A stretch of DNA of 64,000 nt from assembly GCA_947503785.1 (NCBI GenBank), contig CANNFB010000014.1, forward strand, positions 1 to 64,000. Direction: 5' to 3'. Positions within the stretch are counted from its first letter, which is position 1, and each line of letters opens with the position of its first letter. Below are positions 1 to 64,000 of this stretch, in pieces. The translations under genes were made by a program, and so were the position numbers. The stretch is from an uncultured Campylobacterales bacterium. GTDB lineage: Bacteria > Campylobacterota > Campylobacteria > Campylobacterales > Arcobacteraceae. Under the pieces are notes generated by a model. The model was given only the letters and a program-made list of their open reading frames with translations. It was not told where the DNA came from and ran no database searches.

Positions 1-132
1 TTTGAGATTATTGGAAATAAAATGTGTGATGTATTAGATGATATTGAAAATACTGATCTTCAAAAAACAATCAAAGCTGAGCTAAAAGAGCTTGCTTCTG
101 ATTTTGTGATTTATACTCAATCTACTTACTAA
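1..132 (+). CDS. C-terminal end of an unidentified protein (truncated by window edge)
   Basis: The first 132 bases are open in frame 1 and end in TAA. They encode 43 residues of a mostly helical, charged C-terminus ending in YTQSTY. The start lies outside the window. No family is recognisable from this fragment, so no function is proposed. It reads in the same direction as the following alkyltransferase gene. Confidence 0.6.
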
Positions 133-153
133 AATATTTTATTAACTAATTAA

Positions 154-186
154 AAGTTTAAGTGGTATAAAATACCACTTAAACTT
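154..186. repeat. Perfect 15-bp inverted repeat upstream of the ada-like gene
   Basis: Arms at 154-168 and 172-186 are perfectly complementary and separated by three A residues. The repeat lies 21 bases after the stop of the partial gene and 20 bases before the next start codon. A transcription terminator is possible, but no T-run follows on the plus strand. There is also no room for a promoter between the stem and the ATG at 206. An operator or 5' leader hairpin of the downstream gene is an alternative. Confidence 0.6.
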
Positions 187-205
187 AAAACACTTAGGAA
201 ATAAT

Positions 206-1045
206 ATGGATGATAAACTATTACTTGAAAATGAAAACTATAAAAAAATAGAAAAAGTAATACGATACATCGATGAAAACTTCAAAGAACAACCGTCAAT
301 AGACACCATCTCAGAATACATCGGAATGAGTAAATTCCATTTAATTAGAGTATTCAAGGAGTACGTAGGTGTTACCCCCATCCAATTTTTACAATCTGTT
401 ACTTTAAATTATGCCAAGGAGCACTTGAAAGAATCTAAAAGTATTCTTGATTCTTCACTTGATATGGGATTATCAAGTTCTAGTCGACTTCATGATTTAT
501 TTGTAAATATTATTGGCGTTACACCAAATGAATATAAACAATCAGGGCAAAATGTTGAAATCACTTATGGTTATGGATTCACTCCTTTTGGAGAAGCTTT
601 AATAGCCTTTACCAAAAGAGGTGTTTCTTATCTTGGTTTTGTAGACAACAATAAAGCTTCAGTTTTCTCAAGATTTAAAGAAATCTGGGAAAAAGCTACA
701 TTTATTGAAGATGACAAGAAAGCACAAGATTATTTAGATAATATTTTTATTGAAAAAAAGAAATTTGATTTATATGTAAAAGGTACAAACTTTCAAATAA
801 ATATTTGGAAAGCTTTATTAAACATACCAAATGGAACAATCACAACTTATCAAGATATAGCAAAAAGTATAAATAAACCCAAAGCCGTACGAGCCGTTGC
901 CTCTGCAATTGGTTCAAATCATATTGGTTATTTAGTACCTTGTCATAGAGTTTTAGCAAAATCAGGTGCGATGAGTGGTTACCGTTGGGGAATTGAGAGA
1001 AAGAAGATATTAATAGCATACGAAGCTATAAAAAACAAAGCTTAA
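206..1045 (+). CDS. AraC-type regulator fused to O6-methylguanine-DNA methyltransferase (Ada-like)
   Basis: The protein has 279 residues. Residues about 15-113 form an AraC-type double helix-turn-helix, and residues about 195-277 a DNA alkyltransferase domain with the acceptor motif PCHRV (Cys246). By family, it would transfer methyl groups from O6-methylguanine to its own cysteine and regulate genes through the HTH. The N-terminal zinc domain of classical Ada, whose cysteine senses methylphosphotriesters, is missing because the HTH starts almost at residue 1. ATG 206 is preceded by GGAAATA. The domain calls are firm, but the regulon and the way the shortened protein is activated are unknown. 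A stand-alone alkyltransferase is encoded at 11281. Confidence 0.9.
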   Translation: MDDKLLLENENYKKIEKVIRYIDENFKEQPSIDTISEYIGMSKFHLIRVFKEYVGVTPIQFLQSVTLNYAKEHLKESKSILDSSLDMGLSSSSRLHDLFVNIIGVTPNEYKQSGQNVEITYGYGFTPFGEALIAFTKRGVSYLGFVDNNKASVFSRFKEIWEKATFIEDDKKAQDYLDNIFIEKKKFDLYVKGTNFQINIWKALLNIPNGTITTYQDIAKSINKPKAVRAVASAIGSNHIGYLVPCHRVLAKSGAMSGYRWGIERKKILIAYEAIKNKA

Positions 1046-1134
1046 AAATAAGATAGTTTACTTAGTAAAATCATATACTACAAATCACTATTTAGGTATT
1101 ATATACATAAATAAACCTTTTTGTTAGGAAATAG

Positions 1135-2582
1135 ATGCTAAATATACAATCTAATAACTTTCTTTATAACTATAAAATATTAATAATAATTACTATGTTA
1201 CTTTTTGTAGGATTTTTTGCTACATCATTTTTTTCTTATAAAATTGCTACAGATCTTGCAAAAAATGAATTAAAATATAAATCCTTGCCACTAAGTAGTG
1301 ATAATGTATATTCAGAAATACAAAGAGATATACTTAAACCAAATCTTGTTTCTTCACTTATGGCACAAGATACATTTATGGTAAATTGGATGTTATCTGG
1401 GGAACAAAATATTGATCAAATTACTACCTATCTTTCTACAATAAAAAACAAATATAATACTTCTAGTAGTTTTTTAGTATCAGATAAAACAAAAAATTAC
1501 TACTACCCTAAAGGTATTTTAAAAAAATATCATCAAATGAAAAAAGAGATATTTGGTTCTATAGGGTTAAAAATATAGTTGATGAATATGAAAGTAATAT
1601 TGATGTTGATTTAGCAGCTAACGATTCTATTACTATTTTTACAAATTATAAAGTAAAAGATTTTGAGGGAAATTTTTTAGGTGCAACAGGAGTTGGATTA
1701 AGAACTTCACATGTAAGTGATTTATTAAAAACTTATAAAGAAAAATACAATCACGAAATCTATCTAGTAAATAAAGATAATAAAATATTAATTAGTTCAA
1801 AAAATATTCAAGGCGTAGAAAGTAGTCATATTTTTGTGAATAAAATAATACATAACTTCAATAAAAAAGAACTCTCCACTCATGAGTATTATAGAGATAA
1901 TGATAAATATGTACTAAATATTAGATTTATAGATGAATTAAATTTATACTTATGCGTAGAAGCTAAAGAGGGTAATTTTACAAAAGAATTAGAAAAAACT
2001 TTTTATATAAATATTGTAATTTTCTCTGTCATAATATTAATCATCATGACTTTTATAATACTATTTATAAAACGTCAACAACAGATATTAAAAAATATTG
2101 CTAAAACTGACAAATTGACTTCTTTAGATAATAGAAATGATTTTGATTTAATCTTTGAAGAGCTTTTTAATTCACAGAGAAAAGATGATAAAGAGTTAAC
2201 TATTTTAATCTTTGACATAGATGATTTTAAGAAAATAAATGATAAATATGGTCATTTAATAGGGGATGAAGTCCTTATTGAAATAGCTAATATTTTCAAA
2301 AATACATTTAGAAGTTCTGATACTCTAGTACGATGGGGAGGAGATGAATTTGTTGCCTTATTACCAAAGATTAAAAAAGAAAAAGCTTATCAATTAACAA
2401 ATGAATTAAGTAAAAATATAAACAAAAGTAAGATACTTCTTAGTTTAACTACACAGCAAATTACAATTAGTGCTGGTTTATGCTCAAAAGAAAATGAACA
2501 ATCTAAAGAAGAACTATTTTCAAAAGCTGATGAAAACTTATATAAAGCAAAACAAAAAGGTAAAAATACAATAGTCTATTAA
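1135..2582 (+). pseudogene. Membrane diguanylate cyclase (Cache-like sensor + GGDEF) interrupted by a frameshift
   Basis: Two reading frames, 1135-1578 and one continuing to 2582, form one protein of about 482 residues if a base is added in the 7-A run at 1521-1527. The restored order is a membrane helix (about 14-38), a periplasmic Cache-like ligand domain, a second helix (DNA about 2000-2070) and a GGDEF domain. The active-site motif GGDEF is intact (near residue 402), and RSSD five residues before it matches the product-inhibition I-site. An intact protein would make cyclic di-GMP in response to an external signal. The frame break could be a true mutation, phase variation in the A-tract, or a sequencing error. 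ATG 1135 follows TTAGGAAATAG. Confidence 0.8.
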
Positions 2583-2639
2583 ACATACCACTAAATGAAC
2601 ACTAATAAAATATAAACTTCGTCAAACAAAGGAGTTTAT

Positions 2640-3983
2640 ATGTCTTATACTAAAAAAAGATATTTAGTCTATATCTTTATTACTGTCTTTACCTTTTCAT
2701 TACCGTTTATTACCATTGACAATAATCACATTTTACTTTTATCATTTGATAAATTACAATTTCATTTTTTTGGATTTGTTTATAATATGAATGAGCTTTA
2801 TATTATGCCATTTCTATTAATGTTTTTATTTATTGGTATTTTTGCCATGACTACACTTTTTGGTAGAGTTTGGTGTGGATGGGGATGTCCTCAAACTATC
2901 TTTAGAGTTATTTATCGAGATTTAATTGAAAGTACTATTTTAGATATGAGAAGAATTAAAAACAAACAAAAGGATATTGATTATTCTAAGAAATCTAATC
3001 ATCTTAAAAAGTATATTTCTATTTTTCTTTGGCTTATAATTACAATAGTGATTTCTACAAACTTTATGTGGTATTTCGTTCCTCCTGAAGATTTTTTTCT
3101 TTATATGCAAAGCCCAAATGATCATATGTTTATGATAATATTTATACTATCTATTGCAATGTTTTTAGTATACGATATTGTTTTTATGAAAGAAAACTTT
3201 TGTGTTTATATTTGTCCATATTCAAGAATACAATCTGTTTTATATGATGATGATACAAAACAAATAGTTTATGATACTTCAAGAGGTGGAGATGTTTATG
3301 TAAATCGTGAAAAATCTATTTTCAAAATGAAAGAGTGGAGTTCAAATGAAGAGTGTACTACTTGTGAAGCATGTGTAAAAATATGCCCTGCGAATATTGA
3401 TATTAGAAAAGGTTTACAAGTTGAATGTATTGACTGTTTAGAATGTGCTGATGCATGTAGTATTGTAATGGGGAAACTTGGTAAAAAGTCTTTAATAAAC
3501 TGGGGAAGTACAAATACGGTTATACACAAAAGAATCACTAAACTTTTTACTAAAAGAAATATGACTTATTTTCTTTCACTTATTTTATGTGTTGTTTTAG
3601 CGATTGTTTTTGCATCTAAAAAAGAGCCATTTTTACTAAATGTAAATAAAACTACAAATCTCTATAAAATAAAAGCAGAACAAAAAGTTACGAATAATTA
3701 TGTTTTAACTTTTCATAATACTCAAGATAAAGCCTATACTTTTGATATAAAATTAGAGGATAATGAAAACTTTAGAATTAAAAGATTTAAGGCTTTTAAA
3801 CTTGAAGCAAATAAGAGAGTAAAAAAAATATTTATTGTAGAGACTAAAAAGAGACTTTTTATTTCTAGTACAAAAGATACTGCATTAAAAATAAAAATCA
3901 ATTCTTTTACACTTGAAAATAAAGACATTAAACTCTCAAGAGAGTTATCCTTTGTTTATCCAAGAAGTGATTTAATCAAATGA
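2640..3983 (+). CDS. ccoG: Cytochrome c oxidase accessory protein CcoG (polyferredoxin)
   Basis: A membrane protein of 447 residues. It has membrane helices near residues 10-30, 55-75, 125-145, 163-185 and 310-328. The CGWGCP motif (Cys79, Cys83) lies in the membrane region. Two [4Fe-4S] ferredoxin cysteine clusters follow, at 239/242/245/249 and 263/266/269/273. The C-terminus is an Ig-like periplasmic domain. CcoG takes part in copper delivery to and assembly of cbb3 oxidase, by family knowledge, but no ccoNOQP genes are present here. ATG 2640 is preceded by AAAGGAG. The 3' end overlaps the convergent kinase gene by 12 bases. Confidence 0.92.
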   Translation: MSYTKKRYLVYIFITVFTFSLPFITIDNNHILLLSFDKLQFHFFGFVYNMNELYIMPFLLMFLFIGIFAMTTLFGRVWCGWGCPQTIFRVIYRDLIESTILDMRRIKNKQKDIDYSKKSNHLKKYISIFLWLIITIVISTNFMWYFVPPEDFFLYMQSPNDHMFMIIFILSIAMFLVYDIVFMKENFCVYICPYSRIQSVLYDDDTKQIVYDTSRGGDVYVNREKSIFKMKEWSSNEECTTCEACVKICPANIDIRKGLQVECIDCLECADACSIVMGKLGKKSLINWGSTNTVIHKRITKLFTKRNMTYFLSLILCVVLAIVFASKKEPFLLNVNKTTNLYKIKAEQKVTNNYVLTFHNTQDKAYTFDIKLEDNENFRIKRFKAFKLEANKRVKKIFIVETKKRLFISSTKDTALKIKINSFTLENKDIKLSRELSFVYPRSDLIK

Positions 3984-5294
3984 TTTTTCAAAAAAGAGGG
4001 TAAATTTTGCTCCCTTTTTTTTATTGACTAATTCTATTCTTCCTTCAAAACTCTCTTCAACAATTAATTTTACTAAATAAAGTCCAATCCCAGAACCTTT
4101 CTCTTTTGTTGAAAAATATGGTTCAAATACTTTTTCTAAATTCTTTTCTTTTATTCCACCAGCATTATCTTCAATCCCAATTATAACCTCAGCATTCGAG
4201 GAAATAACATCTAGCTTTATAGATGGATTTTCAATACTTGTTAATGCATCATTTGCATTTGAAAGAAGAGCTAGAATTACTTGTGATAATTCATTTTTAA
4301 CACCATATATTTTAATATCTTCATTTGTATTAAAAAGAAATTCCAAATCAATATTATTTTTTTTAAAATCTGCACTTAATATTGTAATACAAGAATCTAT
4401 TGCTTCTTTTACTCTAAAAACTTCTTTATGTTTTGAAGGTGCATAAAAATCTTTGAAATCATCTATTGTCTTTGATAAAAAATCTAACTGCATATTTGCT
4501 TGATTTATTTTCTTATCTAAATATACCTCATCAAGTTTTTTATTTTCAAAACGTTTTTTTATATTGATTAATATATAAGCTATATTATTTAAAGGTTGTC
4601 TAAATTGATGTGTAATATTTCCAATCATTTCACCAGACTTTGCAAGTCTTGATTGTTGTAAAAGCATATCTTCATAAGAATTACTTTGTATTTGCAAATT
4701 ATTGTATTTATATCCAACAGATAAAGTAAAAAGAACAGCCTCTATAGCAAAAGCCAATAAAACTAAGTCCATATATCCTTTTTGAATATAAAGTGCTTTA
4801 AAATCCATTACAAACAAGATAAAGCATAATAGTGACCAACCAACAACATAAATAACTGTAGGTTTAAACCCTTGCTTTAAATTAAATATAATTGATAGAA
4901 ATAAAATCGCATAGATAATAGTATAAGGCAAGTACTCAAATAATATATAGTGATAAAAAGCGGTTAAAATTACTATATTAAAAAGTAGGGTGTTTATTAT
5001 AAGTTCTTTATAGTTAGAGATCTTAGGAAAAAACTTACCCTCATAAAAAGATACAGCAAATACAATCGAAAATAAACTAGCACCTAATATTGCTATTTGT
5101 TCAATAATATGACTTAATTCAAATAACTTACTATAAGAGGCTATAAATAGTAAAGAAAAAATCTGCATAAGGCAATAGCTTATATAAAACATCTCTTTTG
5201 AATAGATATATCTTATTAATGTATATACAATAGACATAATCAAAATACCAAAAGTAATACCATATGCCAAAGTAGTACTCAAGTCATAGATCAA
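3972..5294 (-). CDS. Sensor histidine kinase with seven-helix membrane domain
   Basis: The protein has 440 residues. About seven membrane helices occupy residues 1-195 with no large external domain, resembling a 7TMR-type sensor module. A HisKA-like helix follows with the phospho-acceptor in HQFRQPL (His229), then a HATPase domain with N-box, DNAGG and GSGIGLYL motifs. The start overlaps the end of the response-regulator gene by 11 bases, so the two are probably translationally coupled partners. The signal is unknown; the helices suggest it is sensed in or near the membrane. Confidence 0.88.
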   Translation of the reverse strand: MIYDLSTTLAYGITFGILIMSIVYTLIRYIYSKEMFYISYCLMQIFSLLFIASYSKLFELSHIIEQIAILGASLFSIVFAVSFYEGKFFPKISNYKELIINTLLFNIVILTAFYHYILFEYLPYTIIYAILFLSIIFNLKQGFKPTVIYVVGWSLLCFILFVMDFKALYIQKGYMDLVLLAFAIEAVLFTLSVGYKYNNLQIQSNSYEDMLLQQSRLAKSGEMIGNITHQFRQPLNNIAYILINIKKRFENKKLDEVYLDKKINQANMQLDFLSKTIDDFKDFYAPSKHKEVFRVKEAIDSCITILSADFKKNNIDLEFLFNTNEDIKIYGVKNELSQVILALLSNANDALTSIENPSIKLDVISSNAEVIIGIEDNAGGIKEKNLEKVFEPYFSTKEKGSGIGLYLVKLIVEESFEGRIELVNKKKGAKFTLFFEKSFD

Positions 5295-5964
5295 TTTTAT
5301 ATCCAGTACCTGAGAGATTTAATATGAGTTCTTTGGGAATTTTTGTTTTTATATTTTTTACTAAAGTTTTTAGAGCATCTTTACTCATAGATGAATCAAG
5401 CCATACATAGTTTTCAATCTCACTATATGTAACATATCTATTTTTATTTTTTAACAATAAGATTAAGAAGTCTAACTCTTTTGTTCGTAGTTTTATTATC
5501 TCACCATTTTTTACTAAGGTAAGATTAAATATATCAAAAGTAACTTCACTATTTAAAGCTATGATATTACTAGTATCATTTTTAATACTTTCCATACAAG
5601 AAACTAGCGCTTGTTTTAATTCATTCTCTTTTATTGGCTTTATTAAATACTTAACAAGTTTGAGCTCTATTGCTTTTAATAAGTAGTCTTTATCGCTAAA
5701 GGCACTTATTACAATAACTTGAGTTTTAGAGTCTGTTTTTCTAATTTTTTCTACAAACTCTAAGCCATTTAATTTTGGCATTTGTATATCTGTGATGATA
5801 ATATCAGGCTGGTATTTTTCATATAATTTTAAAGCAATTAAAGCATCACTTGCTTCATATATCTTTTCAAAATAGTTTTCTAAATACTCAATACCATTTT
5901 CTCGCGCAATATCATCATCTTCAACATATAATATTTTTATTGTTTTATTTATACTTCTTAACAT
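5284..5964 (-). CDS. OmpR-family response regulator
   Basis: The protein has 226 residues. A receiver domain (about 8-125) carries the acidic pocket VEDDD, the predicted phospho-acceptor Asp59 in ITDIQMP and the conserved lysine in YLIKPI. A winged-helix DNA-binding domain (about 135-226) ends with the typical GTGYKI hairpin. The gene lies immediately upstream of and overlaps the kinase gene read on the same strand, which makes that kinase its likely partner. Targets are not visible. Confidence 0.92.
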   Translation of the reverse strand: MLRSINKTIKILYVEDDDIARENGIEYLENYFEKIYEASDALIALKLYEKYQPDIIITDIQMPKLNGLEFVEKIRKTDSKTQVIVISAFSDKDYLLKAIELKLVKYLIKPIKENELKQALVSCMESIKNDTSNIIALNSEVTFDIFNLTLVKNGEIIKLRTKELDFLILLLKNKNRYVTYSEIENYVWLDSSMSKDALKTLVKNIKTKIPKELILNLSGTGYKIDL

Positions 5965-5994
5965 TTAGTATTAAACTTAAATATTACTCATATT

Positions 5995-8331
5995 TTAAAA
6001 GCTTTCCCACTCATCAGTATCAGATGTTTTAGCCTCAACTACTCTCTTTCTTTCTTCTGTTTTATTTTTTGGAATAATCTTTCTTTCTGCTTTAACTGGT
6101 GTAGTTTCTTTTTTATTTACTTTTATTTCTGATTTTTTAATTACTATACTATCTTTACCAATGAAGTTTTTTTCATTTGCATCAGACACAATTAGTTTTG
6201 CAATACTATCTGTTTCTACTGCAATATCATGAGTTTCAGCTGCGATATTTGCATTCTCTTGAGTTTTATGGTCTAGAGAAGCTATTGCATCATTTATTTG
6301 CTCAATCCCTTGTAGTTGCTCTTTTGTTGCATTTTCAACATCTGCAATCAATTCTATTGTTTTATCAATATTATCAGTTAAACCCTTATAACCATAAATC
6401 ATTTTATCTGCAATTTCTTTACCGTTATTTGCTTTTACATTTGCATTTTCAACTAAACCTTTAATTTCATTTGCTGCATCTGCTGATCTATTTGCAAGAT
6501 TTCTAACTTCTGCTGCAACTACTGCAAACCCTTTTCCAGCTTCACCAGCTGTTGCTGCTTCAACTGCAGCATTAAGACTTAAGATATTTGTTTGGAATGC
6601 AATTTGATCAATAATAGTAATAGCTTCATTAATTGCAGTTACCTTACTATTGATTTCATCCATTGCTCCTGTTGTTTCTACAGCTAAAGAATGACCATCT
6701 TTTGCAGATTGATTTAACTGATTTGCAAAATTAGCCATTTGTACTACATTTTGAGTATTTTGAGAAACATTTCCTGTCATTTCTTCTACTGCTGCTGATG
6801 TTTCTTCTAAAGATGCTGCTGCTTCATTTGAATTTCTATTTAATAAATCAACATTTTTAAGTAAGATATCACTACTACTATCTAATGTTAAACCATTAGT
6901 TTTATTTTCAATTAGCATTTTATTAATTATTTCAGCTAATGAATTTAATCCCTTTGATGTTTTACCTGTAGGATTAGATAATCTATGACTAAAGTCTAAT
7001 TGTTGGAATTTTTCTAATCCTTGGGAAATAGTATTTATATCGTCATCAATATTAATACTTATGCTATTAAGCATTTCATTAAAAATTTCTTTTAATTCTT
7101 CTAAATTTTTATTAGTAGTACTAGCATTAATTGTTTGACGTATTTTTCCTTGATTTACTAAGTCAACTACTCTTTTAACATCATTAATTAAATTTTCATC
7201 TTCTTTAATAAGTTGTTTAGTTTTTTCAATATTTTCATTTACTATACTAGCCATAAGTCCTAATTCATCTTTGCTTTTCATATCAATAGGATCAACTTGG
7301 TCAATTTCTTTATTTAAGAATTTAAAGAATTTTAAAAGCCCTTCTTGGAAAGAGTTAATTTGAGAAGAAATTTTTCTTGGCAAGAAAAATGATAAAAGTA
7401 AAATTAATACAAAAACAGTAACTGCAATAATTAAAGATGTATTTGTAATACTATTATTTAACTCTGCAACTTCAGGTCCAATTCTATCTTGATCTTTTTT
7501 AATTGAAAGTTTTACATTCTCTGATAATTTAGCAATATCTGGTCCAATTACATTTAATTTGTTGTTAATAACATCATTTCTATCTTTTATAATTGCAACA
7601 ATTTTATCCACTCCATTTTTATAAAGTGAGATAAGTTCAATAGCACTATTTAATTGTTTTTTTCTAAGTGGGTTTTGAACTTCATTTAGTATAATATCTA
7701 ACTGTTTACCTAATGTACCAAATTCCTCATGTGCTCTACTTGCATCTTTTTCAGAATTTGATTTAAGATATTTTGCTGTATAAAGTCTTGCTAATAAAAG
7801 AGTTCTAATACCTTCAGCTGTTGCTAATGCAGCATCTTTATCCCCATCTTCATTTGCACTATGCATTACTGAAGTTAAAAGTTTTTCTATTTTCTTTCCA
7901 TTAACATCAAGATTTTTATTTACAACATCATTTCTATCATTCATATCATCTATAACTTTATAAAAAGATTCTTTATAGATAATAATATCTTCGGCTATTT
8001 TCTTAACATCTTTTGCACGATCTGGCTTTTTAATTTCATCTAATGCTGTTTTAATAAAACCGTTTGTTTTCTCATAATAGAAATTAAATTCATCAATTTC
8101 TTTTTGAGTAGGATTATTAATATAATCTTTTACATTCATACGAACCATAAGCATATTAGCTTGAACACGACTTGCCAAAATGCTATCTTTTGCCATTTCT
8201 CTATATGATGTGAAACCTTTTGATGATTTAGAAACACCGTAATTACTATATCCTGCTAAAATTGCTACTAATACTGCAATTAATAAAAATGACCCAATTA
8301 ATTTAGTTTTTATTGATAAATTATCTAACAT
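5995..8331 (-). CDS. Methyl-accepting chemotaxis protein with HBM-like sensor and CheR-type tail
   Basis: A transducer of 778 residues. It has an N-terminal membrane helix (about 10-30), a long all-helical periplasmic domain (about 35-300) resembling helical bimodular (HBM) sensors, a second helix (about 300-320), HAMP-like segments and a cytoplasmic signalling hairpin. The strongly conserved tip reads NILSLNAAVEAA near residues 575-590. The periplasmic part contains two related segments, each beginning with DRNDV. The last residues, EWESF, match the xWxxF pentapeptide that tethers the methyltransferase CheR. The ligand is unknown. The gene appears monocistronic, with a 150-base upstream gap. 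Confidence 0.93.
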   Translation of the reverse strand: MLDNLSIKTKLIGSFLLIAVLVAILAGYSNYGVSKSSKGFTSYREMAKDSILASRVQANMLMVRMNVKDYINNPTQKEIDEFNFYYEKTNGFIKTALDEIKKPDRAKDVKKIAEDIIIYKESFYKVIDDMNDRNDVVNKNLDVNGKKIEKLLTSVMHSANEDGDKDAALATAEGIRTLLLARLYTAKYLKSNSEKDASRAHEEFGTLGKQLDIILNEVQNPLRKKQLNSAIELISLYKNGVDKIVAIIKDRNDVINNKLNVIGPDIAKLSENVKLSIKKDQDRIGPEVAELNNSITNTSLIIAVTVFVLILLLSFFLPRKISSQINSFQEGLLKFFKFLNKEIDQVDPIDMKSKDELGLMASIVNENIEKTKQLIKEDENLINDVKRVVDLVNQGKIRQTINASTTNKNLEELKEIFNEMLNSISINIDDDINTISQGLEKFQQLDFSHRLSNPTGKTSKGLNSLAEIINKMLIENKTNGLTLDSSSDILLKNVDLLNRNSNEAAASLEETSAAVEEMTGNVSQNTQNVVQMANFANQLNQSAKDGHSLAVETTGAMDEINSKVTAINEAITIIDQIAFQTNILSLNAAVEAATAGEAGKGFAVVAAEVRNLANRSADAANEIKGLVENANVKANNGKEIADKMIYGYKGLTDNIDKTIELIADVENATKEQLQGIEQINDAIASLDHKTQENANIAAETHDIAVETDSIAKLIVSDANEKNFIGKDSIVIKKSEIKVNKKETTPVKAERKIIPKNKTEERKRVVEAKTSDTDEWESF

Positions 8332-8481
8332 AGTCTTTCCTCTTTTTATAAAAATAATACTTATATACTATTATAATAATTTTAACAAGTAGATTAAATT
8401 TACTTTAAAAGATAATTTATTATAAAAATAATAATTTTATAATAAATTATAACTTAGAAATAAAGTAAATACCTATGCTAA

Positions 8482-9588
8482 TTATATATCTTTATTAATT
8501 AATGGTAATTTATTTAGTAAGTCTTCACAATAGTCCCATTGAGTTAAAGTATTTCTCCACTCTGAAGGAATCGCATCAATACCAAAATATGCTCCTAATA
8601 CCATTCCAATTGCAATTGCTCTTGAAGCATTATCTCCACCTACCATTGTATTTGCTTGTAAAGCTTTTTTAAGACCATCAACATCATTTGCATATTTAAG
8701 TATAAAGTAAACACTTCCAGGAAGAGTTCCTTGAGTTGGACTAGCTTTTCCTACTTTAATAGGTTCACTTCTACCTACATCCCATAATCTTGCCATTGAA
8801 GTAATAGCTAAATCATCACAAAACTGTTCTTTTGATAAATCTGAATTTTCATCAATTGATTCTTCATATTTAGCAATTGCTTGTTTTACTTTTGTCTCAA
8901 TAAAGCCACCCATTAAAATAGCTACATCTTCTATAGCTGAACGTGGTTCTTCACCTCTTAAAACTCTATGAGTTACACGTGCGAAAAACTCTCCCCCATC
9001 AAGAGCATCAACATCTCTATGTGTAAACATAGCTTTTCTAGCAACATCAACTATTTCATCTTCAGTTTCATAATATGAGTGAGCAGCCACATGTCTAATA
9101 GCAGTTGCATTTGAAATACCACCTAGATATTCTACAGGTGTTCCTTTTTTAACTTGTGCATACGTTTCTTTAGTCATAGTACAAATCCAAGAGCCCCAAG
9201 AGTGCTCTAATCTATTCATCCAATGAGGAAGTAGGGGTGCTACTTCAAAAGCTCTAGGAGGATTTGAAATACTTGCTAAGTGTTCAAGTATTAAAATATT
9301 GTAATCTCCATAATCAGTAGTACCGCCAGCACTTTTACCAGGATGATAGTTTCTTTGACCCCAACCAATACCATGAGTTTCTCCACCCATCATCTCTCCA
9401 GGGCTCATAAACTTCTCTATTGATTTATTACCATAAGCTTTATATATCTTTTGTGCGTCATATTCATAGTGTGAACCTAGACATAAAGCATCTCCTACAA
9501 TTGCTGCAAAAAATGCACCTTTTAGTTTTTTTTCATCAGGTGTTTTATTCATCTCTTTATTAGCTTGTTTATTTAATTCTTCATTCAT
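8482..9588 (-). CDS. ADP-ribosylglycohydrolase-like protein with altered metal motifs
   Basis: The protein has 368 residues with the family start IVGDALCLGSHYEYD (about 30-44) and the C-terminal helix pattern around GGDNASRAI (317-325). In active relatives two dinuclear-metal motifs read like TDDT and GGDTD. Here the corresponding places read TTDYGD (90-95) and GGDNAS, so some expected aspartates are replaced. The fold assignment is good, but hydrolysis of ADP-ribose from protein is not assured. It could belong to a divergent subfamily with another substrate. No partner ADP-ribosyltransferase is seen. It reads in the same direction as the agmatine deiminase gene, 68 bases from its end. Confidence 0.8.
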   Translation of the reverse strand: MNEELNKQANKEMNKTPDEKKLKGAFFAAIVGDALCLGSHYEYDAQKIYKAYGNKSIEKFMSPGEMMGGETHGIGWGQRNYHPGKSAGGTTDYGDYNILILEHLASISNPPRAFEVAPLLPHWMNRLEHSWGSWICTMTKETYAQVKKGTPVEYLGGISNATAIRHVAAHSYYETEDEIVDVARKAMFTHRDVDALDGGEFFARVTHRVLRGEEPRSAIEDVAILMGGFIETKVKQAIAKYEESIDENSDLSKEQFCDDLAITSMARLWDVGRSEPIKVGKASPTQGTLPGSVYFILKYANDVDGLKKALQANTMVGGDNASRAIAIGMVLGAYFGIDAIPSEWRNTLTQWDYCEDLLNKLPLINKDI

Positions 9589-9656
9589 AATTTATTCCTA
9601 TTTATTTAATATATTTATTTAACGATGCATTATAACTTATTTATTATTCTTTAAAT

Positions 9657-10781
9657 TTATAAATCAATAGGCTCTTGTTGGGTTGCACAGTGAATACTTC
9701 CTCCACCAGAAGCTATTGCATCTATCCTGATTTGTTCAATTATTCTATTTGGAAAAGTTTTTTCTAAAAGTTTTTTTGCTTTTTTATCAGCATATTTATC
9801 TCCAAAACTTTGCATGATAACAGCACCATTACAAACATAGTAACCAATGTAACCTGCTGCAAAATCTTTATATCCAAATTTTTCATTAATTTGCATAGGT
9901 CCCTCTAGAATAGTTATTTTAAATTTTTTACCATTTAAATCTCTTGCATTCTTTAAAGTTTTAATATTGTCTTTAGTAATTTGATGATCATAAGATGTTT
10001 CATCAGGGTCATAAGAAACTACGATTTCACCAGCTTTTACAAATCTTACATAAAAATCTGTATGTCCATCTGTTATATCTTTTCCCTTTATTCCTTTTAA
10101 CCAAATAATCTTTTTTAATCCTAATAAGTACTTTAATTCTTCTTCAATTTCTTTTTTACTCATATTAGGGTTTCTATTATCATTTAAGACACAGCTTTCA
10201 GTTAGTATAGCAATTCCCTCACCATCAATTTCAAAACAACCACCTTCTAAAACTAAATCTGTATTTATAATTGCTGTCTTTGTTTTATTACAAATAAAAG
10301 AAGCAACCTTTGAATCAAGTTCATGCTCTTGGTCTTCTCCCCAACCATTGAAGTTAAAATCAATTCCATACTTCTTATTATCTTCACCATATACAAAAGT
10401 AGGTCCTGTATCTCTAAGCCATAAATCATCAATTTCTTTTTCAACTAAAATAATAGGGAAGGTATGAGTGTCTAAACCGTCTAATAATTCAATAGCTTCT
10501 TCTTTCTCATATTTACTTACAAGAATCGATACCGGTTCATATTTTGCAATAGTTTTAGCAATTAGAGCTAAATTTCTTTTTACAGAAGGAATTTGTCTTT
10601 TTTCCCATATATAATCCTTAGCTACAAAAGACATCCACGTTTGTTTATGTTTAGTAGATTCTTCAGGCATAGAAAACTTCATTGACCCTACATCTTTATT
10701 TTTTTTCAAAGAACTATTTGCATTTAAAGCTATTCCTAGTGAAAATATAGATGTTGTGTATATAAAATTTCTTCTATTCAT
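9657..10781 (-). CDS. aguA: Agmatine deiminase family protein with a Tat-like signal
   Basis: The protein has 374 residues of the peptidyl-arginine/agmatine deiminase (PAD_porph) family. Family motifs are WLRDTGPTF, DGHTDFYVRF and the C-terminal GGGSIHCATQQEP, where Cys365 is the expected nucleophile. Agmatine deiminase converts agmatine to N-carbamoylputrescine and ammonia. The N-terminus reads MNRRNFIYTTSIFSLGIALNA, a twin-arginine-like signal that suggests a folded enzyme exported to the periplasm. Usual AguA enzymes are cytoplasmic. The start overlaps the end of the upstream small membrane-protein gene by 8 bases. The substrate could instead be another guanidino compound. Confidence 0.86.
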   Translation of the reverse strand: MNRRNFIYTTSIFSLGIALNANSSLKKNKDVGSMKFSMPEESTKHKQTWMSFVAKDYIWEKRQIPSVKRNLALIAKTIAKYEPVSILVSKYEKEEAIELLDGLDTHTFPIILVEKEIDDLWLRDTGPTFVYGEDNKKYGIDFNFNGWGEDQEHELDSKVASFICNKTKTAIINTDLVLEGGCFEIDGEGIAILTESCVLNDNRNPNMSKKEIEEELKYLLGLKKIIWLKGIKGKDITDGHTDFYVRFVKAGEIVVSYDPDETSYDHQITKDNIKTLKNARDLNGKKFKITILEGPMQINEKFGYKDFAAGYIGYYVCNGAVIMQSFGDKYADKKAKKLLEKTFPNRIIEQIRIDAIASGGGSIHCATQQEPIDL

Positions 10782-11208
10782 TAATTTTTACCTTATTAAT
10801 TTCAACTGCTCTTATAATATCAAAAATATCATATAGGAAAATAGAAATTACAATTAATATTTCTGAAAATAAAATCCAATCATTAAAATAAGCATCTGTT
10901 AAAGTCATAGTTTTATAACCTATCCACATTAAAGAGTATATAGCCAAATAAATACAAAACTTTGAGCTATGTATTAAGTATCTTTGCAAAGATGATTTAA
11001 GATTCAATTTTTGATATGTTAATTCAAAGGCACCAATAATAACTGCTGCCATTAAGAAGCCAAGCATTGAAATAACCGTACCTTGTAAATTATTTTTTAG
11101 TGCTTCAAACTCATATGAAATTTCTGGCATCACAAAAACTCCAAATATTAAGAATATAAGAGAATTTTTAATAGACACTTCTAAGTAAACTTTATTTTTA
11201 AATTTCAA
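10774..11208 (-). CDS. Small membrane protein of unknown function
   Basis: The protein has 144 residues with about four predicted membrane helices (near 13-30, 43-62, 82-100 and 108-130) and a short charged C-terminus. No family is recognised. Its stop region overlaps the start of the exported agmatine deiminase gene by 8 bases, so both are likely translated together. A role in the same envelope function is an inference from this overlap only. Confidence 0.7.
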   Translation of the reverse strand: MKFKNKVYLEVSIKNSLIFLIFGVFVMPEISYEFEALKNNLQGTVISMLGFLMAAVIIGAFELTYQKLNLKSSLQRYLIHSSKFCIYLAIYSLMWIGYKTMTLTDAYFNDWILFSEILIVISIFLYDIFDIIRAVEINKVKINE

Positions 11209-11280
11209 ATTAGTTCCTTTTTACATATTATTTTATTCTAACATACATTGATAAAATAATAAATATGATAAAATTCTGTC

Positions 11281-11811
11281 ATGAGAGAATATAAATCACA
11301 GTCCAAAGAGATAATACTAACAACTACAATTGATACCCCCTTAGGTCAAATGTTTGCAGCAGCTTCGAAAAAAGGAATTGTAATGCTTTGCTTCTTTACA
11401 CCTTTTAATATCGAAGCTAGAATTGATACTTTAAAAAAGAGTTTTGACACAGACATCATTCCATCTGAATGCGAATATTTTGATACCTTAAGAACTCAAT
11501 TAGAAGAGTATTTTAATAAACAAAGAACTTCTTTTGAACTTCCAATGCAACTAGTAGGTTCAACTTTTCAAATACAAGTATGGAAAGAGCTTTTAAATAT
11601 CCCTTATGGGAAAACAGAAAGCTTTACAAGTTTGGCTTCTAAAATAGATGGTATTACATCAAAAAAGGCACTAGAGAGTCCACTTGCACAAAATATGTTA
11701 AATATAATAGTACCTTGCCATAGAATAAAAAAAGATGATGGAACTTCAAATGTATATGCAGGTGGAGATGAGAAGAAAGAGTTTTTAATTAATTTAGAAA
11801 GAGATCAATAG
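11281..11811 (+). CDS. ogt: Methylated-DNA--protein-cysteine methyltransferase
   Basis: The protein has 176 residues with an N-terminal ribonuclease-like domain and a C-terminal alkyltransferase domain. The acceptor motif is PCHRI (Cys146). It repairs O6-alkylguanine by suicide transfer of the alkyl group to this cysteine. It has no HTH, unlike the fusion at 206. The TAG stop overlaps the GTG start of the next gene in TAGTG, which indicates tight coupling with the phosphohexomutase gene. Confidence 0.9.
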   Translation: MREYKSQSKEIILTTTIDTPLGQMFAAASKKGIVMLCFFTPFNIEARIDTLKKSFDTDIIPSECEYFDTLRTQLEEYFNKQRTSFELPMQLVGSTFQIQVWKELLNIPYGKTESFTSLASKIDGITSKKALESPLAQNMLNIIVPCHRIKKDDGTSNVYAGGDEKKEFLINLERDQ

Positions 11812-13223
11812 TGATAAGTAAAGCTATATTTAGACAATACGATATTAGAGGTATTGTAAACAAAGAATTGCATGAAGAAAATACCAAACTGATTGGTTAC
11901 TATTTAGGACTTGCAATACAAGAGAAAACAAAAGTAAAAAATCCATATATAGTAATAGGTTATGATATTAGAAAGCACTCTACAATGCTTTTTGAGTCTT
12001 TAATCTCTGGTCTTAATCTTGCAGGCTGTAAAATACTAAATATAGGCCTAGTAGCTACTGGAGTTAATTACTTCGCTTCATATCAAGAGTTTGAGATAGA
12101 TGGCAAAATTATAAAACCACAAGCTTCTATTATGATAACAGGTAGCCATAATGCGAAACAATATAATGGCTTTAAAATTACAATAGATAAGCAACCATAT
12201 TTTGCAGATGATTTAATCAAACTATATGAAGAGATAAAGAAAAACGAAAATATTAATATAGTTGATAATCATGACTTTATAAAAGTTGATGCTAAAACTT
12301 TATATATAAATTATATGTGTGAGCAATTTAAAGGGCTTAAAAACTTAAAAGAGAAGTTTATAATAGATTGTGGAAATGGAATGGCAGATACTGTTATAAC
12401 TCAAATTTTCAATAAATTAAATCTGAACTACAAAGCTTTATATAAAGAGCCAAATGGAGATTTTCCAAATCATCATCCAGACCCTAGCAATGAAAAGAAT
12501 CTTATTGATTTAAAAAGCTATTTAAAAGATGATTGTAATTATGGTTTTGCTTATGATGGTGATGCAGATAGAATTGCTGTTCTTACTCAAAAACATAATA
12601 TTAAAGGCGATACCTTAGCCTTACTATTTTCAAAGACTATGAAGAATCCTGTGATTATTGGTGAAGTTACCTATTCACAAAATATATTTGATGAGATTAA
12701 TACTCATGGTACAACAATCATGGATAAAACTGGTTACTCAAATCTTAGATTAAAACTTAAAGAATTAAATGCAGACTTAGCAGCTGAGGTATCAGGACAC
12801 ATTTTCTTTAATGACAGATATTATGGATATGACGATGCTATTTATGCAACCTTTAGAGTATTAGAGTTAATTCAAGGTGGTATGAAAATAGATGAAGAGA
12901 TTGAAAAGCTACCAAAAATTTATACAAGTTCCAACATTGAAATTAAAATCCAAGAAGATAAAAAGTTCTTACTAATGGAAAAAATAGAAGAATCGTTAAA
13001 GAGACTAAATAGAGACTTTCCTATAATCAAAGATATTTGTAAAATTGATGGCTTAAGAATTAACTTTGAATATGGTTGGGCATTAGTTCGTGCTTCAAAT
13101 ACGAATCCAATCTTAGTTACAAAATATGAAGCGAGCACATTTGCAACAGCTAAAACATATCAAAATTCACTAGAAAAATTAATACAAAAGGAAATAGATG
13201 AACTTAATAGCACTACAAGTTAA
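11811..13223 (+). CDS. Phosphomannomutase/phosphoglucomutase
   Basis: The protein has 470 residues of the alpha-D-phosphohexomutase superfamily. The active-site serine loop is TGSHNAKQYNGFKI, the metal loop is DGDADR and the sugar-binding region contains AEVSGH; a C-terminal phosphate-binding RASNTNP segment follows. The enzyme interconverts hexose 6- and 1-phosphates for envelope polysaccharide precursors. GTG at 11811 is the start, sharing one base with the ogt stop codon. The 3' end overlaps the following nitrilase-family gene by 26 bases. Confidence 0.92.
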   Translation: MISKAIFRQYDIRGIVNKELHEENTKLIGYYLGLAIQEKTKVKNPYIVIGYDIRKHSTMLFESLISGLNLAGCKILNIGLVATGVNYFASYQEFEIDGKIIKPQASIMITGSHNAKQYNGFKITIDKQPYFADDLIKLYEEIKKNENINIVDNHDFIKVDAKTLYINYMCEQFKGLKNLKEKFIIDCGNGMADTVITQIFNKLNLNYKALYKEPNGDFPNHHPDPSNEKNLIDLKSYLKDDCNYGFAYDGDADRIAVLTQKHNIKGDTLALLFSKTMKNPVIIGEVTYSQNIFDEINTHGTTIMDKTGYSNLRLKLKELNADLAAEVSGHIFFNDRYYGYDDAIYATFRVLELIQGGMKIDEEIEKLPKIYTSSNIEIKIQEDKKFLLMEKIEESLKRLNRDFPIIKDICKIDGLRINFEYGWALVRASNTNPILVTKYEASTFATAKTYQNSLEKLIQKEIDELNSTTS

Positions 13224-13914
13224 AACAACAGAAGATTTTACAAAAAACTTAGAGCACTTAAAAGAGTTAATAAATAAGTGTCCCAAAGATTCTATCATAT
13301 TAGCACCAGAAATTGCTTTGACTGGCTTTTGTTATAACAGAATGCAAGAGGCATCTGAGTTCTCAACTTTTGCTATACAACAGCTTCAAGAGCTTGCAAT
13401 AAATAAAACTATTGCCTTAACACTTATAACAAAACAAAATGATAAGTTTTATAACACACTATATATTTTTGATAAACAAAAGATTATTCATACACAATCA
13501 AAAATAAAACTATTCCCTTTAGGAAATGAGCTAGAACATTTTGAGGCAGGAGAGGAAGAGGATATAAAAATAATTGAGATAAATGGTTTAAAAGTAGCAA
13601 CCTTAATTTGCTTTGAATTAAGATTCCCAAAACTTTGGCAAAAAGTTGCAGGAGCTGATATTATTTTAAATCCTGCAATGTGGGGATTAAAAAGAAAAGA
13701 TCATTATGAGACTATTTCAAAATCTCTTGCACTTGTAAATCAATGTTTTGTAATTGCTGCAAATAGTGCTGATTTAAATATGGCAAAAGGTAGTGCTATT
13801 ATTTCTCCATTTGGAAATGTTATTAAAGATGATAAGAGAGAAATTGTACTAGAAAAAATTGATTTAGATGAGATTCAAAGAGTACGAAAATATATAAATA
13901 TTGGATTAAATTAA
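13198..13914 (+). CDS. Carbon-nitrogen hydrolase (nitrilase superfamily)
   Basis: The protein has 238 residues. The Glu-Lys-Cys catalytic triad of the nitrilase superfamily is visible: Glu in LAPEIALTG, Lys in QSKIKLFP and Cys in LICFELRFP. Members hydrolyse amides or nitriles such as omega-amidated acids, N-carbamoyl compounds or deaminated glutathione. The exact substrate cannot be read from the sequence. The ATG at 13198 lies inside the end of the phosphohexomutase gene, so this is the last gene of a three-gene operon. Confidence 0.85.
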   Translation: MNLIALQVKTTEDFTKNLEHLKELINKCPKDSIILAPEIALTGFCYNRMQEASEFSTFAIQQLQELAINKTIALTLITKQNDKFYNTLYIFDKQKIIHTQSKIKLFPLGNELEHFEAGEEEDIKIIEINGLKVATLICFELRFPKLWQKVAGADIILNPAMWGLKRKDHYETISKSLALVNQCFVIAANSADLNMAKGSAIISPFGNVIKDDKREIVLEKIDLDEIQRVRKYINIGLN

Positions 13915-14106
13915 TAAAAACTGTTAAAAATGATCTTTTTATTGTAAAAAATACTTTTACTTTTTTAAATTTTTTTTTAGTTAAAATTAAATGTTAAAGT
14001 CTTATTTTTTTCAAGAAAATTATTTAAATTATAAAATTCAATATAGTTAAAATTATTAAGTTAAGTTTTTATAAAAAAGAAGGGTTAAAAAAACAGATTA
14101 GTAAAT
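13915..14106. other. AT-rich gap without genes
   Basis: A stretch of 192 bases lies between two converging genes. It is extremely A/T rich, with several T- and A-runs near 13961-13985. No open frame, strong hairpin or RNA gene was seen. Transcription from both sides probably ends here. Confidence 0.5.
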
Positions 14107-14316
14107 CTAATCTATTTTCATAGCAGTTTTGATATCTTCAAAATCAACACCGCTTTGTTTAGCTAATAGTGCCATGTTGATGATTCTTACTATGTGGTTT
14201 GGTATAAATTTGTATGTTGTAAAAGTTGTTGCTTTTACACCTATTTCTTCCGCAAAACTTCTTTGTGAAGTAAAGCCAATCTCTCTAATTAGTTTTTTAA
14301 ATTCTTGTTTTTTCAC
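14107..14316 (-). CDS. Small helix-turn-helix protein, putative repressor
   Basis: The protein has 69 residues with a lambda-Cro/CI-like helical pattern: a helix, then SQRSFAEEIGVKATTFTTY as the probable turn and recognition helix. Translation would start at GTG 14316 with only a weak upstream purine stretch. It diverges from the lysozyme-like gene, and the shared intergenic region holds an inverted repeat around a consensus -35 box. It is therefore a good candidate for the local repressor. The opposite frame at 14129-14335 is judged a shadow. Confidence 0.6.
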   Translation of the reverse strand: MKKQEFKKLIREIGFTSQRSFAEEIGVKATTFTTYKFIPNHIVRIINMALLAKQSGVDFEDIKTAMKID

Positions 14317-14402
14317 TATTAATATATCTCGTTAAATGATTTTTGGAATTATAATCCGGACTAACTAAATAGTAAATTAAAATTACTGTAAATCTAGTAA
14401 AT

Positions 14403-14432
14403 AATATGCAAAGTTTGACAAATTTGCATATT
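14403..14432. promoter_or_regulatory. Operator-like inverted repeat around a -35 box
   Basis: Perfect 10-bp arms AATATGCAAA (14403-14412) and TTTGCATATT (14423-14432) are separated by 10 bases that contain TTGACA. Centre-to-centre spacing is 20 bp, which suits a dimeric HTH protein binding one face of DNA. A bound protein would cover the promoter of the lysozyme-like gene. The divergently encoded 69-residue HTH protein is the obvious candidate ligand. Confidence 0.65.
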
Positions 14433-14443
14433 TAATATATAAT
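14415..14443 (+). promoter_or_regulatory. Consensus sigma70 promoter of the lysozyme-like gene
   Basis: TTGACA at 14415-14420 and TATAAT at 14438-14443 are separated by 17 bases, a full match to the sigma70 consensus. Transcription would start near 14450, about 30 bases before the ATG at 14481. A full -35 box is unusual in Campylobacterota, where promoters often lack one. Confidence 0.75.
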
Positions 14444-14480
14444 TCGCGCTTTAATTTAAGAGAAAATGAAGGAAAACTGT

Positions 14481-14978
14481 ATGAATTTAAAGATTACATT
14501 ATTAGTAATGTTGTTTATAACAAATATTTTTGCATCAAACTTTAACGCAACAAAATTAACATCACAAGAAATAAAAACACTAAAAGAGATAAAAAAACAA
14601 GGTGAAAAATACGGATTAAGTTATTCATTAATGGCCATTGCTGTTAAAGAATCATCAATTGGGAAATACCTTGTAAATGTAGATAGTAAAGATTACGGCT
14701 TATATCAAGCTAATATAAAAACTGTTTTAAGTAGACAAAAAGCAAAAAATACTTCTTGGAATAGAAACAAGTATGCTATGAGATTAATATCAGATTTTAA
14801 TTTCGCTACAAAAAATGCTATTGCTGAATTAAACTATTGGAAAAAAATTCATAAGAATGATTGGAAAAAAGTTTGGAGTAGTTACAATGGTGGATGGAAA
14901 TATAATAGTAAAAGAGCTAGAAACTATTCAAGAGATATCGCAATTATTATTAAAAGACTTAAAAGAGTAAACGTTTAG
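14481..14978 (+). CDS. Exported lysozyme-like/SLT transglycosylase-fold protein
   Basis: The protein has 165 residues from ATG 14481, which has AAGGAA 7 bases upstream. An in-frame ATG at 14466 lies before this ribosome site and is less likely. The signal peptide is MNLKITLLVMLFITNIFA. The mature part shows a lysozyme-like pattern: the likely catalytic Glu in AVKESSIGKY, then DYGLYQ and a late SYNGGW. Such proteins cleave peptidoglycan in the periplasm. At this small size it may be a dedicated, locally controlled enzyme, given the divergent HTH gene and operator. Confidence 0.75.
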   Translation: MNLKITLLVMLFITNIFASNFNATKLTSQEIKTLKEIKKQGEKYGLSYSLMAIAVKESSIGKYLVNVDSKDYGLYQANIKTVLSRQKAKNTSWNRNKYAMRLISDFNFATKNAIAELNYWKKIHKNDWKKVWSSYNGGWKYNSKRARNYSRDIAIIIKRLKRVNV

Positions 14979-14996
14979 TTTTAACTAACGTTTACT
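14966..14996. terminator. Bidirectional terminator hairpin
   Basis: AGTAAACGTT and AACGTTTACT form a 10-bp stem that continues inward through TAGTT/AACTA. The stem contains the stop codons of both convergent genes (TAG at 14976-14978 and the complement of TAA at 14981-14983). T-rich bases follow on the plus strand. Confidence 0.65.
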
Positions 14997-15466
14997 TCTT
15001 CACTATCAATCTTCTGACTGTATACAGTCTCTTTACCTGACTCTAAAATCTTTGCTTGTTCAATCCATTGATTTTTCTTAGCAGTTCCAGGTAATAATAA
15101 AAACTCTTCAATCCAATCACAATTTCTATTTGACCAAGCTGCAATTTGGTTAAAGTGAAAAATACCTAACTTATTTAAATCTTTTTCAACTTTTAAATCA
15201 ATACCTTTAATTTTGATAAGTTTATCTTTTCCTGATGGTCTAGGTGAACTTAAAATTAGTGGCTTATTGTCAACATTAGAGTTCTTTCTGAAAATTGGGT
15301 TTACACTTGTTTTTGATTTAACTTCAACTTTATCTTCTTTATTATCATCATTTTTTGAAGGCTTATAAGTACTTCCACTATTTTTACCTATTAAATACCC
15401 AATAATCATACCAATAAATGCTGCAATTAATAAATTTATAACTATTAGTGAAGCTATTTCAATCAT
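14981..15466 (-). CDS. Membrane-anchored protein with H3TH-like C-terminal domain
   Basis: The protein has 161 residues. A single membrane helix with glycine zipper residues (about 5-28) is followed by a polar linker (30-75). The C-terminal segment (about 80-150) contains LIKIKGIDLKVEKDLNKLGI and resembles the helix-hairpin-helix-like H3TH domains (COG3743 type). Such domains bind DNA or protein partners, but the role in this family is not known. Its ATG overlaps the stop of the OmpA-family gene by 4 bases, so the two probably work in one envelope-linked complex. Confidence 0.65.
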   Translation of the reverse strand: MIEIASLIVINLLIAAFIGMIIGYLIGKNSGSTYKPSKNDDNKEDKVEVKSKTSVNPIFRKNSNVDNKPLILSSPRPSGKDKLIKIKGIDLKVEKDLNKLGIFHFNQIAAWSNRNCDWIEEFLLLPGTAKKNQWIEQAKILESGKETVYSQKIDSEEVNVS

Positions 15467-16572
15467 TTTATTTCTCCTACAATAAATTCTACTCTTCTAT
15501 TAACCTCTGACAGACCCTGTGCATCATCTTGTGCAATTGGAAAGTCTTCGCCATACCCTATTGCTTTTATACGCTTAGGATCTACTCCAAGCTCTGTTAA
15601 TGCATTCTTAACGCTATTCGCTCTATCTTGCGAGATTCTTTTATTTAAAGAAGCTCTACCTCTAGAATCTGTATGTCCTGCAATTTCTACTGTTAGTTTA
15701 CTATCACCTAACAAAATACTTGCAATTGCTTTTACTGTTTCTTTTGATTCTTCAGTTATATTTGTACTTCTTCTTTTGAATGTTATTTTTTTGTTAGAAG
15801 TTAAGTTATTAATGCTATTTTGAGCATCTTGAACTAATTTTGATTTAACTTCAATAACTGCTTTAACAGGAGTAATATTTTCTAGTTCATTTAACTTATT
15901 TTCAGATTCACTACTAACTTCAATTGCTTTTGGAACTACAAACTTTTTAATATTATCAATAATTGTTTCAGTTTTTGATTTAATAGGTTCTTTTATATCA
16001 GTAATCATATCAAGATTACTTTTTGCAATAATTGAATCTAATAATGGCTTAAAATTAGAATCTTTTAATTCGCCGCTTAATAAAACTTTTCCATTTTCAA
16101 TAGCCAGTTTTGAGCCATCAGTAAAAAATTCTTTAAAAGAATCCATAAGTAAAGATAATTTATTTAATAAAACAACATCCTTAATTCTATTCTCCTCAAA
16201 TTCATACTCACCATTTCTATTAATATTTAGTAAATCAACTATGCTTTTAGCTTGTTCTTCATCTTTAAAAGTTCCGTTCATTAAAACTATTCCATTATCT
16301 TTTAACAGTTCTAAAGAAATAGGTTCCTTATTTTGACCTATGCCATCACCTTGATCTAAACCTAAACTTTTTAAAATAGAAGATTTTAATTCATTCATTT
16401 TAATTACAGCTAAATCAGCATACTCTCCAAACATTGAATCTTCACTACTAAAAGTAGTTTCCTGATTTATACCACTATTTAATATAGTTTTATAGTTAAA
16501 GGTAGAGACAGTAAAAGCTATTAAAACTACTAGAGATACTAATAAAAAGAGAGTTTTTTTTCCTAATGACAT
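15463..16572 (-). CDS. OmpA-family peptidoglycan-binding membrane protein
   Basis: The protein has 369 residues. An N-terminal membrane helix (about 5-25) anchors it. Two short BON-like segments follow (for example around GIVLMNGTFKDEEQAKSIVD, and again near residues 160-190), then a helical spacer. The C-terminal OmpA/MotB domain (about 258-367) contains the conserved peptidoglycan-contacting pattern GHTDSRGRASLN and later RRVEF. It would link the inner membrane to the cell wall. The downstream H3TH-like gene overlaps by 4 bases. Confidence 0.85.
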   Translation of the reverse strand: MSLGKKTLFLLVSLVVLIAFTVSTFNYKTILNSGINQETTFSSEDSMFGEYADLAVIKMNELKSSILKSLGLDQGDGIGQNKEPISLELLKDNGIVLMNGTFKDEEQAKSIVDLLNINRNGEYEFEENRIKDVVLLNKLSLLMDSFKEFFTDGSKLAIENGKVLLSGELKDSNFKPLLDSIIAKSNLDMITDIKEPIKSKTETIIDNIKKFVVPKAIEVSSESENKLNELENITPVKAVIEVKSKLVQDAQNSINNLTSNKKITFKRRSTNITEESKETVKAIASILLGDSKLTVEIAGHTDSRGRASLNKRISQDRANSVKNALTELGVDPKRIKAIGYGEDFPIAQDDAQGLSEVNRRVEFIVGEIK

Positions 16573-16743
16573 TTTTATTCCTGATGTATTTTATAATTTT
16601 TGTGATTATATCTTATAATTAAAAAAATATTGTTTAAAGTAAATACAATAATGAAGTATATTTAATATTGAAATTGTATTTTAGCTTCTTTATACAAATA
16701 AAACAAGCTGAATGCATGTAGTTTTACGAAATTGACTTGAGAA
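16573..16743. other. Gap between two minus-strand genes
   Basis: These 171 bases separate the OmpA-family gene from the end of the three-domain kinase gene. They are AT-rich, with no open frame or clear hairpin. They should hold the promoter of the OmpA-family operon, though no consensus box was identified. Confidence 0.4.
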
Positions 16744-19700
16744 CTAAAGAGGAATTTTTAAAGTAACTTTAGTACATTTCACATAATCACCAAAGCTACA
16801 ATTTTCAATTTTAATTGAACCTTTCATACTATCTGTTAAAATTTTATGAGTCATATATAAACCAAGTCCCGTTCCTTGTGATTTGTGCTTAGTAGTAAAA
16901 TATGGATCAAATACTTTTTTAATAATTTCTTCATCAACTCCGCCACCACTATCTAATACTTCGATTACTGCATCTATATTAGTTTTATATGATGAAATAT
17001 GAATATATCTATTCTCTTCATCTATATTTTTTAAGGCGTCTTTAGAGTTTGATAAAATATTTAATAAGGCTTGATTTAATTCATTTTCATAACTATTTAC
17101 AGTAACTGATTCTAAATCATTTTCAACTTTTATAAAACTATTAGTAAAAGAACCTTTCATTAAAGTAAGAACTTTTTCAATACTATTTAATATATTAAAC
17201 TCTTTTTTTAATTTATCTTCTTTTATATAGTTTTGAAAATCATCAATAGTTTGAGATAAAAACTTTGTTGTTTTTGTAATATTGTCTAAAGATTCAATAA
17301 AATCTTCATCACTTAATTGATTATATTCTTTTTGCAATTTTAAGCCTGAAGAAGTTGTAGAAATACTACTTAGAGGCTGTCTCCATTGATGGGCGATATT
17401 TCCAATCATTTCACCTAAGCTAGCCATTTTAGATTGCTGAAGCATTAATTCTTCTTTATTTTTTATATCTGTTAAATCAATCAATGAAATAATATGAGAG
17501 GGCAAATTATCAAACTCTGCTGCTTCACCTTTTAATAAGACGGGAATAAGTTTATTCGTTTTAGAAATCGCATTCATTTCAGAAGAATCAGCTGAAATTA
17601 GTAAGTCACATAAGTTTGAGTTTTTCTCTGTTTGAAGAATCTTTGAAACCTCTTTATTTATTACTTCATCTTTTGAACTATAATCAAGAATTTTAATTGC
17701 TTCATCATTTATATAAACAACTTTTTTATTCCTAATTATTAGAATACCTGCAATATTTAGTTTAATTAATGTTTTAAAATTATTCAAGGATTTTTCAGTT
17801 TCATCTTTTGCTAATTGTAATTTATTTTGATATTGTATTAATTGCCTATTTCTATAAACTACAAAAAGAAGAATTGCAATAAAAACTAAGACAATTTTTA
17901 TTAGTGTTGAATAATCTGATTTTTCTTCAAATTTAGTTTTAAACCATACATTATAAATATCTTCTTTTTCTTTATATGTCATTCGATTTAAAACTTTATT
18001 AACTATACTTTGTAAGAGTGGATAATCATCTCTTATCATAAACTTTAAATTAAAATCAATTCCTGTTTGACCAGAAATTTTTATATTAGTAAATCCTAGA
18101 TTTTTAATATTAAAAGAAAGAACAGGCATCATATCAATATATGCGTAAACTTTATTATCAGATAAGTATTCTAATCCTTCTTTTGGGTTCTTTACAAAAA
18201 CAAAATTCATATTAGGATATTTTTCTTCTAATAACTTATGTGCGGTAAAGTTTTTTCCTACAGCAACCTTTTTATCTAATAACTCAGAAGCATTTTTAAT
18301 AAAGTTTTTATCTTGAAGTGTTGCAATACCTAACGGAGATTTTAAATAAGTATTAGAAAAAATAGAATATTTTTTACGTTCTTTAGTTTCAGCTGATCCT
18401 ATTATTATATCATTCTCTTTACTTCTTATACTCTCAATTGATTCAGTAAAAGTTTTTTTAGGCATAAATTCTGTTTTTAAATTTGATTTATCTATTATAT
18501 ATTTCCAGAGATCTATTGATATACCATGCATTTTATCATCATTATCAATAAAATTAAAAGGAGCCCATTTCTTTGTAGAGGTCGCTCTTATCTTAGTGTT
18601 TTTAATAAATAACTTTTCTTCTACTGTAAAACTTGTCTCATTTGAAATATTTACCCATTTATCTTCTAATACTTTTTGTTCCTGTGCACTTACATTTAAG
18701 ATTGCTTTTTCAAGTAATGTATGCAATATATTTAAATCTTTTTTAACTCCAATATAAAGTTTACCATCAAGAGTTTTTAGAGCAAAAGGTGAAACAATTT
18801 TTAAATCTTCATTATAGTTTTTATTAATATAGTAACTAGCTAAAAATTTATTTTGAATTGTTACATCAATAAAGTTATCCTTTATTGCATCAAATACATC
18901 TTTTAAATTTTCAAATTCTATAATATTTGCATTAGGATATTCATTTTTGAATTTTTTAGTTAAATTCCAATCTTTTATCATTCCAATTTTTTTATCAAGT
19001 AAATCATCACTGTTAATAATATCCGTTCTTGATTTCTTTGTTACAATAGAAAAAGTTTGAGATAAATATGATTGTGTAAAATTCATAATCTCTTCTCTTT
19101 TTTTATTGTAACTAATAACTGGAAGAATGTCTATTTTAGCTTTTTTAAAATCATTATAAAGAATGGACCACTTATCTGTTATAAAAATTGGCTTTATATT
19201 TAACTTTCCAAAAAGTAATTTCATATAATCAATTACATACCCTTTTGGAATGCCTTTTTCATTATAATCATAAGGAATCCAATCAAGTTCATTTGCAATT
19301 CTTACTGTTTTATTATTGTTTATATATTTTAGTTCTTCGATAGATAAATCTAATTTATTTTTTTTTACCTTTTCGCTTCCAATCCATTTTGAAGTAATTT
19401 TATTTTTTTCTTCGATAGTAATTTTATTAAGACTTTTTTGAAGTATATTTCTTAAAATTGGAGTATCATTTCTTGTAGCCATATGTAAACGATTCCAATT
19501 AAATCCAAATTGAAATTTTGCTTGTAAGCCTGAAATACTGTGTTTTTTGGAATGATAATTCATTAATGCAATATTAGCAACAAAAAAATCTGCTTTATTT
19601 GTAATAACAGCATCCATTGAATTTAAAAGGTTATTTGAATAATGTAATTTTACATCAGGATAATGATTTTTAAATGTTTCTTCTTGAACATAATTCTTTA

Positions 19701-20145
19701 TAATAGCTGCTCTTTTTCCCTTTATATCACCAACACTTTTTATTGTATTATTATCTTCTTTTGCGAATAAATAATCTCTAGTAATAATATAATTTTCTGT
19801 AAAAAGCAAAAACTCTTCTCTTTCTTCAGTTTTTGCTAAACAAGGAAGCATATCAATCTCTTTGTTTTTTGCTTTTAACAGTAGGTTTTCCCAAGTATCA
19901 GTAATGTAGTTAAATTTTAAGCCACTTTTTTGCTCAATTAAATCTAAATAATCTTTTGCGAAACCTGTGTATTTACCATTTTCAAAAAAATCAAATGGCG
20001 CCCAATCAGTCTCTGCTCCAACTGTAATAATAGGATTATTTTTTATAAAATTTTTTTCTTTTGTAGTAAAGATAATATCTGAAGTATTTTGATTAGCAAA
20101 TGTGTATGTAAATAGTAATAAAAAAAGAAATATTTTTTTTAACAT
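16744..20145 (-). CDS. Sensor histidine kinase with three tandem solute-binding domains and PAS
   Basis: The protein has 1133 residues from ATG 20145, preceded by TTGGGA. An in-frame TTG at 20157 lies upstream of this ribosome site and is less likely. After a signal peptide, three SBP_bac_3-type periplasmic modules follow (about 25-270, 275-510 and 515-760), each opening with an ADTEWAPFDF-like motif. Then come one membrane helix (about 765-785), a PAS domain (about 800-900) and a kinase with HQWRQPL and GTGLGLYM motifs. The layout resembles EvgS/BvgS-type Venus-flytrap sensors but lacks their receiver and Hpt domains. No response regulator is adjacent. Ligands may be amino acids or related small solutes. 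Confidence 0.9.
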   Translation of the reverse strand: MLKKIFLFLLLFTYTFANQNTSDIIFTTKEKNFIKNNPIITVGAETDWAPFDFFENGKYTGFAKDYLDLIEQKSGLKFNYITDTWENLLLKAKNKEIDMLPCLAKTEEREEFLLFTENYIITRDYLFAKEDNNTIKSVGDIKGKRAAIIKNYVQEETFKNHYPDVKLHYSNNLLNSMDAVITNKADFFVANIALMNYHSKKHSISGLQAKFQFGFNWNRLHMATRNDTPILRNILQKSLNKITIEEKNKITSKWIGSEKVKKNKLDLSIEELKYINNNKTVRIANELDWIPYDYNEKGIPKGYVIDYMKLLFGKLNIKPIFITDKWSILYNDFKKAKIDILPVISYNKKREEIMNFTQSYLSQTFSIVTKKSRTDIINSDDLLDKKIGMIKDWNLTKKFKNEYPNANIIEFENLKDVFDAIKDNFIDVTIQNKFLASYYINKNYNEDLKIVSPFALKTLDGKLYIGVKKDLNILHTLLEKAILNVSAQEQKVLEDKWVNISNETSFTVEEKLFIKNTKIRATSTKKWAPFNFIDNDDKMHGISIDLWKYIIDKSNLKTEFMPKKTFTESIESIRSKENDIIIGSAETKERKKYSIFSNTYLKSPLGIATLQDKNFIKNASELLDKKVAVGKNFTAHKLLEEKYPNMNFVFVKNPKEGLEYLSDNKVYAYIDMMPVLSFNIKNLGFTNIKISGQTGIDFNLKFMIRDDYPLLQSIVNKVLNRMTYKEKEDIYNVWFKTKFEEKSDYSTLIKIVLVFIAILLFVVYRNRQLIQYQNKLQLAKDETEKSLNNFKTLIKLNIAGILIIRNKKVVYINDEAIKILDYSSKDEVINKEVSKILQTEKNSNLCDLLISADSSEMNAISKTNKLIPVLLKGEAAEFDNLPSHIISLIDLTDIKNKEELMLQQSKMASLGEMIGNIAHQWRQPLSSISTTSSGLKLQKEYNQLSDEDFIESLDNITKTTKFLSQTIDDFQNYIKEDKLKKEFNILNSIEKVLTLMKGSFTNSFIKVENDLESVTVNSYENELNQALLNILSNSKDALKNIDEENRYIHISSYKTNIDAVIEVLDSGGGVDEEIIKKVFDPYFTTKHKSQGTGLGLYMTHKILTDSMKGSIKIENCSFGDYVKCTKVTLKIPL

Positions 20146-20205
20146 ATTAATTCCCAACCTTTATTTACTCATTATATCCTAAATAAAGAACTATTGGCAA
20201 ATTGA

Positions 20206-20460
20206 CTATTTAGATAATAAATCAATCCAGAAATATTTTATATTAGTTCCTCTATCAAGAACTTTCCAGCCATACGATATTGAATGATATTGCATTTTTT
20301 CATCAATCATTTTAAAAGCCATCTCTTTTTTTGATTCAATTCCTAAAACTTCCGTAAAATTAATATATCCATAATTATTTTCAAGCTCTAATTCGTAAGT
20401 AAAATCTTCTAAATCTTCAAATTGTGTTTTAACAAAATCTTCTATTTTCTCTTTTAACAT
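20206..20460 (-). CDS. Small acidic protein of unknown function
   Basis: The protein has 84 residues, predicted alpha/beta, with an acidic first half (EKIEDFVKTQFEDLEDFTYE) and an aromatic C-terminus. It has no signal peptide, membrane helix or familiar motif. It sits upstream of the three-domain kinase gene on the same strand with a gap of 60 bases. A link to that kinase is not shown. Confidence 0.55.
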   Translation of the reverse strand: MLKEKIEDFVKTQFEDLEDFTYELELENNYGYINFTEVLGIESKKEMAFKMIDEKMQYHSISYGWKVLDRGTNIKYFWIDLLSK

Positions 20461-20574
20461 AAAGTATATCCTTTAAATTTGCATAATATTGTACTGTATT
20501 TGCATTATATTAAATTAAAAGTAGCTCTTTTAAAATAGATTTTTTTTAGCTAGAATTTAATAAAAGGAAATATT

Positions 20575-21057
20575 ATGAAATATATTATTATAGTTTGCGT
20601 ATTACTAAGTTCAATTTTTGCTTCACCCCCTGAAGAGTTTGATAAAGAACAGTATCTAGTAGGTGAGCAAGTATTTGATAATAAATGTAGCTCTTGCCAT
20701 GTAAAATCTATGGACATTCAAGTTTTAATGAGTAACTTTATTGAACATGATAATAAAGTTTTAAAACTAAAAGCACCAACAGGAAATGAAATATCATTTA
20801 GACTAAAAAGCCAAATTGGTAGTAAAGATGATATAGAGTTCCAGATAGATGAAGTAACTGATTTTGTAAAAGATTATCTTATTAATCCAGATAAGGCTAA
20901 AACAGTATGTTTAGAAGGTGTTGTAAAACACTTTGACACTATGCCTTCAATGAAAGGAAAAGTTACCCAAGAAGAGATGGAAGATGTTACATACTTCTTA
21001 TATTTCTTAGAAGGATGGAATGGCATTAATAAATATTATGAAAAAGATGAATTTTAA
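20575..21057 (+). CDS. Periplasmic c-type cytochrome (single haem)
   Basis: The protein has 160 residues. A signal peptide (about 1-16) is followed by one CSSCH haem-binding motif (residues about 39-43) and a later methionine in DTMPSMKG, a candidate distal ligand. It would carry electrons in the periplasm. It is slightly large for a class I cytochrome because of a central insertion between haem motif and methionine loop. ATG 20575 follows AAAGGAAATATT. The next gene begins 53 bases downstream and is also exported. Confidence 0.85.
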   Translation: MKYIIIVCVLLSSIFASPPEEFDKEQYLVGEQVFDNKCSSCHVKSMDIQVLMSNFIEHDNKVLKLKAPTGNEISFRLKSQIGSKDDIEFQIDEVTDFVKDYLINPDKAKTVCLEGVVKHFDTMPSMKGKVTQEEMEDVTYFLYFLEGWNGINKYYEKDEF

Positions 21058-21110
21058 GACTACACAAAATATTTATACTAAAAAGTTAAACTTATAAAAA
21101 GGATCAATAT

Positions 21111-21470
21111 ATGACTAAAAAATTAAGCCTTATAAGTTTACTCTTTGTTACAAGTAATACCTTTGCAAATGAAGTAAAAATTGTAGATGTAAAAGTATCT
21201 TGTAATAACAGTAAAGTATGTACTTTTAACGTAACACTAAAACATGATGATAAGGGATGGAATCACTTTGCGAATAAGTGGGAGATATATACTCCTGATG
21301 GAAAACATCTAGCAACAAGAACCCTTCATCATCCACATGTAAATGAACAACCTTTCACAAGAGGACTATCAAGTGTGAAAATTCCCAAGGGATTAAATAA
21401 AGTGCACATTAAAGCTCATGATAGTGTACATGGTTATTCAAAAGATGTATTTGTTTATAAGTTTAAATAA
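21111..21470 (+). CDS. Exported protein of unknown function
   Basis: The protein has 119 residues with a signal peptide (MTKKLSLISLLFVTSNTFA). The mature part is predicted beta-rich, holds two cysteines (in KVSCNNSKVCTF) that could form a disulfide, and is rich in histidines (TLHHPHVNEQ, KAHDSVHGY) that might bind metal. I do not recognise the family. A diverged copy of its C-terminus lies at 21573-21647. ATG 21111 follows AAAAGGATCAAT. Confidence 0.7.
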   Translation: MTKKLSLISLLFVTSNTFANEVKIVDVKVSCNNSKVCTFNVTLKHDDKGWNHFANKWEIYTPDGKHLATRTLHHPHVNEQPFTRGLSSVKIPKGLNKVHIKAHDSVHGYSKDVFVYKFK

Positions 21471-21492
21471 AAAAGATTAAAAAGGATTTTAA

Positions 21493-21573
21493 ATTAGAGA
21501 AGAACTAATAAAAAAAGGAATTTTAGTAGGGTTGCTATTGTTAATCCTACTTGTTTATATGGCACTTAGATAA
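21493..21573 (+). CDS. Candidate 26-residue membrane micro-ORF with AUU start
   Basis: After a TAA at 21490-21492 an open frame begins with ATT and runs 26 codons to TAA 21571-21573. The peptide is a positively charged head followed by one hydrophobic helix (GILVGLLLLILLVYMAL). AAAGGA lies 6 bases upstream of the ATT, ideal for initiation. Either AUU is used as a rare start codon or an ATG has mutated to ATT. No function is proposed. Confidence 0.4.
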   Translation: MREELIKKGILVGLLLLILLVYMALR

Positions 21574-21647
21574 ATAAAGTACTAATCAAAGCACATGATT
21601 TAAAGTATCGGTATTCAGATAATATTTTTGTTATGAGTTTTAATTAA
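21573..21647 (+). pseudogene. Degenerate copy of the C-terminus of the exported protein at 21111
   Basis: Read in frame from 21573, the bases encode NKVLIKAHDLKYRYSDNIFV plus four residues and TAA. The intact protein at 21111 ends NKVHIKAHDSVHGYSKDVFV plus four residues and stop. Thirteen of the 24 positions agree, and the DNA is visibly similar too. No start codon or upstream part of the gene remains, so this is a remnant of a tandem duplication. Confidence 0.7.
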
Positions 21648-22161
21648 ACCATTTTTTACATTCATATAAATTATGACTACGTTTGTTTGGGATAATTGAA
21701 GAATCAAATACTTTATTTGAGTCAAAAATACGTTTAAATACTTGACAGTAATCTTCATATTCAATACCCTTATAATCTACCCATGTAATATGAATAAACA
21801 TATTTACAGAATATTTTTCTTCTATCTTTTCTATCTTTTCTAAATCAATTGCATCAATACCCTTATCAAATTTAGGAAAAAATACAATACTTTTTCCAGC
21901 TGCTAAATTTAAAGTATTAATTTCTTTGGGACTTATAGTTTGACTAGGGAAAGAATATCCATCTTTTGTTTTATAACACAAACTTATTTCAGTAATTAAA
22001 ATATCTTTATTACCTGCATTTAGCAATGAAAATATTTTATTTTTGCCAGATTTTGGGTTTGATAGTATTAAATATAGTTTTCTTGTATTTCGGAATTGAA
22101 GCCATAAAGATATTATGGCAATAAGAAGTGCTAAAATAGATATAATTATTTCAATTTTCAA
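21640..22161 (-). CDS. Membrane-anchored protein of unknown function
   Basis: The protein has 173 residues with one N-terminal membrane helix (about 3-22) and a predicted beta-rich soluble domain. TTG 22161 is the probable start, with GAGGA placed 6 bases upstream. I do not recognise the family. Its stop overlaps the end of the plus-strand gene remnant. The palindromic repeat at 22204-22297 lies upstream. Confidence 0.65.
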   Translation of the reverse strand: MKIEIIISILALLIAIISLWLQFRNTRKLYLILSNPKSGKNKIFSLLNAGNKDILITEISLCYKTKDGYSFPSQTISPKEINTLNLAAGKSIVFFPKFDKGIDAIDLEKIEKIEEKYSVNMFIHITWVDYKGIEYEDYCQVFKRIFDSNKVFDSSIIPNKRSHNLYECKKWFN

Positions 22162-22203
22162 TTTTTATCCTCTAAAAGAGATTTTATCATGTTTATTTTT
22201 GTT

Positions 22204-22297
22204 AAGGTCAAGGCGGTGATTAGATTTTTTATGGACTCACTTACTTAAGTAAGTGAGTCCATAAAATTTAAGTGCCAACGTAGAGATTAGCAAAAAG
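22204..22297 (+). repeat. Palindromic dispersed repeat, copy A
   Basis: Outer blocks TCAAGGCGG (22208-22216) and CAACGTAGA (22276-22284) flank a perfect palindrome and the block AAGTAAGTGAGT. The same blocks, in the same order but inverted orientation, occur at 59220-59300. This copy lies between nrdB and a membrane-protein gene. The conserved ends with variable hairpins suggest a small mobile or REP-like element. Confidence 0.65.
22227..22266. terminator. 40-base perfect palindrome, probable nrdAB terminator
   Basis: Arms 22227-22246 and 22247-22266 are perfectly complementary over 20 bp with no loop bases, centred on TTAA. On the minus strand the stem ends in a run of U residues. It lies 53 bases past the nrdB stop and could end the purB-nrdAB transcript. 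It is also the core of repeat copy A. Confidence 0.6.
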
Positions 22298-22318
22298 AAA
22301 TATGAGAAAATCTTCTTT

Positions 22319-23338
22319 TTAGAAATCGTCGAAGTCAATGCTTCCTTTTGAATAATTAACAACATTCGATTCAAAGAAGTTCGCTCTTTGATCATTAAAT
22401 GAAGCATATCCATCAACCCATGGAATAGGGTGTTTTACATTATATTCTGGTTTATATCCAACTGCATCTAATCTTTTATCTGCAAGGTATTGAATATATT
22501 GCTTGATAATTGCATCTGTAAATCCTAAGATTTGACCTTGAGTGATATATGAACCCCATGAAGCTTCAAGTTCAACTGCTTTTCTAAACATAACTCTAAC
22601 TTTTTCTTCTAATTCAGCAGTAAATAAATCAGGTCTTTCTTTTCTAACAGAGTTAATCATGTTTTGGAATAATAAAAGGTGTGTTACTTCATCTCTTTGA
22701 ATGAATCTAATCATTTGTGAAGAGCCTAACATTTTTCCAGATTTTCCAAGTGCATACATTGCAGCAAATCCAGCATAGAAGTATAAACCTTCTAAAATTT
22801 GGTTTGCAAAAAGAGCAAGTACAATTTTTTCATCTGTAATATCACCTGCAAGGTTCTTATATACATCTGCAATATAATTGTTTTTTTCTCTTAATTGTGG
22901 ATCATTTTTCCACATATCATAAATCTCATCTGTATTATCAGAAATAGACTCAACCATAACTGCGTATGATTTAGAGTGATTTGCTTCTTCATAAGCTTGT
23001 CTTGAAAGACAAGCATTAACTTCAGGTGCAGTTATATATGGATTTATATTATCCATTAAGTTATTTGTTTGTAATGAGTCCATAAAAATTAATTGTGATA
23101 AAACTAAATCATACATTCTTTTTTCAGGAGCTGTTAAATACTTATAATCTTTAGCATCTCCAGTCATTTGTACTTCTTTAGGAAACCAAGTATTACCTTC
23201 CATTGTATCCCAAAGATTAAGTGCCCATTGGTACTTCATCTTTGTGAAGTTTATCATTCCATCACTATTTCCACCAAAGATTCTTCTATCGTTTAAGTTT
23301 TCTTTTGAATCTGGGTTATATATTACTTTTCTTTCCAT
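22319..23338 (-). CDS. nrdB: Ribonucleoside-diphosphate reductase, beta subunit (class Ia)
   Basis: The protein has 339 residues of the R2 family. Di-iron ligands are recognisable in EEANHSKSY and [10 protein letters not shown], and the C-terminal tail ([12 protein letters not shown]) is the part that docks to the alpha subunit. It holds the tyrosyl radical that starts reduction of ribonucleotides to deoxyribonucleotides. It lies 50 bases downstream of nrdA on the same strand. The next downstream element is the palindromic repeat. Confidence 0.95.
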
Positions 23339-23388
23339 GGATTCCTCTATATTTTATTCAATTTTTTATACGTTATAAACAGCTTGTC

Positions 23389-25773
23389 CTATTGACAACC
23401 TGAACATTCCATACTTCTATCTTCTACATCATTACTAGCTTCTGGAGATTGAGATCTTAGGTAATATGTAGATTTTAATCCTAGTTTCCAAGCAAGTGTA
23501 TAAATTTCATGTAAATATTTACCACTAGCTTTATCTAAACTCATGAAAATATTTGTACTTTGACCTTGATCTATCCATTTTTGTCTAATTGCAGCTGCTT
23601 TAATTACTTGTAACTGATCAATTTCAAAAGCAGGTGTATAATAAGACCATGTTTCTGGGTTTAGTTTTGGAACAACTACTGGAATTAATCCTGATAAATT
23701 TTCTTCAAACCATTTTCTTTTATAAACTGGTTCAATAGCTTGCGTAGTACCAACTAAAATAGAAATAGATGATGTAGGAGCAACAGCCATTAGGTAACCA
23801 TTTCTCATACCATTTGCTTTTACTTCTTCTCTTAAAACGTCCCAATCATAAGCAGTATCAAATAAATCTTTTTCGACAAGTGCATTTACAGCTTGAGGTG
23901 CATGATCATGAGGCATAATACCAGCAGACCATTTAGAACCTACAAATGTTGGGTAAACACCTTTTTCAACACCTAATTTAGATGAAGATGAAATTGCATT
24001 ATAAGAAATAGCTTCCATAATAGTATCTATTTTTCTAAAGTGTTCTTGCGATCCCCATACTAATTTATTTGCAGCAAGCATTTCTGCTTCACCCATAACA
24101 CCGAGTCCAATAGATCTTGATTTTAAGTTTGTTGCTTTTACTTTTCTTAATGGATAAAAGTTTAAATCAATTACATTATCAAGCATTCTAATAGCAATTG
24201 GAACTACTCTTTCAATGTCTTTTCTTGTATTAATTCTAGAAAGATTTACAGATGCTAAGTTACATACAGCAGTATCTCCATCTATTTTTTGTTTTTCAAC
24301 AATAAATACTTTTTTACCATTGATTGAATCAAGTGCAGTTACTTTATTTGCTTTCTTCTCAATACCACCATCAACTAATACTAAATCTTCTTCTTCATAA
24401 GTAGAAATTGAACCATCATTAAATTCTAATTTAATTTTATAGTGATTAGGATTTGTATTTTGGAAAATCTCAGTACAAAGATTTGAGCTTCTAATATGTC
24501 CAACGTGTGAGTTTGGATTTGCTCTATTTGCATTATCTTTGAAACAAAGGAAAGGTGAACCAGACTCAAAATAAGATGTTAAAATCTTTTTCCATAAATC
24601 TTTTGCTTTCATTCTATCTTTTGTAATACTTTCATCTCTTTCATAAGCTTCATATCTAGCTCTAAATGCATCACCATGAAGTTCAGATAAATCTTTTACT
24701 TCATAAGGATCAAATAAAGTCCAATAAGAATCTTCTAAAACTCTTTCCATGAAAAGGTCAGTAATCCATAAAGAAGGGAATAAATCATGTGCTCTTCTTC
24801 TCTCTTCTCCAGAGTTTTTCTTTAAGTCAATAAAATCAACTATATCCATGTGCCAAGGTTCTAAATAAACTGCAATTGCACCTTTTCTAGTACCAAGTTG
24901 ATCAACTGCTAAAGCAACATCATTAGTAATTTTTAAGAAAGGTACTGTTCCACCAGCAGCACTTTTATGGTCATCAATAACACCACCAAGTGCTCTTACT
25001 TGATTCCAATCCCATCCAATTCCACCACCATATTTAGATAATAGTGCCATTTCATGATAAGAGTCGAAAATACCTTCAATATTATCAGGTGTTGAACCAA
25101 TATAACAAGAAGATAATTGATGTCTATTTGTTCTAGCATTTGATAATGTAGGTGTTGCAAGCATAACTTCAAATTTAGAAACTACATCATAGAATTCTTT
25201 AGCTCTTTGCATTTTATTTTCTTCATCTTGTGCAAGAAAAATTGCAATCGCCATAAACATTTGCTGTGGTAATTCAATAGGATTAGCATCTTTATTTTTA
25301 ATTAAATATCTATCATATAAAGTTTTTATACCAAGATAATTAAATAAATAATCTCTTTCTGGTTTGATATAGTCATTTAATTCGTCTAAATCAAAACCTT
25401 CACCTAAGTTAGGAAGAATTCTTCCTGCGTCTTTACCATATTGAAGATACTCTTTAAAGTGACAGTAAGGCTCACCTTTAATTCCATGAGTAGCTTTACC
25501 AACTCTATGATATAAATCAAAGATGAAAAGTCTTGCTGCTGTAAATGTCCAATTTGGAACATCAATATCAATTTTTTCAACTGCAGTTTTAATAAGTGCA
25601 TCTTGTATATCAGAACTGCTCATTCCATCAATAAATTTGATTTGTGAGTCAAGTTCTAATTCACTTTGAGATACGCCATCTAAGTCTTCAGTAGCTTCAA
25701 TAGTCATCTTTTGGATTTTTGTAATATCTAAAACTTCTTTACGACCATTTCTTTTTTGAATCATAATTGCCAT
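23389..25773 (-). CDS. nrdA: Ribonucleoside-diphosphate reductase, alpha subunit (class Ia)
   Basis: The protein has 794 residues with an N-terminal ATP-cone (about 1-95), the R1 barrel with the active-site cysteine regions SSCYIGSTPDN, NLCTEI and AVCNLASVNLS, and a C-terminal redox pair in MECSGCQ. It reduces ribonucleoside diphosphates together with NrdB. Between NLCTEIFQNTNP and AVCNLASVNLS there is an extra beta-rich segment of roughly 60 residues, absent from E. coli-type enzymes as far as I recall. The gene starts 43 bases after purB and is probably in the same operon. Confidence 0.95.
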   Translation of the reverse strand: MAIMIQKRNGRKEVLDITKIQKMTIEATEDLDGVSQSELELDSQIKFIDGMSSSDIQDALIKTAVEKIDIDVPNWTFTAARLFIFDLYHRVGKATHGIKGEPYCHFKEYLQYGKDAGRILPNLGEGFDLDELNDYIKPERDYLFNYLGIKTLYDRYLIKNKDANPIELPQQMFMAIAIFLAQDEENKMQRAKEFYDVVSKFEVMLATPTLSNARTNRHQLSSCYIGSTPDNIEGIFDSYHEMALLSKYGGGIGWDWNQVRALGGVIDDHKSAAGGTVPFLKITNDVALAVDQLGTRKGAIAVYLEPWHMDIVDFIDLKKNSGEERRRAHDLFPSLWITDLFMERVLEDSYWTLFDPYEVKDLSELHGDAFRARYEAYERDESITKDRMKAKDLWKKILTSYFESGSPFLCFKDNANRANPNSHVGHIRSSNLCTEIFQNTNPNHYKIKLEFNDGSISTYEEEDLVLVDGGIEKKANKVTALDSINGKKVFIVEKQKIDGDTAVCNLASVNLSRINTRKDIERVVPIAIRMLDNVIDLNFYPLRKVKATNLKSRSIGLGVMGEAEMLAANKLVWGSQEHFRKIDTIMEAISYNAISSSSKLGVEKGVYPTFVGSKWSAGIMPHDHAPQAVNALVEKDLFDTAYDWDVLREEVKANGMRNGYLMAVAPTSSISILVGTTQAIEPVYKRKWFEENLSGLIPVVVPKLNPETWSYYTPAFEIDQLQVIKAAAIRQKWIDQGQSTNIFMSLDKASGKYLHEIYTLAWKLGLKSTYYLRSQSPEASNDVEDRSMECSGCQ

Positions 25774-25816
25774 ATTTAATTACCTTTATATTTTCTTATG
25801 TTTTCTAATTTTAAAT

Positions 25817-27145
25817 CTATTTGAATACTCTTTTGAAGATTGCACTAACGTTTTTAGTGTAATATTCAAAATTAAAGCATTCTCTTATTTCTTCTTCAGA
25901 TAAAGAATTACCTAACTCTTCATCAGCTAATAAATATTGTAAATATAAAGATTCACCTTTTTTATTTGTTGAAGGTTTACCTTGTTGAATTTCTTGCCAA
26001 ACTTTCATAGCATTTCTTTGAACAATTCTGTAAGCATCTTCTCTTGAAACACCTTTAAGTGGTAATTCTAATAATACTCTTTGAGAAAAAACAAGTCCAC
26101 CTGTTAAGTTTAAGTTTTTCATCATATTTTCAGGCATTACTGTTAAATTAGCAATTACATTGTTCATTCTGTGAAGCATAAAATCAGATGTAATAAATGC
26201 ATCTGGTAACCAGAATCTTTCATTTGATGAATGAGAAATATCTCTTTCGTGCCATAATGCAACGTTTTCCATTGCAGGTGCAGCAAATGATCTAATAGTT
26301 CTAGCTAATCCTGTAATATTTTCAGTTAAAATTGGGTTTCTTTTATGAGGCATAGCAGAAGAACCTTTTTGACCTTTTGCAAAAAATTCTTCACATTCGT
26401 AAACTTCAGTTCTTTGTAAATGTCTAACTTGAACTGCAAATTTTTCAATAGTTGAAGCCATACAAGCTAAAGCAGTAGCTAATCTTGCATATCTATCTCT
26501 ATGAACAACTTGATTTGAACATGGTTCTGGTTTTAAACCTAATTCTTTCATTGCATACTCTTCAAGTTTTAAAGGAGCATGAGCAAAGTTACCCATAGCA
26601 CCTGAGATTTGACCTACAGAGATAACTTTTCTAGTTTCTTTTAGATTTTTAAGGTGTCTAGCCATTTCATCATACCAAACAGCAAGTGTTAAACCAAAAG
26701 TAATAGGTTCTCCATGAATACCATGAGATCTTCCTACCATTAAAGTATATTTGTGCTCTTTAGCTCTTCTTTTAATAGATTTCATAAGAATCTTAACATC
26801 TTTGATGATTAAGTCTAAAGAATCTCTCATTTGAAGTGCAACACCAGTATCAACTGCATCAGAAGAAGTCATTCCATAATGGAACCATCTTGATTCTTCG
26901 CCAAGTGATTCTGAAACACTTGTGTTAAATGCAATTAAATCATGTTTTGTTACAGCTTCGATTTCTTCTATACGTTCTACTGAAAATGTTGCATTTTTTA
27001 CAATCTTTTTAGCATCAGCGTCTGGAATTAAACCAATTTTATTCCAAGCTTTTACAGCTGCTTTTTCTACTTCTAACCAAGCTGCATATCTTGCTTGCTG
27101 TGTCCATTTTGAACTCATTTCTTCTCTAGCATATCTTTCAATCAT
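25817..27145 (-). CDS. purB: Adenylosuccinate lyase
   Basis: The protein has 442 residues of the fumarase/aspartase superfamily with the signature SSAMPHKRNP (about 265-274) and the family segments TSSDAVDT and GRSHGIHGEP. It catalyses two steps of purine synthesis, cleavage of SAICAR and of adenylosuccinate, each releasing fumarate. It is followed closely by nrdA and nrdB, giving a nucleotide-supply operon. The divergent pseudouridine synthase gene starts 148 bases away. Confidence 0.94.
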   Translation of the reverse strand: MIERYAREEMSSKWTQQARYAAWLEVEKAAVKAWNKIGLIPDADAKKIVKNATFSVERIEEIEAVTKHDLIAFNTSVSESLGEESRWFHYGMTSSDAVDTGVALQMRDSLDLIIKDVKILMKSIKRRAKEHKYTLMVGRSHGIHGEPITFGLTLAVWYDEMARHLKNLKETRKVISVGQISGAMGNFAHAPLKLEEYAMKELGLKPEPCSNQVVHRDRYARLATALACMASTIEKFAVQVRHLQRTEVYECEEFFAKGQKGSSAMPHKRNPILTENITGLARTIRSFAAPAMENVALWHERDISHSSNERFWLPDAFITSDFMLHRMNNVIANLTVMPENMMKNLNLTGGLVFSQRVLLELPLKGVSREDAYRIVQRNAMKVWQEIQQGKPSTNKKGESLYLQYLLADEELGNSLSEEEIRECFNFEYYTKNVSAIFKRVFK

Positions 27146-27292
27146 CTACATGTCCCTTGTTATCAATGTTTTTAATATTTTATAAAAAATTAGTATTTAT
27201 TTTAGTATGATATACTATCTAACCTAGGCAAAAATAAACATAAAAAACAAGACAAATTTTGACCTATTTGGAAAAAAAATTAGGATTTAATA

Positions 27293-28201
27293 TTGCCATT
27301 TATACTAAAAAAAATTAAAGCGATAAAAGATAAAAAGCTTAGTCTTTTTCTACTACAAGACTTAAATATAAACCATCGAAGTACCCAAAGATACGCTGCT
27401 CGTGGTAGAATATTTGATGAAGAGATGAAAACAATTAAAGCAAGTGATAAAATCCCTAGTGAATTTATTTACATGGCTGTTTTTGAGGGTATTTCAAGAG
27501 GTTTAAAGCCTTTAATAGAATTTAGCGAATTTGCTATTTTTGATAAGCCAACTCACCTTATGGTTCACCCCATTTCAAAAAATACAAAATACTCACTTTT
27601 AGATGAAATTAGACATCATTTTGGTGAAAATGCCAATTTAATACATAGAATTGATGCAGAAACATCTGGACTTGTAATCGTAGGAAAAAATAAAAAAAGC
27701 GAAAAAACTTTGAAAGATATGTTTGAAGAAAAGAAATATCACAAGTCATATTTAGCAATAGTTGAAGGTCAAATAAAAGAAGAAATTACAATTGATTCAA
27801 GACTTGAAAAAGAGGGCTTAAATATAGGTGTTAGAATGAAAGCTGGAGATAGTGGAAAAGAGTCTTGTACTATTATAAAACCTATAAAATACAATGATAA
27901 AAATAATACAACTTTAATTGAAGCTATACCATTAACAGGAAGACAACATCAAATTAGAGTACATTTATATTCAATTGGACATAGAATTGTTGGAGATCCC
28001 ATTTATGGTATTGATGATGAAATTGCTGAAAACTATTTAAATAAATCTTTAGAAAAAAGTTTAAGAGAAAAAGAAACAGGAAGTCATAGATTATGGCTTC
28101 ATGCAAACTATTTAGAGTTTACATTTAAAGATGTTACATATAAAATCAAATCAAAAAATCCTGATATTTATGATTTTTTTAATAAAGAAGTAGGGCAATA
28201 A
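27293..28201 (+). CDS. RluA-family 23S rRNA/tRNA pseudouridine synthase
   Basis: The protein has 302 residues. The N-terminal part (about 1-75) resembles an S4-like RNA-binding region. The catalytic domain carries HRIDAETSGLVIVGKN, whose aspartate is the nucleophile of the RluA family, and ends with GRQHQIRVHL. It converts specific uridines of structured RNA to pseudouridine; the target site cannot be told. TTG 27293 is the start, with AGGA 7 bases upstream. The 3' end overlaps the convergent yqaA-like gene by 23 bases. Confidence 0.88.
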   Translation: MPFILKKIKAIKDKKLSLFLLQDLNINHRSTQRYAARGRIFDEEMKTIKASDKIPSEFIYMAVFEGISRGLKPLIEFSEFAIFDKPTHLMVHPISKNTKYSLLDEIRHHFGENANLIHRIDAETSGLVIVGKNKKSEKTLKDMFEEKKYHKSYLAIVEGQIKEEITIDSRLEKEGLNIGVRMKAGDSGKESCTIIKPIKYNDKNNTTLIEAIPLTGRQHQIRVHLYSIGHRIVGDPIYGIDDEIAENYLNKSLEKSLREKETGSHRLWLHANYLEFTFKDVTYKIKSKNPDIYDFFNKEVGQ

Positions 28202-28589
28202 ACAAATATCGTGAAAACTTTGCAAGTATCACAAGAAATATAAATAGTTTTAAATTAAATTTTAAAACTCCTGCTATAAAAGTAAGTGGGTCTCCAATAA
28301 TTGGAACCCATGAAAACAAAATACAAAGCCATCCATACTTATCAAAATACTTTTTACTTTTTAATATAGACTTCTCTTTTAGTAAATTCTTTTTTATTAA
28401 AAACTCTTCTCCTTTTAATCCCAAAAAATAGTTAAGTATAGAACCTAAAGAGTTTCCCACAGTTGCAATTAGTACCAAATAAACGATATTAAAACCCTGT
28501 TTTATGTCATAAATAAGTAAAGCTTCACTTCCAAAAGGAATTAAAGTTGCTGAAATAAAAGCAGAGAAAAATAGAATTAAATATGTCAT
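28179..28589 (-). CDS. YqaA-type membrane protein (DedA/SNARE-associated family)
   Basis: The protein has 136 residues with about four hydrophobic helices, including two re-entrant-like parts near SATLIPFGSEALL and WVPIIGDPLTFIAGVL. These are characteristic of the VTT/DedA-like superfamily, which includes lipid and small-molecule transporters. The precise substrate is unknown. Its start overlaps the stop of the EamA transporter gene by 4 bases. Confidence 0.82.
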   Translation of the reverse strand: MTYLILFFSAFISATLIPFGSEALLIYDIKQGFNIVYLVLIATVGNSLGSILNYFLGLKGEEFLIKKNLLKEKSILKSKKYFDKYGWLCILFSWVPIIGDPLTFIAGVLKFNLKLFIFLVILAKFSRYLFIALLLY

Positions 28590-29536
28590 TTAATTCTAAA
28601 AATCTTTTTTAATTTTACTAGGGGAACTTCTGAAATAAATACACCAAATAATATTGTAACTGATGCTATCAATTCAACAATCGTAAGTTTTTCATTTAAT
28701 ACAAGAAAAGCTAGTATAAGGGTAAATACAGGAATTAAGTATATAAAAACTGCTGCTTTTGATGCTTCAATTTTTGTAAGTGCGTAGTTATATAAACCAT
28801 AACCACCAAGAGTAACCACTACACCTAAATATAAAACACATAAAATAGAAGTCACCGTAAGATTTAAATCTGTAGTATAAAATTCATAAAGAAAAAATGG
28901 AAAGAAAAATATAGCTCCAATAAATACTTGAATTGCAGTTATAAATAAAGCTGAGTATCTATTTGCTAAATACCTTGCAACTATAGTATATCCCGCACCA
29001 CAAACCATTGCTAAAAGTTCAAAGAAATTTCCAAGTATTGGATTTGGAGCACTAACACTTGAAGTACTTTGTAAACTTAACCAAACAACACCTGCTATTG
29101 CTATAAAAGAGCCTAGAAGTAATTGTTTTGTAATAATTTCTTTTAAAAAATATCCTGCTGCCATTGCTGTGATTACAGGCATTAAAGATGTAATCATCCC
29201 AACTTGTGAAGCAGTTGTAAGCTGTATTGCTTTTGCCTCAAATATAAAATATAAACATGGCTCAAAAAAAGCCAGAAGCACTATATACTTGATATCACGT
29301 TTTGAAAACTCGTATTTTAAAAAACTTTTTATAAAGTAAATAAAACAAAGTGAGGCTATAGCCATTCTAAAAAATATTACTGTGTATGGTTCTAAATCAT
29401 TCATTGCTAACTTTAAAGCTATAAAAGAACTAGCCCAAATAAACATAGCAAATATTAAAGATAATATACCTATAAAATTAAAATCTTTTTTCAAATTTTC
29501 TTTTCCAATCTTTTTAAATAATTTCGTATTATACAT
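28586..29536 (-). CDS. EamA-family (DMT superfamily) transporter
   Basis: The protein has 316 residues with ten predicted membrane helices in two EamA repeats (about 20-155 and 175-305). Such permeases usually export amino acids or metabolites. The start is uncertain: ATG 29536 overlaps a TATAAT-like stretch and lacks a ribosome site, while an in-frame TTG at 29494 has GGAAAAG upstream. The first membrane helix lies after both candidates. The downstream yqaA-like gene overlaps by 4 bases. Confidence 0.87.
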   Translation of the reverse strand: MYNTKLFKKIGKENLKKDFNFIGILSLIFAMFIWASSFIALKLAMNDLEPYTVIFFRMAIASLCFIYFIKSFLKYEFSKRDIKYIVLLAFFEPCLYFIFEAKAIQLTTASQVGMITSLMPVITAMAAGYFLKEIITKQLLLGSFIAIAGVVWLSLQSTSSVSAPNPILGNFFELLAMVCGAGYTIVARYLANRYSALFITAIQVFIGAIFFFPFFLYEFYTTDLNLTVTSILCVLYLGVVVTLGGYGLYNYALTKIEASKAAVFIYLIPVFTLILAFLVLNEKLTIVELIASVTILFGVFISEVPLVKLKKIFRIK

Positions 29537-29586
29537 AGAATTTGCAATAAGTAAATTAGTTTATAATAAATTTAAGATTTTTTAGA

Positions 29587-29592
29587 TATAAT
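29587..29592 (+). promoter_or_regulatory. Probable -10 box of the SRP RNA gene
   Basis: TATAAT lies about 50 bases before the start of the SRP RNA stem. Transcription from here would start near 29599 and include a leader of roughly 37 bases that can fold against the RNA's own 5' arm. Confidence 0.5.
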
Positions 29593-29604
29593 TCACTTCT
29601 TAAA

Positions 29605-29648
29605 AGAGAAGCACTGAAAATACATTGGTATTTTGAGTGCTCTTCTTT
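29605..29648 (+). promoter_or_regulatory. Leader hairpin competing with the SRP RNA 5' arm
   Basis: AAAATAC (29617-29623) pairs with GTATTTT (29628-29634), and GCACT (29611-29615) with AGTGC (29636-29640). After a 2-base bulge more pairs extend to 29648. The 3' half of this hairpin is the 5' strand of the SRP RNA terminal stem, so the two folds exclude each other. It may mark a processing site or an upstream terminator. Confidence 0.5.
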
Positions 29649-29745
29649 AGACCCTTACAATTATTATCAAAGACAATGCCCCAGGATGGGAACATAGCAA
29701 GGCACCTTTTTTAGTGGTGTGTTTGGGTATCTGGAGAAGAGTACT
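29636..29745 (+). ncRNA. ffs: Signal recognition particle RNA (small bacterial type)
   Basis: The end sequences AGTGCTCTTCT (29636-29646) and AGAAGAGTACT (29735-29745) form a long terminal stem with one mismatch. Further pairs AGACCC/GGGTATCT continue inward. The apex holds CCAGG, then GGGAA, then AGCA around 29680-29699, matching the conserved internal loops and tetraloop that bind Ffh. The length of about 110 bases is normal. The RNA works with Ffh and FtsY in co-translational targeting of membrane proteins. Confidence 0.85.
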
Positions 29746-29766
29746 TTTTAAGTACTCTTTTTTTTT
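29739..29766 (+). terminator. Intrinsic terminator of ffs
   Basis: GAGTACTT (29739-29746) and AAGTACTC (29750-29757) form an 8-bp stem with a TTT loop, followed by nine T residues at 29758-29766. Confidence 0.85.
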
Positions 29767-29795
29767 GCACTATTTTTCGTAAATATGTATAATTA

Positions 29796-30398
29796 CTACA
29801 ATAAATCTTCAAAATTTGAATCTAATATCAAAAGTTTTTTATCACTTTTATTATAAACAAATCTTTTATCATTATCTTTTATAGCTTTTAGAATTATTAA
29901 TTTTATATCATTTTGTGATTTATGATTTTTTTTCATAAAAAGTGAAAACTCTTTTAATGTGATAAATTTGGAATTATTTGTATCACTTGTTTTTTTAAGT
30001 TCTTCAATTTGAGGTTTGTAAATTGAACGCATTTCATTAAATGCACTTTGTAGAAGTTTTATCTCAGAGTTTAGAACGCTCATCATATCTTTTTGATTTC
30101 GCTCTAATCTATTGATTTCAGATATATACTGCTTCTTCATCCATTTTTGTGATTTTTTCAATAAAGCAATTTGTTCATCTTTTACTTCAATAACTAAATT
30201 TATTTCATTATTTTGATTTGTTTTATTAGTTGTAGAGACAGTAATAGACTCATTTTCCATTTTATCTGTGATATAGACAAAAATTTTGCCTGATTGTTTA
30301 ATTGATTTTAACTGATTTTTTTTAATTCTATAGTGTATTCCTTGTAAAGAAAGCCCAAGAATTTGGGCTGCTTGAGTTGTAGTAACTAATCTTTCCAA
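29796..30398 (-). CDS. HTH/excisionase-like protein with coiled coil
   Basis: The protein has 200 residues. The N-terminus (about 1-45) is a MerR/excisionase-like winged helix: VTTTQAAQILGLSLQGIHYRIKKNQL. A linker is followed by a predicted coiled coil (about 85-150) and a basic C-terminus with a second helical domain (about 150-195). It is probably a DNA-binding protein that oligomerises; its targets are unknown. It lies 10 bases downstream of queF on the same strand. Confidence 0.7.
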   Translation of the reverse strand: MERLVTTTQAAQILGLSLQGIHYRIKKNQLKSIKQSGKIFVYITDKMENESITVSTTNKTNQNNEINLVIEVKDEQIALLKKSQKWMKKQYISEINRLERNQKDMMSVLNSEIKLLQSAFNEMRSIYKPQIEELKKTSDTNNSKFITLKEFSLFMKKNHKSQNDIKLIILKAIKDNDKRFVYNKSDKKLLILDSNFEDLL

Positions 30399-30408
30399 GG
30401 TTTATACC

Positions 30409-30792
30409 TTACATCTTTGCAGAGTCTATTTCAATTACAGTATGCACATTTCCTCTTGGTTTAAAATCAGCAACAACTTTTAGCCATCTAGGACTTAATT
30501 TTTCATATAAAGTATCAAATATTTCATTTGCAGAATTTTCATGCGAAACTTCTCTATACATGAAAGTATTAATATAAATTTTTAATGCTTTTAATTCTAT
30601 AACTTTTTCATCTGGTGTATATTGAATTTTAATCGTTGCAAAGTCTGGGTATCCACTTCTTGGGCACATAGCCATAAACTCAGGTAATTCAATATCTATA
30701 ATATAATTTTTTTTATTTGTATTTGGCCAAAAGTTTTCATCTTTATTAATATCAAATTCTCTTATTTCTCTTTCACCATATTTCATTTCCAT
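30409..30792 (-). CDS. queF: NADPH-dependent 7-cyano-7-deazaguanine reductase
   Basis: The protein has 127 residues from ATG 30792, which is preceded by AAAGG at 11 bases. A longer frame would need a TTG at 30828 and adds residues not typical of the family. The single-domain QueF pattern is present: MAMCPRSGYPDFATI with the substrate-binding cysteine, and EVSHENSANEIFDTL as the QueF motif region. It reduces preQ0 to preQ1 in queuosine synthesis for tRNA. Confidence 0.92.
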   Translation of the reverse strand: MEMKYGEREIREFDINKDENFWPNTNKKNYIIDIELPEFMAMCPRSGYPDFATIKIQYTPDEKVIELKALKIYINTFMYREVSHENSANEIFDTLYEKLSPRWLKVVADFKPRGNVHTVIEIDSAKM

Positions 30793-30924
30793 ATTTTTTA
30801 TAACCTTTATTAGTATTAATTTAGGCAATTTTATCTAAATATTACTTACAATTATTACTAATTGAAAAAATACTTAAATTTAAGTATAATCCGAGAAATT
30901 AATAAATATTTAAAAGAGAGAATT

Positions 30925-31935
30925 ATGACTGATAAAATATATGACATTGTAATAATTGGCGGAGGTCCAGGTGGAATAGGCTGTGCAATTGAAGCATCAT
31001 CACATAAAATAGGTGAAATTTTACTAATTGAAAAAACAGATAATCACTCAAATACTATAAGAAAATTTTATAAAGATAATAAAAGAGTTGATAAAGATTA
31101 TAAAGGTCAAGTAGCAACTTTACAAGGAAATGTAGAATTCTTTGATGGAACAAAAGAAACTACACTTGATTACTTTGATGATTTACTTGATAGTGATAAA
31201 ATTGATTCTTCTTTTAATACAGAAGTAGAAAAAATCATTAGAAATGGTGAATTCCTTAATGTTCATACTTCAAAAGGTATTGTTCAAACAAGAAATGCCG
31301 TTATAACTATTGGAAAAATGGGAAAACCAAATAAACCATCATATAAAATACCTCCTTCAATTAGAGCTCAAGTAGGTTTTAACCTTGATAAGTGCTCTTC
31401 TAATGAAAAAGTATTAGTTGTAGGTGGTGGAAATTCTGCTGCTGAGTATGCTTATGATTTAGCGGATCAAAATAATAATGTTACACTTGTTTATAGAAAA
31501 GCAAATTTTTCAAGATTAAATGAAATTAATGAAGAAACACTATTAAAATATCATGGTGAAGAAAGACTAAGACTTAGAATGAATACAGATGTGGAGTCTT
31601 TAGAAAATGAAGCTGGAAAAGTAAAAGTAAACTATAATGATGGTTTTTCTGTATTATATGACAGAGTAATTTATGCAATTGGAGGAACAACTCCTGTTGA
31701 TTTCTTAAAGTCTTGTAGTGTTGATGTCGATGAAAACTCAAAACCAATTTTTGATGAACATCATGAAACAACAGCAAAATGTGTATATGTAGCTGGTGAT
31801 ATTGCACTTAAATCAGGTGGTTCAATTGCTATTGCTTTAAATCATGGATATAACATTGTAAATAATATAATTAGAAAAAGAGGTCAAATTTTCTCGCATA
31901 CTGATATTGTTGCAAAACTAGAAGAAATTAAATAA
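30925..31935 (+). CDS. FAD-dependent pyridine nucleotide-disulfide oxidoreductase family protein
   Basis: The protein has 336 residues from ATG 30925 (AAAGAGAG upstream). An in-frame TTG at 30862 would add an unlikely 21-residue head. The FAD-binding GGGPGGIG motif is at about residue 12, the NAD(P)H-binding GGGNSAAEYAYDL about midway, and a final FAD motif is in YVAGDIA. No redox-active CxxC pair is visible, so it is not a thioredoxin reductase. It is related to YpdA/CzcO-like reductases. The physiological substrate is unknown. Confidence 0.82.
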   Translation: MTDKIYDIVIIGGGPGGIGCAIEASSHKIGEILLIEKTDNHSNTIRKFYKDNKRVDKDYKGQVATLQGNVEFFDGTKETTLDYFDDLLDSDKIDSSFNTEVEKIIRNGEFLNVHTSKGIVQTRNAVITIGKMGKPNKPSYKIPPSIRAQVGFNLDKCSSNEKVLVVGGGNSAAEYAYDLADQNNNVTLVYRKANFSRLNEINEETLLKYHGEERLRLRMNTDVESLENEAGKVKVNYNDGFSVLYDRVIYAIGGTTPVDFLKSCSVDVDENSKPIFDEHHETTAKCVYVAGDIALKSGGSIAIALNHGYNIVNNIIRKRGQIFSHTDIVAKLEEIK

Positions 31936-31963
31936 TAAATATAGCTATAAAGCTATGTTTATT
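31934..31963. terminator. Bidirectional terminator between convergent genes
   Basis: AATAAATATAGCT (31934-31946) pairs with AGCTATGTTTATT (31951-31963) with one mismatch and a 4-base loop. It spans the stops of the oxidoreductase gene and of the convergent kinase gene. Confidence 0.55.
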
Positions 31964-33521
31964 CTATTAAATACGGTAGTTCAATTTTAAATAGTGCCCC
32001 TAAAGTACCATTACAAACACTAATCTTTCCATTTAATTGATTAACCACAATATCATAAGATAAATATAATCCAACTCCAACACCTTTAGAATTAAATTTA
32101 GTTGTAAAGTAAGGTTCAAAGATATTATTTATAATATCATCATCTATACCACCTCCATTATCTTCTATTTCAATTATTACATTTTCTTCTTCTTTTACAA
32201 CTCCAATATTTATGATTTTTTCTTTTAATAGTTCATTTTTAATTAAAGCATTATTTGCATTTATTAAAATATTATATAATACATGAGATAAAACATTTGG
32301 AATAGTTTTAATATTAATATCATTATCATGAATATTAAAATTAATTTTTATAAAGTTCTTTTTCAAAATATCCGAATGCATTATAATTAAATCAGCAATG
32401 ATACTTTTTAAATTAACTAGTTCTATATTATAATTATCTTCTGTATATTTACTAAATGTATCAATAGTTTTTGTTAGGTATTTAATATTTTCCATAACTA
32501 TAGTATAACTATTAATAAACTCTTCATCTTCTAATATATTTAACTCTTTTTTTAGTTTTATTCCAGAAGTTACCGTGGATATTACGGATAAAGGTTGCCT
32601 CCATTGATGTGCTATGTTATTTAACATTTCACCCATTTGTGCCATTTTTGATTGCTCATAAATATATTTTTCTTGATTATGTCTTTTTTCAACTTCTTCT
32701 TGGACTTTTAAATCTAAACTTTCATTTAACTCTTTTAACTCTTTAGTTCTTTCATTTACTTTTTCTTCTAATATGTTGTATGATTTAAAAACTTCATCAT
32801 CTTTTTTCTTTAAATACTTAAGCATAATATTAAAGTTATTAGTTAGATCATATATCTCATCCTGTGAGCTTTTGTTTGGTATTTCTTTATAATCACCTTC
32901 AACAATAGCTTTTGTAGTTGCAGTAAGCACTGAGATAGGTCTTAAAAGCAATTTTGTCAAGATAAAAATAAAAAAAGATAAAACAATAAAAGATATAAGT
33001 GTAATTAATATAAAGTTTTTATGAATTACATTTAAATTTTGATTATATTCATCAAGTGAAAAACCTATATGAACCCAACCCCAATTATATGATGTTACTT
33101 GAATAGGATAAGTATAATGGAATATAGCTTCTTTACAAAATGAACAATTTATAATAGATTTTTCTATTTTGTCTGTTTGTAAATCTCTAACATTTTTATC
33201 AATTTTTGAAAGTAAGGACCATTTGTCTTTTTTAATCAAAATCGTATCTTCATCATTTTTATTAAATATAAAATATTTTATTAAATCATTCTCTTTTAAT
33301 ATTGATAAAGAATTTTCTATAATTACAGCATATTCATCAGATAGAATAGCCTCAGTATTAGCAATAATAATTGTCTTTGCAATTATATTAGCTTGCTTTT
33401 CCATAATTTTTAAATTTGTATTTTTTTGATCATTAATATTTATTATTCCATATATAATAAGTATAAAAGTAATTACAAATAATATTAAAAGATAAAACTT
33501 TACAAAAAGATTAAATTTCAT
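31959..33521 (-). CDS. HAMP-containing sensor histidine kinase, partner of a binding protein
   Basis: The protein has 520 residues. Membrane helices at about 7-27 and 170-192 enclose a periplasmic domain of about 140 residues that contains a CSFC pair (near residue 124). HAMP (about 193-245), a coiled coil (about 245-290) and a kinase with HQWRQPLSVIS and GVGVGLYL motifs follow. The ATG shares bases with the stop of the upstream PhnD-like gene (TAATG). No response regulator is adjacent. The CxxC pair could sense redox state or metal, which is an inference. Confidence 0.88.
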   Translation of the reverse strand: MKFNLFVKFYLLILFVITFILIIYGIININDQKNTNLKIMEKQANIIAKTIIIANTEAILSDEYAVIIENSLSILKENDLIKYFIFNKNDEDTILIKKDKWSLLSKIDKNVRDLQTDKIEKSIINCSFCKEAIFHYTYPIQVTSYNWGWVHIGFSLDEYNQNLNVIHKNFILITLISFIVLSFFIFILTKLLLRPISVLTATTKAIVEGDYKEIPNKSSQDEIYDLTNNFNIMLKYLKKKDDEVFKSYNILEEKVNERTKELKELNESLDLKVQEEVEKRHNQEKYIYEQSKMAQMGEMLNNIAHQWRQPLSVISTVTSGIKLKKELNILEDEEFINSYTIVMENIKYLTKTIDTFSKYTEDNYNIELVNLKSIIADLIIMHSDILKKNFIKINFNIHDNDINIKTIPNVLSHVLYNILINANNALIKNELLKEKIINIGVVKEEENVIIEIEDNGGGIDDDIINNIFEPYFTTKFNSKGVGVGLYLSYDIVVNQLNGKISVCNGTLGALFKIELPYLIE

Positions 33522-34402
33522 TATTGCTTATACTTACTTTTTAATTTCAAATAATTTTGATAATACATATTTAAAGGATCAAAATCTATTTTTTCAATTT
33601 TACTTAATTCTTTTACTTTCAGTATTTCATAAAGTTCATTCTTTTTTTTATTTATAAAGAATTCATCTAATATTTTTTTTAATATTTCAATATTTTTAGA
33701 TGTACTATTTTTATTAAAAAGTATTAATATATAAGGAAAAATTTGAGGACTAGTTTCTAAAATTTTTATTTTTTTCGTTATTGCAGGATTTAATTCAAAC
33801 ATAACATTATATTCATATGAAGTTATTACAGCTGCATCATACTTTGAAAAGTATGTATGTAATAATAAAGAGTTTGATTTATTATAATTTATTTTTGATA
33901 TTATATCATCTGCATTTTTTTTAGCATTTTTTAAATAAACTTCTTCTATAAATATTTTACCAAATATATTTGTATTATTAATTCCAATTTTTTTATTTTT
34001 TAAATCTAAAACTGAATTTATATTACTTTTTTTATTAACAATTAGATACATTTCTTGAAAAGGATTATTTTTGCTTTTTGTTAAGTGATGATAATCTATA
34101 GTATTAGAATCAAGTATTTTTTTATTATCTAAATACTCATAAGAAGAAAGTGATATTACATCGAGTTTATTATTAATATAATCATCAATCATTACTTGAT
34201 TATTTTTATATAAATTCACATTAATATCTTCATAAATATTTTTTACAAAATCATTAACTCATATATTTAAAGCACTTTGAGAATTTTTATACTTTGGTAC
34301 AAAATCTGTATTATTATGATACCCAATATTTATATTTTCTATTTTCTCACTAGAATACATAAATAATGACAAAAAAATAAATATTAAAAATTTTAAATAC
34401 AT
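33521..34402 (-). pseudogene. PhnD-like periplasmic binding protein gene interrupted by an in-frame TGA
   Basis: From ATG 34402 an exported protein of about 293 residues is encoded, with a signal peptide in the first 17 residues. Codon 48 (34259-34261) is TGA, which a single base change from TGG (tryptophan) would explain; the frame is otherwise open to 33521. The downstream part from GTG 34219 has the periplasmic-binding pattern of PhnD/phosphonate-type proteins (LDLKNKKIGI, SKYDAAVITSYEYN). It overlaps the kinase start. The product is probably lost or made at low level by readthrough or internal initiation. A sequencing error is possible. Confidence 0.75.
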
Positions 34403-34468
34403 AAATATATTTCCAATTTATTTTTATAAATTAAAATTTAGAGACTTATAAAAAGTCTCTAAAAAGTT

Positions 34469-37871
<3,403 letters not shown>

Positions 37872-38039
37872 TTTATCTCCTATTTTTTTATTTAAAGTAG
37901 TGGTAGTAGTAGAGCATGTGAAAAGATGAAAACACTTCTTCGCAAACGAATGAGTCGAAACTCTTTCATGTGACTAAACGAAATGAAATATTCACACCTT
38001 TTCACATAATCTCTTTAAACTTTTTTAAGTTTAATACTT
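37872..38039. other. Candidate oriC2: DnaA boxes, DnaA-trio and AT-rich unwinding region
   Basis: The dnaA-dnaN gap holds three TTCAC-core boxes: 37916-37924 (complement TTTTCACAT), 37989-37997 (TATTCACAC) and 37999-38007 (TTTTCACAT). Directly left of the first box, 37898-37912 reads as five triplets TAG TGG TAG TAG TAG, followed to the left by AT-rich DNA. Read away from the box this is 3'-GAT-5' repeated, the published DnaA-trio polarity. Origin unwinding is therefore expected here. Confidence 0.75.
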
Positions 38040-39356
38040 TTACCACTCCTTATTTATGATTTTATTCTTTAAATTTTCTATAATTAGTTTAAAATTTTCG
38101 TCTTTTTCAATTAGCTCATTTGCTTTTTTAATATTATGAGAAATTGAAGAGTGATCTTTCATTCCAACGAACTTTGCAATATCTGGCATAGAGTTATGTG
38201 TAAGCTCACGTGCAAGATATATAACAACTCTTCTAGCATTTGCTACTGTTGCAGTTCTTTTCTTAGATTTGATATCACTAGGTTTTATATTAAGCTCACT
38301 TGCAACAATATTTATTACATCTGGAAGTTTAATATTTTCTTTTGTTTCTTTTATTTGATCTTTTAATAAACCTTGAACCATTTCAAGATTTATTTCTTGG
38401 TTTAATAGCGATGCAGAGGCATTAATTCTAATTAAAACACCTTCTATTTCTCTAATAGAATTATCCAAGTTTGTAGCAATAAAATTTATAATCTCTCTAC
38501 TTAATGAAATACCATTTAACTCAGATTTCTTTTCTATAATTGCAATTTTAGTTTCAAGTCCAGGAAGTTGAATATCAGCTGTTAAACCCCATTCAAACCT
38601 TGATTTTAATCTATCTACTAATCCTGCAATTTGAGAAGGTAGTCTATCTGATGTCATTACAATTTGTTTTTTTGCATTGTGTAATTCATTGAAAGTATGG
38701 AAAAATTCTTCTTGTGTTTGTTCTTTTCCAGATAAAAATTGAATATCATCTATCAATAGAACGTCACATTTACGGTACTTTGACCTAAAATGTTCCATAT
38801 TTTTATTTTTAATTGAGAAAGTAAAATCATTCATAAACTGCTCTATTGTTACATAAATTACAGTTTGACCTTTTTCAATTGCTGCATTTCCAACTGCTTG
38901 AAGTAAATGTGTTTTTCCTAAACCAGTTCCACCATAAATAAATAAGGGATTGTATTGAATACCTGGTTTATTCGATACTGCTAATGATGCGTTGTAGGCC
39001 ATTTGATTTGATGAACCTACAATAAATGAATCAAAAGTATATGATGGATTTAGTATCGTACTTTCAGCAGTTTTATTTTCTATACGTTCTTTTATGATTT
39101 CTTTTTTTGATTTCTTCTCGCCAGCGATTTTTATTTCAATAGTAGGCTTAGTTCCATCATATATTTCAAAACAATGTTGAATAACATCTGTATATTTACT
39201 CTTAATCCAAGAGGCTATATATTTATTTCCAACTTCAAAAATTGCAATATTATCGTCAGATGATATTTTTTTGTATACAAGCTGCTTTAAGTATCTGTTG
39301 TAATCAGCAGAACTAGCTTCTTTTTGAATAATTGATAAAAACTCTTTGTTTGTCAT
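38040..39356 (-). CDS. dnaA: Chromosomal replication initiator protein DnaA
   Basis: The protein has 438 residues. Domain I (about 1-75) is followed by a short linker, the AAA+ domain with Walker A GGTGLGKTHLL, Walker B LLIDDIQFL and sensor motifs (about 110-330), and a C-terminal DNA-binding domain with the signature around GMKDHSSISHNIKKA. It binds DnaA boxes and opens oriC. Box clusters lie on both sides of the gene. The start ATG at 39356 is followed upstream by 282 non-coding bases up to ruvC. Confidence 0.97.
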   Translation of the reverse strand: MTNKEFLSIIQKEASSADYNRYLKQLVYKKISSDDNIAIFEVGNKYIASWIKSKYTDVIQHCFEIYDGTKPTIEIKIAGEKKSKKEIIKERIENKTAESTILNPSYTFDSFIVGSSNQMAYNASLAVSNKPGIQYNPLFIYGGTGLGKTHLLQAVGNAAIEKGQTVIYVTIEQFMNDFTFSIKNKNMEHFRSKYRKCDVLLIDDIQFLSGKEQTQEEFFHTFNELHNAKKQIVMTSDRLPSQIAGLVDRLKSRFEWGLTADIQLPGLETKIAIIEKKSELNGISLSREIINFIATNLDNSIREIEGVLIRINASASLLNQEINLEMVQGLLKDQIKETKENIKLPDVINIVASELNIKPSDIKSKKRTATVANARRVVIYLARELTHNSMPDIAKFVGMKDHSSISHNIKKANELIEKDENFKLIIENLKNKIINKEW

Positions 39357-39479
39357 TTAGTATTAACTCTTTTATTTATAAATAGTAATTATTATATCCA
39401 ATTTTTAATAAAACTTATTAAATTATAAATAAAGTAATTTTTTCAACTTAAAAGAGATAGTTTCTATCCTGATTGTATA

Positions 39480-39650
39480 TTTTACAAACTTTGATAGTTT
39501 TCATCGAAATGAAATGTTGTACACATAGTGAATAACCCGTGAATAACTTGTGTTGATTAAGTGAAAATTTATGTAAATAATACCATTATACGGGCTTAAG
39601 ATTATGTGAATAGAAAAATGAACAAAAAGAGTAAATAAGTGAAAATACTA
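39480..39650. other. Candidate oriC1: DnaA box cluster upstream of dnaA
   Basis: Five TTCAC-core boxes occur on the minus strand within about 120 bases: 39527-39535, 39538-39546, 39560-39568, 39605-39613 and 39638-39646 (complements TTATTCACT, TTATTCACG, ATTTTCACT, CTATTCACA, ATTTTCACT). The last overlaps the ruvC start. AT-rich DNA lies at 39361-39450 toward dnaA. With the cluster beyond dnaA this gives the bipartite origin layout known from Campylobacterota. Confidence 0.7.
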
Positions 39651-40106
39651 GGAATTGACCCCGGAACTCGTAACTGTGGGTATGCAATAATAGAGAAAAA
39701 CAGAGGCCAAATTAAGCTTATTGAAGCAGGTTTAATTAAAATAAAAGCAACAATTTTGCAAGAGCAAATTATGGAGATGACAGAAGGTTTTGATATGATT
39801 TTTAAAAATCATAGTGTAGATGAAGTTTCTATTGAAGATATGTTTTATGCCTTTAATCCAAAAACAGTAATAAAATTAGCACAATTTAGAGGTGCGATTT
39901 CTCTTAAAATTTTACAAGAATTTGGAAATTTTTCAGAATATACTCCCTTGCAGGTTAAACGTGCAGTAACAGGAAATGGAAAAGCAGATAAAACGCAAGT
40001 AGCTTTTATGGTTAAAAAACTTCTTGGAATAAAAAAAGAGATAAAACCTTTAGATATTACAGATGCAATTGCAATTGCAATTACTCACTCTCAAAGAATA
40101 AAATAA
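39639..40106 (+). CDS. ruvC: Crossover junction endodeoxyribonuclease RuvC
   Basis: The protein has 155 residues starting at GTG 39639. The acidic active-site residues are recognisable in [24 protein letters not shown] and near the end in ITDAIAIAI. It resolves Holliday junctions with RuvAB. It diverges from dnaA across the candidate oriC1, and one DnaA box overlaps its start codon, so DnaA might influence its expression. Confidence 0.95.
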
Positions 40107-40161
40107 TTTTTATTCTAGGTAATTTAGTTATAATTCGATTTATATAATAATAGGACAATGA

Positions 40162-40740
40162 ATGAAAAGAATAGGTATTTTAGCTTCATATAATGGAAGC
40201 GGCTTTAAAACAATAAAGAAAGCTTGTGATGAGGATATTCTTGATGCACAAGTGACTGTTGTAGTCTCTAATAATACAAAAGCTAATGCTTTAAAAACGG
40301 CAGAGCAAATGAATATACCTAATTTTATAATAAATGCTAAGAAATATCCAAATGAAGATTTAGATGAAAAAATCGCAGAACTATTTAAAGAGTATAACTG
40401 TGATTATATTTTTTGTTCAGGATATATGAAAATTATTGGCTCAAAATTAATATCAAATTTTGAAGAAAAAATAGTAAATACGCATCCTGCATTATTACCT
40501 TCTAAATATGGTGGAAAAGGAATGTATGGTAGATTTGTACATGAAGCTATTATAAAGAATAATGAAAAAAAATCAGGGGTTACTATTCATTTTGTAAATG
40601 AAAAATATGATGATGGTAGAATTATTTTGAAAAAAGAGCTTGAACTTTCAAATGATGAGACAGTGGATTCATTAGAGGATAGAATTAAAGATTTAGAATC
40701 AATAGCTATTATTGAGGCTTTTAAAAAATTACTAGCCTAA
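40162..40740 (+). CDS. purN: Phosphoribosylglycinamide formyltransferase
   Basis: The protein has 192 residues with the formyltransferase motif HPALLPSKYGGKGMYG and the catalytic aspartate region YDDGRII. It formylates GAR using 10-formyltetrahydrofolate in purine synthesis. It starts 55 bases after ruvC. The stop codon lies in a strong terminator hairpin. Confidence 0.92.
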   Translation: MKRIGILASYNGSGFKTIKKACDEDILDAQVTVVVSNNTKANALKTAEQMNIPNFIINAKKYPNEDLDEKIAELFKEYNCDYIFCSGYMKIIGSKLISNFEEKIVNTHPALLPSKYGGKGMYGRFVHEAIIKNNEKKSGVTIHFVNEKYDDGRIILKKELELSNDETVDSLEDRIKDLESIAIIEAFKKLLA

Positions 40741-40750
40741 GCTAGTAATT
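40727..40750. terminator. Bidirectional terminator after purN
   Basis: AATTACTAGC (40727-40736) and GCTAGTAATT (40741-40750) form a perfect 10-bp stem with a CTAA loop. T-rich bases follow on the plus strand, and A-rich bases before it serve the minus strand. It separates purN from the convergent periplasmic-protein gene. Confidence 0.75.
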
Positions 40751-40751
40751 C

Positions 40752-41204
40752 TTATTTAAATACTGCGTCTAATTCTTCAGTAGTTTCAATATACTTAACA
40801 TTAGAAACTTTTCCATCTGTAACTGTATAAACAGTAATTTTATCATCTTTTGTAGAAAATGATTTAGCTTGTTCTTCATTAACTAAAAGAATTGGAAATG
40901 GGTATTTTTTCATTTTTGGTAAAGCAATAAATTTTGAAATTAAACTTGGCATACCAGAAATATCTGCTATATATTTAGTTTTGTTAGTTTCTAAAAAGTT
41001 AGTATCTTTAGTTAAAAGGTATTCTCTTACTATAACACTAGTACCTCTACTTTCTGCTACTAAAATAGTTTTAGTATCTGCAGAAATTTTATGCATTTTC
41101 TCGAATTGATCTTTAATTTCAAAAGTTGGTGTAGACTCACCAATACTTAAAGCATTTGCAAATGTTGCAACAAATAATAAAACTGAAAATAATATTTTCT
41201 TCAT
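40752..41204 (-). CDS. Periplasmic protein with thioredoxin-like pattern
   Basis: The protein has 150 residues from ATG 41204, which has TTAGGAG upstream. A longer frame to 41243 precedes this ribosome site. The signal peptide is MKKILFSVLLFVATFANA. The mature part starts with SIGESTPTFEIKDQFEK, typical of AhpC/TlpA/YtfJ-like thioredoxin-fold proteins, but no CxxC or peroxidatic cysteine is present. It is probably a non-redox member of the fold. The function is unknown. Confidence 0.7.
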   Translation of the reverse strand: MKKILFSVLLFVATFANALSIGESTPTFEIKDQFEKMHKISADTKTILVAESRGTSVIVREYLLTKDTNFLETNKTKYIADISGMPSLISKFIALPKMKKYPFPILLVNEEQAKSFSTKDDKITVYTVTDGKVSNVKYIETTEELDAVFK

Positions 41205-41281
41205 TTTTTCTCCTAAATTTTTAAATTGGCAGATTGTACCCATAAAAGATAAATGAAAAGTTAATCCAAGAATAAATTTTA

Positions 41282-41893
41282 TTATTTAGATAAAGTAGGT
41301 AAATGCCAGCCTTCATAATAAGCTAATAATCGTAAAGCAACACCAAATATAAAGACACCAATTAAAGCAGGAATACTTTGCAAATCAAAGATATGCAAGG
41401 CATAAGTTATAAGACCTACGATTATTGCTACTGTTGCATAAAATTCTGATACTAAAATAGAAGGAACTCTATTTATTAGTATATCTCTTATTGTTCCTCC
41501 ACCAACTGCTGTGATAAAAGCTAGGATTAATACCCCTAAAAAGTTAAACTCATTTTCAATTGCAACAAGTGAACCTGTAATTGCAAAAGATACAAGACCA
41601 ACTGCATCTGAGATTATAAAGGCAGTTTTACCTTCTATATCATCAATTTTATGAAGTTTAAAAATAAGTGATATGATTACAGTTCCAATCACAAGTATCA
41701 CAGGCATGGTATCTGTAAATACATAGGGTGTTTTAGAAGCTAGTACATCTCGTGTCATTCCACCACCAAGTGCAGTTAGAAATGCAGAGATAAAAACTCC
41801 AAGAATATCAAGCTTATAATGTACTGCAATTAGAAATCCACTTAGTGCAAAACAGATTATTCCAATTAAATCAGCAATTTCCAATGCAGTCAT
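41282..41893 (-). CDS. TRIC/UPF0126 family membrane channel
   Basis: The protein has 203 residues with about seven membrane helices in two repeats. Each repeat carries the family glycine motif: GGGMTRDVLASKTPYVF and GGGTIRDILINRVPSIL. Bacterial TRIC proteins form trimeric cation channels, and some members have been linked to glycine uptake. The role here is not determined. It stands alone on the minus strand. Confidence 0.88.
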   Translation of the reverse strand: MTALEIADLIGIICFALSGFLIAVHYKLDILGVFISAFLTALGGGMTRDVLASKTPYVFTDTMPVILVIGTVIISLIFKLHKIDDIEGKTAFIISDAVGLVSFAITGSLVAIENEFNFLGVLILAFITAVGGGTIRDILINRVPSILVSEFYATVAIIVGLITYALHIFDLQSIPALIGVFIFGVALRLLAYYEGWHLPTLSK

Positions 41894-41953
41894 TATTTAC
41901 CTTTTTTGTAATTTTATTTTATATAAGTATACTAAAAAAGCTATCAATATTTA

Positions 41954-42880
41954 TTAAAAAATTGAAAAACCTGTTTTAGCAGTAAAAAGTTCTAAGGCTC
42001 TTGTTCCTATTAAGGAATTACCTTGTTTATTTAAATTTGGTGAATATACACTAAGAGACATTTTATCTGGAACAATAGCAACAATTCCTCCTCCAACACC
42101 ACTTTTCCCAGGTAATCCAACTCTATATGCAAAGTCACCTGATGCATCATAGTGGCCACATGTAAGCATTAAAGAATTAATTCTTTTAGCTTTTGTTTCA
42201 GTTGTAATTATTTCATTTGTCAAGGGATTTATTCCATCATTGGCTAAATAGAGTATAGCATCAGCTAATTGTTCTGTATTCATTTCAATTGAACAGTGTT
42301 TAAAATATGTTGATATTACATCTGATATGTGATTATTAATATTTTTATAGCTTTTCATCATATTTATTAATGCTAAATTCATATATCCATGATCGACTTC
42401 TGATTCATAAACTTCTTTATCAAATGAAATTGTTGAATCATTTGCAGCAAGTCGTATAAAATTTAAAATAGTATCAAAACTTTTATCTTTGTATTTTGAT
42501 AATAAGCTATCAGTTACTACTATTGCACCTGCGTTTATAAACGGATTTCTAGGAATTCCATTTTCATATTCAAGTTGAACAAGTGAATTAAAAGGATCAC
42601 CAGAAGGCTCATGACCAACTCTTTTATATAAACTTCTTCCATATAATTGTAAAGCAAGAGTAAAGGTAAAAACTTTTGAGATACTTTGTATAGAAAACTT
42701 TGTTTTTGTATTTCCAATATTATATGTAGTTCCATCAAGTAATCTTATACTCATTGCAAATTGTCTAGGATTTATCTTAGCAAGTGCTGGAATATAATTT
42801 GCTACGTGTCCTTTTTTATAAAGAGGTTGTATTTCTTCTTCTATTTCTTCCAGAATTTTTTGGTAATTTATTTCTATCAT
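41954..42880 (-). CDS. glsA: Glutaminase
   Basis: The protein has 308 residues from ATG 42880. A longer frame from TTG 42922 overlaps a TATAAT stretch that looks like the promoter -10 box, so it is rejected. The serine-dependent beta-lactamase-like fold of glutaminases is visible, with the SxxK motif in SIQSISKVF and the family segments NPFINAGAI and GKSGVGGGI. It hydrolyses glutamine to glutamate and ammonia. Confidence 0.92.
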   Translation of the reverse strand: MIEINYQKILEEIEEEIQPLYKKGHVANYIPALAKINPRQFAMSIRLLDGTTYNIGNTKTKFSIQSISKVFTFTLALQLYGRSLYKRVGHEPSGDPFNSLVQLEYENGIPRNPFINAGAIVVTDSLLSKYKDKSFDTILNFIRLAANDSTISFDKEVYESEVDHGYMNLALINMMKSYKNINNHISDVISTYFKHCSIEMNTEQLADAILYLANDGINPLTNEIITTETKAKRINSLMLTCGHYDASGDFAYRVGLPGKSGVGGGIVAIVPDKMSLSVYSPNLNKQGNSLIGTRALELFTAKTGFSIF

Positions 42881-43067
42881 TGTTACAACTTTTTTAAAGA
42901 ATAATTTTGAAGGATTATACAAAAGAATTCTTTATATCCTTAGAGAATTAAGAATAAATACAAATAAAATTTGACTTTTGTTATCTAATATGAATCTATA
43001 TACATTTATTCCTTACTTTAAGCTTAGTTTTAGTATAATCCCGAAAATTTTAATAAAAAGAGATTAA

Positions 43068-44882
43068 ATGAGAGATATTAGAAACATTGCGGTTATCGCA
43101 CACGTTGACCACGGTAAAACTACATTAGTAGACGAATTATTAAAACAATCTGGAACTTTTACTGCTCACCAAGAAGTAGAAGACAGAGTTATGGATAGTA
43201 ATGATATTGAAAAAGAAAGAGGAATTACAATTCTTTCTAAGAATACTGCTATTGATTATGAAGGTGTAAGAATTAACATTATTGACACTCCAGGCCATGC
43301 TGATTTTGGTGGAGAAGTTGAACGAGTTCTTAAAATGGTTGACTGTGTACTTTTATTAGTAGATGCTCAAGAAGGTGTTATGCCTCAAACTAAGTTTGTT
43401 GTTAAGAAAGCTTTACAATTAGGTCACAGACCAATTGTTGTTATTAACAAAATTGACAAACCAGGTTCAGATGCAGATAGAGTTGTTGATGAAGTATTTG
43501 ACCTTTTTGACCAAATGGGTGCAAATGAAGAGCAACTAGAATTCCCAGTTGTTTATGCAGCAGCAAGAGATGGTTATGCTAAATTATCTTTAGATGAACC
43601 AAATGAGAATTTAACTCCATTATTCCAAACAATTTTAACAGAAGTTCCAAAACCAAAAGGTTCTGATGAAAATGGTCTTCAATTACAAGTATTTACACTT
43701 GATTATGATAACTTCATTGGAAAAATTGGTATTGCTAGAATCTTTAACGGTACTATTTCTATGGGTGAAACTGTAACTTTAGTTAAAGCTGATGGTGAAA
43801 AAATCAAAGGTAGAGTTACTAAACTTATTGGATTCAAAGGTGTTGATAGATTTGATATCAAAACTGCTGGAACTGGTGATATTGTTGCTGTTGCTGGTTT
43901 TGAAACTATTGATGTTGGTGATTCACTTTGTGATCCTGCAAACCCAATGCCTTTAGATCCTATGCATATTGAAGAGCCTACATTATCTGTTACATTTGCA
44001 GTAAATGATTCTCCTTTAGCTGGTCAAGAAGGTAAATTTGTAACTTCAAATAAAATTGACGAAAGATTATCTGCTGAAATGAACACTAATATTGCTATGA
44101 ACTATGAGCAAACTGGTGAAGGTAAATTTAAAGTTAACGGAAGAGGTGAGTTACAAATTTGTATCCTTGCTGAAAATATGAGAAGAGAAGGATTTGAATT
44201 CTCTATTGGAAGACCTGAAGTAATCGTAAAAATTGAAGATGGTGTTAAATTAGAGCCATTTGAGCACTTAGTAATTGATACTCCAGATGAATTCTCAGGT
44301 GCAATTATTGAGAAATTAGGAAAAAGAAAAGCTAATATGACAAACATGGTACCAATGGGTTCTGGTTATACAAGATTAGAGTTTGAAATTCCTGCAAGAG
44401 GTTTAATTGGTATTAGAACTGAGTTCTTAACTGAAACTAAAGGTGAGGGTGTTATGAACCACTCATTCTTAGAATTCAGACCACATTCTGGAACAGTTGA
44501 ATCTAGAAAATATGGAGCATTAGTTTCTATGGAAAATGGTGAAGCTGTTGGTTATTCAATCTTCAACTTACAAGATAGAGGAGTTATGTTTATTAAACCT
44601 CAAGATAAAGTTTATAACGGAATGGTAGTTGGACAACATGCTAAAGGGAATGATTTAGATATCAATCCAATTAAAGCTAAACAACAATCAAACGTTAGAT
44701 CTTCTGGTGCTGATGAAGCTATTAAACTTGTTCCACCAAGACAAATGTCTTTAGAAAACGCGCTAGAGTGGATTGAAGAAGATGAGCTTGTTGAAGTAAC
44801 TCCTCTTTCGATTAGAGTTAGAAAAAGAGATCTTGATCCAAACGTTAGAAAAAGAACTGCTAAAAAGACTAAATTTGCTTAA
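43068..44882 (+). CDS. typA: Ribosome-associated GTPase TypA/BipA
   Basis: The protein has 604 residues of the translational GTPase family. The G1 motif is [16 protein letters not shown]3 is [12 protein letters not shown] and G4 is NKID, followed by domains II, III, V and the BipA-specific C-terminal domain. It binds ribosomes and supports 50S assembly and stress adaptation. ATG 43068 follows AAAAAGAGAT, and TATAAT at 43034-43039 is the likely -10 box. Its strong terminator follows at 44910. Confidence 0.96.
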
Positions 44883-44909
44883 TAGAAATTAGATTTTATC
44901 TATTTTTAT

Positions 44910-44944
44910 AAAAGGATGTGCTTTTTAGCACATCCTTTTTTTTT
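44910..44944 (+). terminator. Intrinsic terminator of typA
   Basis: AAAAGGATGTGCT (44910-44922) and AGCACATCCTTTT (44927-44939) form a perfect 13-bp stem with a TTTT loop, followed by a T-run to 44944. Confidence 0.92.
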
Positions 44945-45030
44945 ACAAAATTTTTTAGACAAAAGGGTTTATATGTCCGATATGAAGGTATTTAGGATTA
45001 AGACAAATATATTAAAAACAAAAAATTAAT

Positions 45031-45066
45031 AGGAGAATTTATTTTCTCCTATAAAAAGGAGAAAAT
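45031..45066 (+). promoter_or_regulatory. Two competing hairpins, one covering a ribosome-binding site
   Basis: AGGAGAA (45031-45037) can pair with TTCTCCT (45044-45050). The same TTCTCCT, extended to TTTTCTCCT (45042-45050), pairs perfectly over 9 bp with AGGAGAAAA (45057-45065), which is the ribosome site of the peptide gene at 45068. The two stems exclude each other, so the region can switch between a hidden and a free ribosome site. The triggering signal is unknown. Confidence 0.55.
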
Positions 45067-45067
45067 A

Positions 45068-45163
45068 ATGAAAAATATTAATACAAATAAAAAAGATTAT
45101 GCCATTTTAATAGGTATATATTTTGTAACAATAACTACCAGTTTTATAACAATAATAAATTAG
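45068..45163 (+). CDS. 31-residue membrane peptide with a strong ribosome site
   Basis: ATG 45068 is preceded by AAGGAG at 6 bases, and the frame closes with TAG 45161-45163. The peptide has a polar lysine-rich head and one hydrophobic helix (YAILIGIYFVTITTSFITII). No family is recognised at this length. The leader has mutually exclusive hairpins over the ribosome site, which argues for a real regulated peptide rather than chance. Confidence 0.55.
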   Translation: MKNINTNKKDYAILIGIYFVTITTSFITIIN

Positions 45164-45174
45164 TATGAAATAAT

Positions 45175-47409
45175 CTAAGATAAGAAAGTAATATCAAAAT
45201 GGGCGCCAGTATATTCTTTCTTATTATATATATAAGTTTCATTTGTAACATTGATAGTTGAATTATGATGTTCTACAATAATTTGATAGGACATAGATAA
45301 TCCAATACCTGTACCAATACTTTTGTGTTTAGTTGTAAAGTAAGGATCAAAGATTTTATCTATTATATCTTTATCTATTCCTCCTCCATTATCTTTTATA
45401 ACTAATACTAAATTACCCTTTACTTTATGAGTTTTAATAAAAATATACTTGTTATCATTCTTTCCAATATAATCATTTATAGCGTCTTTTGAGTTGTTTA
45501 TTATATTTATAAGTGCTTGAATAAGTTGATTCTCAAAACCATTTATAATTCCATCTTCTTTTATATCTAATACAGCTTCAATATTATTATTAACTATTGA
45601 AGATTTTAAAATACTCATCGTTTTTTCAACTAAATTAGATATATAAATATTTTCTCTATTTGTATCATTTTTTATAAAGTTTCTAAAGTCATCAATAGTT
45701 TTAGATAAATATTGAGTTTGCTCTGTAATACTTCTCATATCCTGTAATAACTCATCTTCTTTTAAAATATTAAATTCACTTTTTACTCTTATTCCACTAG
45801 CAATTGTAGAAATAACACTAAGTGGCTGTCTCCATTGGTGGGCAATATTACCAATCATTTCACCCATTGATACAAGTTTTGCCTGAGATTGCATAATTTT
45901 AGTTTCTGAAATATCTCTTGCAACTCCTATATAACCATATATTTCATTATTCTTATTCTTAAGTGCAGTTACAGATAAAAATACAGGTATATGTTTTCCT
46001 TCTTTTGTAAGATAAGTCCATTCATATTCATTTGGTAAGTTTAATTTAGATTTTATTACAAATACATCAAATCCAGGAGTTATATCTATTTGAAGTTCTT
46101 TAGAAAACTCTTTTGTTCTTTGTTCAACTTCACTTTTTAAATGGAATTTTGAAGGAGTTAGTTTACTTACTAATTCTTCACTTTCATATCCTAGTAGTTC
46201 TTTAGCCTCTTTATTTATTTGTTGAATTAGTCCTTCTTCATCGGTTCTTATTATTAAGTATCCAGAATTATCAAAAATTGTTGTTTGTAATTCTAGTGCT
46301 TCAAAAAGTTTATTTTCATTATTTTTTTCACTTGTCACGTCATAGAACCATCCAATCATTGCTTTTTCACCATCAAAATTAATATTCATATATGATGCTA
46401 AAGCCCAAATAGTTTCATCTTCTATCTTTAATTCAATTAGTTCATTATAGATAGTTTTATTTTTTTCAAGAGAGCTGAGAATATGATCATAATTCTTCTT
46501 ATTAGCATAATAATCTCTTGGGTTTTTATGTATTGTAAGATTTTTATTAACTCTAAGTAATTTAGAGTAAGCGTTATTTGCAAAGATTACCTCTTGGCCA
46601 TTATTTCTAGCGATTCTTACAGCAATTGGACTTAATTCTAAAAGATACTCTAATCTATCTTGCTCTTTTTTAAGAATATTTCTTGATATTTTGATTGAGA
46701 AAATCATATCATTTATACTATCTGATAAAATATTCATTTCAATAAGAGGATTATTTGATATTGATTTTATGGGTATTCCATCTTTATCTCTTTGTCCAAG
46801 TGTCTCAACAATATTAGATATAGGTTTTAAAATAAAGCTACGAATAGTTATAAATAAAAAGAAAATAAGGCTTATAGATATAATAATACTATTTTGTATA
46901 TTACTAATAATAATATTATTTAATTCTTTATTCATAGATTTATCAGAAATATATATACTAATAGACCCAAGTTCTTTACCTATTGAAGATTTGATATTGT
47001 AAGTATTTGAATAAAAACAATTTTCTAAAGCTTGATTTTGTTCTTTATTATTAATATCATAATTGATAATTTTTGTATTAGATATTTTAATTTTACCACT
47101 TATAAATGTTTTTTCGCCAATTATTTTACCCATGTTGTAATCGTTTATTATAATTGCAAAAATATCTCTGCGGTTTATTTCATGTAATATTAAATTATTG
47201 TACTCATTTACTGAGTATGAAACAATCATATTTTTTATATTGTCATTTAAAGATAAAATTGTTATTTCAGAATCATTTTTCATATTCTTGATAATTTCAT
47301 CTTTTGTATTTATATAAGTATATGCAGAATTTAATGACATGATTATAATTACGACAGTAAATATAATTATACTCAAGGCTAAATATAATGAGAATTTTTT
47401 ATTTTTCAT
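45175..47409 (-). CDS. Sensor histidine kinase with two PAS domains, partner of a sugar-type binding protein
   Basis: The protein has 744 residues. Membrane helices at about 7-28 and 170-192 enclose a periplasmic part of about 140 residues. A HAMP-like segment, two PAS domains (about 250-360 and 375-490) and a kinase with HQWRQPLSVIS and GTGIGLSM motifs follow. It lies 21 bases downstream of the periplasmic binding-protein gene on the same strand. The bound receptor probably contacts its periplasmic domain, as in LuxPQ-like systems. No response regulator is nearby. Confidence 0.9.
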   Translation of the reverse strand: MKNKKFSLYLALSIIIFTVVIIIMSLNSAYTYINTKDEIIKNMKNDSEITILSLNDNIKNMIVSYSVNEYNNLILHEINRRDIFAIIINDYNMGKIIGEKTFISGKIKISNTKIINYDINNKEQNQALENCFYSNTYNIKSSIGKELGSISIYISDKSMNKELNNIIISNIQNSIIISISLIFFLFITIRSFILKPISNIVETLGQRDKDGIPIKSISNNPLIEMNILSDSINDMIFSIKISRNILKKEQDRLEYLLELSPIAVRIARNNGQEVIFANNAYSKLLRVNKNLTIHKNPRDYYANKKNYDHILSSLEKNKTIYNELIELKIEDETIWALASYMNINFDGEKAMIGWFYDVTSEKNNENKLFEALELQTTIFDNSGYLIIRTDEEGLIQQINKEAKELLGYESEELVSKLTPSKFHLKSEVEQRTKEFSKELQIDITPGFDVFVIKSKLNLPNEYEWTYLTKEGKHIPVFLSVTALKNKNNEIYGYIGVARDISETKIMQSQAKLVSMGEMIGNIAHQWRQPLSVISTIASGIRVKSEFNILKEDELLQDMRSITEQTQYLSKTIDDFRNFIKNDTNRENIYISNLVEKTMSILKSSIVNNNIEAVLDIKEDGIINGFENQLIQALINIINNSKDAINDYIGKNDNKYIFIKTHKVKGNLVLVIKDNGGGIDKDIIDKIFDPYFTTKHKSIGTGIGLSMSYQIIVEHHNSTINVTNETYIYNKKEYTGAHFDITFLS

Positions 47410-47430
47410 TTGTTTTCATAGTTTAAAAAA

Positions 47431-48393
47431 CTATTTAATACCCAAAACATTTAGTTTTATTTCAGATATATTCTTATTGATATTTTGAGTTGATACTGTT
47501 AATACAGGAACTTGAATATTCTTTTCTACAATTTTATTATTTAAATATTCATCAATTGTCTTTGCTGCAACTTCTCCCATTAAATAGGGCTGTTGCATAG
47601 CAGAAGCTAAGATAACTCCATTTTGGATTAATTCAATATATTCTGGCTCTGCATCAAAAGCTAAAAGAATTAATTCTTTTTCTTTTTTTAACTCTTTTAT
47701 AGCTTTAATTGAACCCTTATAGTTATTAGAAGTTTGTAACCATATTGCTTTTAATTCAGGATATTCAGAAATCATATTTTTGGTAAATAAGTAAGTTTCT
47801 TCATCTGTCCATTCTTTTAACTGTTTAATATCAGCACCTTTGATATTTGATTCTTTTAATGCTTTTATAAATCCTAAAGTTCGTTCTTGGCCATTTGATC
47901 TTTTTTGTGGAATAGCTATAATTCCAACTGTTCCATTTTGCCAATTATTAGAAAGCATTTTTTCTGTAAGTACTTTTCCTATATCATAAGCACCTTTTTT
48001 ATTATTAGAGGATATATAAGAAACATACTCACCTTTATCTGTTCCAATATCAGATATGACTACTGGAATATGTGCTTGTTTTGCAAGGTTTAATATAGTT
48101 ACACATGAAGAAGAATTAAATGGAGTGACAATTAATCCAGCTATATTTTCTTTAAGTGCTTTTACTGTTAATTGAAGTTCTTTTTTAGCACTATTTTTGG
48201 CATCATATATTTCAAAATCATAACCAAGAGATTTAATATTATTTTCAATACCTTTTGCCATAATTTTCCAAAATGGTATTTTCATATCATTATTTAAATA
48301 TATAATTTTTTTATTTTTATTTATTTCTCCTGCATTAATAAAATATGATGTAGAAATAATTAATAAAATAAGTATAAATTTAAAAAAGCTCAT
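47431..48393 (-). CDS. Periplasmic sugar/autoinducer-type binding protein
   Basis: The protein has 320 residues with a signal peptide (about 1-21) and a type I periplasmic-binding fold (Peripla_BP_4): KIIYLNNDMKIPFWKIMAKGIE at the start, IAGLIVTPFNSS and VVISDIGTDKG in the middle. Members bind sugars, AI-2 or nucleosides. No permease or ATPase genes are adjacent; the neighbour is a histidine kinase. The protein therefore probably serves signalling and not uptake. Confidence 0.88.
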   Translation of the reverse strand: MSFFKFILILLIISTSYFINAGEINKNKKIIYLNNDMKIPFWKIMAKGIENNIKSLGYDFEIYDAKNSAKKELQLTVKALKENIAGLIVTPFNSSSCVTILNLAKQAHIPVVISDIGTDKGEYVSYISSNNKKGAYDIGKVLTEKMLSNNWQNGTVGIIAIPQKRSNGQERTLGFIKALKESNIKGADIKQLKEWTDEETYLFTKNMISEYPELKAIWLQTSNNYKGSIKAIKELKKEKELILLAFDAEPEYIELIQNGVILASAMQQPYLMGEVAAKTIDEYLNNKIVEKNIQVPVLTVSTQNINKNISEIKLNVLGIK

Positions 48394-48823
48394 ATTTCAG
48401 CCTATTTTTGAGTTAAATATATGTATATAATACATGTTATTATAACCAATATAAGTAAATATTTACTAAACAAAAAAAAATTAAAATTAAAATTTAAACC
48501 AAAAGAGATAATTTTATGCAAAATGTAATAATAAATATAAAAAAATTATCTCTATTGGAAAGGAGAAAAGAAAGTAAACCCAATTTGGGAAGATTGGGTT
48601 GTATCTAGCTATGGAGTATAGGAGGAGACCATAAAACTTATATATAACTAATTGCAAAGATACTTTTTACTTCTATATTTGAAATCAAGTTTATTAATCA
48701 GTTTTGTTTTTATAAAATATATTAAATTGAAAAAAATAGAACAAATACTGATTTAAATATTATGAAATCGATAAAAAGATTATATACTCAAATGATTAAT
48801 GAATACTAAACAAAAAGTTAAGA
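48394..48823. other. 430-base intergenic region with three hairpins and short frames
   Basis: The region lies between the end of the sulfur operon and the start of the binding-protein gene. Arms 48504-48515 and 48542-48553 are a perfect 12-bp inverted repeat. AACCCAAT (48577-48584) pairs with ATTGGGTT (48593-48600), with a competing CCCAATTTGGG hairpin inside. TATGG/CCATA (48610-48633) surrounds AGGAGG. A plus-strand frame of 30 codons (48516-48608) continues 12 codons past its TAG. No clear gene was identified; a small RNA is possible. Confidence 0.5.
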
Positions 48824-50125
48824 TTAGTTAACAATCTTTTTAATTGAATTTACTAAGTCTAAAATCTCTTCCTGTGTTTGTGAAAAATGAATAGAAACTC
48901 TAATCCAACCTGGGTTTTCATCTGTATCTATATCTTCAATACCTAATAAATCATGACCATAAGGACCAGCACATGAGCATCCTGCTCTTGTTTGAAAACC
49001 TTTTTGTTCTGATAGCTTTGAACATAGTTCATAAGGGTCTAGATCTGAAATATTAAAAGATACAATTCCAATATTATCTTCTTCTTGGTTTCCATAGATT
49101 TCACATGTAGGAATTTTGGAAAGTTCGTCTAAAAATATATTTTTTAATTTGTCTTTTCTTTTTTTAATAAAATCAAAACCTATTTCATTTCTTAATTGAT
49201 AGGCTAAACTTGCACGAATAAGTTGTAAGATTCCTGGTGTTCCTGCATCTTCTCTAGTTTCTATATTTTTTTGATAAACATGACGGTCTTTGTTTACATA
49301 CTCAACCGTGCCACCACCTGCAAAGGTAGGAGATAAACTAACATCTACTAAGGATTTTCTAATTACTAAAAGTCCACAAGAACCAGGGCCACCTAGTAAC
49401 TTATGTGGAGACATAAACATTGCATCATAAAGTTCACATGGAATATTTATATAAGGAGATGAAGCTGCTGCATCAAAACAGATGATAGCATTATAAGATC
49501 TTAATATTTTTGATATTTCTTTATATTTAGTAATAATTCCTGTAACATTTGAAGCTACACAAAAAGATGCAATTATCTCTCTATGTTTATTTTTTTCTAA
49601 GACCTCTTTTAAATGGTCTAAATCAATTAAACCTGTTTTACAAAGGTTAATTCTTTGGATTTCACATAATGCTTCTCTAAAAGAAACTTCATTTGAGTGA
49701 TGTTCATAAGGTCCTACAATTACTAAAGGAAGTTTTGATTTATCAACTTGAATGTCATATCTTTTTTTAGTTGCAGGGGGAATATAAAGTCCAAGTAATT
49801 CTTGAAAATGTTTAATAGCAGCGGTTGTTCCACAACCATTTGGAAGTATTGCAAAATCACTTGTTAGTTCTAAAGACTTAGCTAGATTTTCTCTAGCCAT
49901 TTCATAATAGCTACTTGTTGTATCTGCATTTGATGACTCTTTAGAATGTGTATTTGCATAAGTTTCTAATACATCATGTATTCTATTTTCTATTTGTCTA
50001 AAAGCAAGTCCTGTAGCTGTGTAATCAAAATACTCTTTTTTATTTTTTCCAATTGTGTTATATCTTATGAAATCAAGAGTATTTGTATTAGTATTTAAAA
50101 ATGGTTTGAAAACTTTATTGCTCAT
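48824..50125 (-). CDS. Class V aminotransferase / cysteine desulfurase-like protein
   Basis: The protein has 433 residues with the PLP lysine in SPHKLLGGPGSCGLLVI, the aspartate region FDAAASSP and a C-terminal cysteine loop in RAGCSCAGPYGHDLLG. Members remove sulfur from cysteine or act as lyases on related compounds. It is the last gene of the sulfur operon, 9 bases after the short siroheme reductase-like gene. A role in moving sulfur to Fe-S or siroheme enzymes is an inference from position. Confidence 0.85.
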   Translation of the reverse strand: MSNKVFKPFLNTNTNTLDFIRYNTIGKNKKEYFDYTATGLAFRQIENRIHDVLETYANTHSKESSNADTTSSYYEMARENLAKSLELTSDFAILPNGCGTTAAIKHFQELLGLYIPPATKKRYDIQVDKSKLPLVIVGPYEHHSNEVSFREALCEIQRINLCKTGLIDLDHLKEVLEKNKHREIIASFCVASNVTGIITKYKEISKILRSYNAIICFDAAASSPYINIPCELYDAMFMSPHKLLGGPGSCGLLVIRKSLVDVSLSPTFAGGGTVEYVNKDRHVYQKNIETREDAGTPGILQLIRASLAYQLRNEIGFDFIKKRKDKLKNIFLDELSKIPTCEIYGNQEEDNIGIVSFNISDLDPYELCSKLSEQKGFQTRAGCSCAGPYGHDLLGIEDIDTDENPGWIRVSIHFSQTQEEILDLVNSIKKIVN

Positions 50126-50134
50126 TATCTCACT

Positions 50135-51229
50135 TTATATAAAAGGATTAAAATTTACTTTTTTTAAGTCACTTGCTAAATCATTTGCATTAGTTGTTGG
50201 TGCATCTAAAACAATGATATGACCTTTATTTGTTAATTTTATTTTTGAAGCTTCATGTTTTTCTAGAATTTTTGCAAGTCCAGAGAAGTCTGAAGCTTTT
50301 AATTTTAACGAAGGCACTTTACAACCTATATAACTTTGACCTTCAACAATACTTTTGTTTATTCCAAAGTGCTCACCTTTTGTAGCTGTATTATCTTCTT
50401 CTAAAACGATTGTTTTTAGATTAAAATTAATAGATGATTCTAAGATATTTGTAAATTCTTTTATTCCCCACGTTTGAATTAGAGATGAAAAAGTACTTTT
50501 TTTAACATCAGTTCTATTTCCAAATATTTTATAAATATTAGCAATAGCTCTTGTTGTATTCACAATTTGAGAAGATGTAATATATCCTATATGTTCATCA
50601 ATAATTTTTACAGAGAATAAAACTTTATTATTCTTATAAGAGTTAGCATTAAAAGTAATATCTGGAGTTTCATCAAGATTACATCCTTCTTTACATCCAC
50701 TAATTGCCATTTGTAATTTATTTGGTAAGTTTGAAAACTTTTTATTTCCAATAAATGTATCATTTATTTTACTAGCAATTGAACTAACATCAATTAACTG
50801 CTTGCAATCAACAGTGTTTATAGGACATGTAATAATACTTCTTACAGTATGTCCAGATTCAAAAATAGTACTTAAATTTACATTGTGTAAAAGATTAAAA
50901 ACGTGTGGTAAGTTATGCATTTTTAAGTACTTAAATTCAATCTTTTGTCCGTGATTAATATCTAAAGAATTTTTAGCATAATCTTTTGATATAAAAGCTA
51001 AAGTTTTAAGTTGTTCAACATTTAACTCACCCAATGGTAAAGGAATCACAATTCTAAAATAGTCTTGATTATCTTCATGCTGGTAAATTCCATACCATTG
51101 AAATCTAATTAAATCTTTTGCGGTAACTCTTTCACCTAAAACTGCATAGATATAGATGTCACTTAAGACATCTAATCCATCTTTTTCTTTCTTTATTTGT
51201 TCTATGTTTAAAGTTAAATTATTTGACAT
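50135..51229 (-). CDS. Short nitrite/sulfite reductase-like siroheme protein
   Basis: The protein has 364 residues, against about 550-600 for usual sulfite reductases. One ferredoxin-like half-domain, a siroheme/[4Fe-4S] region and a second ferredoxin-like half are visible, but the final siroheme domain is missing. Candidate cluster cysteines are CPINTVDC and SGCKEGC; the first pair is C-X6-C and not the usual C-X5-C. It is the only sulfite-reductase-like gene in the operon and may be the sulfite-reducing step. It overlaps the cysN stop by one base in TAATG. Confidence 0.75.
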   Translation of the reverse strand: MSNNLTLNIEQIKKEKDGLDVLSDIYIYAVLGERVTAKDLIRFQWYGIYQHEDNQDYFRIVIPLPLGELNVEQLKTLAFISKDYAKNSLDINHGQKIEFKYLKMHNLPHVFNLLHNVNLSTIFESGHTVRSIITCPINTVDCKQLIDVSSIASKINDTFIGNKKFSNLPNKLQMAISGCKEGCNLDETPDITFNANSYKNNKVLFSVKIIDEHIGYITSSQIVNTTRAIANIYKIFGNRTDVKKSTFSSLIQTWGIKEFTNILESSINFNLKTIVLEEDNTATKGEHFGINKSIVEGQSYIGCKVPSLKLKASDFSGLAKILEKHEASKIKLTNKGHIIVLDAPTTNANDLASDLKKVNFNPFI

Positions 51230-52686
51230 TATATAGCCTTACAGTTCCATTCTGGAAAGTTTTTTCTAATATAAGTATTTAACTCAATTTCAGCTTGAGT
51301 ATAAATTCTTTTTTGCTCTTCAAGTTGTGCAAAACCATCAACTGAAGATACAATCATACCAGCACCAACTGTAGAATTAGTGTACTTATCAATAATAATG
51401 AAACTTCCTGTATATCTATTCTCATGATATGGGTCTACTGCAATTTCTCTGTCAAGTGATATTGTAACTTTTGCAATATCATTTAACTCTAAAGTATCAG
51501 CAGCAATTTCTTCAAATGTATTAATATTCTTTTTAAATTCAATTGAATTAAATGCTCCATTTAATACAGAAGTTGCTCTTTTAATAATGTAGTTTTGATT
51601 AAGAGCTAATGGCGCTTCATCCATCCACACTACCATTGCAGATAAATGATTCGATACTTTAGGAATATCCGTAGATTTTACAATCATATCCCCTCTTGAA
51701 ATATCAATTTCATCTTCAAGTGTAATTGTTGTAGCCATTGGAGCAAATGCTTTCTCCATCGTTTCTACAGTTTCATCTTTTCCAATTGGTCTTAAATCTT
51801 TAATATCATTTGATACGATTGATTTAACCTTAGATGTTTTTCTTGAAGGTAATACTGTAATTTCATCACCAACTTGAATTGAACCACTAGCAATTGTTCC
51901 AGAGAACCCTCTAAAGTTTAAGTGAGGACGTACAACATATTGAACAGGTAATCTAAATACTGTAGATGCTTTTTTGTGGATATCAACAGTATCTAGTAAT
52001 TCCATTAATGGAAGTCCTGTATACCATGAACATTTAGGTGAAACTGTTAAAATATTATCTCCATCTAATGCAGAAAGAGGAATAAATTCAATATTTAAAT
52101 CTTCATTATGAGGAAGATTTGGAACAATTTGCTTATAATCTTTTTGAATTTGTTCAAATACTTCTTCACTGAAATCAACTAAATCCATTTTATTAATAGC
52201 AACGATTAGGTTTTTAATACCTAATAATGAAGCAATATAAGAGTGTCTTTTAGTTTGAGTTAAAATTCCTTGTCTTGCATCTATTAAAATAATAGCTACA
52301 TCTGCAGTACTAGCACCCGTTGCCATATTTCTTGTGTATTGCTCATGACCTGGAGTATCTGCAATAATGAACTTTCTTTTATCAGTTGAGAAGAATCTAT
52401 AAGCAACATCAATAGTAATACCTTGCTCTCGCTCAGATGCTAAACCATCAACTAAAAGTGCTAAGTCAATTTTATCACCAGTAGTTCCTGATTTTTTAGA
52501 ATCTTTTTCAATTGCTGCTAATTGATCTTCGAAGATCATTTTTGAATCATATAATAGTCTTCCAATTAAAGTTGATTTACCATCATCTACTGAACCACAA
52601 GTAATAAATCTTAATATTTCTTTATTCTCATGCTCTTTTAAATATGCTTCTATATTCTCTGAAATTAAATCTGATTGATGTGCCAT
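51229..52686 (-). CDS. cysN: Sulfate adenylyltransferase subunit 1 (GTPase)
   Basis: The protein has 485 residues from ATG 52686, which directly follows the cysD stop (TAGTATG). A longer frame to 52737 lies inside cysD and is rejected. G1 is GSVDDGKSTLIGRLL, G3 is DTPGHEQYTRNM and G4 is NKMD. CysN couples GTP hydrolysis to adenylation of sulfate by CysD. No APS-kinase domain is fused at the C-terminus, in keeping with reduction directly at the APS level. Confidence 0.94.
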   Translation of the reverse strand: MAHQSDLISENIEAYLKEHENKEILRFITCGSVDDGKSTLIGRLLYDSKMIFEDQLAAIEKDSKKSGTTGDKIDLALLVDGLASEREQGITIDVAYRFFSTDKRKFIIADTPGHEQYTRNMATGASTADVAIILIDARQGILTQTKRHSYIASLLGIKNLIVAINKMDLVDFSEEVFEQIQKDYKQIVPNLPHNEDLNIEFIPLSALDGDNILTVSPKCSWYTGLPLMELLDTVDIHKKASTVFRLPVQYVVRPHLNFRGFSGTIASGSIQVGDEITVLPSRKTSKVKSIVSNDIKDLRPIGKDETVETMEKAFAPMATTITLEDEIDISRGDMIVKSTDIPKVSNHLSAMVVWMDEAPLALNQNYIIKRATSVLNGAFNSIEFKKNINTFEEIAADTLELNDIAKVTISLDREIAVDPYHENRYTGSFIIIDKYTNSTVGAGMIVSSVDGFAQLEEQKRIYTQAEIELNTYIRKNFPEWNCKAI

Positions 52687-52687
52687 A

Positions 52688-53602
52688 CTAAAAATACCCT
52701 TCTTGTTTCTTTTTTTCCATTGATGCGTCACCATCACTATCGATTAATCTTCCTTGTCTTTCACTAGTTGTACAAACAAGCATCTCTTGAATAATTTCAG
52801 GTAATGTTGTAGCTTCTGATTCTACTGCACCTGTTAATGGATAACAACCTAATGTTCTAAATCTTACCATTTCTTTTTTAGCAGTTTTTCGTAATTCTTC
52901 AGGAACTCTTTCATCATCTACCATGATTTTTGTACCCATATATTCTACTACATCTCTCTCTTTTGAGAAATATAAATCAGGAATAGGAATACTTTCTAAA
53001 TAAATATATTGCCAGATATCTAATTCTGTCCAATTTGAAATAGGGAATACTCTAATTGATTCACCTTTAGTATGTCTTCCATTATAAACATTCCAAAGTT
53101 CTGGTCTTTGAGATTTTGGATCCCATCTATGGTTTTTATCTCTAAAAGAATAAATTCTCTCTTTTGCTCTTGATTTTTCTTCATCACGACGTGCGCCACC
53201 AAATACTGCATCAAACTTTTGGATATCAAGCATTTGCTTTAAACCTTCTGTTTTCATTACATCAGTGTGCATTGCACTACCATGTTCAAAAGGAGAAATA
53301 TTCATCTCAATACCTTTTGGATTTGAGTAAGTAATAAGCTCCATACCAACTTCTTTAGCTCTTTTATCTCTAAACTCTATCATCTCTTTAAATTTCCATT
53401 TAGTGTCCACATGAACTAATGGTAAAGGAGGAGGTGCAGGATAAAATGCTTTTTGTAAAATATGAAGCATTACAGATGAATCTTTACCTACTGAGTAAAG
53501 CATACCTGGGTTTTGAAACTCTGCAATTACTTCTTTCATAATGTGCATAGATTCAGCTTCAAGCTGTTTTAAATGTGTTAATCTTTCTTGACTTATTTCC
53601 AT
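52688..53602 (-). CDS. cysD: Sulfate adenylyltransferase subunit 2
   Basis: The protein has 304 residues from ATG 53602, which has GGAG 8 bases upstream. Longer starts at ATG 53617 or TTG 53635 are possible but have poorer ribosome sites. The ATP-pyrophosphatase signature [13 protein letters not shown] and the C-terminal [10 protein letters not shown] are typical. It forms adenylyl sulfate (APS) from sulfate and ATP, together with CysN. Confidence 0.94.
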
Positions 53603-53666
53603 ATAGTTTTTCTCCATTAATTTTGATTCTCTCAAATTAAAAGTTTGATTTCATCGTTTGTATATT

Positions 53667-54371
53667 TTATTTTTTGTGTAAACCACACTCTTTGTGTTCA
53701 GGGTTTTCCCACCACCATCGTCCAGCTCTAATATCTTCGCCTTCTTTTACTGCTCTTGTACATGGCGCACATCCAATACTTGGAAAGCCTTTATCGTGAA
53801 GTTTGTTATATGGAACTTTATTTTCTTTTATATAATCCCATACATCATCTTCATTCCATAAAATTAAAGGATTAACTTTTATTAAATTAAACCCTTCATC
53901 CCACTCAACAAGTTTCATATCAGTTCTAGTAACACTTTGCGCTGCTCTTAATCCTGTAAACCAGATATCAAGACCTTTTAAAGCACGTTTAAGAGGCTCT
54001 ATTTTTCTAATACCACAGCAAGTCTTTCTATTTTCAATACTTTCATATTGTCCATTTACACCTTGAGTTTTATATAATTCTTGAACATCATTTTCATTTG
54101 GAAAATATACATCTAATTTGATGTTATATTTTAAATTTGTTGCATCCATTACATCATATGTCTCAGGGTGAAGTCTTCCTGTATCCAAAGTGAAGATTTT
54201 AGCATTTTTATATTTTTTTAAAATGATATCTGTCAATACTTGATCTTCAGCTGCTAAACTTGAACTTAATGCTGAAGAATATTTATAATGTTTTAAAAAA
54301 TACTCTACAACTTCTTGTGTAGTTTTACCAGCTAATTCTTTATTTAATTTGTCTACTAATTCTTTACTCAT
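53667..54371 (-). CDS. cysH: Adenylyl-sulfate (APS/PAPS) reductase
   Basis: The protein has 234 residues. A PP-loop fold (SSALSSSLAAEDQVL) is followed by CCGIRKIEPL and GCAPCTRAV. This CC...CxxC set ligates the [4Fe-4S] cluster found in APS-type reductases. The C-terminal catalytic cysteine is in KECGLH. It reduces APS to sulfite with thioredoxin. It lies between the DUF2061 gene and cysD in the operon. Confidence 0.94.
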   Translation of the reverse strand: MSKELVDKLNKELAGKTTQEVVEYFLKHYKYSSALSSSLAAEDQVLTDIILKKYKNAKIFTLDTGRLHPETYDVMDATNLKYNIKLDVYFPNENDVQELYKTQGVNGQYESIENRKTCCGIRKIEPLKRALKGLDIWFTGLRAAQSVTRTDMKLVEWDEGFNLIKVNPLILWNEDDVWDYIKENKVPYNKLHDKGFPSIGCAPCTRAVKEGEDIRAGRWWWENPEHKECGLHKK

Positions 54372-54379
54372 AATACAAC

Positions 54380-54610
54380 CTATATTTGATAATCATTTGC
54401 CGTAGGTTTAACTCTACCTAAATCAATTTTATTCCATGCTCGCTCGTGAAAATAGTATAAAACCATTTTTGTAAATAGTTCAATTGAACCAATTGAAGCT
54501 GCCATTGCTAAGTTACCTGTAATAAAGTATGAGATTATAATTGTATCAAGAGTACCAATTGTTCGCCAAGATATTGTCTTAACAACTGATCTGTAAGCTT
54601 TTTCTTGCAT
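54380..54610 (-). CDS. DUF2061 small membrane protein
   Basis: The protein has 76 residues with two membrane helices and the family pattern KTISWRTIGTLDTIIISYFI and HERAWNKI. DUF2061 proteins are often found next to sulfate-assimilation genes, but their role is not established. It lies 8 bases before cysH and 46 bases after cysK. Confidence 0.88.
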   Translation of the reverse strand: MQEKAYRSVVKTISWRTIGTLDTIIISYFITGNLAMAASIGSIELFTKMVLYYFHERAWNKIDLGRVKPTANDYQI

Positions 54611-54656
54611 CTATTCTTTCCTCATATGTTATTTGGCATATGAGAACGAAGAGTTT

Positions 54657-55589
54657 TTACTCTTCGTCATAGTCATATAACCCTGAACTTAAATATCTTT
54701 CACCAGTATCACAAAGAATAGTAACGATTGTTTTACCTTTATTCTCAGGTCTGCTAGCAACTATTTTTGCAATATGTGCATTTGCACCTGCTGAAATACC
54801 AATTAATAAACCTTCTTCTTTTGCAATAGATCTTGAACTTGCAATTGCATCTTCATTTGATACTTGAATAACTTCATCATAAACTTCTGTATTTAAAACA
54901 TCTGGAACAAATCCTGCACCAATACCTTGAATTTTATGAGGACCTGGTTTACCACCACTTAATACAGGAGATGCTTCTGGTTCAACTGCAATAATTTGTA
55001 CATTTGGATTATTTGCTTTTAATACTTCACCAACACCTGTAATTGTTCCACCTGTACCAATTGCAGCAATAAAAATATCAACTTTTCCATCTGTATCTGC
55101 AATAATTTCTTTTGCAGTTGTAAGTCTATGAATTTCAGGATTAGCTGCATTTCCAAACTGTTGAGGGATAAATGAATTTTCTGTTTTTTCACTTAATTCA
55201 ACTGCTTTATCAATAGCACCTTTCATTCCTTTTTCAGGCTCAGTTAATACTAAATCAGCACCTAAAGCTTTTAATAATCTTCTTCTTTCAATACTCATAG
55301 ATGAAGGCATAGTAAGAACTAATTTAATTCCTAAAGCTGCACAAACACCTGCTAATGCAATTCCTGTATTCCCAGATGTTGGTTCAATTACTGTTGTTTC
55401 TTTTGTGATTAAACCTTGCTCTAAAGCAGAGTTAATCATGTTTGTACCAATTCTATCTTTTACTGAATGTGAAGGATTCATAAATTCACATTTTCCAAGA
55501 ACTGTTGCTCCACTTGTTTCACTTGCACCTTGTAGTTTTACTAAAGGTGTATTACCGATTAATTCTGTTATGTTATTTGCATATTTCAT
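54657..55589 (-). CDS. cysK: Cysteine synthase A (O-acetylserine sulfhydrylase)
   Basis: The protein has 310 residues of the PLP fold-type II family. The PLP lysine is in [11 protein letters not shown], the substrate loop is [10 protein letters not shown] and the phosphate-binding loop is GTGGTITG. It makes cysteine from O-acetylserine and sulfide. It starts 11 bases after the Rrf2-family regulator gene. In Bacillus, the Rrf2 regulator CymR works in complex with CysK, which makes the adjacency notable. No cysE is visible in this window. Confidence 0.95.
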
Positions 55590-55600
55590 TTTAATTTCCT

Positions 55601-56014
55601 TTATATACTGTAATGTAAAAATTCATTGTATTTATCTTGATAATCATCTAGCTTTGCTAAGTTCATATCAAATAGTTTTTTCATATTTTGTTTTGATTCA
55701 TCAAAAAAGATATTTAATATAGGATTTGATGTTTTCGAATCAACTACATTTATATCACCTTCAAGTGCAACTAAAATATCTAAGACCTTTATATCTTCAG
55801 CCGCATGAGCCAAGATATATCCACCTTTTGCTCCTCTAATACTTTTTACAAGCTCAGCACGTCTTAGTTTGCTTAAAAGTTGCTCTAAGTAATTTTGAGG
55901 AATATTAGCATTTGATGAAATTTCCTTGATTTGCATAGGAGTTTTTTTATCATGTTTGCTAAGTTCATACATGGCAGTTAAACCATATACACCTTTTGTC
56001 GAAATTAATGGCAT
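55601..56014 (-). CDS. Rrf2-family transcriptional regulator (CymR-like)
   Basis: The protein has 137 residues. The winged helix (about 1-80) contains [13 protein letters not shown] and [20 protein letters not shown]. No IscR-type triple cysteine cluster is present, so an Fe-S sensor is unlikely. It lies between metY and cysK in the sulfur operon and is the probable local cysteine regulator. It ends in HYSI, a terminal isoleucine like that of serine acetyltransferases that dock in CysK. Confidence 0.88.
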
Positions 56015-56027
56015 TTTTTCATATCCA

Positions 56028-57296
56028 CTAATTTAACGCTTGAGTTAAATCTTCAATTAAATCAACAGTATTTTCTAAACCAATTGAAAGTCTAACAGTA
56101 ACAGGACTTACTCCCGCTTTTTCTAATTCTTCTGGACTCATTTGCGAATGAGTAGTAGATGCTGGATGAACGATAAGTGATTTACTATCTCCTATGTTTA
56201 CAACAACTGAGAATAACTTAGCACTATCTATTACTTTTTTAGCTTCTTCAAAAGATTCAACATCAAATGAAATTAATCCAGATGATTTTCCACCTTTGAA
56301 ATATTTTTGAGCTTTGTCATAATATTTATTTGATTCTAATCCTGGATAGTTTACAGCTTTTACTTTTGGATGTGATTCTAAGAATTTTGCAATTTCAAGT
56401 GCATTATCTGAATGTTTATCAACTCTTAATGCTAAAGTTTCTAAAGTTTGAATTAGTAACCAAGAATTAAGTGGAGTTTGAACTGCTCCAATATCTCTTG
56501 CTAATGATAATCTAGCTCTTAAACAAAAGTTTGGAAGAGGAACATCCGTATAAACTAAACCATGATACGAAGCATCAGGAGTTGTAAAATCTGAGTATCT
56601 ATTTTCATTTGCTTTGAAGAATTCAGCTAAACCGTCTCTTTCAACAATAATTCCACCAATAACAGTACCTTGACCATTTGTGTATTTTGAAGTTGAATGA
56701 ACAACAACATCAACACCCCATTTGATTGGGTTAAATAAAGCTGCACTTGCAACTGTATTATCACAAATAGTTAAAACACCATTTCTTTTTCCGATTTCAA
56801 CTATTTTTTCCACATCTGCAACAGCAATTTGTGGGTTTGATAATGATTCAAAGAAAATAGCTCTTGTACTATCATCAATTTGTTCTTCTAAGTTTGAAGC
56901 ATCTTCACTTCTAAAAATTTTAGCTTCAATTCCAAATCTTTTAATAGTATGAGTTAGTAATGTAACTGCTCCACCATATAATTTATCTGAGATTAATATA
57001 TTGTCACCGGCTTTTGCAACATTTGCAATTGCATAAAAGATTGCAGATTGACCACTTGAAACACATAAAGCAGCAGCTCCACCTTCAAGTTGTGCAAATC
57101 TTTGCTCTAATACATCTGTAGTAGGATTATTTAATCTTGTGTAAATTGGTCCTAGTTCTTTTAAAGCAAATAAATTTGCTGCGTGTTCTGAATCTCTAAA
57201 GGCATATGCAGTAGTTTGAGCAATTGGCACAGACATTGAACCATAACCCTCTTTCTTATTATAGCCCCCGTGAACTGCAATTGTTTCGTTTTGCAT
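56028..57296 (-). CDS. metY: O-acetylhomoserine sulfhydrylase-type enzyme
   Basis: The protein has 422 residues of the Cys/Met-metabolism PLP family. The PLP lysine is in HSTSKYTNGQGTVIGG, with CVSSGQSAIFYA and NVGDS-like segments. It forms homocysteine from O-acetylhomoserine and sulfide. It is the first gene of the sulfur operon, with a consensus promoter just upstream. It starts with ATG 57296, 36 bases from the -10 box. Confidence 0.92.
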   Translation of the reverse strand: MQNETIAVHGGYNKKEGYGSMSVPIAQTTAYAFRDSEHAANLFALKELGPIYTRLNNPTTDVLEQRFAQLEGGAAALCVSSGQSAIFYAIANVAKAGDNILISDKLYGGAVTLLTHTIKRFGIEAKIFRSEDASNLEEQIDDSTRAIFFESLSNPQIAVADVEKIVEIGKRNGVLTICDNTVASAALFNPIKWGVDVVVHSTSKYTNGQGTVIGGIIVERDGLAEFFKANENRYSDFTTPDASYHGLVYTDVPLPNFCLRARLSLARDIGAVQTPLNSWLLIQTLETLALRVDKHSDNALEIAKFLESHPKVKAVNYPGLESNKYYDKAQKYFKGGKSSGLISFDVESFEEAKKVIDSAKLFSVVVNIGDSKSLIVHPASTTHSQMSPEELEKAGVSPVTVRLSIGLENTVDLIEDLTQALN

Positions 57297-57331
57297 TGTG
57301 TAATCCTTTTTTTTATTTAATTTATAGTGAA

Positions 57332-57360
57332 AGTATAGAATGTTTTGTTTTTAATGTCAA
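57332..57360 (-). promoter_or_regulatory. Consensus sigma70 promoter of the sulfur operon
   Basis: On the minus strand TTGACA (57360-57355) and TATACT (57337-57332) are separated by 17 bases. Transcription would start near 57325, about 30 bases before the metY start at 57296. Confidence 0.8.
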
Positions 57361-57365
57361 GTGAT

Positions 57366-57379
57366 TTAATTGCAATTAA
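57366..57379. promoter_or_regulatory. 14-bp perfect palindrome next to the -35 box
   Basis: TTAATTGCAATTAA is a perfect palindrome starting 6 bases upstream of the -35 box of the sulfur operon. It is a candidate operator for the Rrf2 regulator in the operon or an AT-rich UP element. It is not certain because short AT palindromes are common in this DNA. Confidence 0.4.
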
Positions 57380-57648
57380 TTAAATATTCTATATAAAATT
57401 ACTTGTATTTAATAAAAAAGGATTAAACTTAAACAAAAACAAGATTTATTTATTTCTATATAGTCCTATATAATAGGGCTTTTGATGACAATTAAGATTA
57501 AATTAATTAATCATGACTAAAAAAAAAGAAATTTCAAAATTTCTTTAAAAAGTAAATATTTCTTTAAAGTAAATCAAATTAGTAAGGTATATATTTGTAA
57601 AGTATTAAAAAAAATGGCTATAATTCTACTTGTAAAAAGGCTAAAAAA
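57380..57648. other. AT-rich gap with short repeats
   Basis: Between the metY promoter and the cupin gene there is no open frame. Visible are an inverted repeat AAAGAAATTT/AAATTTCTTT (57525-57546), a direct tandem repeat of ATTTCTTTAAA(AA)GTAAAT (57539-57557 and 57558-57574) and an imperfect inverted repeat around CCTATATAATAGG near 57466-57480. The cupin gene promoter should lie here. Confidence 0.45.
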
Positions 57649-57960
57649 ATGAAAAAGAACGTATTTGAAAATATTATAATAGATAAGAATAAAGAACAAT
57701 TCTTTGATTTACTAAAAAATGACAAGATTAAAATAGAAAAAATAGTATCTAATGGACAAAGCTCACCTATAAACTTTTGGTACTCACAAGAAAAAAATGA
57801 ATTTGTACTTATACTAAAAGGAAGTGCAATCTTAGAGTATGAAGATGAAGACATAGAACTTAAAGAGGGAGATTATATAAATATTAAAGCTTTTACAAAA
57901 CATAGGGTAAAATACACAAATAAAGATGAGCCAACTATATGGCTTGCAGTATTCTACTAA
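57649..57960 (+). CDS. Cupin-domain protein
   Basis: The protein has 103 residues in a single cupin barrel. The second motif GDYINIKAFTKHRV is recognisable, and the first (around WYSQEKNEFVLILKGSA) keeps a glutamate but lacks the usual histidines, so metal binding is uncertain. It may bind a small ligand or an unknown metal. The stop at 57958-57960 falls right at the ribosome site of the next gene, 8 bases before its start. The function is unknown. Confidence 0.8.
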   Translation: MKKNVFENIIIDKNKEQFFDLLKNDKIKIEKIVSNGQSSPINFWYSQEKNEFVLILKGSAILEYEDEDIELKEGDYINIKAFTKHRVKYTNKDEPTIWLAVFY

Positions 57961-57968
57961 GGTATAAA

Positions 57969-59198
57969 TTGAAAATAGCAATAATAGGAGCAGGGGCTGC
58001 TGGTATAATAGCCGCAATAACTGCTAAGAGATTAAACAAAGATATTCAAGTTGATTTATTTGATGCAAATAAAGGTATAGGTAAAAAGATATTGGCTTCT
58101 GGAAATGGAAGATGTAATATATCTAACAGTCAAGTAACTCCAAAGAATTATTTAGGAGAGAATCCTGACTTTACAACTTACGCTTTAAAAGAGTTTGACT
58201 TCAAGGCTTTTGAAAAGTTTTGTAAATCTATTGGATTACTACTAGATATAAAAGAGACAAATAAAGTATATCCATTATCAAATGAAGCGAAATCAGTTAC
58301 AAGACTATTAGAGTTAACACTTGATTCTTTAGATGTGAAGGTATATCTAGACTCTTTAATAAAAGATATAGATAAAGAGAATGATAAGTTTTCAATCAAG
58401 ACAGAACAAAGAGAGTTTGTGGGATATGATAAAGTACTTATCTCAAATGGACTAGGCGCAGCACCACAACTAAATGCGAATGAAACAGGACTAGACTTCG
58501 CTTCAAAGTTTGAACATAGCTTCAATCCAACATATCCATCACTTGTAGGACTTCATACAGATGTAACATACCATAGCAGAATGCAAGGTGTTAAAAAAGA
58601 GTGTAATGTAGAACTTTATATAAATGGACAAAAAGAACAAGAGATATTTGGAGATGTACTATTTACTAAGTATGGAGTATCAGGTTTTGCTATCTTAGAT
58701 ATATCTCAAGTAGCAGCATACAATCTAAGTATGTACCAAGATGTAAAAATAGCTATAAACTTTTTTCCAAAACTACATAGAAATGACTTGAGCGACCAAA
58801 TACAAAGTCTGTTTAAAACAGCACCAAAGCAAAAAGCACTGGATATTTTAACAGGAATGATATCAAATAAAATAGCACCAGTTTTACTAGAGCTTTGTAA
58901 AATACCAGAAGATACAAAAGCAGAACAAGTAAATGCAAAACAAATCAAAGCAATCTCATACCAACTAAACCAATGGAAACTCAAAATCACAGATACACAG
59001 GGCTTCGGTCACGCAGAAGCTAGTGGTGGTGGAGTTCGAACTGATGAGGTTGATAATAAAACTTATGAAAGTAAGAAATGTAAAAACTTGTATTTTGCAG
59101 GTGAGGTTTTAGATATCGTTGGAAATAGGGGTGGATTTAATCTGCAGTTTGCTTGGGCGAGTGGTTACCTTGCTGGAAAATCACTAGTAAAAAAATAA
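57969..59198 (+). CDS. HI0933/YhiN-family flavoprotein (NAD(P)/FAD-dependent oxidoreductase)
   Basis: The protein has 409 residues from TTG 57969, with AAGG 6 bases upstream. An upstream frame from 57939 lies inside the cupin gene and is rejected. The FAD-binding GAGAAGIIAAITAKR is at the extreme N-terminus, followed by ASGNGRCNISN, and the C-terminus holds GEVLDIVGNRGGFNLQFAWASGYLAG, a signature of the HI0933 (BaiN/RdsA) family. The physiological reaction is not established. It ends just before repeat copy B. Confidence 0.88.
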   Translation: MKIAIIGAGAAGIIAAITAKRLNKDIQVDLFDANKGIGKKILASGNGRCNISNSQVTPKNYLGENPDFTTYALKEFDFKAFEKFCKSIGLLLDIKETNKVYPLSNEAKSVTRLLELTLDSLDVKVYLDSLIKDIDKENDKFSIKTEQREFVGYDKVLISNGLGAAPQLNANETGLDFASKFEHSFNPTYPSLVGLHTDVTYHSRMQGVKKECNVELYINGQKEQEIFGDVLFTKYGVSGFAILDISQVAAYNLSMYQDVKIAINFFPKLHRNDLSDQIQSLFKTAPKQKALDILTGMISNKIAPVLLELCKIPEDTKAEQVNAKQIKAISYQLNQWKLKITDTQGFGHAEASGGGVRTDEVDNKTYESKKCKNLYFAGEVLDIVGNRGGFNLQFAWASGYLAGKSLVKK

Positions 59199-59337
59199 TA
59201 GCTATAAACTAGCCACTTTTGCCCAATTTCTACGTTGTCAAAAAAATTAACTTACTCACTTACTACTAGTAAGCTCCTAAGCTAATTTTTCCTCCGCCTT
59301 GAACTAGAACAAAATTGACTAATTTCTAGCTATTATT
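59195..59337 (-). repeat. Palindromic dispersed repeat, copy B, with terminal inverted repeats
   Basis: The element is bounded by AATAATAGCTA (59195-59205) and TAGCTATTATT (59327-59337). Inside, the complement carries TCAAGGCGG (59293-59301), TAAGTGAGT and CAACGTAGA (59230-59238) in the same order as copy A at 22204-22297. The interior can fold into hairpins. The layout resembles a MITE- or REP-like element between genes. No transposase gene is present. Confidence 0.65.
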
Positions 59338-59352
59338 GATAAAAGGATACAT

Positions 59353-59994
59353 ATGGGTACTGAAATTGACTGTTTATTAATATTAAAAGAAAGTATTTCA
59401 CTTCTTAAAGAAGTTGCATTACTGATTTTTGGTGGCATTGGCTCTTATGTTGCATTCCAAGGATTAAACACTTGGAAACGTCAGTTAAAAGGCAAAGATG
59501 AATATGAATTATGTAAAAAAGTTTTAGTTGATTTATATAAATATAAAAATGGTATTAAAATTGTTAGAAACCCAGCAATGTTTCAATATGAGTATGAAAA
59601 TTCAAATGATATTAGTGATTTATCAAATAAAGATAAACAATTTAAAAATAAAACTTATGCATATCAAGAAAGATGGAAAAAAGTTGAAGAAAATAGAAGT
59701 AAATTAAACTTATCTATAATGGAAAGTAAAGTTTATTGGAATGATGATTTAGAAGAATTATTTAAACCTATATTTGAATTTGAAAATAAACTTTTTTATT
59801 CTGTTCAAGACCAATTATTAATGAGTAATCCTAATGAAGATGATGATTATAAGAAATATGTTGGGAAACTCTTTTATGAAGAAAAGAAAAGTAAAATATT
59901 ATATTTTCTTGGAGATGAAGATAAATATCATATTGAATTGGAAAATAATATAAAAAAAATAGAAAATTTAATTAGGAAAAAGTTGAAAAAATAA
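59353..59994 (+). CDS. Membrane-anchored cytoplasmic protein of unknown function
   Basis: The protein has 213 residues with one N-terminal membrane helix (about 17-38) and a lysine/glutamate-rich helical domain without familiar motifs. ATG 59353 follows AAAAGGATAC. It lies between the palindromic repeat and a toxin-antitoxin module, so it may be accessory DNA. No function is proposed. Confidence 0.65.
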   Translation: MGTEIDCLLILKESISLLKEVALLIFGGIGSYVAFQGLNTWKRQLKGKDEYELCKKVLVDLYKYKNGIKIVRNPAMFQYEYENSNDISDLSNKDKQFKNKTYAYQERWKKVEENRSKLNLSIMESKVYWNDDLEELFKPIFEFENKLFYSVQDQLLMSNPNEDDDYKKYVGKLFYEEKKSKILYFLGDEDKYHIELENNIKKIENLIRKKLKK

Positions 59995-60168
59995 AGAACA
60001 AAAGTATCATTGAAAATTCCTGGGATATGGTACTTAATTATATAAAAATTGACTAATCTTATATCATGCAGATACGAGTATACAAAACTAACGTGTTTTA
60101 ATTGATAAAATTACACCCCAGAGAATTAATCTCCACTTTTCGAGATGATAATATATTTCAACAATTTA
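59995..60168. other. Gap before the toxin-antitoxin module
   Basis: No gene is visible in these bases. An AAATTGACTAAT string near 60047-60058 is shared with the edge of repeat copy B (59313-59324), so part of the gap may be repeat-derived. A short imperfect repeat GAGAATTAATCTC lies near 60121-60133. Confidence 0.4.
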
Positions 60169-60211
60169 TACTATATTTGACAAATGTAAAACTATTATAT
60201 ATAATATAGTA
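60169..60211. promoter_or_regulatory. Inverted repeat spanning the toxin-antitoxin promoter
   Basis: TACTATATT (60169-60177) and AATATAGTA (60203-60211) are perfect 9-bp arms separated by 25 bases that contain the promoter. A RHH antitoxin dimer pair could bind both arms and repress its own operon, as known for related modules. Confidence 0.6.
60177..60205 (+). promoter_or_regulatory. Consensus sigma70 promoter of the toxin-antitoxin operon
   Basis: TTGACA (60177-60182) and TATAAT (60200-60205) are separated by 17 bases, a full consensus match. Transcription would begin around 60212, 16 bases before the antitoxin ATG. Confidence 0.8.
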
Positions 60212-60227
60212 AAACAAAAGGATAGAT

Positions 60228-60497
60228 ATGAATACTTTATCATCTTTAGAAAAGCAACAAGTTGGATTGCGCGTTCCAAAGTATTTACTTGATGAAATAG
60301 ATGAGTTTACTAAAACTTTTTCTGTTAATAGAAGTGAAGTTATAATTGAAGCTATAAAGTCTTATGTTGAAATTCAGAAAGAAAATATTTTTTATAATGA
60401 ATTCGAAACTTCAGTAAAAGAGTTAAAGACTAGTATTTCTAATAATAAAAAAGAAGATACTTTAGAAGATTTGATAAATGAACTTGAAAATAATTAG
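60228..60497 (+). CDS. Ribbon-helix-helix antitoxin
   Basis: The protein has 89 residues. Residues about 8-50 form a ribbon-helix-helix domain (QQVGLRVPKYLLDEIDEF, then VNRSEVIIEAIKSYVE). The acidic C-terminus is likely to wrap the toxin. It overlaps the toxin gene by 20 bases. Antitoxins of this type neutralise the toxin and bind the operon promoter, where a matching inverted repeat is visible. Confidence 0.85.
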   Translation: MNTLSSLEKQQVGLRVPKYLLDEIDEFTKTFSVNRSEVIIEAIKSYVEIQKENIFYNEFETSVKELKTSISNNKKEDTLEDLINELENN

Positions 60498-60810
60498 TTT
60501 AGAATCTTTTAACAAAGATGCAAAGAAACTATATAAAAAGAATAAAAAACTTCCTCTAGATTTAAAGACATTGAATGAAGTTTTAAATGAAAACCCAAAA
60601 GCTGGTATTGAACTCTCATCTGATTTATATAAAATTAGACTAGAAAACTCATCTTCAAAAACTGGGAAGAGTGGTGGTTTTAGAATCATTTATTATTATA
60701 TAGATAAAAATGAAAATTTATATTTATTAAAAATATATTCTAAAACAGAAACTCCAAATATAAAAGAAGAAATTTTAATTAAAATCTTAAAAGATCAATT
60801 AGATATCTAG
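60478..60810 (+). CDS. RelE/ParE-superfamily toxin
   Basis: The protein has 110 residues with the RelE/ParE-like pattern: KIISLESFNKDAKKLYKKNKK at the start, then GELSSDLYKIR-like strands and GGFRIIYYYID. RelE enzymes cleave mRNA in ribosomes and ParE poisons gyrase; the subtype cannot be told. It overlaps the RHH antitoxin gene upstream. The next gene is convergent. Confidence 0.85.
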   Translation: MNLKIISLESFNKDAKKLYKKNKKLPLDLKTLNEVLNENPKAGIELSSDLYKIRLENSSSKTGKSGGFRIIYYYIDKNENLYLLKIYSKTETPNIKEEILIKILKDQLDI

Positions 60811-60819
60811 ATTTCTCTG

Positions 60820-61320
60820 TTATATAGCACAAACTAGAGAATCAAAATGCATTCCAAAACTCAACTCAGCATATATTTCCTCATCTGATAAATTAAACTC
60901 TTTTAAATTAACATTTCTTTTTATCAGTAAATTTCCATCTTCATAAAAATAAACAAATGGCATTGTCTTTGTGATGTTATTTACTCTTACTTCCATTTCA
61001 ATTACACCATGTCTAGCTCCACGCCCGATTCTTTTCTTAGATTGAATATGTGTAATTTTTGCAAGTAATTTTTTACCTTTGAAATCGGCTTGTATTGTAG
61101 AACCTACAAGTATTTCTTTGAAGTTGCTACCTTCTTTTTTAATAGCAGTGTATTTTACAGTTTTACTTGAATTTTCAATTGCGTATTTTTCGTCTGTGTA
61201 TTCAGACCACTTAACAGTAACTTCACCAGTTTGAGACAAAATACAGCCCATCTTTGGTGCTTTCTCTGATGCATTTGAAATAATACTTAAAAATATTAGT
61301 AATAATAAAATTTGTTTCAT
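60820..61320 (-). CDS. Exported protein, weakly YceI-like
   Basis: The protein has 166 residues with a signal peptide (MKQILLLLIFLSIISNASE). The mature domain is beta-rich with a late NVNLKEFNLSDEEIYAELSFGMHF pattern reminiscent of the YceI lipocalin-like family, but the match is weak. It has two cysteines, near both ends, that could form a disulfide. ATG 61320 follows AGAGGAAG. The ligand and role are unknown. Confidence 0.65.
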   Translation of the reverse strand: MKQILLLLIFLSIISNASEKAPKMGCILSQTGEVTVKWSEYTDEKYAIENSSKTVKYTAIKKEGSNFKEILVGSTIQADFKGKKLLAKITHIQSKKRIGRGARHGVIEMEVRVNNITKTMPFVYFYEDGNLLIKRNVNLKEFNLSDEEIYAELSFGMHFDSLVCAI

Positions 61321-61438
61321 TTATAACTTCCTCTTTGTTTAAATAATCTTTAAAAAAGTATATCTAAAAATAAAAAAATCTTACAATAATATATGATATA
61401 GCTATTTTTAGATAAGATTTCAAAAAAAAGGATTTAAA

Positions 61439-61843
61439 ATGGAAATAGGATTATTTACAGGCTTTTTGGGCTTCTTTTTGACAGCTATTATTTTAGTGAT
61501 TATTTTTCTATATTTATATGCAATTGTTACACCTTATGATGATTACAAACTAATTTTTGAAGACAACAATCTTGCAGCAGCTTTAGGTTTTGGTGGAGCT
61601 ATTATTGGAGTATCGATTCCTTTATATAGCGCTTTAGTTCACTCTACATCTTATTTAGATTTTGCTATTTGGGGATTAATTGCTATTTTAATTCAATTAA
61701 TTTTTGCATTTATGGTGACAAGACTTGGTGGAAAATATTCATTTCAAACTAAGGTTTCTGATGGGGTAATCTCTGTAGGAATTTTAATGGCATTTTTATC
61801 AATTTCAATTGGGCTTTTAAACGCGGGATCAATGAGTTATTAA
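61439..61843 (+). CDS. DUF350 (YjfL-like) inner-membrane protein
   Basis: The protein has 134 residues with four predicted membrane helices in two repeats, as in DUF350/UPF0719 proteins (GFGGAIIGVSIPLYSAL in repeat one and GVISVGILMAFLSISIGLLNA in repeat two). The function is unknown. ATG 61439 follows AAAAGGATTT. Its stop lies 14 bases before the convergent ppk2 gene end. Confidence 0.83.
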   Translation: MEIGLFTGFLGFFLTAIILVIIFLYLYAIVTPYDDYKLIFEDNNLAAALGFGGAIIGVSIPLYSALVHSTSYLDFAIWGLIAILIQLIFAFMVTRLGGKYSFQTKVSDGVISVGILMAFLSISIGLLNAGSMSY

Positions 61844-61857
61844 AACTCATTGATTTA

Positions 61858-62739
61858 CTATTTTTTTAGTGAAAATTTAAACATACTTTCCATGTTTATA
61901 GTTTCATCTCTTCCATAAACGATGATATCTTCATCAACTTTTATTTTCTTATCAGAGATTTTATTTGGATAGTCTACATATTGTAAGATATGCTTAATAC
62001 AATTTACTCTAGCTCTTTTCTTATCATCACTTTTTATGATTGTCCATGGAGCATCTTCTGTATGAGTTGCACTTAGCATCATAAATTTAGCAAGTGTATA
62101 TTCATCCCATAATCTTTGAGATTCTTTATCTACAGGACTTAGTTTGTATTGTTTTAATGGATCTGTTTCTCTTTCCTTAAATCTTCTATCTTGCTCTTCT
62201 TTTGAAACAGAGAAGTAAAATTTAAAGATTTGAATTCCTTCATCAGCAATCATTTTTTCAAAAGCAGGTGCATCTTTTAAAAACTTGTGATGTTCTCTTT
62301 CTGTACAAAATCCCATAACAGGTTCAACCATAGAACGGTTATACCAAGATCTATCAAATAGTACTAATTCACCAGCACTAGGAAGGTGCTTTACATATCT
62401 TTGGAAGTACCATTGAGTTGATTCTTCTATTGATGGCTTTTCAAGAGCAACTACTCGTGCACCCCTTGGGTTTAAATGCTCAGTGATTCTTTTGATAGTT
62501 CCACCTTTTCCAGCAGCATCTCTACCTTCAAAAATCATAAGAACTTTTAATCCAGCATCTTTTATATGATTTTGGAACTTAAGAAGTTCTACTTGTAGTC
62601 TTCTTAATTCTTTTTCATATGCTAACTTTTCATTTTTTACCCAGATTTGAGTTTTGTTTTCTCTATTTTTTATTACTTTTTTTTCTGCTTTTATAGCTTC
62701 TATTTTTTTAGCTTCTTCAATTTTTATTTCACTTTTCAT
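61858..62739 (-). CDS. ppk2: Polyphosphate kinase 2 family protein (first copy)
   Basis: The protein has 293 residues. Walker A is GRDAAGKGGTIKR, Walker B is LVLFDRSWYNR and the lid includes RRFKERETDPLKQYKLSP. PPK2 enzymes use polyphosphate to phosphorylate nucleotides or the reverse; substrate preference cannot be read from sequence alone. The N-terminus is unusually charged (about 40 residues, many Lys/Glu). It starts 8 bases after the second ppk2 gene. Confidence 0.92.
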   Translation of the reverse strand: MKSEIKIEEAKKIEAIKAEKKVIKNRENKTQIWVKNEKLAYEKELRRLQVELLKFQNHIKDAGLKVLMIFEGRDAAGKGGTIKRITEHLNPRGARVVALEKPSIEESTQWYFQRYVKHLPSAGELVLFDRSWYNRSMVEPVMGFCTEREHHKFLKDAPAFEKMIADEGIQIFKFYFSVSKEEQDRRFKERETDPLKQYKLSPVDKESQRLWDEYTLAKFMMLSATHTEDAPWTIIKSDDKKRARVNCIKHILQYVDYPNKISDKKIKVDEDIIVYGRDETINMESMFKFSLKK

Positions 62740-62747
62740 TTATTTCC

Positions 62748-63641
62748 TTAGTTTGTAAATTTTCCACAACTTATACGTTGAGCATCCATTATTTCTATCT
62801 CTCTTGCACCAGAAATTACAATTTCTGGGTCAAGTAAATAATCAAGAGATTCATCTCTATTTGCATAATCTACTGAACCTAAAATTACTTTCAATGATTC
62901 TAATCTAGCTTTTTGTTTATCATTTGAACGAATAACAGTCCATGGCGCATTATGTGAGTTCGTATGTTTTAACATTTGATATTTTGAATTTGTAAAATCA
63001 TCCCATCTTTCTTGTGCTTGCATATCAATTTCACTTAATTTCCATTGTCTTAATGGATCAGTTTTTCTTCGCTCAAACCTTCTTGCTTGTTCTTCTTTTG
63101 TAACACTATAATAAAGTTTTATAAAGATAATACCTTGTGTTGTAAGATCTCTTTCAAAACTAGAAACACCATCCATAAAGTCATCATACTCTTTTTGTGT
63201 ACAAAAGTTAAATACAGATTCAACCATAGCTCTGTTGTACCAAGATCTATCAAATAGTACTACTTCACCAGCTCTTGGGAAGTGCTGAATATATTTTTGA
63301 TAAAACCATTGAGTTCTTTGCTCTTCAGTTGGTTTTCCTAAAGCTACAACTCTATAATGCTTTTCATCCATATATCTTGTAACTCTTCTAATAGTTCCAC
63401 CTTTTCCAGCTGCATCTCTACCTTCAAAAAGTATTATCATTTTTTGATTTGTCTCTTCTAAATGTTTTTGAAGTTTAATTAACTCAGCTTGATAGGGCTT
63501 TAGTTTTTTTTCATCATCTCTTTTCTTCATCGCTTTAGAACAATTTTCATTTACTACTTTTTTTTCTTTAAATGAATTTATTAATTCATCTATAGTGATA
63601 TTTTCTCCATCTATTTCAAATACTGTTTGATTATCTTCCAT
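62748..63641 (-). CDS. ppk2: Polyphosphate kinase 2 family protein (second copy)
   Basis: The protein has 297 residues from ATG 63641, chosen because AAGG lies 6 bases upstream; ATG 63647 sits directly on that ribosome site. Walker A is GRDAAGKGGTIRR and Walker B is VVLFDRSWYNR. It is clearly related to the downstream copy but not near-identical, so the pair is an old duplication. The two may act in opposite directions or on different nucleotides. The upstream lysine-rich gene overlaps its start. Confidence 0.91.
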   Translation of the reverse strand: MEDNQTVFEIDGENITIDELINSFKEKKVVNENCSKAMKKRDDEKKLKPYQAELIKLQKHLEETNQKMIILFEGRDAAGKGGTIRRVTRYMDEKHYRVVALGKPTEEQRTQWFYQKYIQHFPRAGEVVLFDRSWYNRAMVESVFNFCTQKEYDDFMDGVSSFERDLTTQGIIFIKLYYSVTKEEQARRFERRKTDPLRQWKLSEIDMQAQERWDDFTNSKYQMLKHTNSHNAPWTVIRSNDKQKARLESLKVILGSVDYANRDESLDYLLDPEIVISGAREIEIMDAQRISCGKFTN

Positions 63642-63903
63642 TTTCATCCTTTTTATTTTCTAAATTTAATTTTTGTAATAGTTTAGTACCTTTTTTTAAT
63701 TGAATACGTACTATTTTATATTCTTCTTCTAAGTCTTTTTTTTGTTTCTTTTCAATTTTTTTATTAAAAGATTTTTTCAACTTACTTTTTTTAGCTGCTA
63801 ATTTTTTAATTAATATTTTTAATGCTTTCTTTTTCTTAGTAGTTTCATTAACCTCTAATCCTAAAGATTCTTTTACCGAAGTAATAAATTTTTTTATACC
63901 CAT
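63631..63903 (-). CDS. Lysine-rich basic protein upstream of the PPK2 pair
   Basis: The protein has 90 residues from ATG 63903, one base after the stop of the upstream gene and with AAAGG 9 bases before it. Twenty-eight residues are lysine. Predicted helical throughout, with a basic middle (KKLAAKKSKLKKSFNKKIEKK). No family is recognised. It overlaps the ppk2 gene start, so it is co-translated with it. A polyphosphate- or nucleic-acid-binding role is only an inference. Confidence 0.65.
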   Translation of the reverse strand: MGIKKFITSVKESLGLEVNETTKKKKALKILIKKLAAKKSKLKKSFNKKIEKKQKKDLEEEYKIVRIQLKKGTKLLQKLNLENKKDENGR

Positions 63904-63904
63904 A

Positions 63905-64000
63905 TTAGTTAGCCTTTTCATTTAAAATTGTTTGAACATCTTCATCATCAATTAAGAAATCATTGTTTTCACGATTATATAGAATTTCTGCCATAGACAC
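63905..64000 (-). CDS. C-terminal end of an unidentified protein (truncated by window edge)
   Basis: On the minus strand the frame is open from base 64000 to the TAA at 63907-63905. It encodes an acidic tail that ends DDEDVQTILNEKAN. The start lies outside the window, or possibly at the ATG at 63994. The stop is separated by one base from the next gene's ATG, so both belong to one operon with the PPK2 genes. Confidence 0.5.
   Translation of the reverse strand: MSMAEILYNRENNDFLIDDEDVQTILNEKAN

Follow-up and report, generated by a model that had tools for sequence, protein, structure and literature searches.

Frameshifts at homopolymers in bacterial genes are said, in the title of a 2010 article by Wernegreen, to be ancient and maintained by selection. 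The frameshift that we describe here likewise lies in a homopolymer, but it was found in one genome only. A similar arrangement is found in tssM1 of Citrobacter rodentium, in which an interruption likewise follows a poly-A tract and the remainder of the gene is intact downstream; the tract in tssM1 has 11 A residues and both forms of the protein have been shown, whereas the tract analyzed in this study has seven (PMC4256274).

A described protein of like domain arrangement is VC2224 (receptor R6) of Vibrio cholerae, a dCache_1PU-GGDEF cyclase through which inosine, theophylline and guanosine raise cyclic di-GMP (PMC11245519). It combines a periplasmic dCache with a GGDEF domain in the same way as the gene studied here and carries the same YKWFN variant of the sensor motif. 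VC2224, however, is intact and has been shown to respond to purines, whereas our gene is split and its purine response is a prediction. A similar sensor is also found in McpH, the purine chemoreceptor of Pseudomonas putida, although McpH is a chemoreceptor and the product of our gene a cyclase. The dCache_1PU purine motif corresponds to McpH residues Y121, R129, W140, F167 and D169, with variants (PMC11245519).

One cyclase gene in two frames

The DNA analyzed, hereafter the window, is the whole stretch of 64,000 nucleotides that makes up positions 1-64000 of contig C14 in a 2.76-Mb, 54-contig draft of a Poseidonibacter-like (Arcobacteraceae) genome. It contains a Cache-GGDEF diguanylate cyclase gene, 1.1 kb from the contig start, with a single-base frame break at a run of seven A. 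Bases 1517-1528 read TTTT, seven A, T. Frame 0 extends from ATG 1135 to TAG 1576-1578, and the downstream frame opens behind TAA 1509-1511 and continues free of stops from 1512 to TAA 2580-2582, so that the two frames overlap at 1512-1578. The features of the locus are as follows.

206-1045, plus strand: upstream neighbor, an AraC-type regulator fused to O6-methylguanine-DNA methyltransferase (Ada-like; ada-ogt), also found ahead of each of the five genus orthologues
1135-1578, plus strand: upstream piece of 147 aa, with the first membrane helix (judged by eye), the front half of the periplasmic Cache sensor, 16 off-frame residues and the TAG
1512-2582, plus strand: downstream frame of 356 codons, with the rear half of the Cache sensor, the second membrane helix (judged by eye) and the GGDEF domain
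1521-1527, plus strand: seven-A run at the break; frame 0 reads TTA AAA AAA TAT, with A_AAA_AAA in phase for a -1 shift
1836-1838, plus strand: GTG, the first ATG, GTG or TTG in the downstream frame; a 248-aa product from here would be without most of the sensor
2310-2321, plus strand: RSSD, matching the inhibitory (I) site pattern, five residues before GGDEF (read from the sequence)
2337-2351, plus strand: GGDEF active-site motif (profile match and sequence)
2640-3983, plus strand: downstream neighbor, ccoG, present at this place in all five genus orthologues

The two pieces belong to one gene split at the run, because the one-frame protein of the congener G003 (P0002, 481 aa) spans both of them end to end and in sequence: its residues 1-131 align to window 1135-1527 with 92% identity and its residues 125-481 to window 1506-2579 with 77% identity. 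An earlier note on this DNA had proposed exactly such a split by a single-base break at the seven-A run, and the alignment and the reading frames bear it out. The same note had described the catalytic and inhibitory sites as intact, and both were found in place, GGDEF at 2337 and RSSD at 2310. The GGDEF domain in the downstream frame scores 152 bits against a Pfam cut-off of 23.8 and carries an intact GG[D/E]EF motif (RWGGDEF at 2331-2351), and RSSD fits the inhibitory-site pattern, RxxD five residues before GGDEF. In this strain, however, the GGDEF domain of the gene lies off frame. Matches to GGDEF number 36 genome-wide, and no second copy of the gene was found in this genome, the best other match being 70% over 176 bases. 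A homopolymer of this kind is nothing unusual: the window has 145 seven-A matches (overlapping, both strands) versus 210 expected from shuffles.

Orthologues and a predicted purine sensor

Orthologues were found in five of the nine other genomes of the genus, each as one open frame of 476-491 aa; none was found in the remaining four, which comprise G002 (completeness 100) and G006, G008 and G009 (85-88). The copies in G004 and in Poseidonibacter ostreae (L031) have identical translations. Further inactivating changes in relatives, which the earlier note had named as an observation that would tell against its reading, were looked for, and all five genus relatives are open throughout. The order ada-ogt, dgc, ccoG is also kept in all five. 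Fewer than 100 bases separate ada-ogt from the cyclase in the window, in G001 and in G004. An extra gene of 423-435 aa lies between the two in G003 (L112:3022-4329), G007 (L117:4444-5715) and G005 (L115:13845-15128, given as the minus strand). Judged by eye, it encodes leucine-rich repeats and a kinase-like domain; it is absent at window 1046-1134 and is also missing at that place in G001 and G004.

We extended the comparison to 104 genomes of the family, scoring at most 15 candidates per genome and taking as homologues those with E <= 1e-60. By this measure, 36 family genomes contain a homologue. The genome studied here is the only one in which the gene is split between frames, and 34 of the 35 others are free of stops. 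In G067, the homologue of the cyclase is a distant one (L245, 37% identity), and its linker contains an in-frame TAG immediately ahead of GGDEF.

The assignment of the sensor to the Cache fold rests on a structure match to McpH, because the score against Pfam dCache_1 (PF02743) is under the gathering cut-off of 45 bits (P0001, 29.4 bits). Intact orthologues also fall below this cut-off (P0002, 26.8 bits; the P. ostreae protein, 27.8 bits). The sensor of the P. ostreae orthologue matches the McpH sensor domain structure 8bmv with an E value of 6e-16 over 169 residues, and it also matches another chemoreceptor structure, 9b9s, with an E value of 5e-12. With the McpH motif positions assigned by manual counting on the 8bmv alignment, the five-residue dCache_1PU motif is present as YKWFN in nine of the 29 family homologues read, the five genus orthologues among them. 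We conclude that the sensor is probably of the purine-binding dCache type, as predicted from these residues. The other family homologues have an acidic second residue, with YEWFN in 18 of the 29 and YDWFN in two. Neither E nor D at this place is among the dCache_1PU variants given in the excerpt of PMC11245519, and these 20 homologues may have a different ligand.

The break lies within YKWFN, and the five motif residues of this genome are distributed across two frames.

1498-1500, plus strand: Tyr codon, motif residue 1 (McpH Y121), in the upstream piece
1522-1524, plus strand: Lys codon (frame 0), motif residue 2 (McpH R129), inside the A run
1554-1556, plus strand: Trp codon, motif residue 3 (McpH W140), in the downstream frame only
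1638-1646, plus strand: Phe and Asn codons (at 1638 and 1644), motif residues 4 and 5 (McpH F167 and D169)

The upstream product would thus retain only two of the five motif residues. The concrete prediction that follows from the intact genes, namely that the Poseidonibacter orthologues are purine-responsive diguanylate cyclases, may be a more useful by-product of this work than the break. If confirmed, a purine response would provide an Arcobacteraceae cyclic di-GMP enzyme with a known signal.

The run, the downstream part and frame breaks elsewhere

The seven-A tract is not a conserved element. The run is broken in four genus orthologues by another base that follows four A at the site, and the fifth (G001) has eight A, in frame, at the same codons. 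Among the 29 of 35 other family homologues in which the site was read, a run of at least seven within 18 codons around it occurs in just two, G001 and G075, the latter slightly downstream and in frame. Loss of one base directly and gain of a longer run that was then shortened are both compatible with the site. A conserved recoding site is ruled out, as the five genus orthologues are one-frame genes whose run is either broken or, in G001, eight A long and in frame. Of the hallmarks of programmed -1 frameshifting, the heptamer in phase is present, whereas the downstream structure is not: no stimulatory structure was found behind the run (z -0.28 for 1528-1607, for folds without pseudoknots). Nor is there a conserved site with a split frame, the relatives having one frame.

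Behind the break, the gene has evolved as its intact relatives have. Compared with G003, the downstream part has a dN/dS of 0.140, and the values for G003, G004 and G007 among themselves are 0.130-0.174. On its own branch, this part has a dS of 0.54 and an omega of 0.137, within the 0.107-0.246 of the three relatives' branches, and the share of the branch spent evolving unconstrained is -0.10 to 0.085 (95% bootstrap). A random substitution in the downstream part creates a stop with a probability of 0.060, which places the 95% limit before a first stop at about 48 neutral substitutions. One of six relative-rate tests on this part was nominally significant (28 on its own branch versus 10 for L003; p 0.005, uncorrected). 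A decaying pseudogene is ruled out, as there is no extra stop or frame break past the site and constraint is like that in the relatives. The lack of decay implies that the break is very recent, that it is an error, or that the product is still made. The front of the cyclase (1135-1518) is more conserved than the rear (1530-2579), with 92% versus 78% amino acid identity to G003, and the same difference is seen among the intact relatives.

To place the break in its genomic setting, we compared 864 kb of this genome (the window and 40 further stretches) with about 1.25 Mb of G003. In the forward direction, 365 of 1066 G003 open reading frames of at least 100 aa passed (best match at least 60% identical, with 60% of the query covered), and the cyclase was the only frame-split gene in these 365 orthologue pairs (360 kb). 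In reverse, 368 of 749 open reading frames of this genome passed; one of them was frame-split in G003, and the stretch there is diverged, with a longest run of six in the 151 bases inspected. In either direction, a short frame break close to the end of a gene would escape the comparison. Runs of A or T of at least seven are common, with 516 in 371 best-hit orthologous segments of this genome (363 kb; a set slightly different from the 365 pairs), and the same 371 segments hold 76 runs of eight A and eight runs of nine A. In phase, the heptamer A_AAA_AAA was counted 226 times across the sampled orthologous segments. One split gene in 365 pairs despite 516 such runs indicates that runs are not a general source of error in the assembly and that neither the run nor the heptamer is special. 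An error-riddled assembly as the general cause is ruled out on the same count. Six in-frame stops were recorded in the forward comparison: one in the cyclase's own flank, one TGA at 34259-34261 and four near gene starts. These last four fall at positions 5-11 of the alignment (residues of about 6-39 of the query) with a possible start at most eight codons behind, and we took them to be start-site differences. The reverse comparison counted seven in-frame stops.

Explanations for the break

We favor, at a probability of roughly 60%, a recent and isolated single-base frameshift that has inactivated a conserved membrane diguanylate cyclase with a purine-type dCache. This reading follows from the intact orthologues between the same flanks, the unconserved run, the recent constraint and the lack of any other frame break in the sample of this genome. 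Under this explanation, the base change would be real in the strain, and translation would end at 1576-1578 and give a truncated membrane protein that has half of the sensor but lacks the cyclase. The strain would lose one predicted purine-responsive cyclic di-GMP input, and about 35 other GGDEF domains would stay. Speaking against a recent loss of function are the proximity of the contig start and the relative-rate test with p 0.005.

The main rival is a sequencing or assembly error, in which case the gene would be intact in the strain and the draft would have one wrong base count. An assembly error would look identical to a real lesion at this site, and the missing decay fits an error or a bypass just as well. 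Consistent with an error are the homopolymer, the closeness of the gene to a contig start (1.1 kb, in a draft of 54 contigs), the undecayed downstream part and the five intact genus orthologues. Nonetheless, we consider it doubtful, if a serious possibility, given that just one of the 365 pairs is split despite 516 runs of at least seven in the 371 segments, as expected of an assembly that is not generally poor at runs. The undecayed downstream part would also be explained if some full-length cyclase were still made by accident, either by ribosomes slipping -1 on A_AAA_AAA or by RNA polymerase adding an A, with the downstream part remaining under selection. The context TTA AAA AAA TAT puts the heptamer in phase, a -1 shift from it reaches the downstream frame, and constraint on the downstream part persists. 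Together, A_AAA_AAA and A_AAA_AAG make up 72% of insertion-sequence frameshift heptamers, and the former belongs to the efficient class in E. coli when given a strong stimulator (PMC4066793). Trace bypass is possible, since runs of three to eight bases were bypassed in laboratory drift (PMC3812077). In E. coli and Buchnera, the frequency of insertions during transcription climbs exponentially as A/T runs become longer (PMC5574713), and tssM1 of C. rodentium is rescued at its 11-A run at about 20-25% (PMC4256274). Without stimulators, however, the 64 heptamers tested in E. coli reached at most about 10 times a background of 0.055% (PMC4066793), and at our site no downstream structure was detected (z -0.28), the heptamer is in phase 226 times in the sampled segments and the run is missing in four of the five genus orthologues. 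For slippage in transcription, the E. coli polymerase requires seven T or more, and a longer run if it consists of A (PMC6260861), and, in the excerpt of PMC5574713, no frame-restoring transcription error was detected genome-wide in E. coli or Buchnera. Accidental bypass is thus unlikely, and the rescue by transcriptional slippage that the earlier note had raised is unlikely in view of the polymerase's requirement. A variant, in which the run would act as a dimmer, with low-level ribosomal slippage turning the purine-responsive input down rather than off and selection keeping the downstream part clean, appears a little less likely still.

The earlier note had also raised an on/off switch. Replication slippage at the run would then turn the cyclase on and off within the population. 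A one-base change in length would suffice, and the congener G001 has an in-frame eight-A run at the same codons. Candidates for phase variation at poly-A are said to have been reported for other species of Helicobacter (PMC2823697). In Clostridioides difficile, a cyclic di-GMP phosphodiesterase is phase-variable, by DNA inversion (PMC9286219). However, the Helicobacter canadensis search set limits of nine A, above the length of our run, and seven G, and its translational candidates were all poly-G in the excerpt of that report (PMC2823697). A phase-variable gene is marked by a long, unstable tract that is conserved or variable in length among relatives, whereas the present tract has seven A and is broken up in all but one of the five genus orthologues, with runs of at least seven in two of 29 homologues. 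The 516 long runs, including 76 of eight A and eight of nine A, also go with no other break in the 365 pairs. Phase variation is therefore very improbable, and the earlier suggestion of a switch is not supported. Finally, the break could free a sensorless and perhaps constitutive cyclase restarted at GTG 1836, whose 248-aa frame contains the entire GGDEF domain. This GTG sits 258 bases past the upstream stop, with no good ribosome-binding site by eye, and its position is occupied by Ile in four genus orthologues and by Met in the fifth, so there is no conserved start there; we find such a restart hardly credible.

If the recent loss of function that we favor is real, it is an ordinary event, the loss at the level of one strain of one among about 36 GGDEF domains. 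That genes do break singly in this genome is evident from a second lesion in the window. The TGA at 34259-34261 (minus strand) interrupts a gene for a phosphonate-type ABC substrate-binding protein at about 33524-34402; at the TGA site, Trp is encoded in the orthologue of G003 (61% identical; Pfam PF12974). Elsewhere in the window, positions 29644-29740 (plus strand) encode a Bacterial small SRP RNA, the sole Rfam match at gathering score.

What the first reader, a model, noticed from the sequence alone, without database searches (positions are those of the whole stretch)
37898..38007. DnaA-trio next to DnaA boxes in the dnaA-dnaN gap
Five triplets (TAG TGG TAG TAG TAG) directly adjoin a TTCAC-core DnaA box, with AT-rich DNA on the far side. 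Read away from the box the strand is 3'-GAT-5' repeated, the polarity described for the DnaA-trio that loads DnaA onto single-stranded DNA. This pinpoints the probable unwinding site to about 37870-37915.
Basis: partly seen in the sequence, partly recalled or inferred. Interest (0 to 1): 0.75.

Follow-up and report, generated by a model that had tools for sequence, protein, structure and literature searches.

The report
DnaA-trio at an Arcobacteraceae replication origin
This is the place where the bacterium opens its chromosome to start copying it: a short row of TAG triplets beside a DnaA binding site, kept in nearly every relative examined and already described for a related species, so the element is ordinary, although the order of strong and weak binding sites beside it differs from the textbook case.

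Summary
On the + strand, TAG TGG TAG TAG TAG (37898-37912) stands 4 bp (AGCA, so not quite 'directly') from a DnaA box whose complement is CTTTTCACA (37917-37925), with AT-rich DNA beyond, in the dnaA-dnaN gap. The window is from Poseidonibacter or a very close relative (Arcobacteraceae). The reading as a DnaA-trio is well supported. In 98 Arcobacteraceae gaps the box-proximal triplet is TAG in 98, the second in 88, the fifth in 89; the spacer is 4 bp in 89. The A and G that Bacillus DnaA captures are the fixed letters; the uncaptured T varies in triplets 2-3. DnaA keeps the trio-reading residues except Ile190 (Thr here). Similar arrays stand beside dnaA across the order (80 of 98 gaps outside the family). 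A 2016 paper on Arcobacter butzleri mapped DnaA-dependent unwinding to this gap and named a DnaA-trio, so this is a new member of a known kind. Two less-known points: in Arcobacteraceae the consensus-like box is trio-proximal and the overlapping distal box weak, the reverse of Bacillus and of most other families here; and triplet 4 often has a central G. No unwinding was measured here.

The parts
37898..37912 (+). DnaA-trio array, 5'-TAG TGG TAG TAG TAG-3' (trio 5 to trio 1; trio 1 is next to the box)
   Evidence: Sequence; trio 1 TAG in 98/98, trio 2 in 88/98, trio 5 in 89/98 family gaps; A and G columns near invariant
37913..37916 (+). 4-bp spacer AGCA between trio 1 and the box; length kept (4 in 89/98, 5 in 8/98), letters mostly free
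37917..37925 (-). Trio-proximal DnaA box (box 1), CTTTTCACA, oriented towards the unwinding region
   Evidence: Fits HTWTTCACW (PMC5043019); TGTGAAAAG or TGTGAATAG in 88/98 relatives
37925..37933 (-). Second, weak tandem box (box 2), GTTTTCATC, overlapping box 1 by 1 bp
   Evidence: GATGAAAAT or GATGAAAAC in 83/98 family gaps; consensus core broken at one position; binding not shown
37872..37897 (.). AT-rich part of the probable DNA-unwinding element; includes the dnaN ribosome-binding site
   Evidence: Least stable 26-bp stretch of the gap by nearest-neighbour energy; about 5% of the window is as unstable; unwinding inferred
37988..37996 (+). DnaA box 3, ATATTCACA, opposite orientation
   Evidence: Consensus scan; conserved in alignment
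37998..38006 (+). DnaA box 4, CTTTTCACA, opposite orientation
   Evidence: Consensus scan; conserved in alignment
38040..39356 (-). dnaA, 438 aa
   Evidence: TIGR00362 497 bits, above cut-off
36801..37871 (-). dnaN, 356 aa
   Evidence: TIGR00663 262 bits, above cut-off
39527..39646 (-). Four consensus DnaA boxes upstream of dnaA (39527, 39560, 39605, 39638), the probable oriC1 of a bipartite origin
   Evidence: Consensus scan: 4 of the window's 18 boxes, the densest 600 bp; bipartite layout reported for A. butzleri (PMC5043019)

Best explanation
This is oriC2 of the chromosome: a basal unwinding system of the type described in Bacillus subtilis. DnaA binds the double-stranded box at 37917-37925, helped by a weak overlapping partner box at 37925-37933. 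From there an oligomer extends leftward on the + strand over the triplets, each protomer pair capturing the G and A of one 5'-NAG-3' triplet as single-stranded DNA. This opens 37898-37912, and the AT-rich 37872-37897 follows, giving room for helicase loading. Boxes 3 and 4 at 37988-38006 and the four boxes upstream of dnaA presumably complete a bipartite orisome. Shown here: sequence, geometry, conservation, conserved DnaA residues. Shown by others in relatives: unwinding of this gap by A. butzleri DnaA in vitro, and trio-dependent unwinding in H. pylori and B. subtilis. Inferred: that the same happens in this organism.
For: Sequence and position. Conservation in 98 family gaps: trio 1 98/98, trio 2 88/98, trio 5 89/98; spacer 4 bp in 89/98. 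The A and G columns of trios 1 and 2 are invariant while the T of trios 2 and 3 varies, which is the base-capture pattern of the B. subtilis cryo-EM structure (PMC10721633). The window DnaA keeps the equivalents of Asn187, Ile193, Arg202, Glu228 and Arg264, and across the family Asn, Glu and Arg264 are fixed and Arg202 is R in 97/98. The array exceeds the 99% level of shuffles in 97/98 family gaps and 80/98 others. A. butzleri unwinding mapped to this gap and a trio noted (PMC5043019). Trio disruption or reversal blocks unwinding in H. pylori (PMC8235120). Sampled GC-skew minimum of a closed congener lies next to dnaA.
Against: Triplet 4 has a central G, a base that slowed strand separation when placed in trio 1 of B. 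subtilis (PMC10721633). The Ile190 position, needed in B. subtilis, is Thr in 92 of 98 family members. The stronger-looking box is 4 bp from the trios instead of the usual 10-13 bp (PMC8287927). The skew minimum is broad. No experiment in this organism.
Confidence: 0.93

Rival explanations
1. The triplets are conserved as part of the dnaN leader or a promoter or regulator site (read CTACTACTACCACTA upstream of the dnaN ribosome-binding site), not as a DnaA-trio.
For: The array lies 26-29 bp from the dnaN start codon in most family members, and a dnaN transcript could include it.
Against: The spacing to the box is tighter (4 bp in 89/98) than to dnaN (18-34 bp in the family; 21 to 131 bp outside it). 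Conservation has a period of three with free T positions, as expected of base capture. Two species without dnaN next to dnaA still show TAG TAA CAG TAG TAG downstream of dnaA (L244, L245).
Confidence: 0.03
2. A chance run of TAG next to one of many TTCAC sequences in AT-rich DNA.
For: The bare pattern TAGTAGTAG-N0-12-GTGAA is not rarer in the genome than its reversed control.
Against: None of 5000 shuffles of the gap reach its score, and the arrangement is conserved family-wide while the neighbourhood drifts.
Confidence: 0.01
3. A refinement rather than a true rival: the trio is real, but in Arcobacteraceae loading starts differently from B. subtilis, because the strong box is the trio-proximal one and the weak overlapping box is an accessory or ATP-DnaA site like H. 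pylori ts1.
For: Core matches (box 1, box 2) are 5,4 or 5,3 in 90 of 97 family gaps, while other families mostly show 4,5 or 5,5. A. butzleri DMS footprints showed a single DUE-proximal box, not a pair (PMC5043019). The weak sequence is nevertheless conserved. H. pylori ts1 is weak and ATP-dependent (PMC8235120).
Against: Box strength is judged from the consensus only. Outside the family the picture is mixed: 23 of 80 gaps have two equal boxes and a few are strong-proximal.
Confidence: 0.5

Closest known systems
Arcobacter (Aliarcobacter) butzleri oriC2, Jaworski et al. 2016 (PMC5043019)
   Same: Same family, same dnaA-dnaN gap, same ruvC-dnaA-dnaN-gyrB order, same box consensus HTWTTCACW, DUE next to an inward-facing box, DnaA-trio reported, bipartite layout
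   Different: There unwinding and boxes were mapped in vitro; here only sequence evidence.
Bacillus subtilis basal unwinding system (boxes 6 and 7 plus DnaA-trios; Richardson 2016; PMC8287927, PMC10721633)
   Same: Tandem co-oriented boxes, 5'-TAG-3' triplets with the same polarity, AT-rich flank, DnaA residues that read the triplets mostly conserved
   Different: Here the consensus-like box is the trio-proximal one at 4 bp and the distal box is weak; box core is TTCAC; Ile190 equivalent is Thr
Helicobacter pylori oriC2 (ts1, ts2, DnaA-trio; PMC8235120)
   Same: Strong trio-proximal box, weak distal overlapping box, short spacer, trio next to AT-rich DUE
   Different: H. pylori dnaA is not next to dnaN; its spacer is GC-rich; ATP-dependence of the weak box has not been tested here
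Campylobacter jejuni oriC (PMC6052347)
   Same: dnaA-dnaN gap, twin boxes overlapping by 1 bp, about 5 bp to the DUE
   Different: Degenerate trio, the box off consensus is the proximal one, monopartite origin

Membership tests
DnaA-trio / basal unwinding system | At least three 3'-NAN-5' triplets in register within 16 bp of a DnaA box (search rule of PMC8287927) | tested here: met
   Trios 1, 2, 3 and 5 are 3'-GAT-5', 4 bp from box 1; trio 4 has central G
DnaA-trio / basal unwinding system | Polarity: 5'-TAG-3' strand with the box at its 3' side, AT-rich DNA on the far side | tested here: met
DnaA-trio / basal unwinding system | Conservation in relatives with fixed spacing to the box | tested here: met
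   98 family gaps, spacer 4 bp in 89; 80 of 98 gaps in other families above the 99% shuffle level
DnaA-trio / basal unwinding system | Tandem DnaA boxes with the trio-distal one closer to consensus (most frequent arrangement, not a requirement) | tested here: not met
   Order reversed here: box 1 core 5/5, box 2 core 4/5. Not defining: single-box modules are accepted in PMC8287927
DnaA-trio / basal unwinding system | DnaA residues for trio capture and oligomer (B. subtilis N187, I190, I193, R202, E228, R264) | tested here: met
   Five of six identical: N176, I182, R191, E217, R253; I190 is T179. The source paper says none of the capture residues is universally conserved
DnaA-trio / basal unwinding system | DnaA-dependent, trio-dependent strand separation | not testable with these tools
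   Shown for H. pylori and B. subtilis in the literature (PMC8235120, PMC8287927)
Epsilonproteobacterial bipartite oriC | ruvC-dnaA-dnaN order with TTCAC-core box clusters on both sides of dnaA | tested here: met
   Genes by NCBIfam; 3 + 4 of the window's 18 consensus boxes flank dnaA
Epsilonproteobacterial bipartite oriC | DnaA loops oriC1 to oriC2 | not testable with these tools
   Electron microscopy in PMC5043019 only for other species

The most novel reading that the evidence does not exclude
Arcobacteraceae use a rearranged unwinding module: the anchoring strong box stands next to the trios (4 bp), its overlapping partner is a conserved weak site, and the fourth triplet tolerates a central G while the fifth stays TAG, so the DnaA oligomer would start one protomer closer to the trios than in Bacillus and contact the triplets unevenly.
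Probability: 0.35. Interest if true: 0.45.

Novelty: new member of a known kind. Interest (0 to 1): 0.3.

Why it matters
It gives a clean, family-wide natural data set for the DnaA-trio. Nearly 100 origins vary the triplets while keeping their register, and the fixed and free letters agree with the base-capture structure solved for one distant species. The reversed order of strong and weak boxes and the recurrent central G in triplet 4 are natural variants on which the loading model can be tested directly with purified DnaA.

Tried and rejected
Genome-wide motif count as evidence: the bare pattern is no rarer than its reversed control, so it was not used. Window-scale GC skew: noisy, the contig minimum is at 74.3 kb, so 40 samples of a closed congener were used instead. 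Co-variation of one letter (W) between boxes 1 and 4: perfect in 73 of 73, but only 3-5 changes on the tree, too few to count as independent. Association of a His at the Arg202 position with G-poor trios in other families: visible in raw counts, not supported by independent pairs. No structure prediction was run, because a DnaA structure with trios exists (8btg).

Full report
What is there. The window carries gyrB, dnaN and dnaA on the - strand and ruvC divergently on the + strand. Between the dnaN start (37871) and the dnaA stop (38040) lie 168 bp. On the + strand, starting from dnaN, come an AT-rich stretch (37872-37897), TAG TGG TAG TAG TAG (37898-37912), AGCA, TGTGAAAAG (box 1, 37917-37925), an overlapping weak box GATGAAAAC (box 2, 37925-37933), about 55 variable bp, and two consensus boxes in the other orientation, ATATTCACA and CTTTTCACA (37988-38006). 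The nearest named DnaA proteins are Poseidonibacter lekithochrous and P. ostreae at 99% identity.

Chance. None of 5000 dinucleotide shuffles of the gap reached the combined score of trios and tandem boxes, and none of 100,000 produced four of five TAG next to GTGAA. The score was designed after seeing the element, so these numbers are a guide only. Genome-wide, a plain TAGTAGTAG close to GTGAA occurs once against three for the reversed control, so the bare motif is not remarkable; its place and conservation are.

Conservation. DnaA was sought in 104 genomes of the family and the dnaA-dnaN gap recovered for 98 loci. Nearly all gaps align end to end. Counting triplets from the box, triplet 1 is TAG in 98 of 98, triplet 2 in 88 (CAG 8, AAG 2), triplet 5 in 89, while triplet 3 is mostly AAG or TAG and triplet 4 mostly TGG (50), TAG, TAA or TAT. 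The spacer is 4 bp in 89 and 5 bp in 8. The single 1-bp spacer in that count and the two loci set aside are taken to be anchoring artefacts of my script; two of the three have an extra base inside the array. In 96 anchored gaps the A and G of triplets 1 and 2 are invariant, the first T is free in triplet 3 and partly in triplet 2, and conservation falls to background from about 19 bp after the start of box 1. In the B. subtilis complex the G and A of each trio are captured and the T faces away (PMC10721633); the fixed and free letters here fit that.

The wider order. The same search in families outside Arcobacteraceae gave 98 further gaps with dnaN; 80 exceed the 99% level of shuffles, with a spacer of 5 bp (40) or 4 bp (31). 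Tandem boxes overlapping by 1 bp are part of the pattern, as reported for C. jejuni (PMC6052347). Their order differs: within Arcobacteraceae the consensus-like box is trio-proximal (core matches 5,4 or 5,3 in 90 of 97), whereas elsewhere 4,5, 3,5 and 5,5 prevail (by family). The deep branch L098-L100 of the same family code keeps the other order (box 1 GTTGAATAT or ATTGAATAT, box 2 TGTGAATAA). Strength is inferred from consensus, not measured.

DnaA. Against the B. subtilis DnaA of the trio complex (8btg), the window protein has N176, I182, R191, E217 and R253 where B. subtilis has Asn187, Ile193, Arg202, Glu228 and Arg264; Ile190 is replaced by T179. In the family N, E and the Arg finger are fixed, Arg202 is R in 97 of 98, and position 190 is T in 92. 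Since I190A is defective in B. subtilis (PMC8287927, PMC10721633), the Thr is worth noting.

Location of the origin. The finding's suggestion to use GC skew was followed. In the window the skew is noisy. Forty samples of 20 kb from a closed congener, whose record starts at dnaA, give a cumulative minimum 20 kb before dnaA with a basin from roughly -120 to +80 kb, and the two half-chromosomes differ in mean skew (0.025 against -0.060, permutation p about 0.001, taking dnaA as the boundary). This is consistent with an origin at dnaA and does not pinpoint it.

Known work. Jaworski et al. 2016 (PMC5043019) mapped DnaA-dependent unwinding to the dnaA-dnaN gap of A. butzleri, Sulfurimonas denitrificans and Wolinella succinogenes, defined the TTCAC box core, and stated that all three have a DnaA-trio. 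Trio-dependence was shown later in H. pylori (PMC8235120; PMC8287927). No paper in the library pairs Poseidonibacter with oriC. So the element is a further member of a known kind. The family-wide column pattern, the reversed box order and the recurrent G in triplet 4 (at least 12 changes of the central letter on the DnaA tree) were not found described in the passages read; the supplementary figure on trio motifs in Epsilonproteobacteria (PMC8235120, Figure S8) could not be opened and may show part of this.

Verdict. Observation confirmed with a small correction (4 bp spacer). Interpretation supported. Ordinary in kind; modest interest for the natural variation it exposes.

Noticed in passing
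39527-39646: Four consensus DnaA boxes upstream of dnaA; the last one (39638-39646, AGTGAAAAT) contains the GTG taken as the ruvC start codon at 39639.
   Followed up: partly
37917-37925 and 37998-38006, with relatives L002-L100: The W position of box 1 and box 4 agrees in all 73 family gaps where both were read (CTTTTCACA with CTTTTCACA, CTATTCACA with CTATTCACA), but only 3-5 changes on the tree, so not proof of co-evolution.
   Followed up: yes
dnaA 38040-39356, residue T179: The residue matching B. subtilis Ile190, needed there for single-strand binding, is Thr in 92 of 98 Arcobacteraceae DnaA proteins and variable in other families.
   Followed up: partly
L215-L217 (family f9) and L250-L259 (family f14): Where the Arg202 equivalent, which contacts the trio guanine, is His, the box-proximal triplets are often TAA instead of TAG. 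Raw counts only; independent pairs do not support it.
   Followed up: partly
37969-37977: TGTGACTAA between the box pairs; relatives often have AGTGATTAA or TGTGAATAA here, perhaps one more weak DnaA site.
   Followed up: no
L091 and L096 (both genome G043): One genome (7% contamination estimate) holds two different dnaA-dnaN loci, DnaA 71% and 60% identical to the window; probably a mixed assembly.
   Followed up: no
L244 and L245 (family f12): dnaN is not next to dnaA, yet TAG TAA CAG TAG TAG followed by box-like sequence stands downstream of dnaA, as in H. pylori.
   Followed up: no
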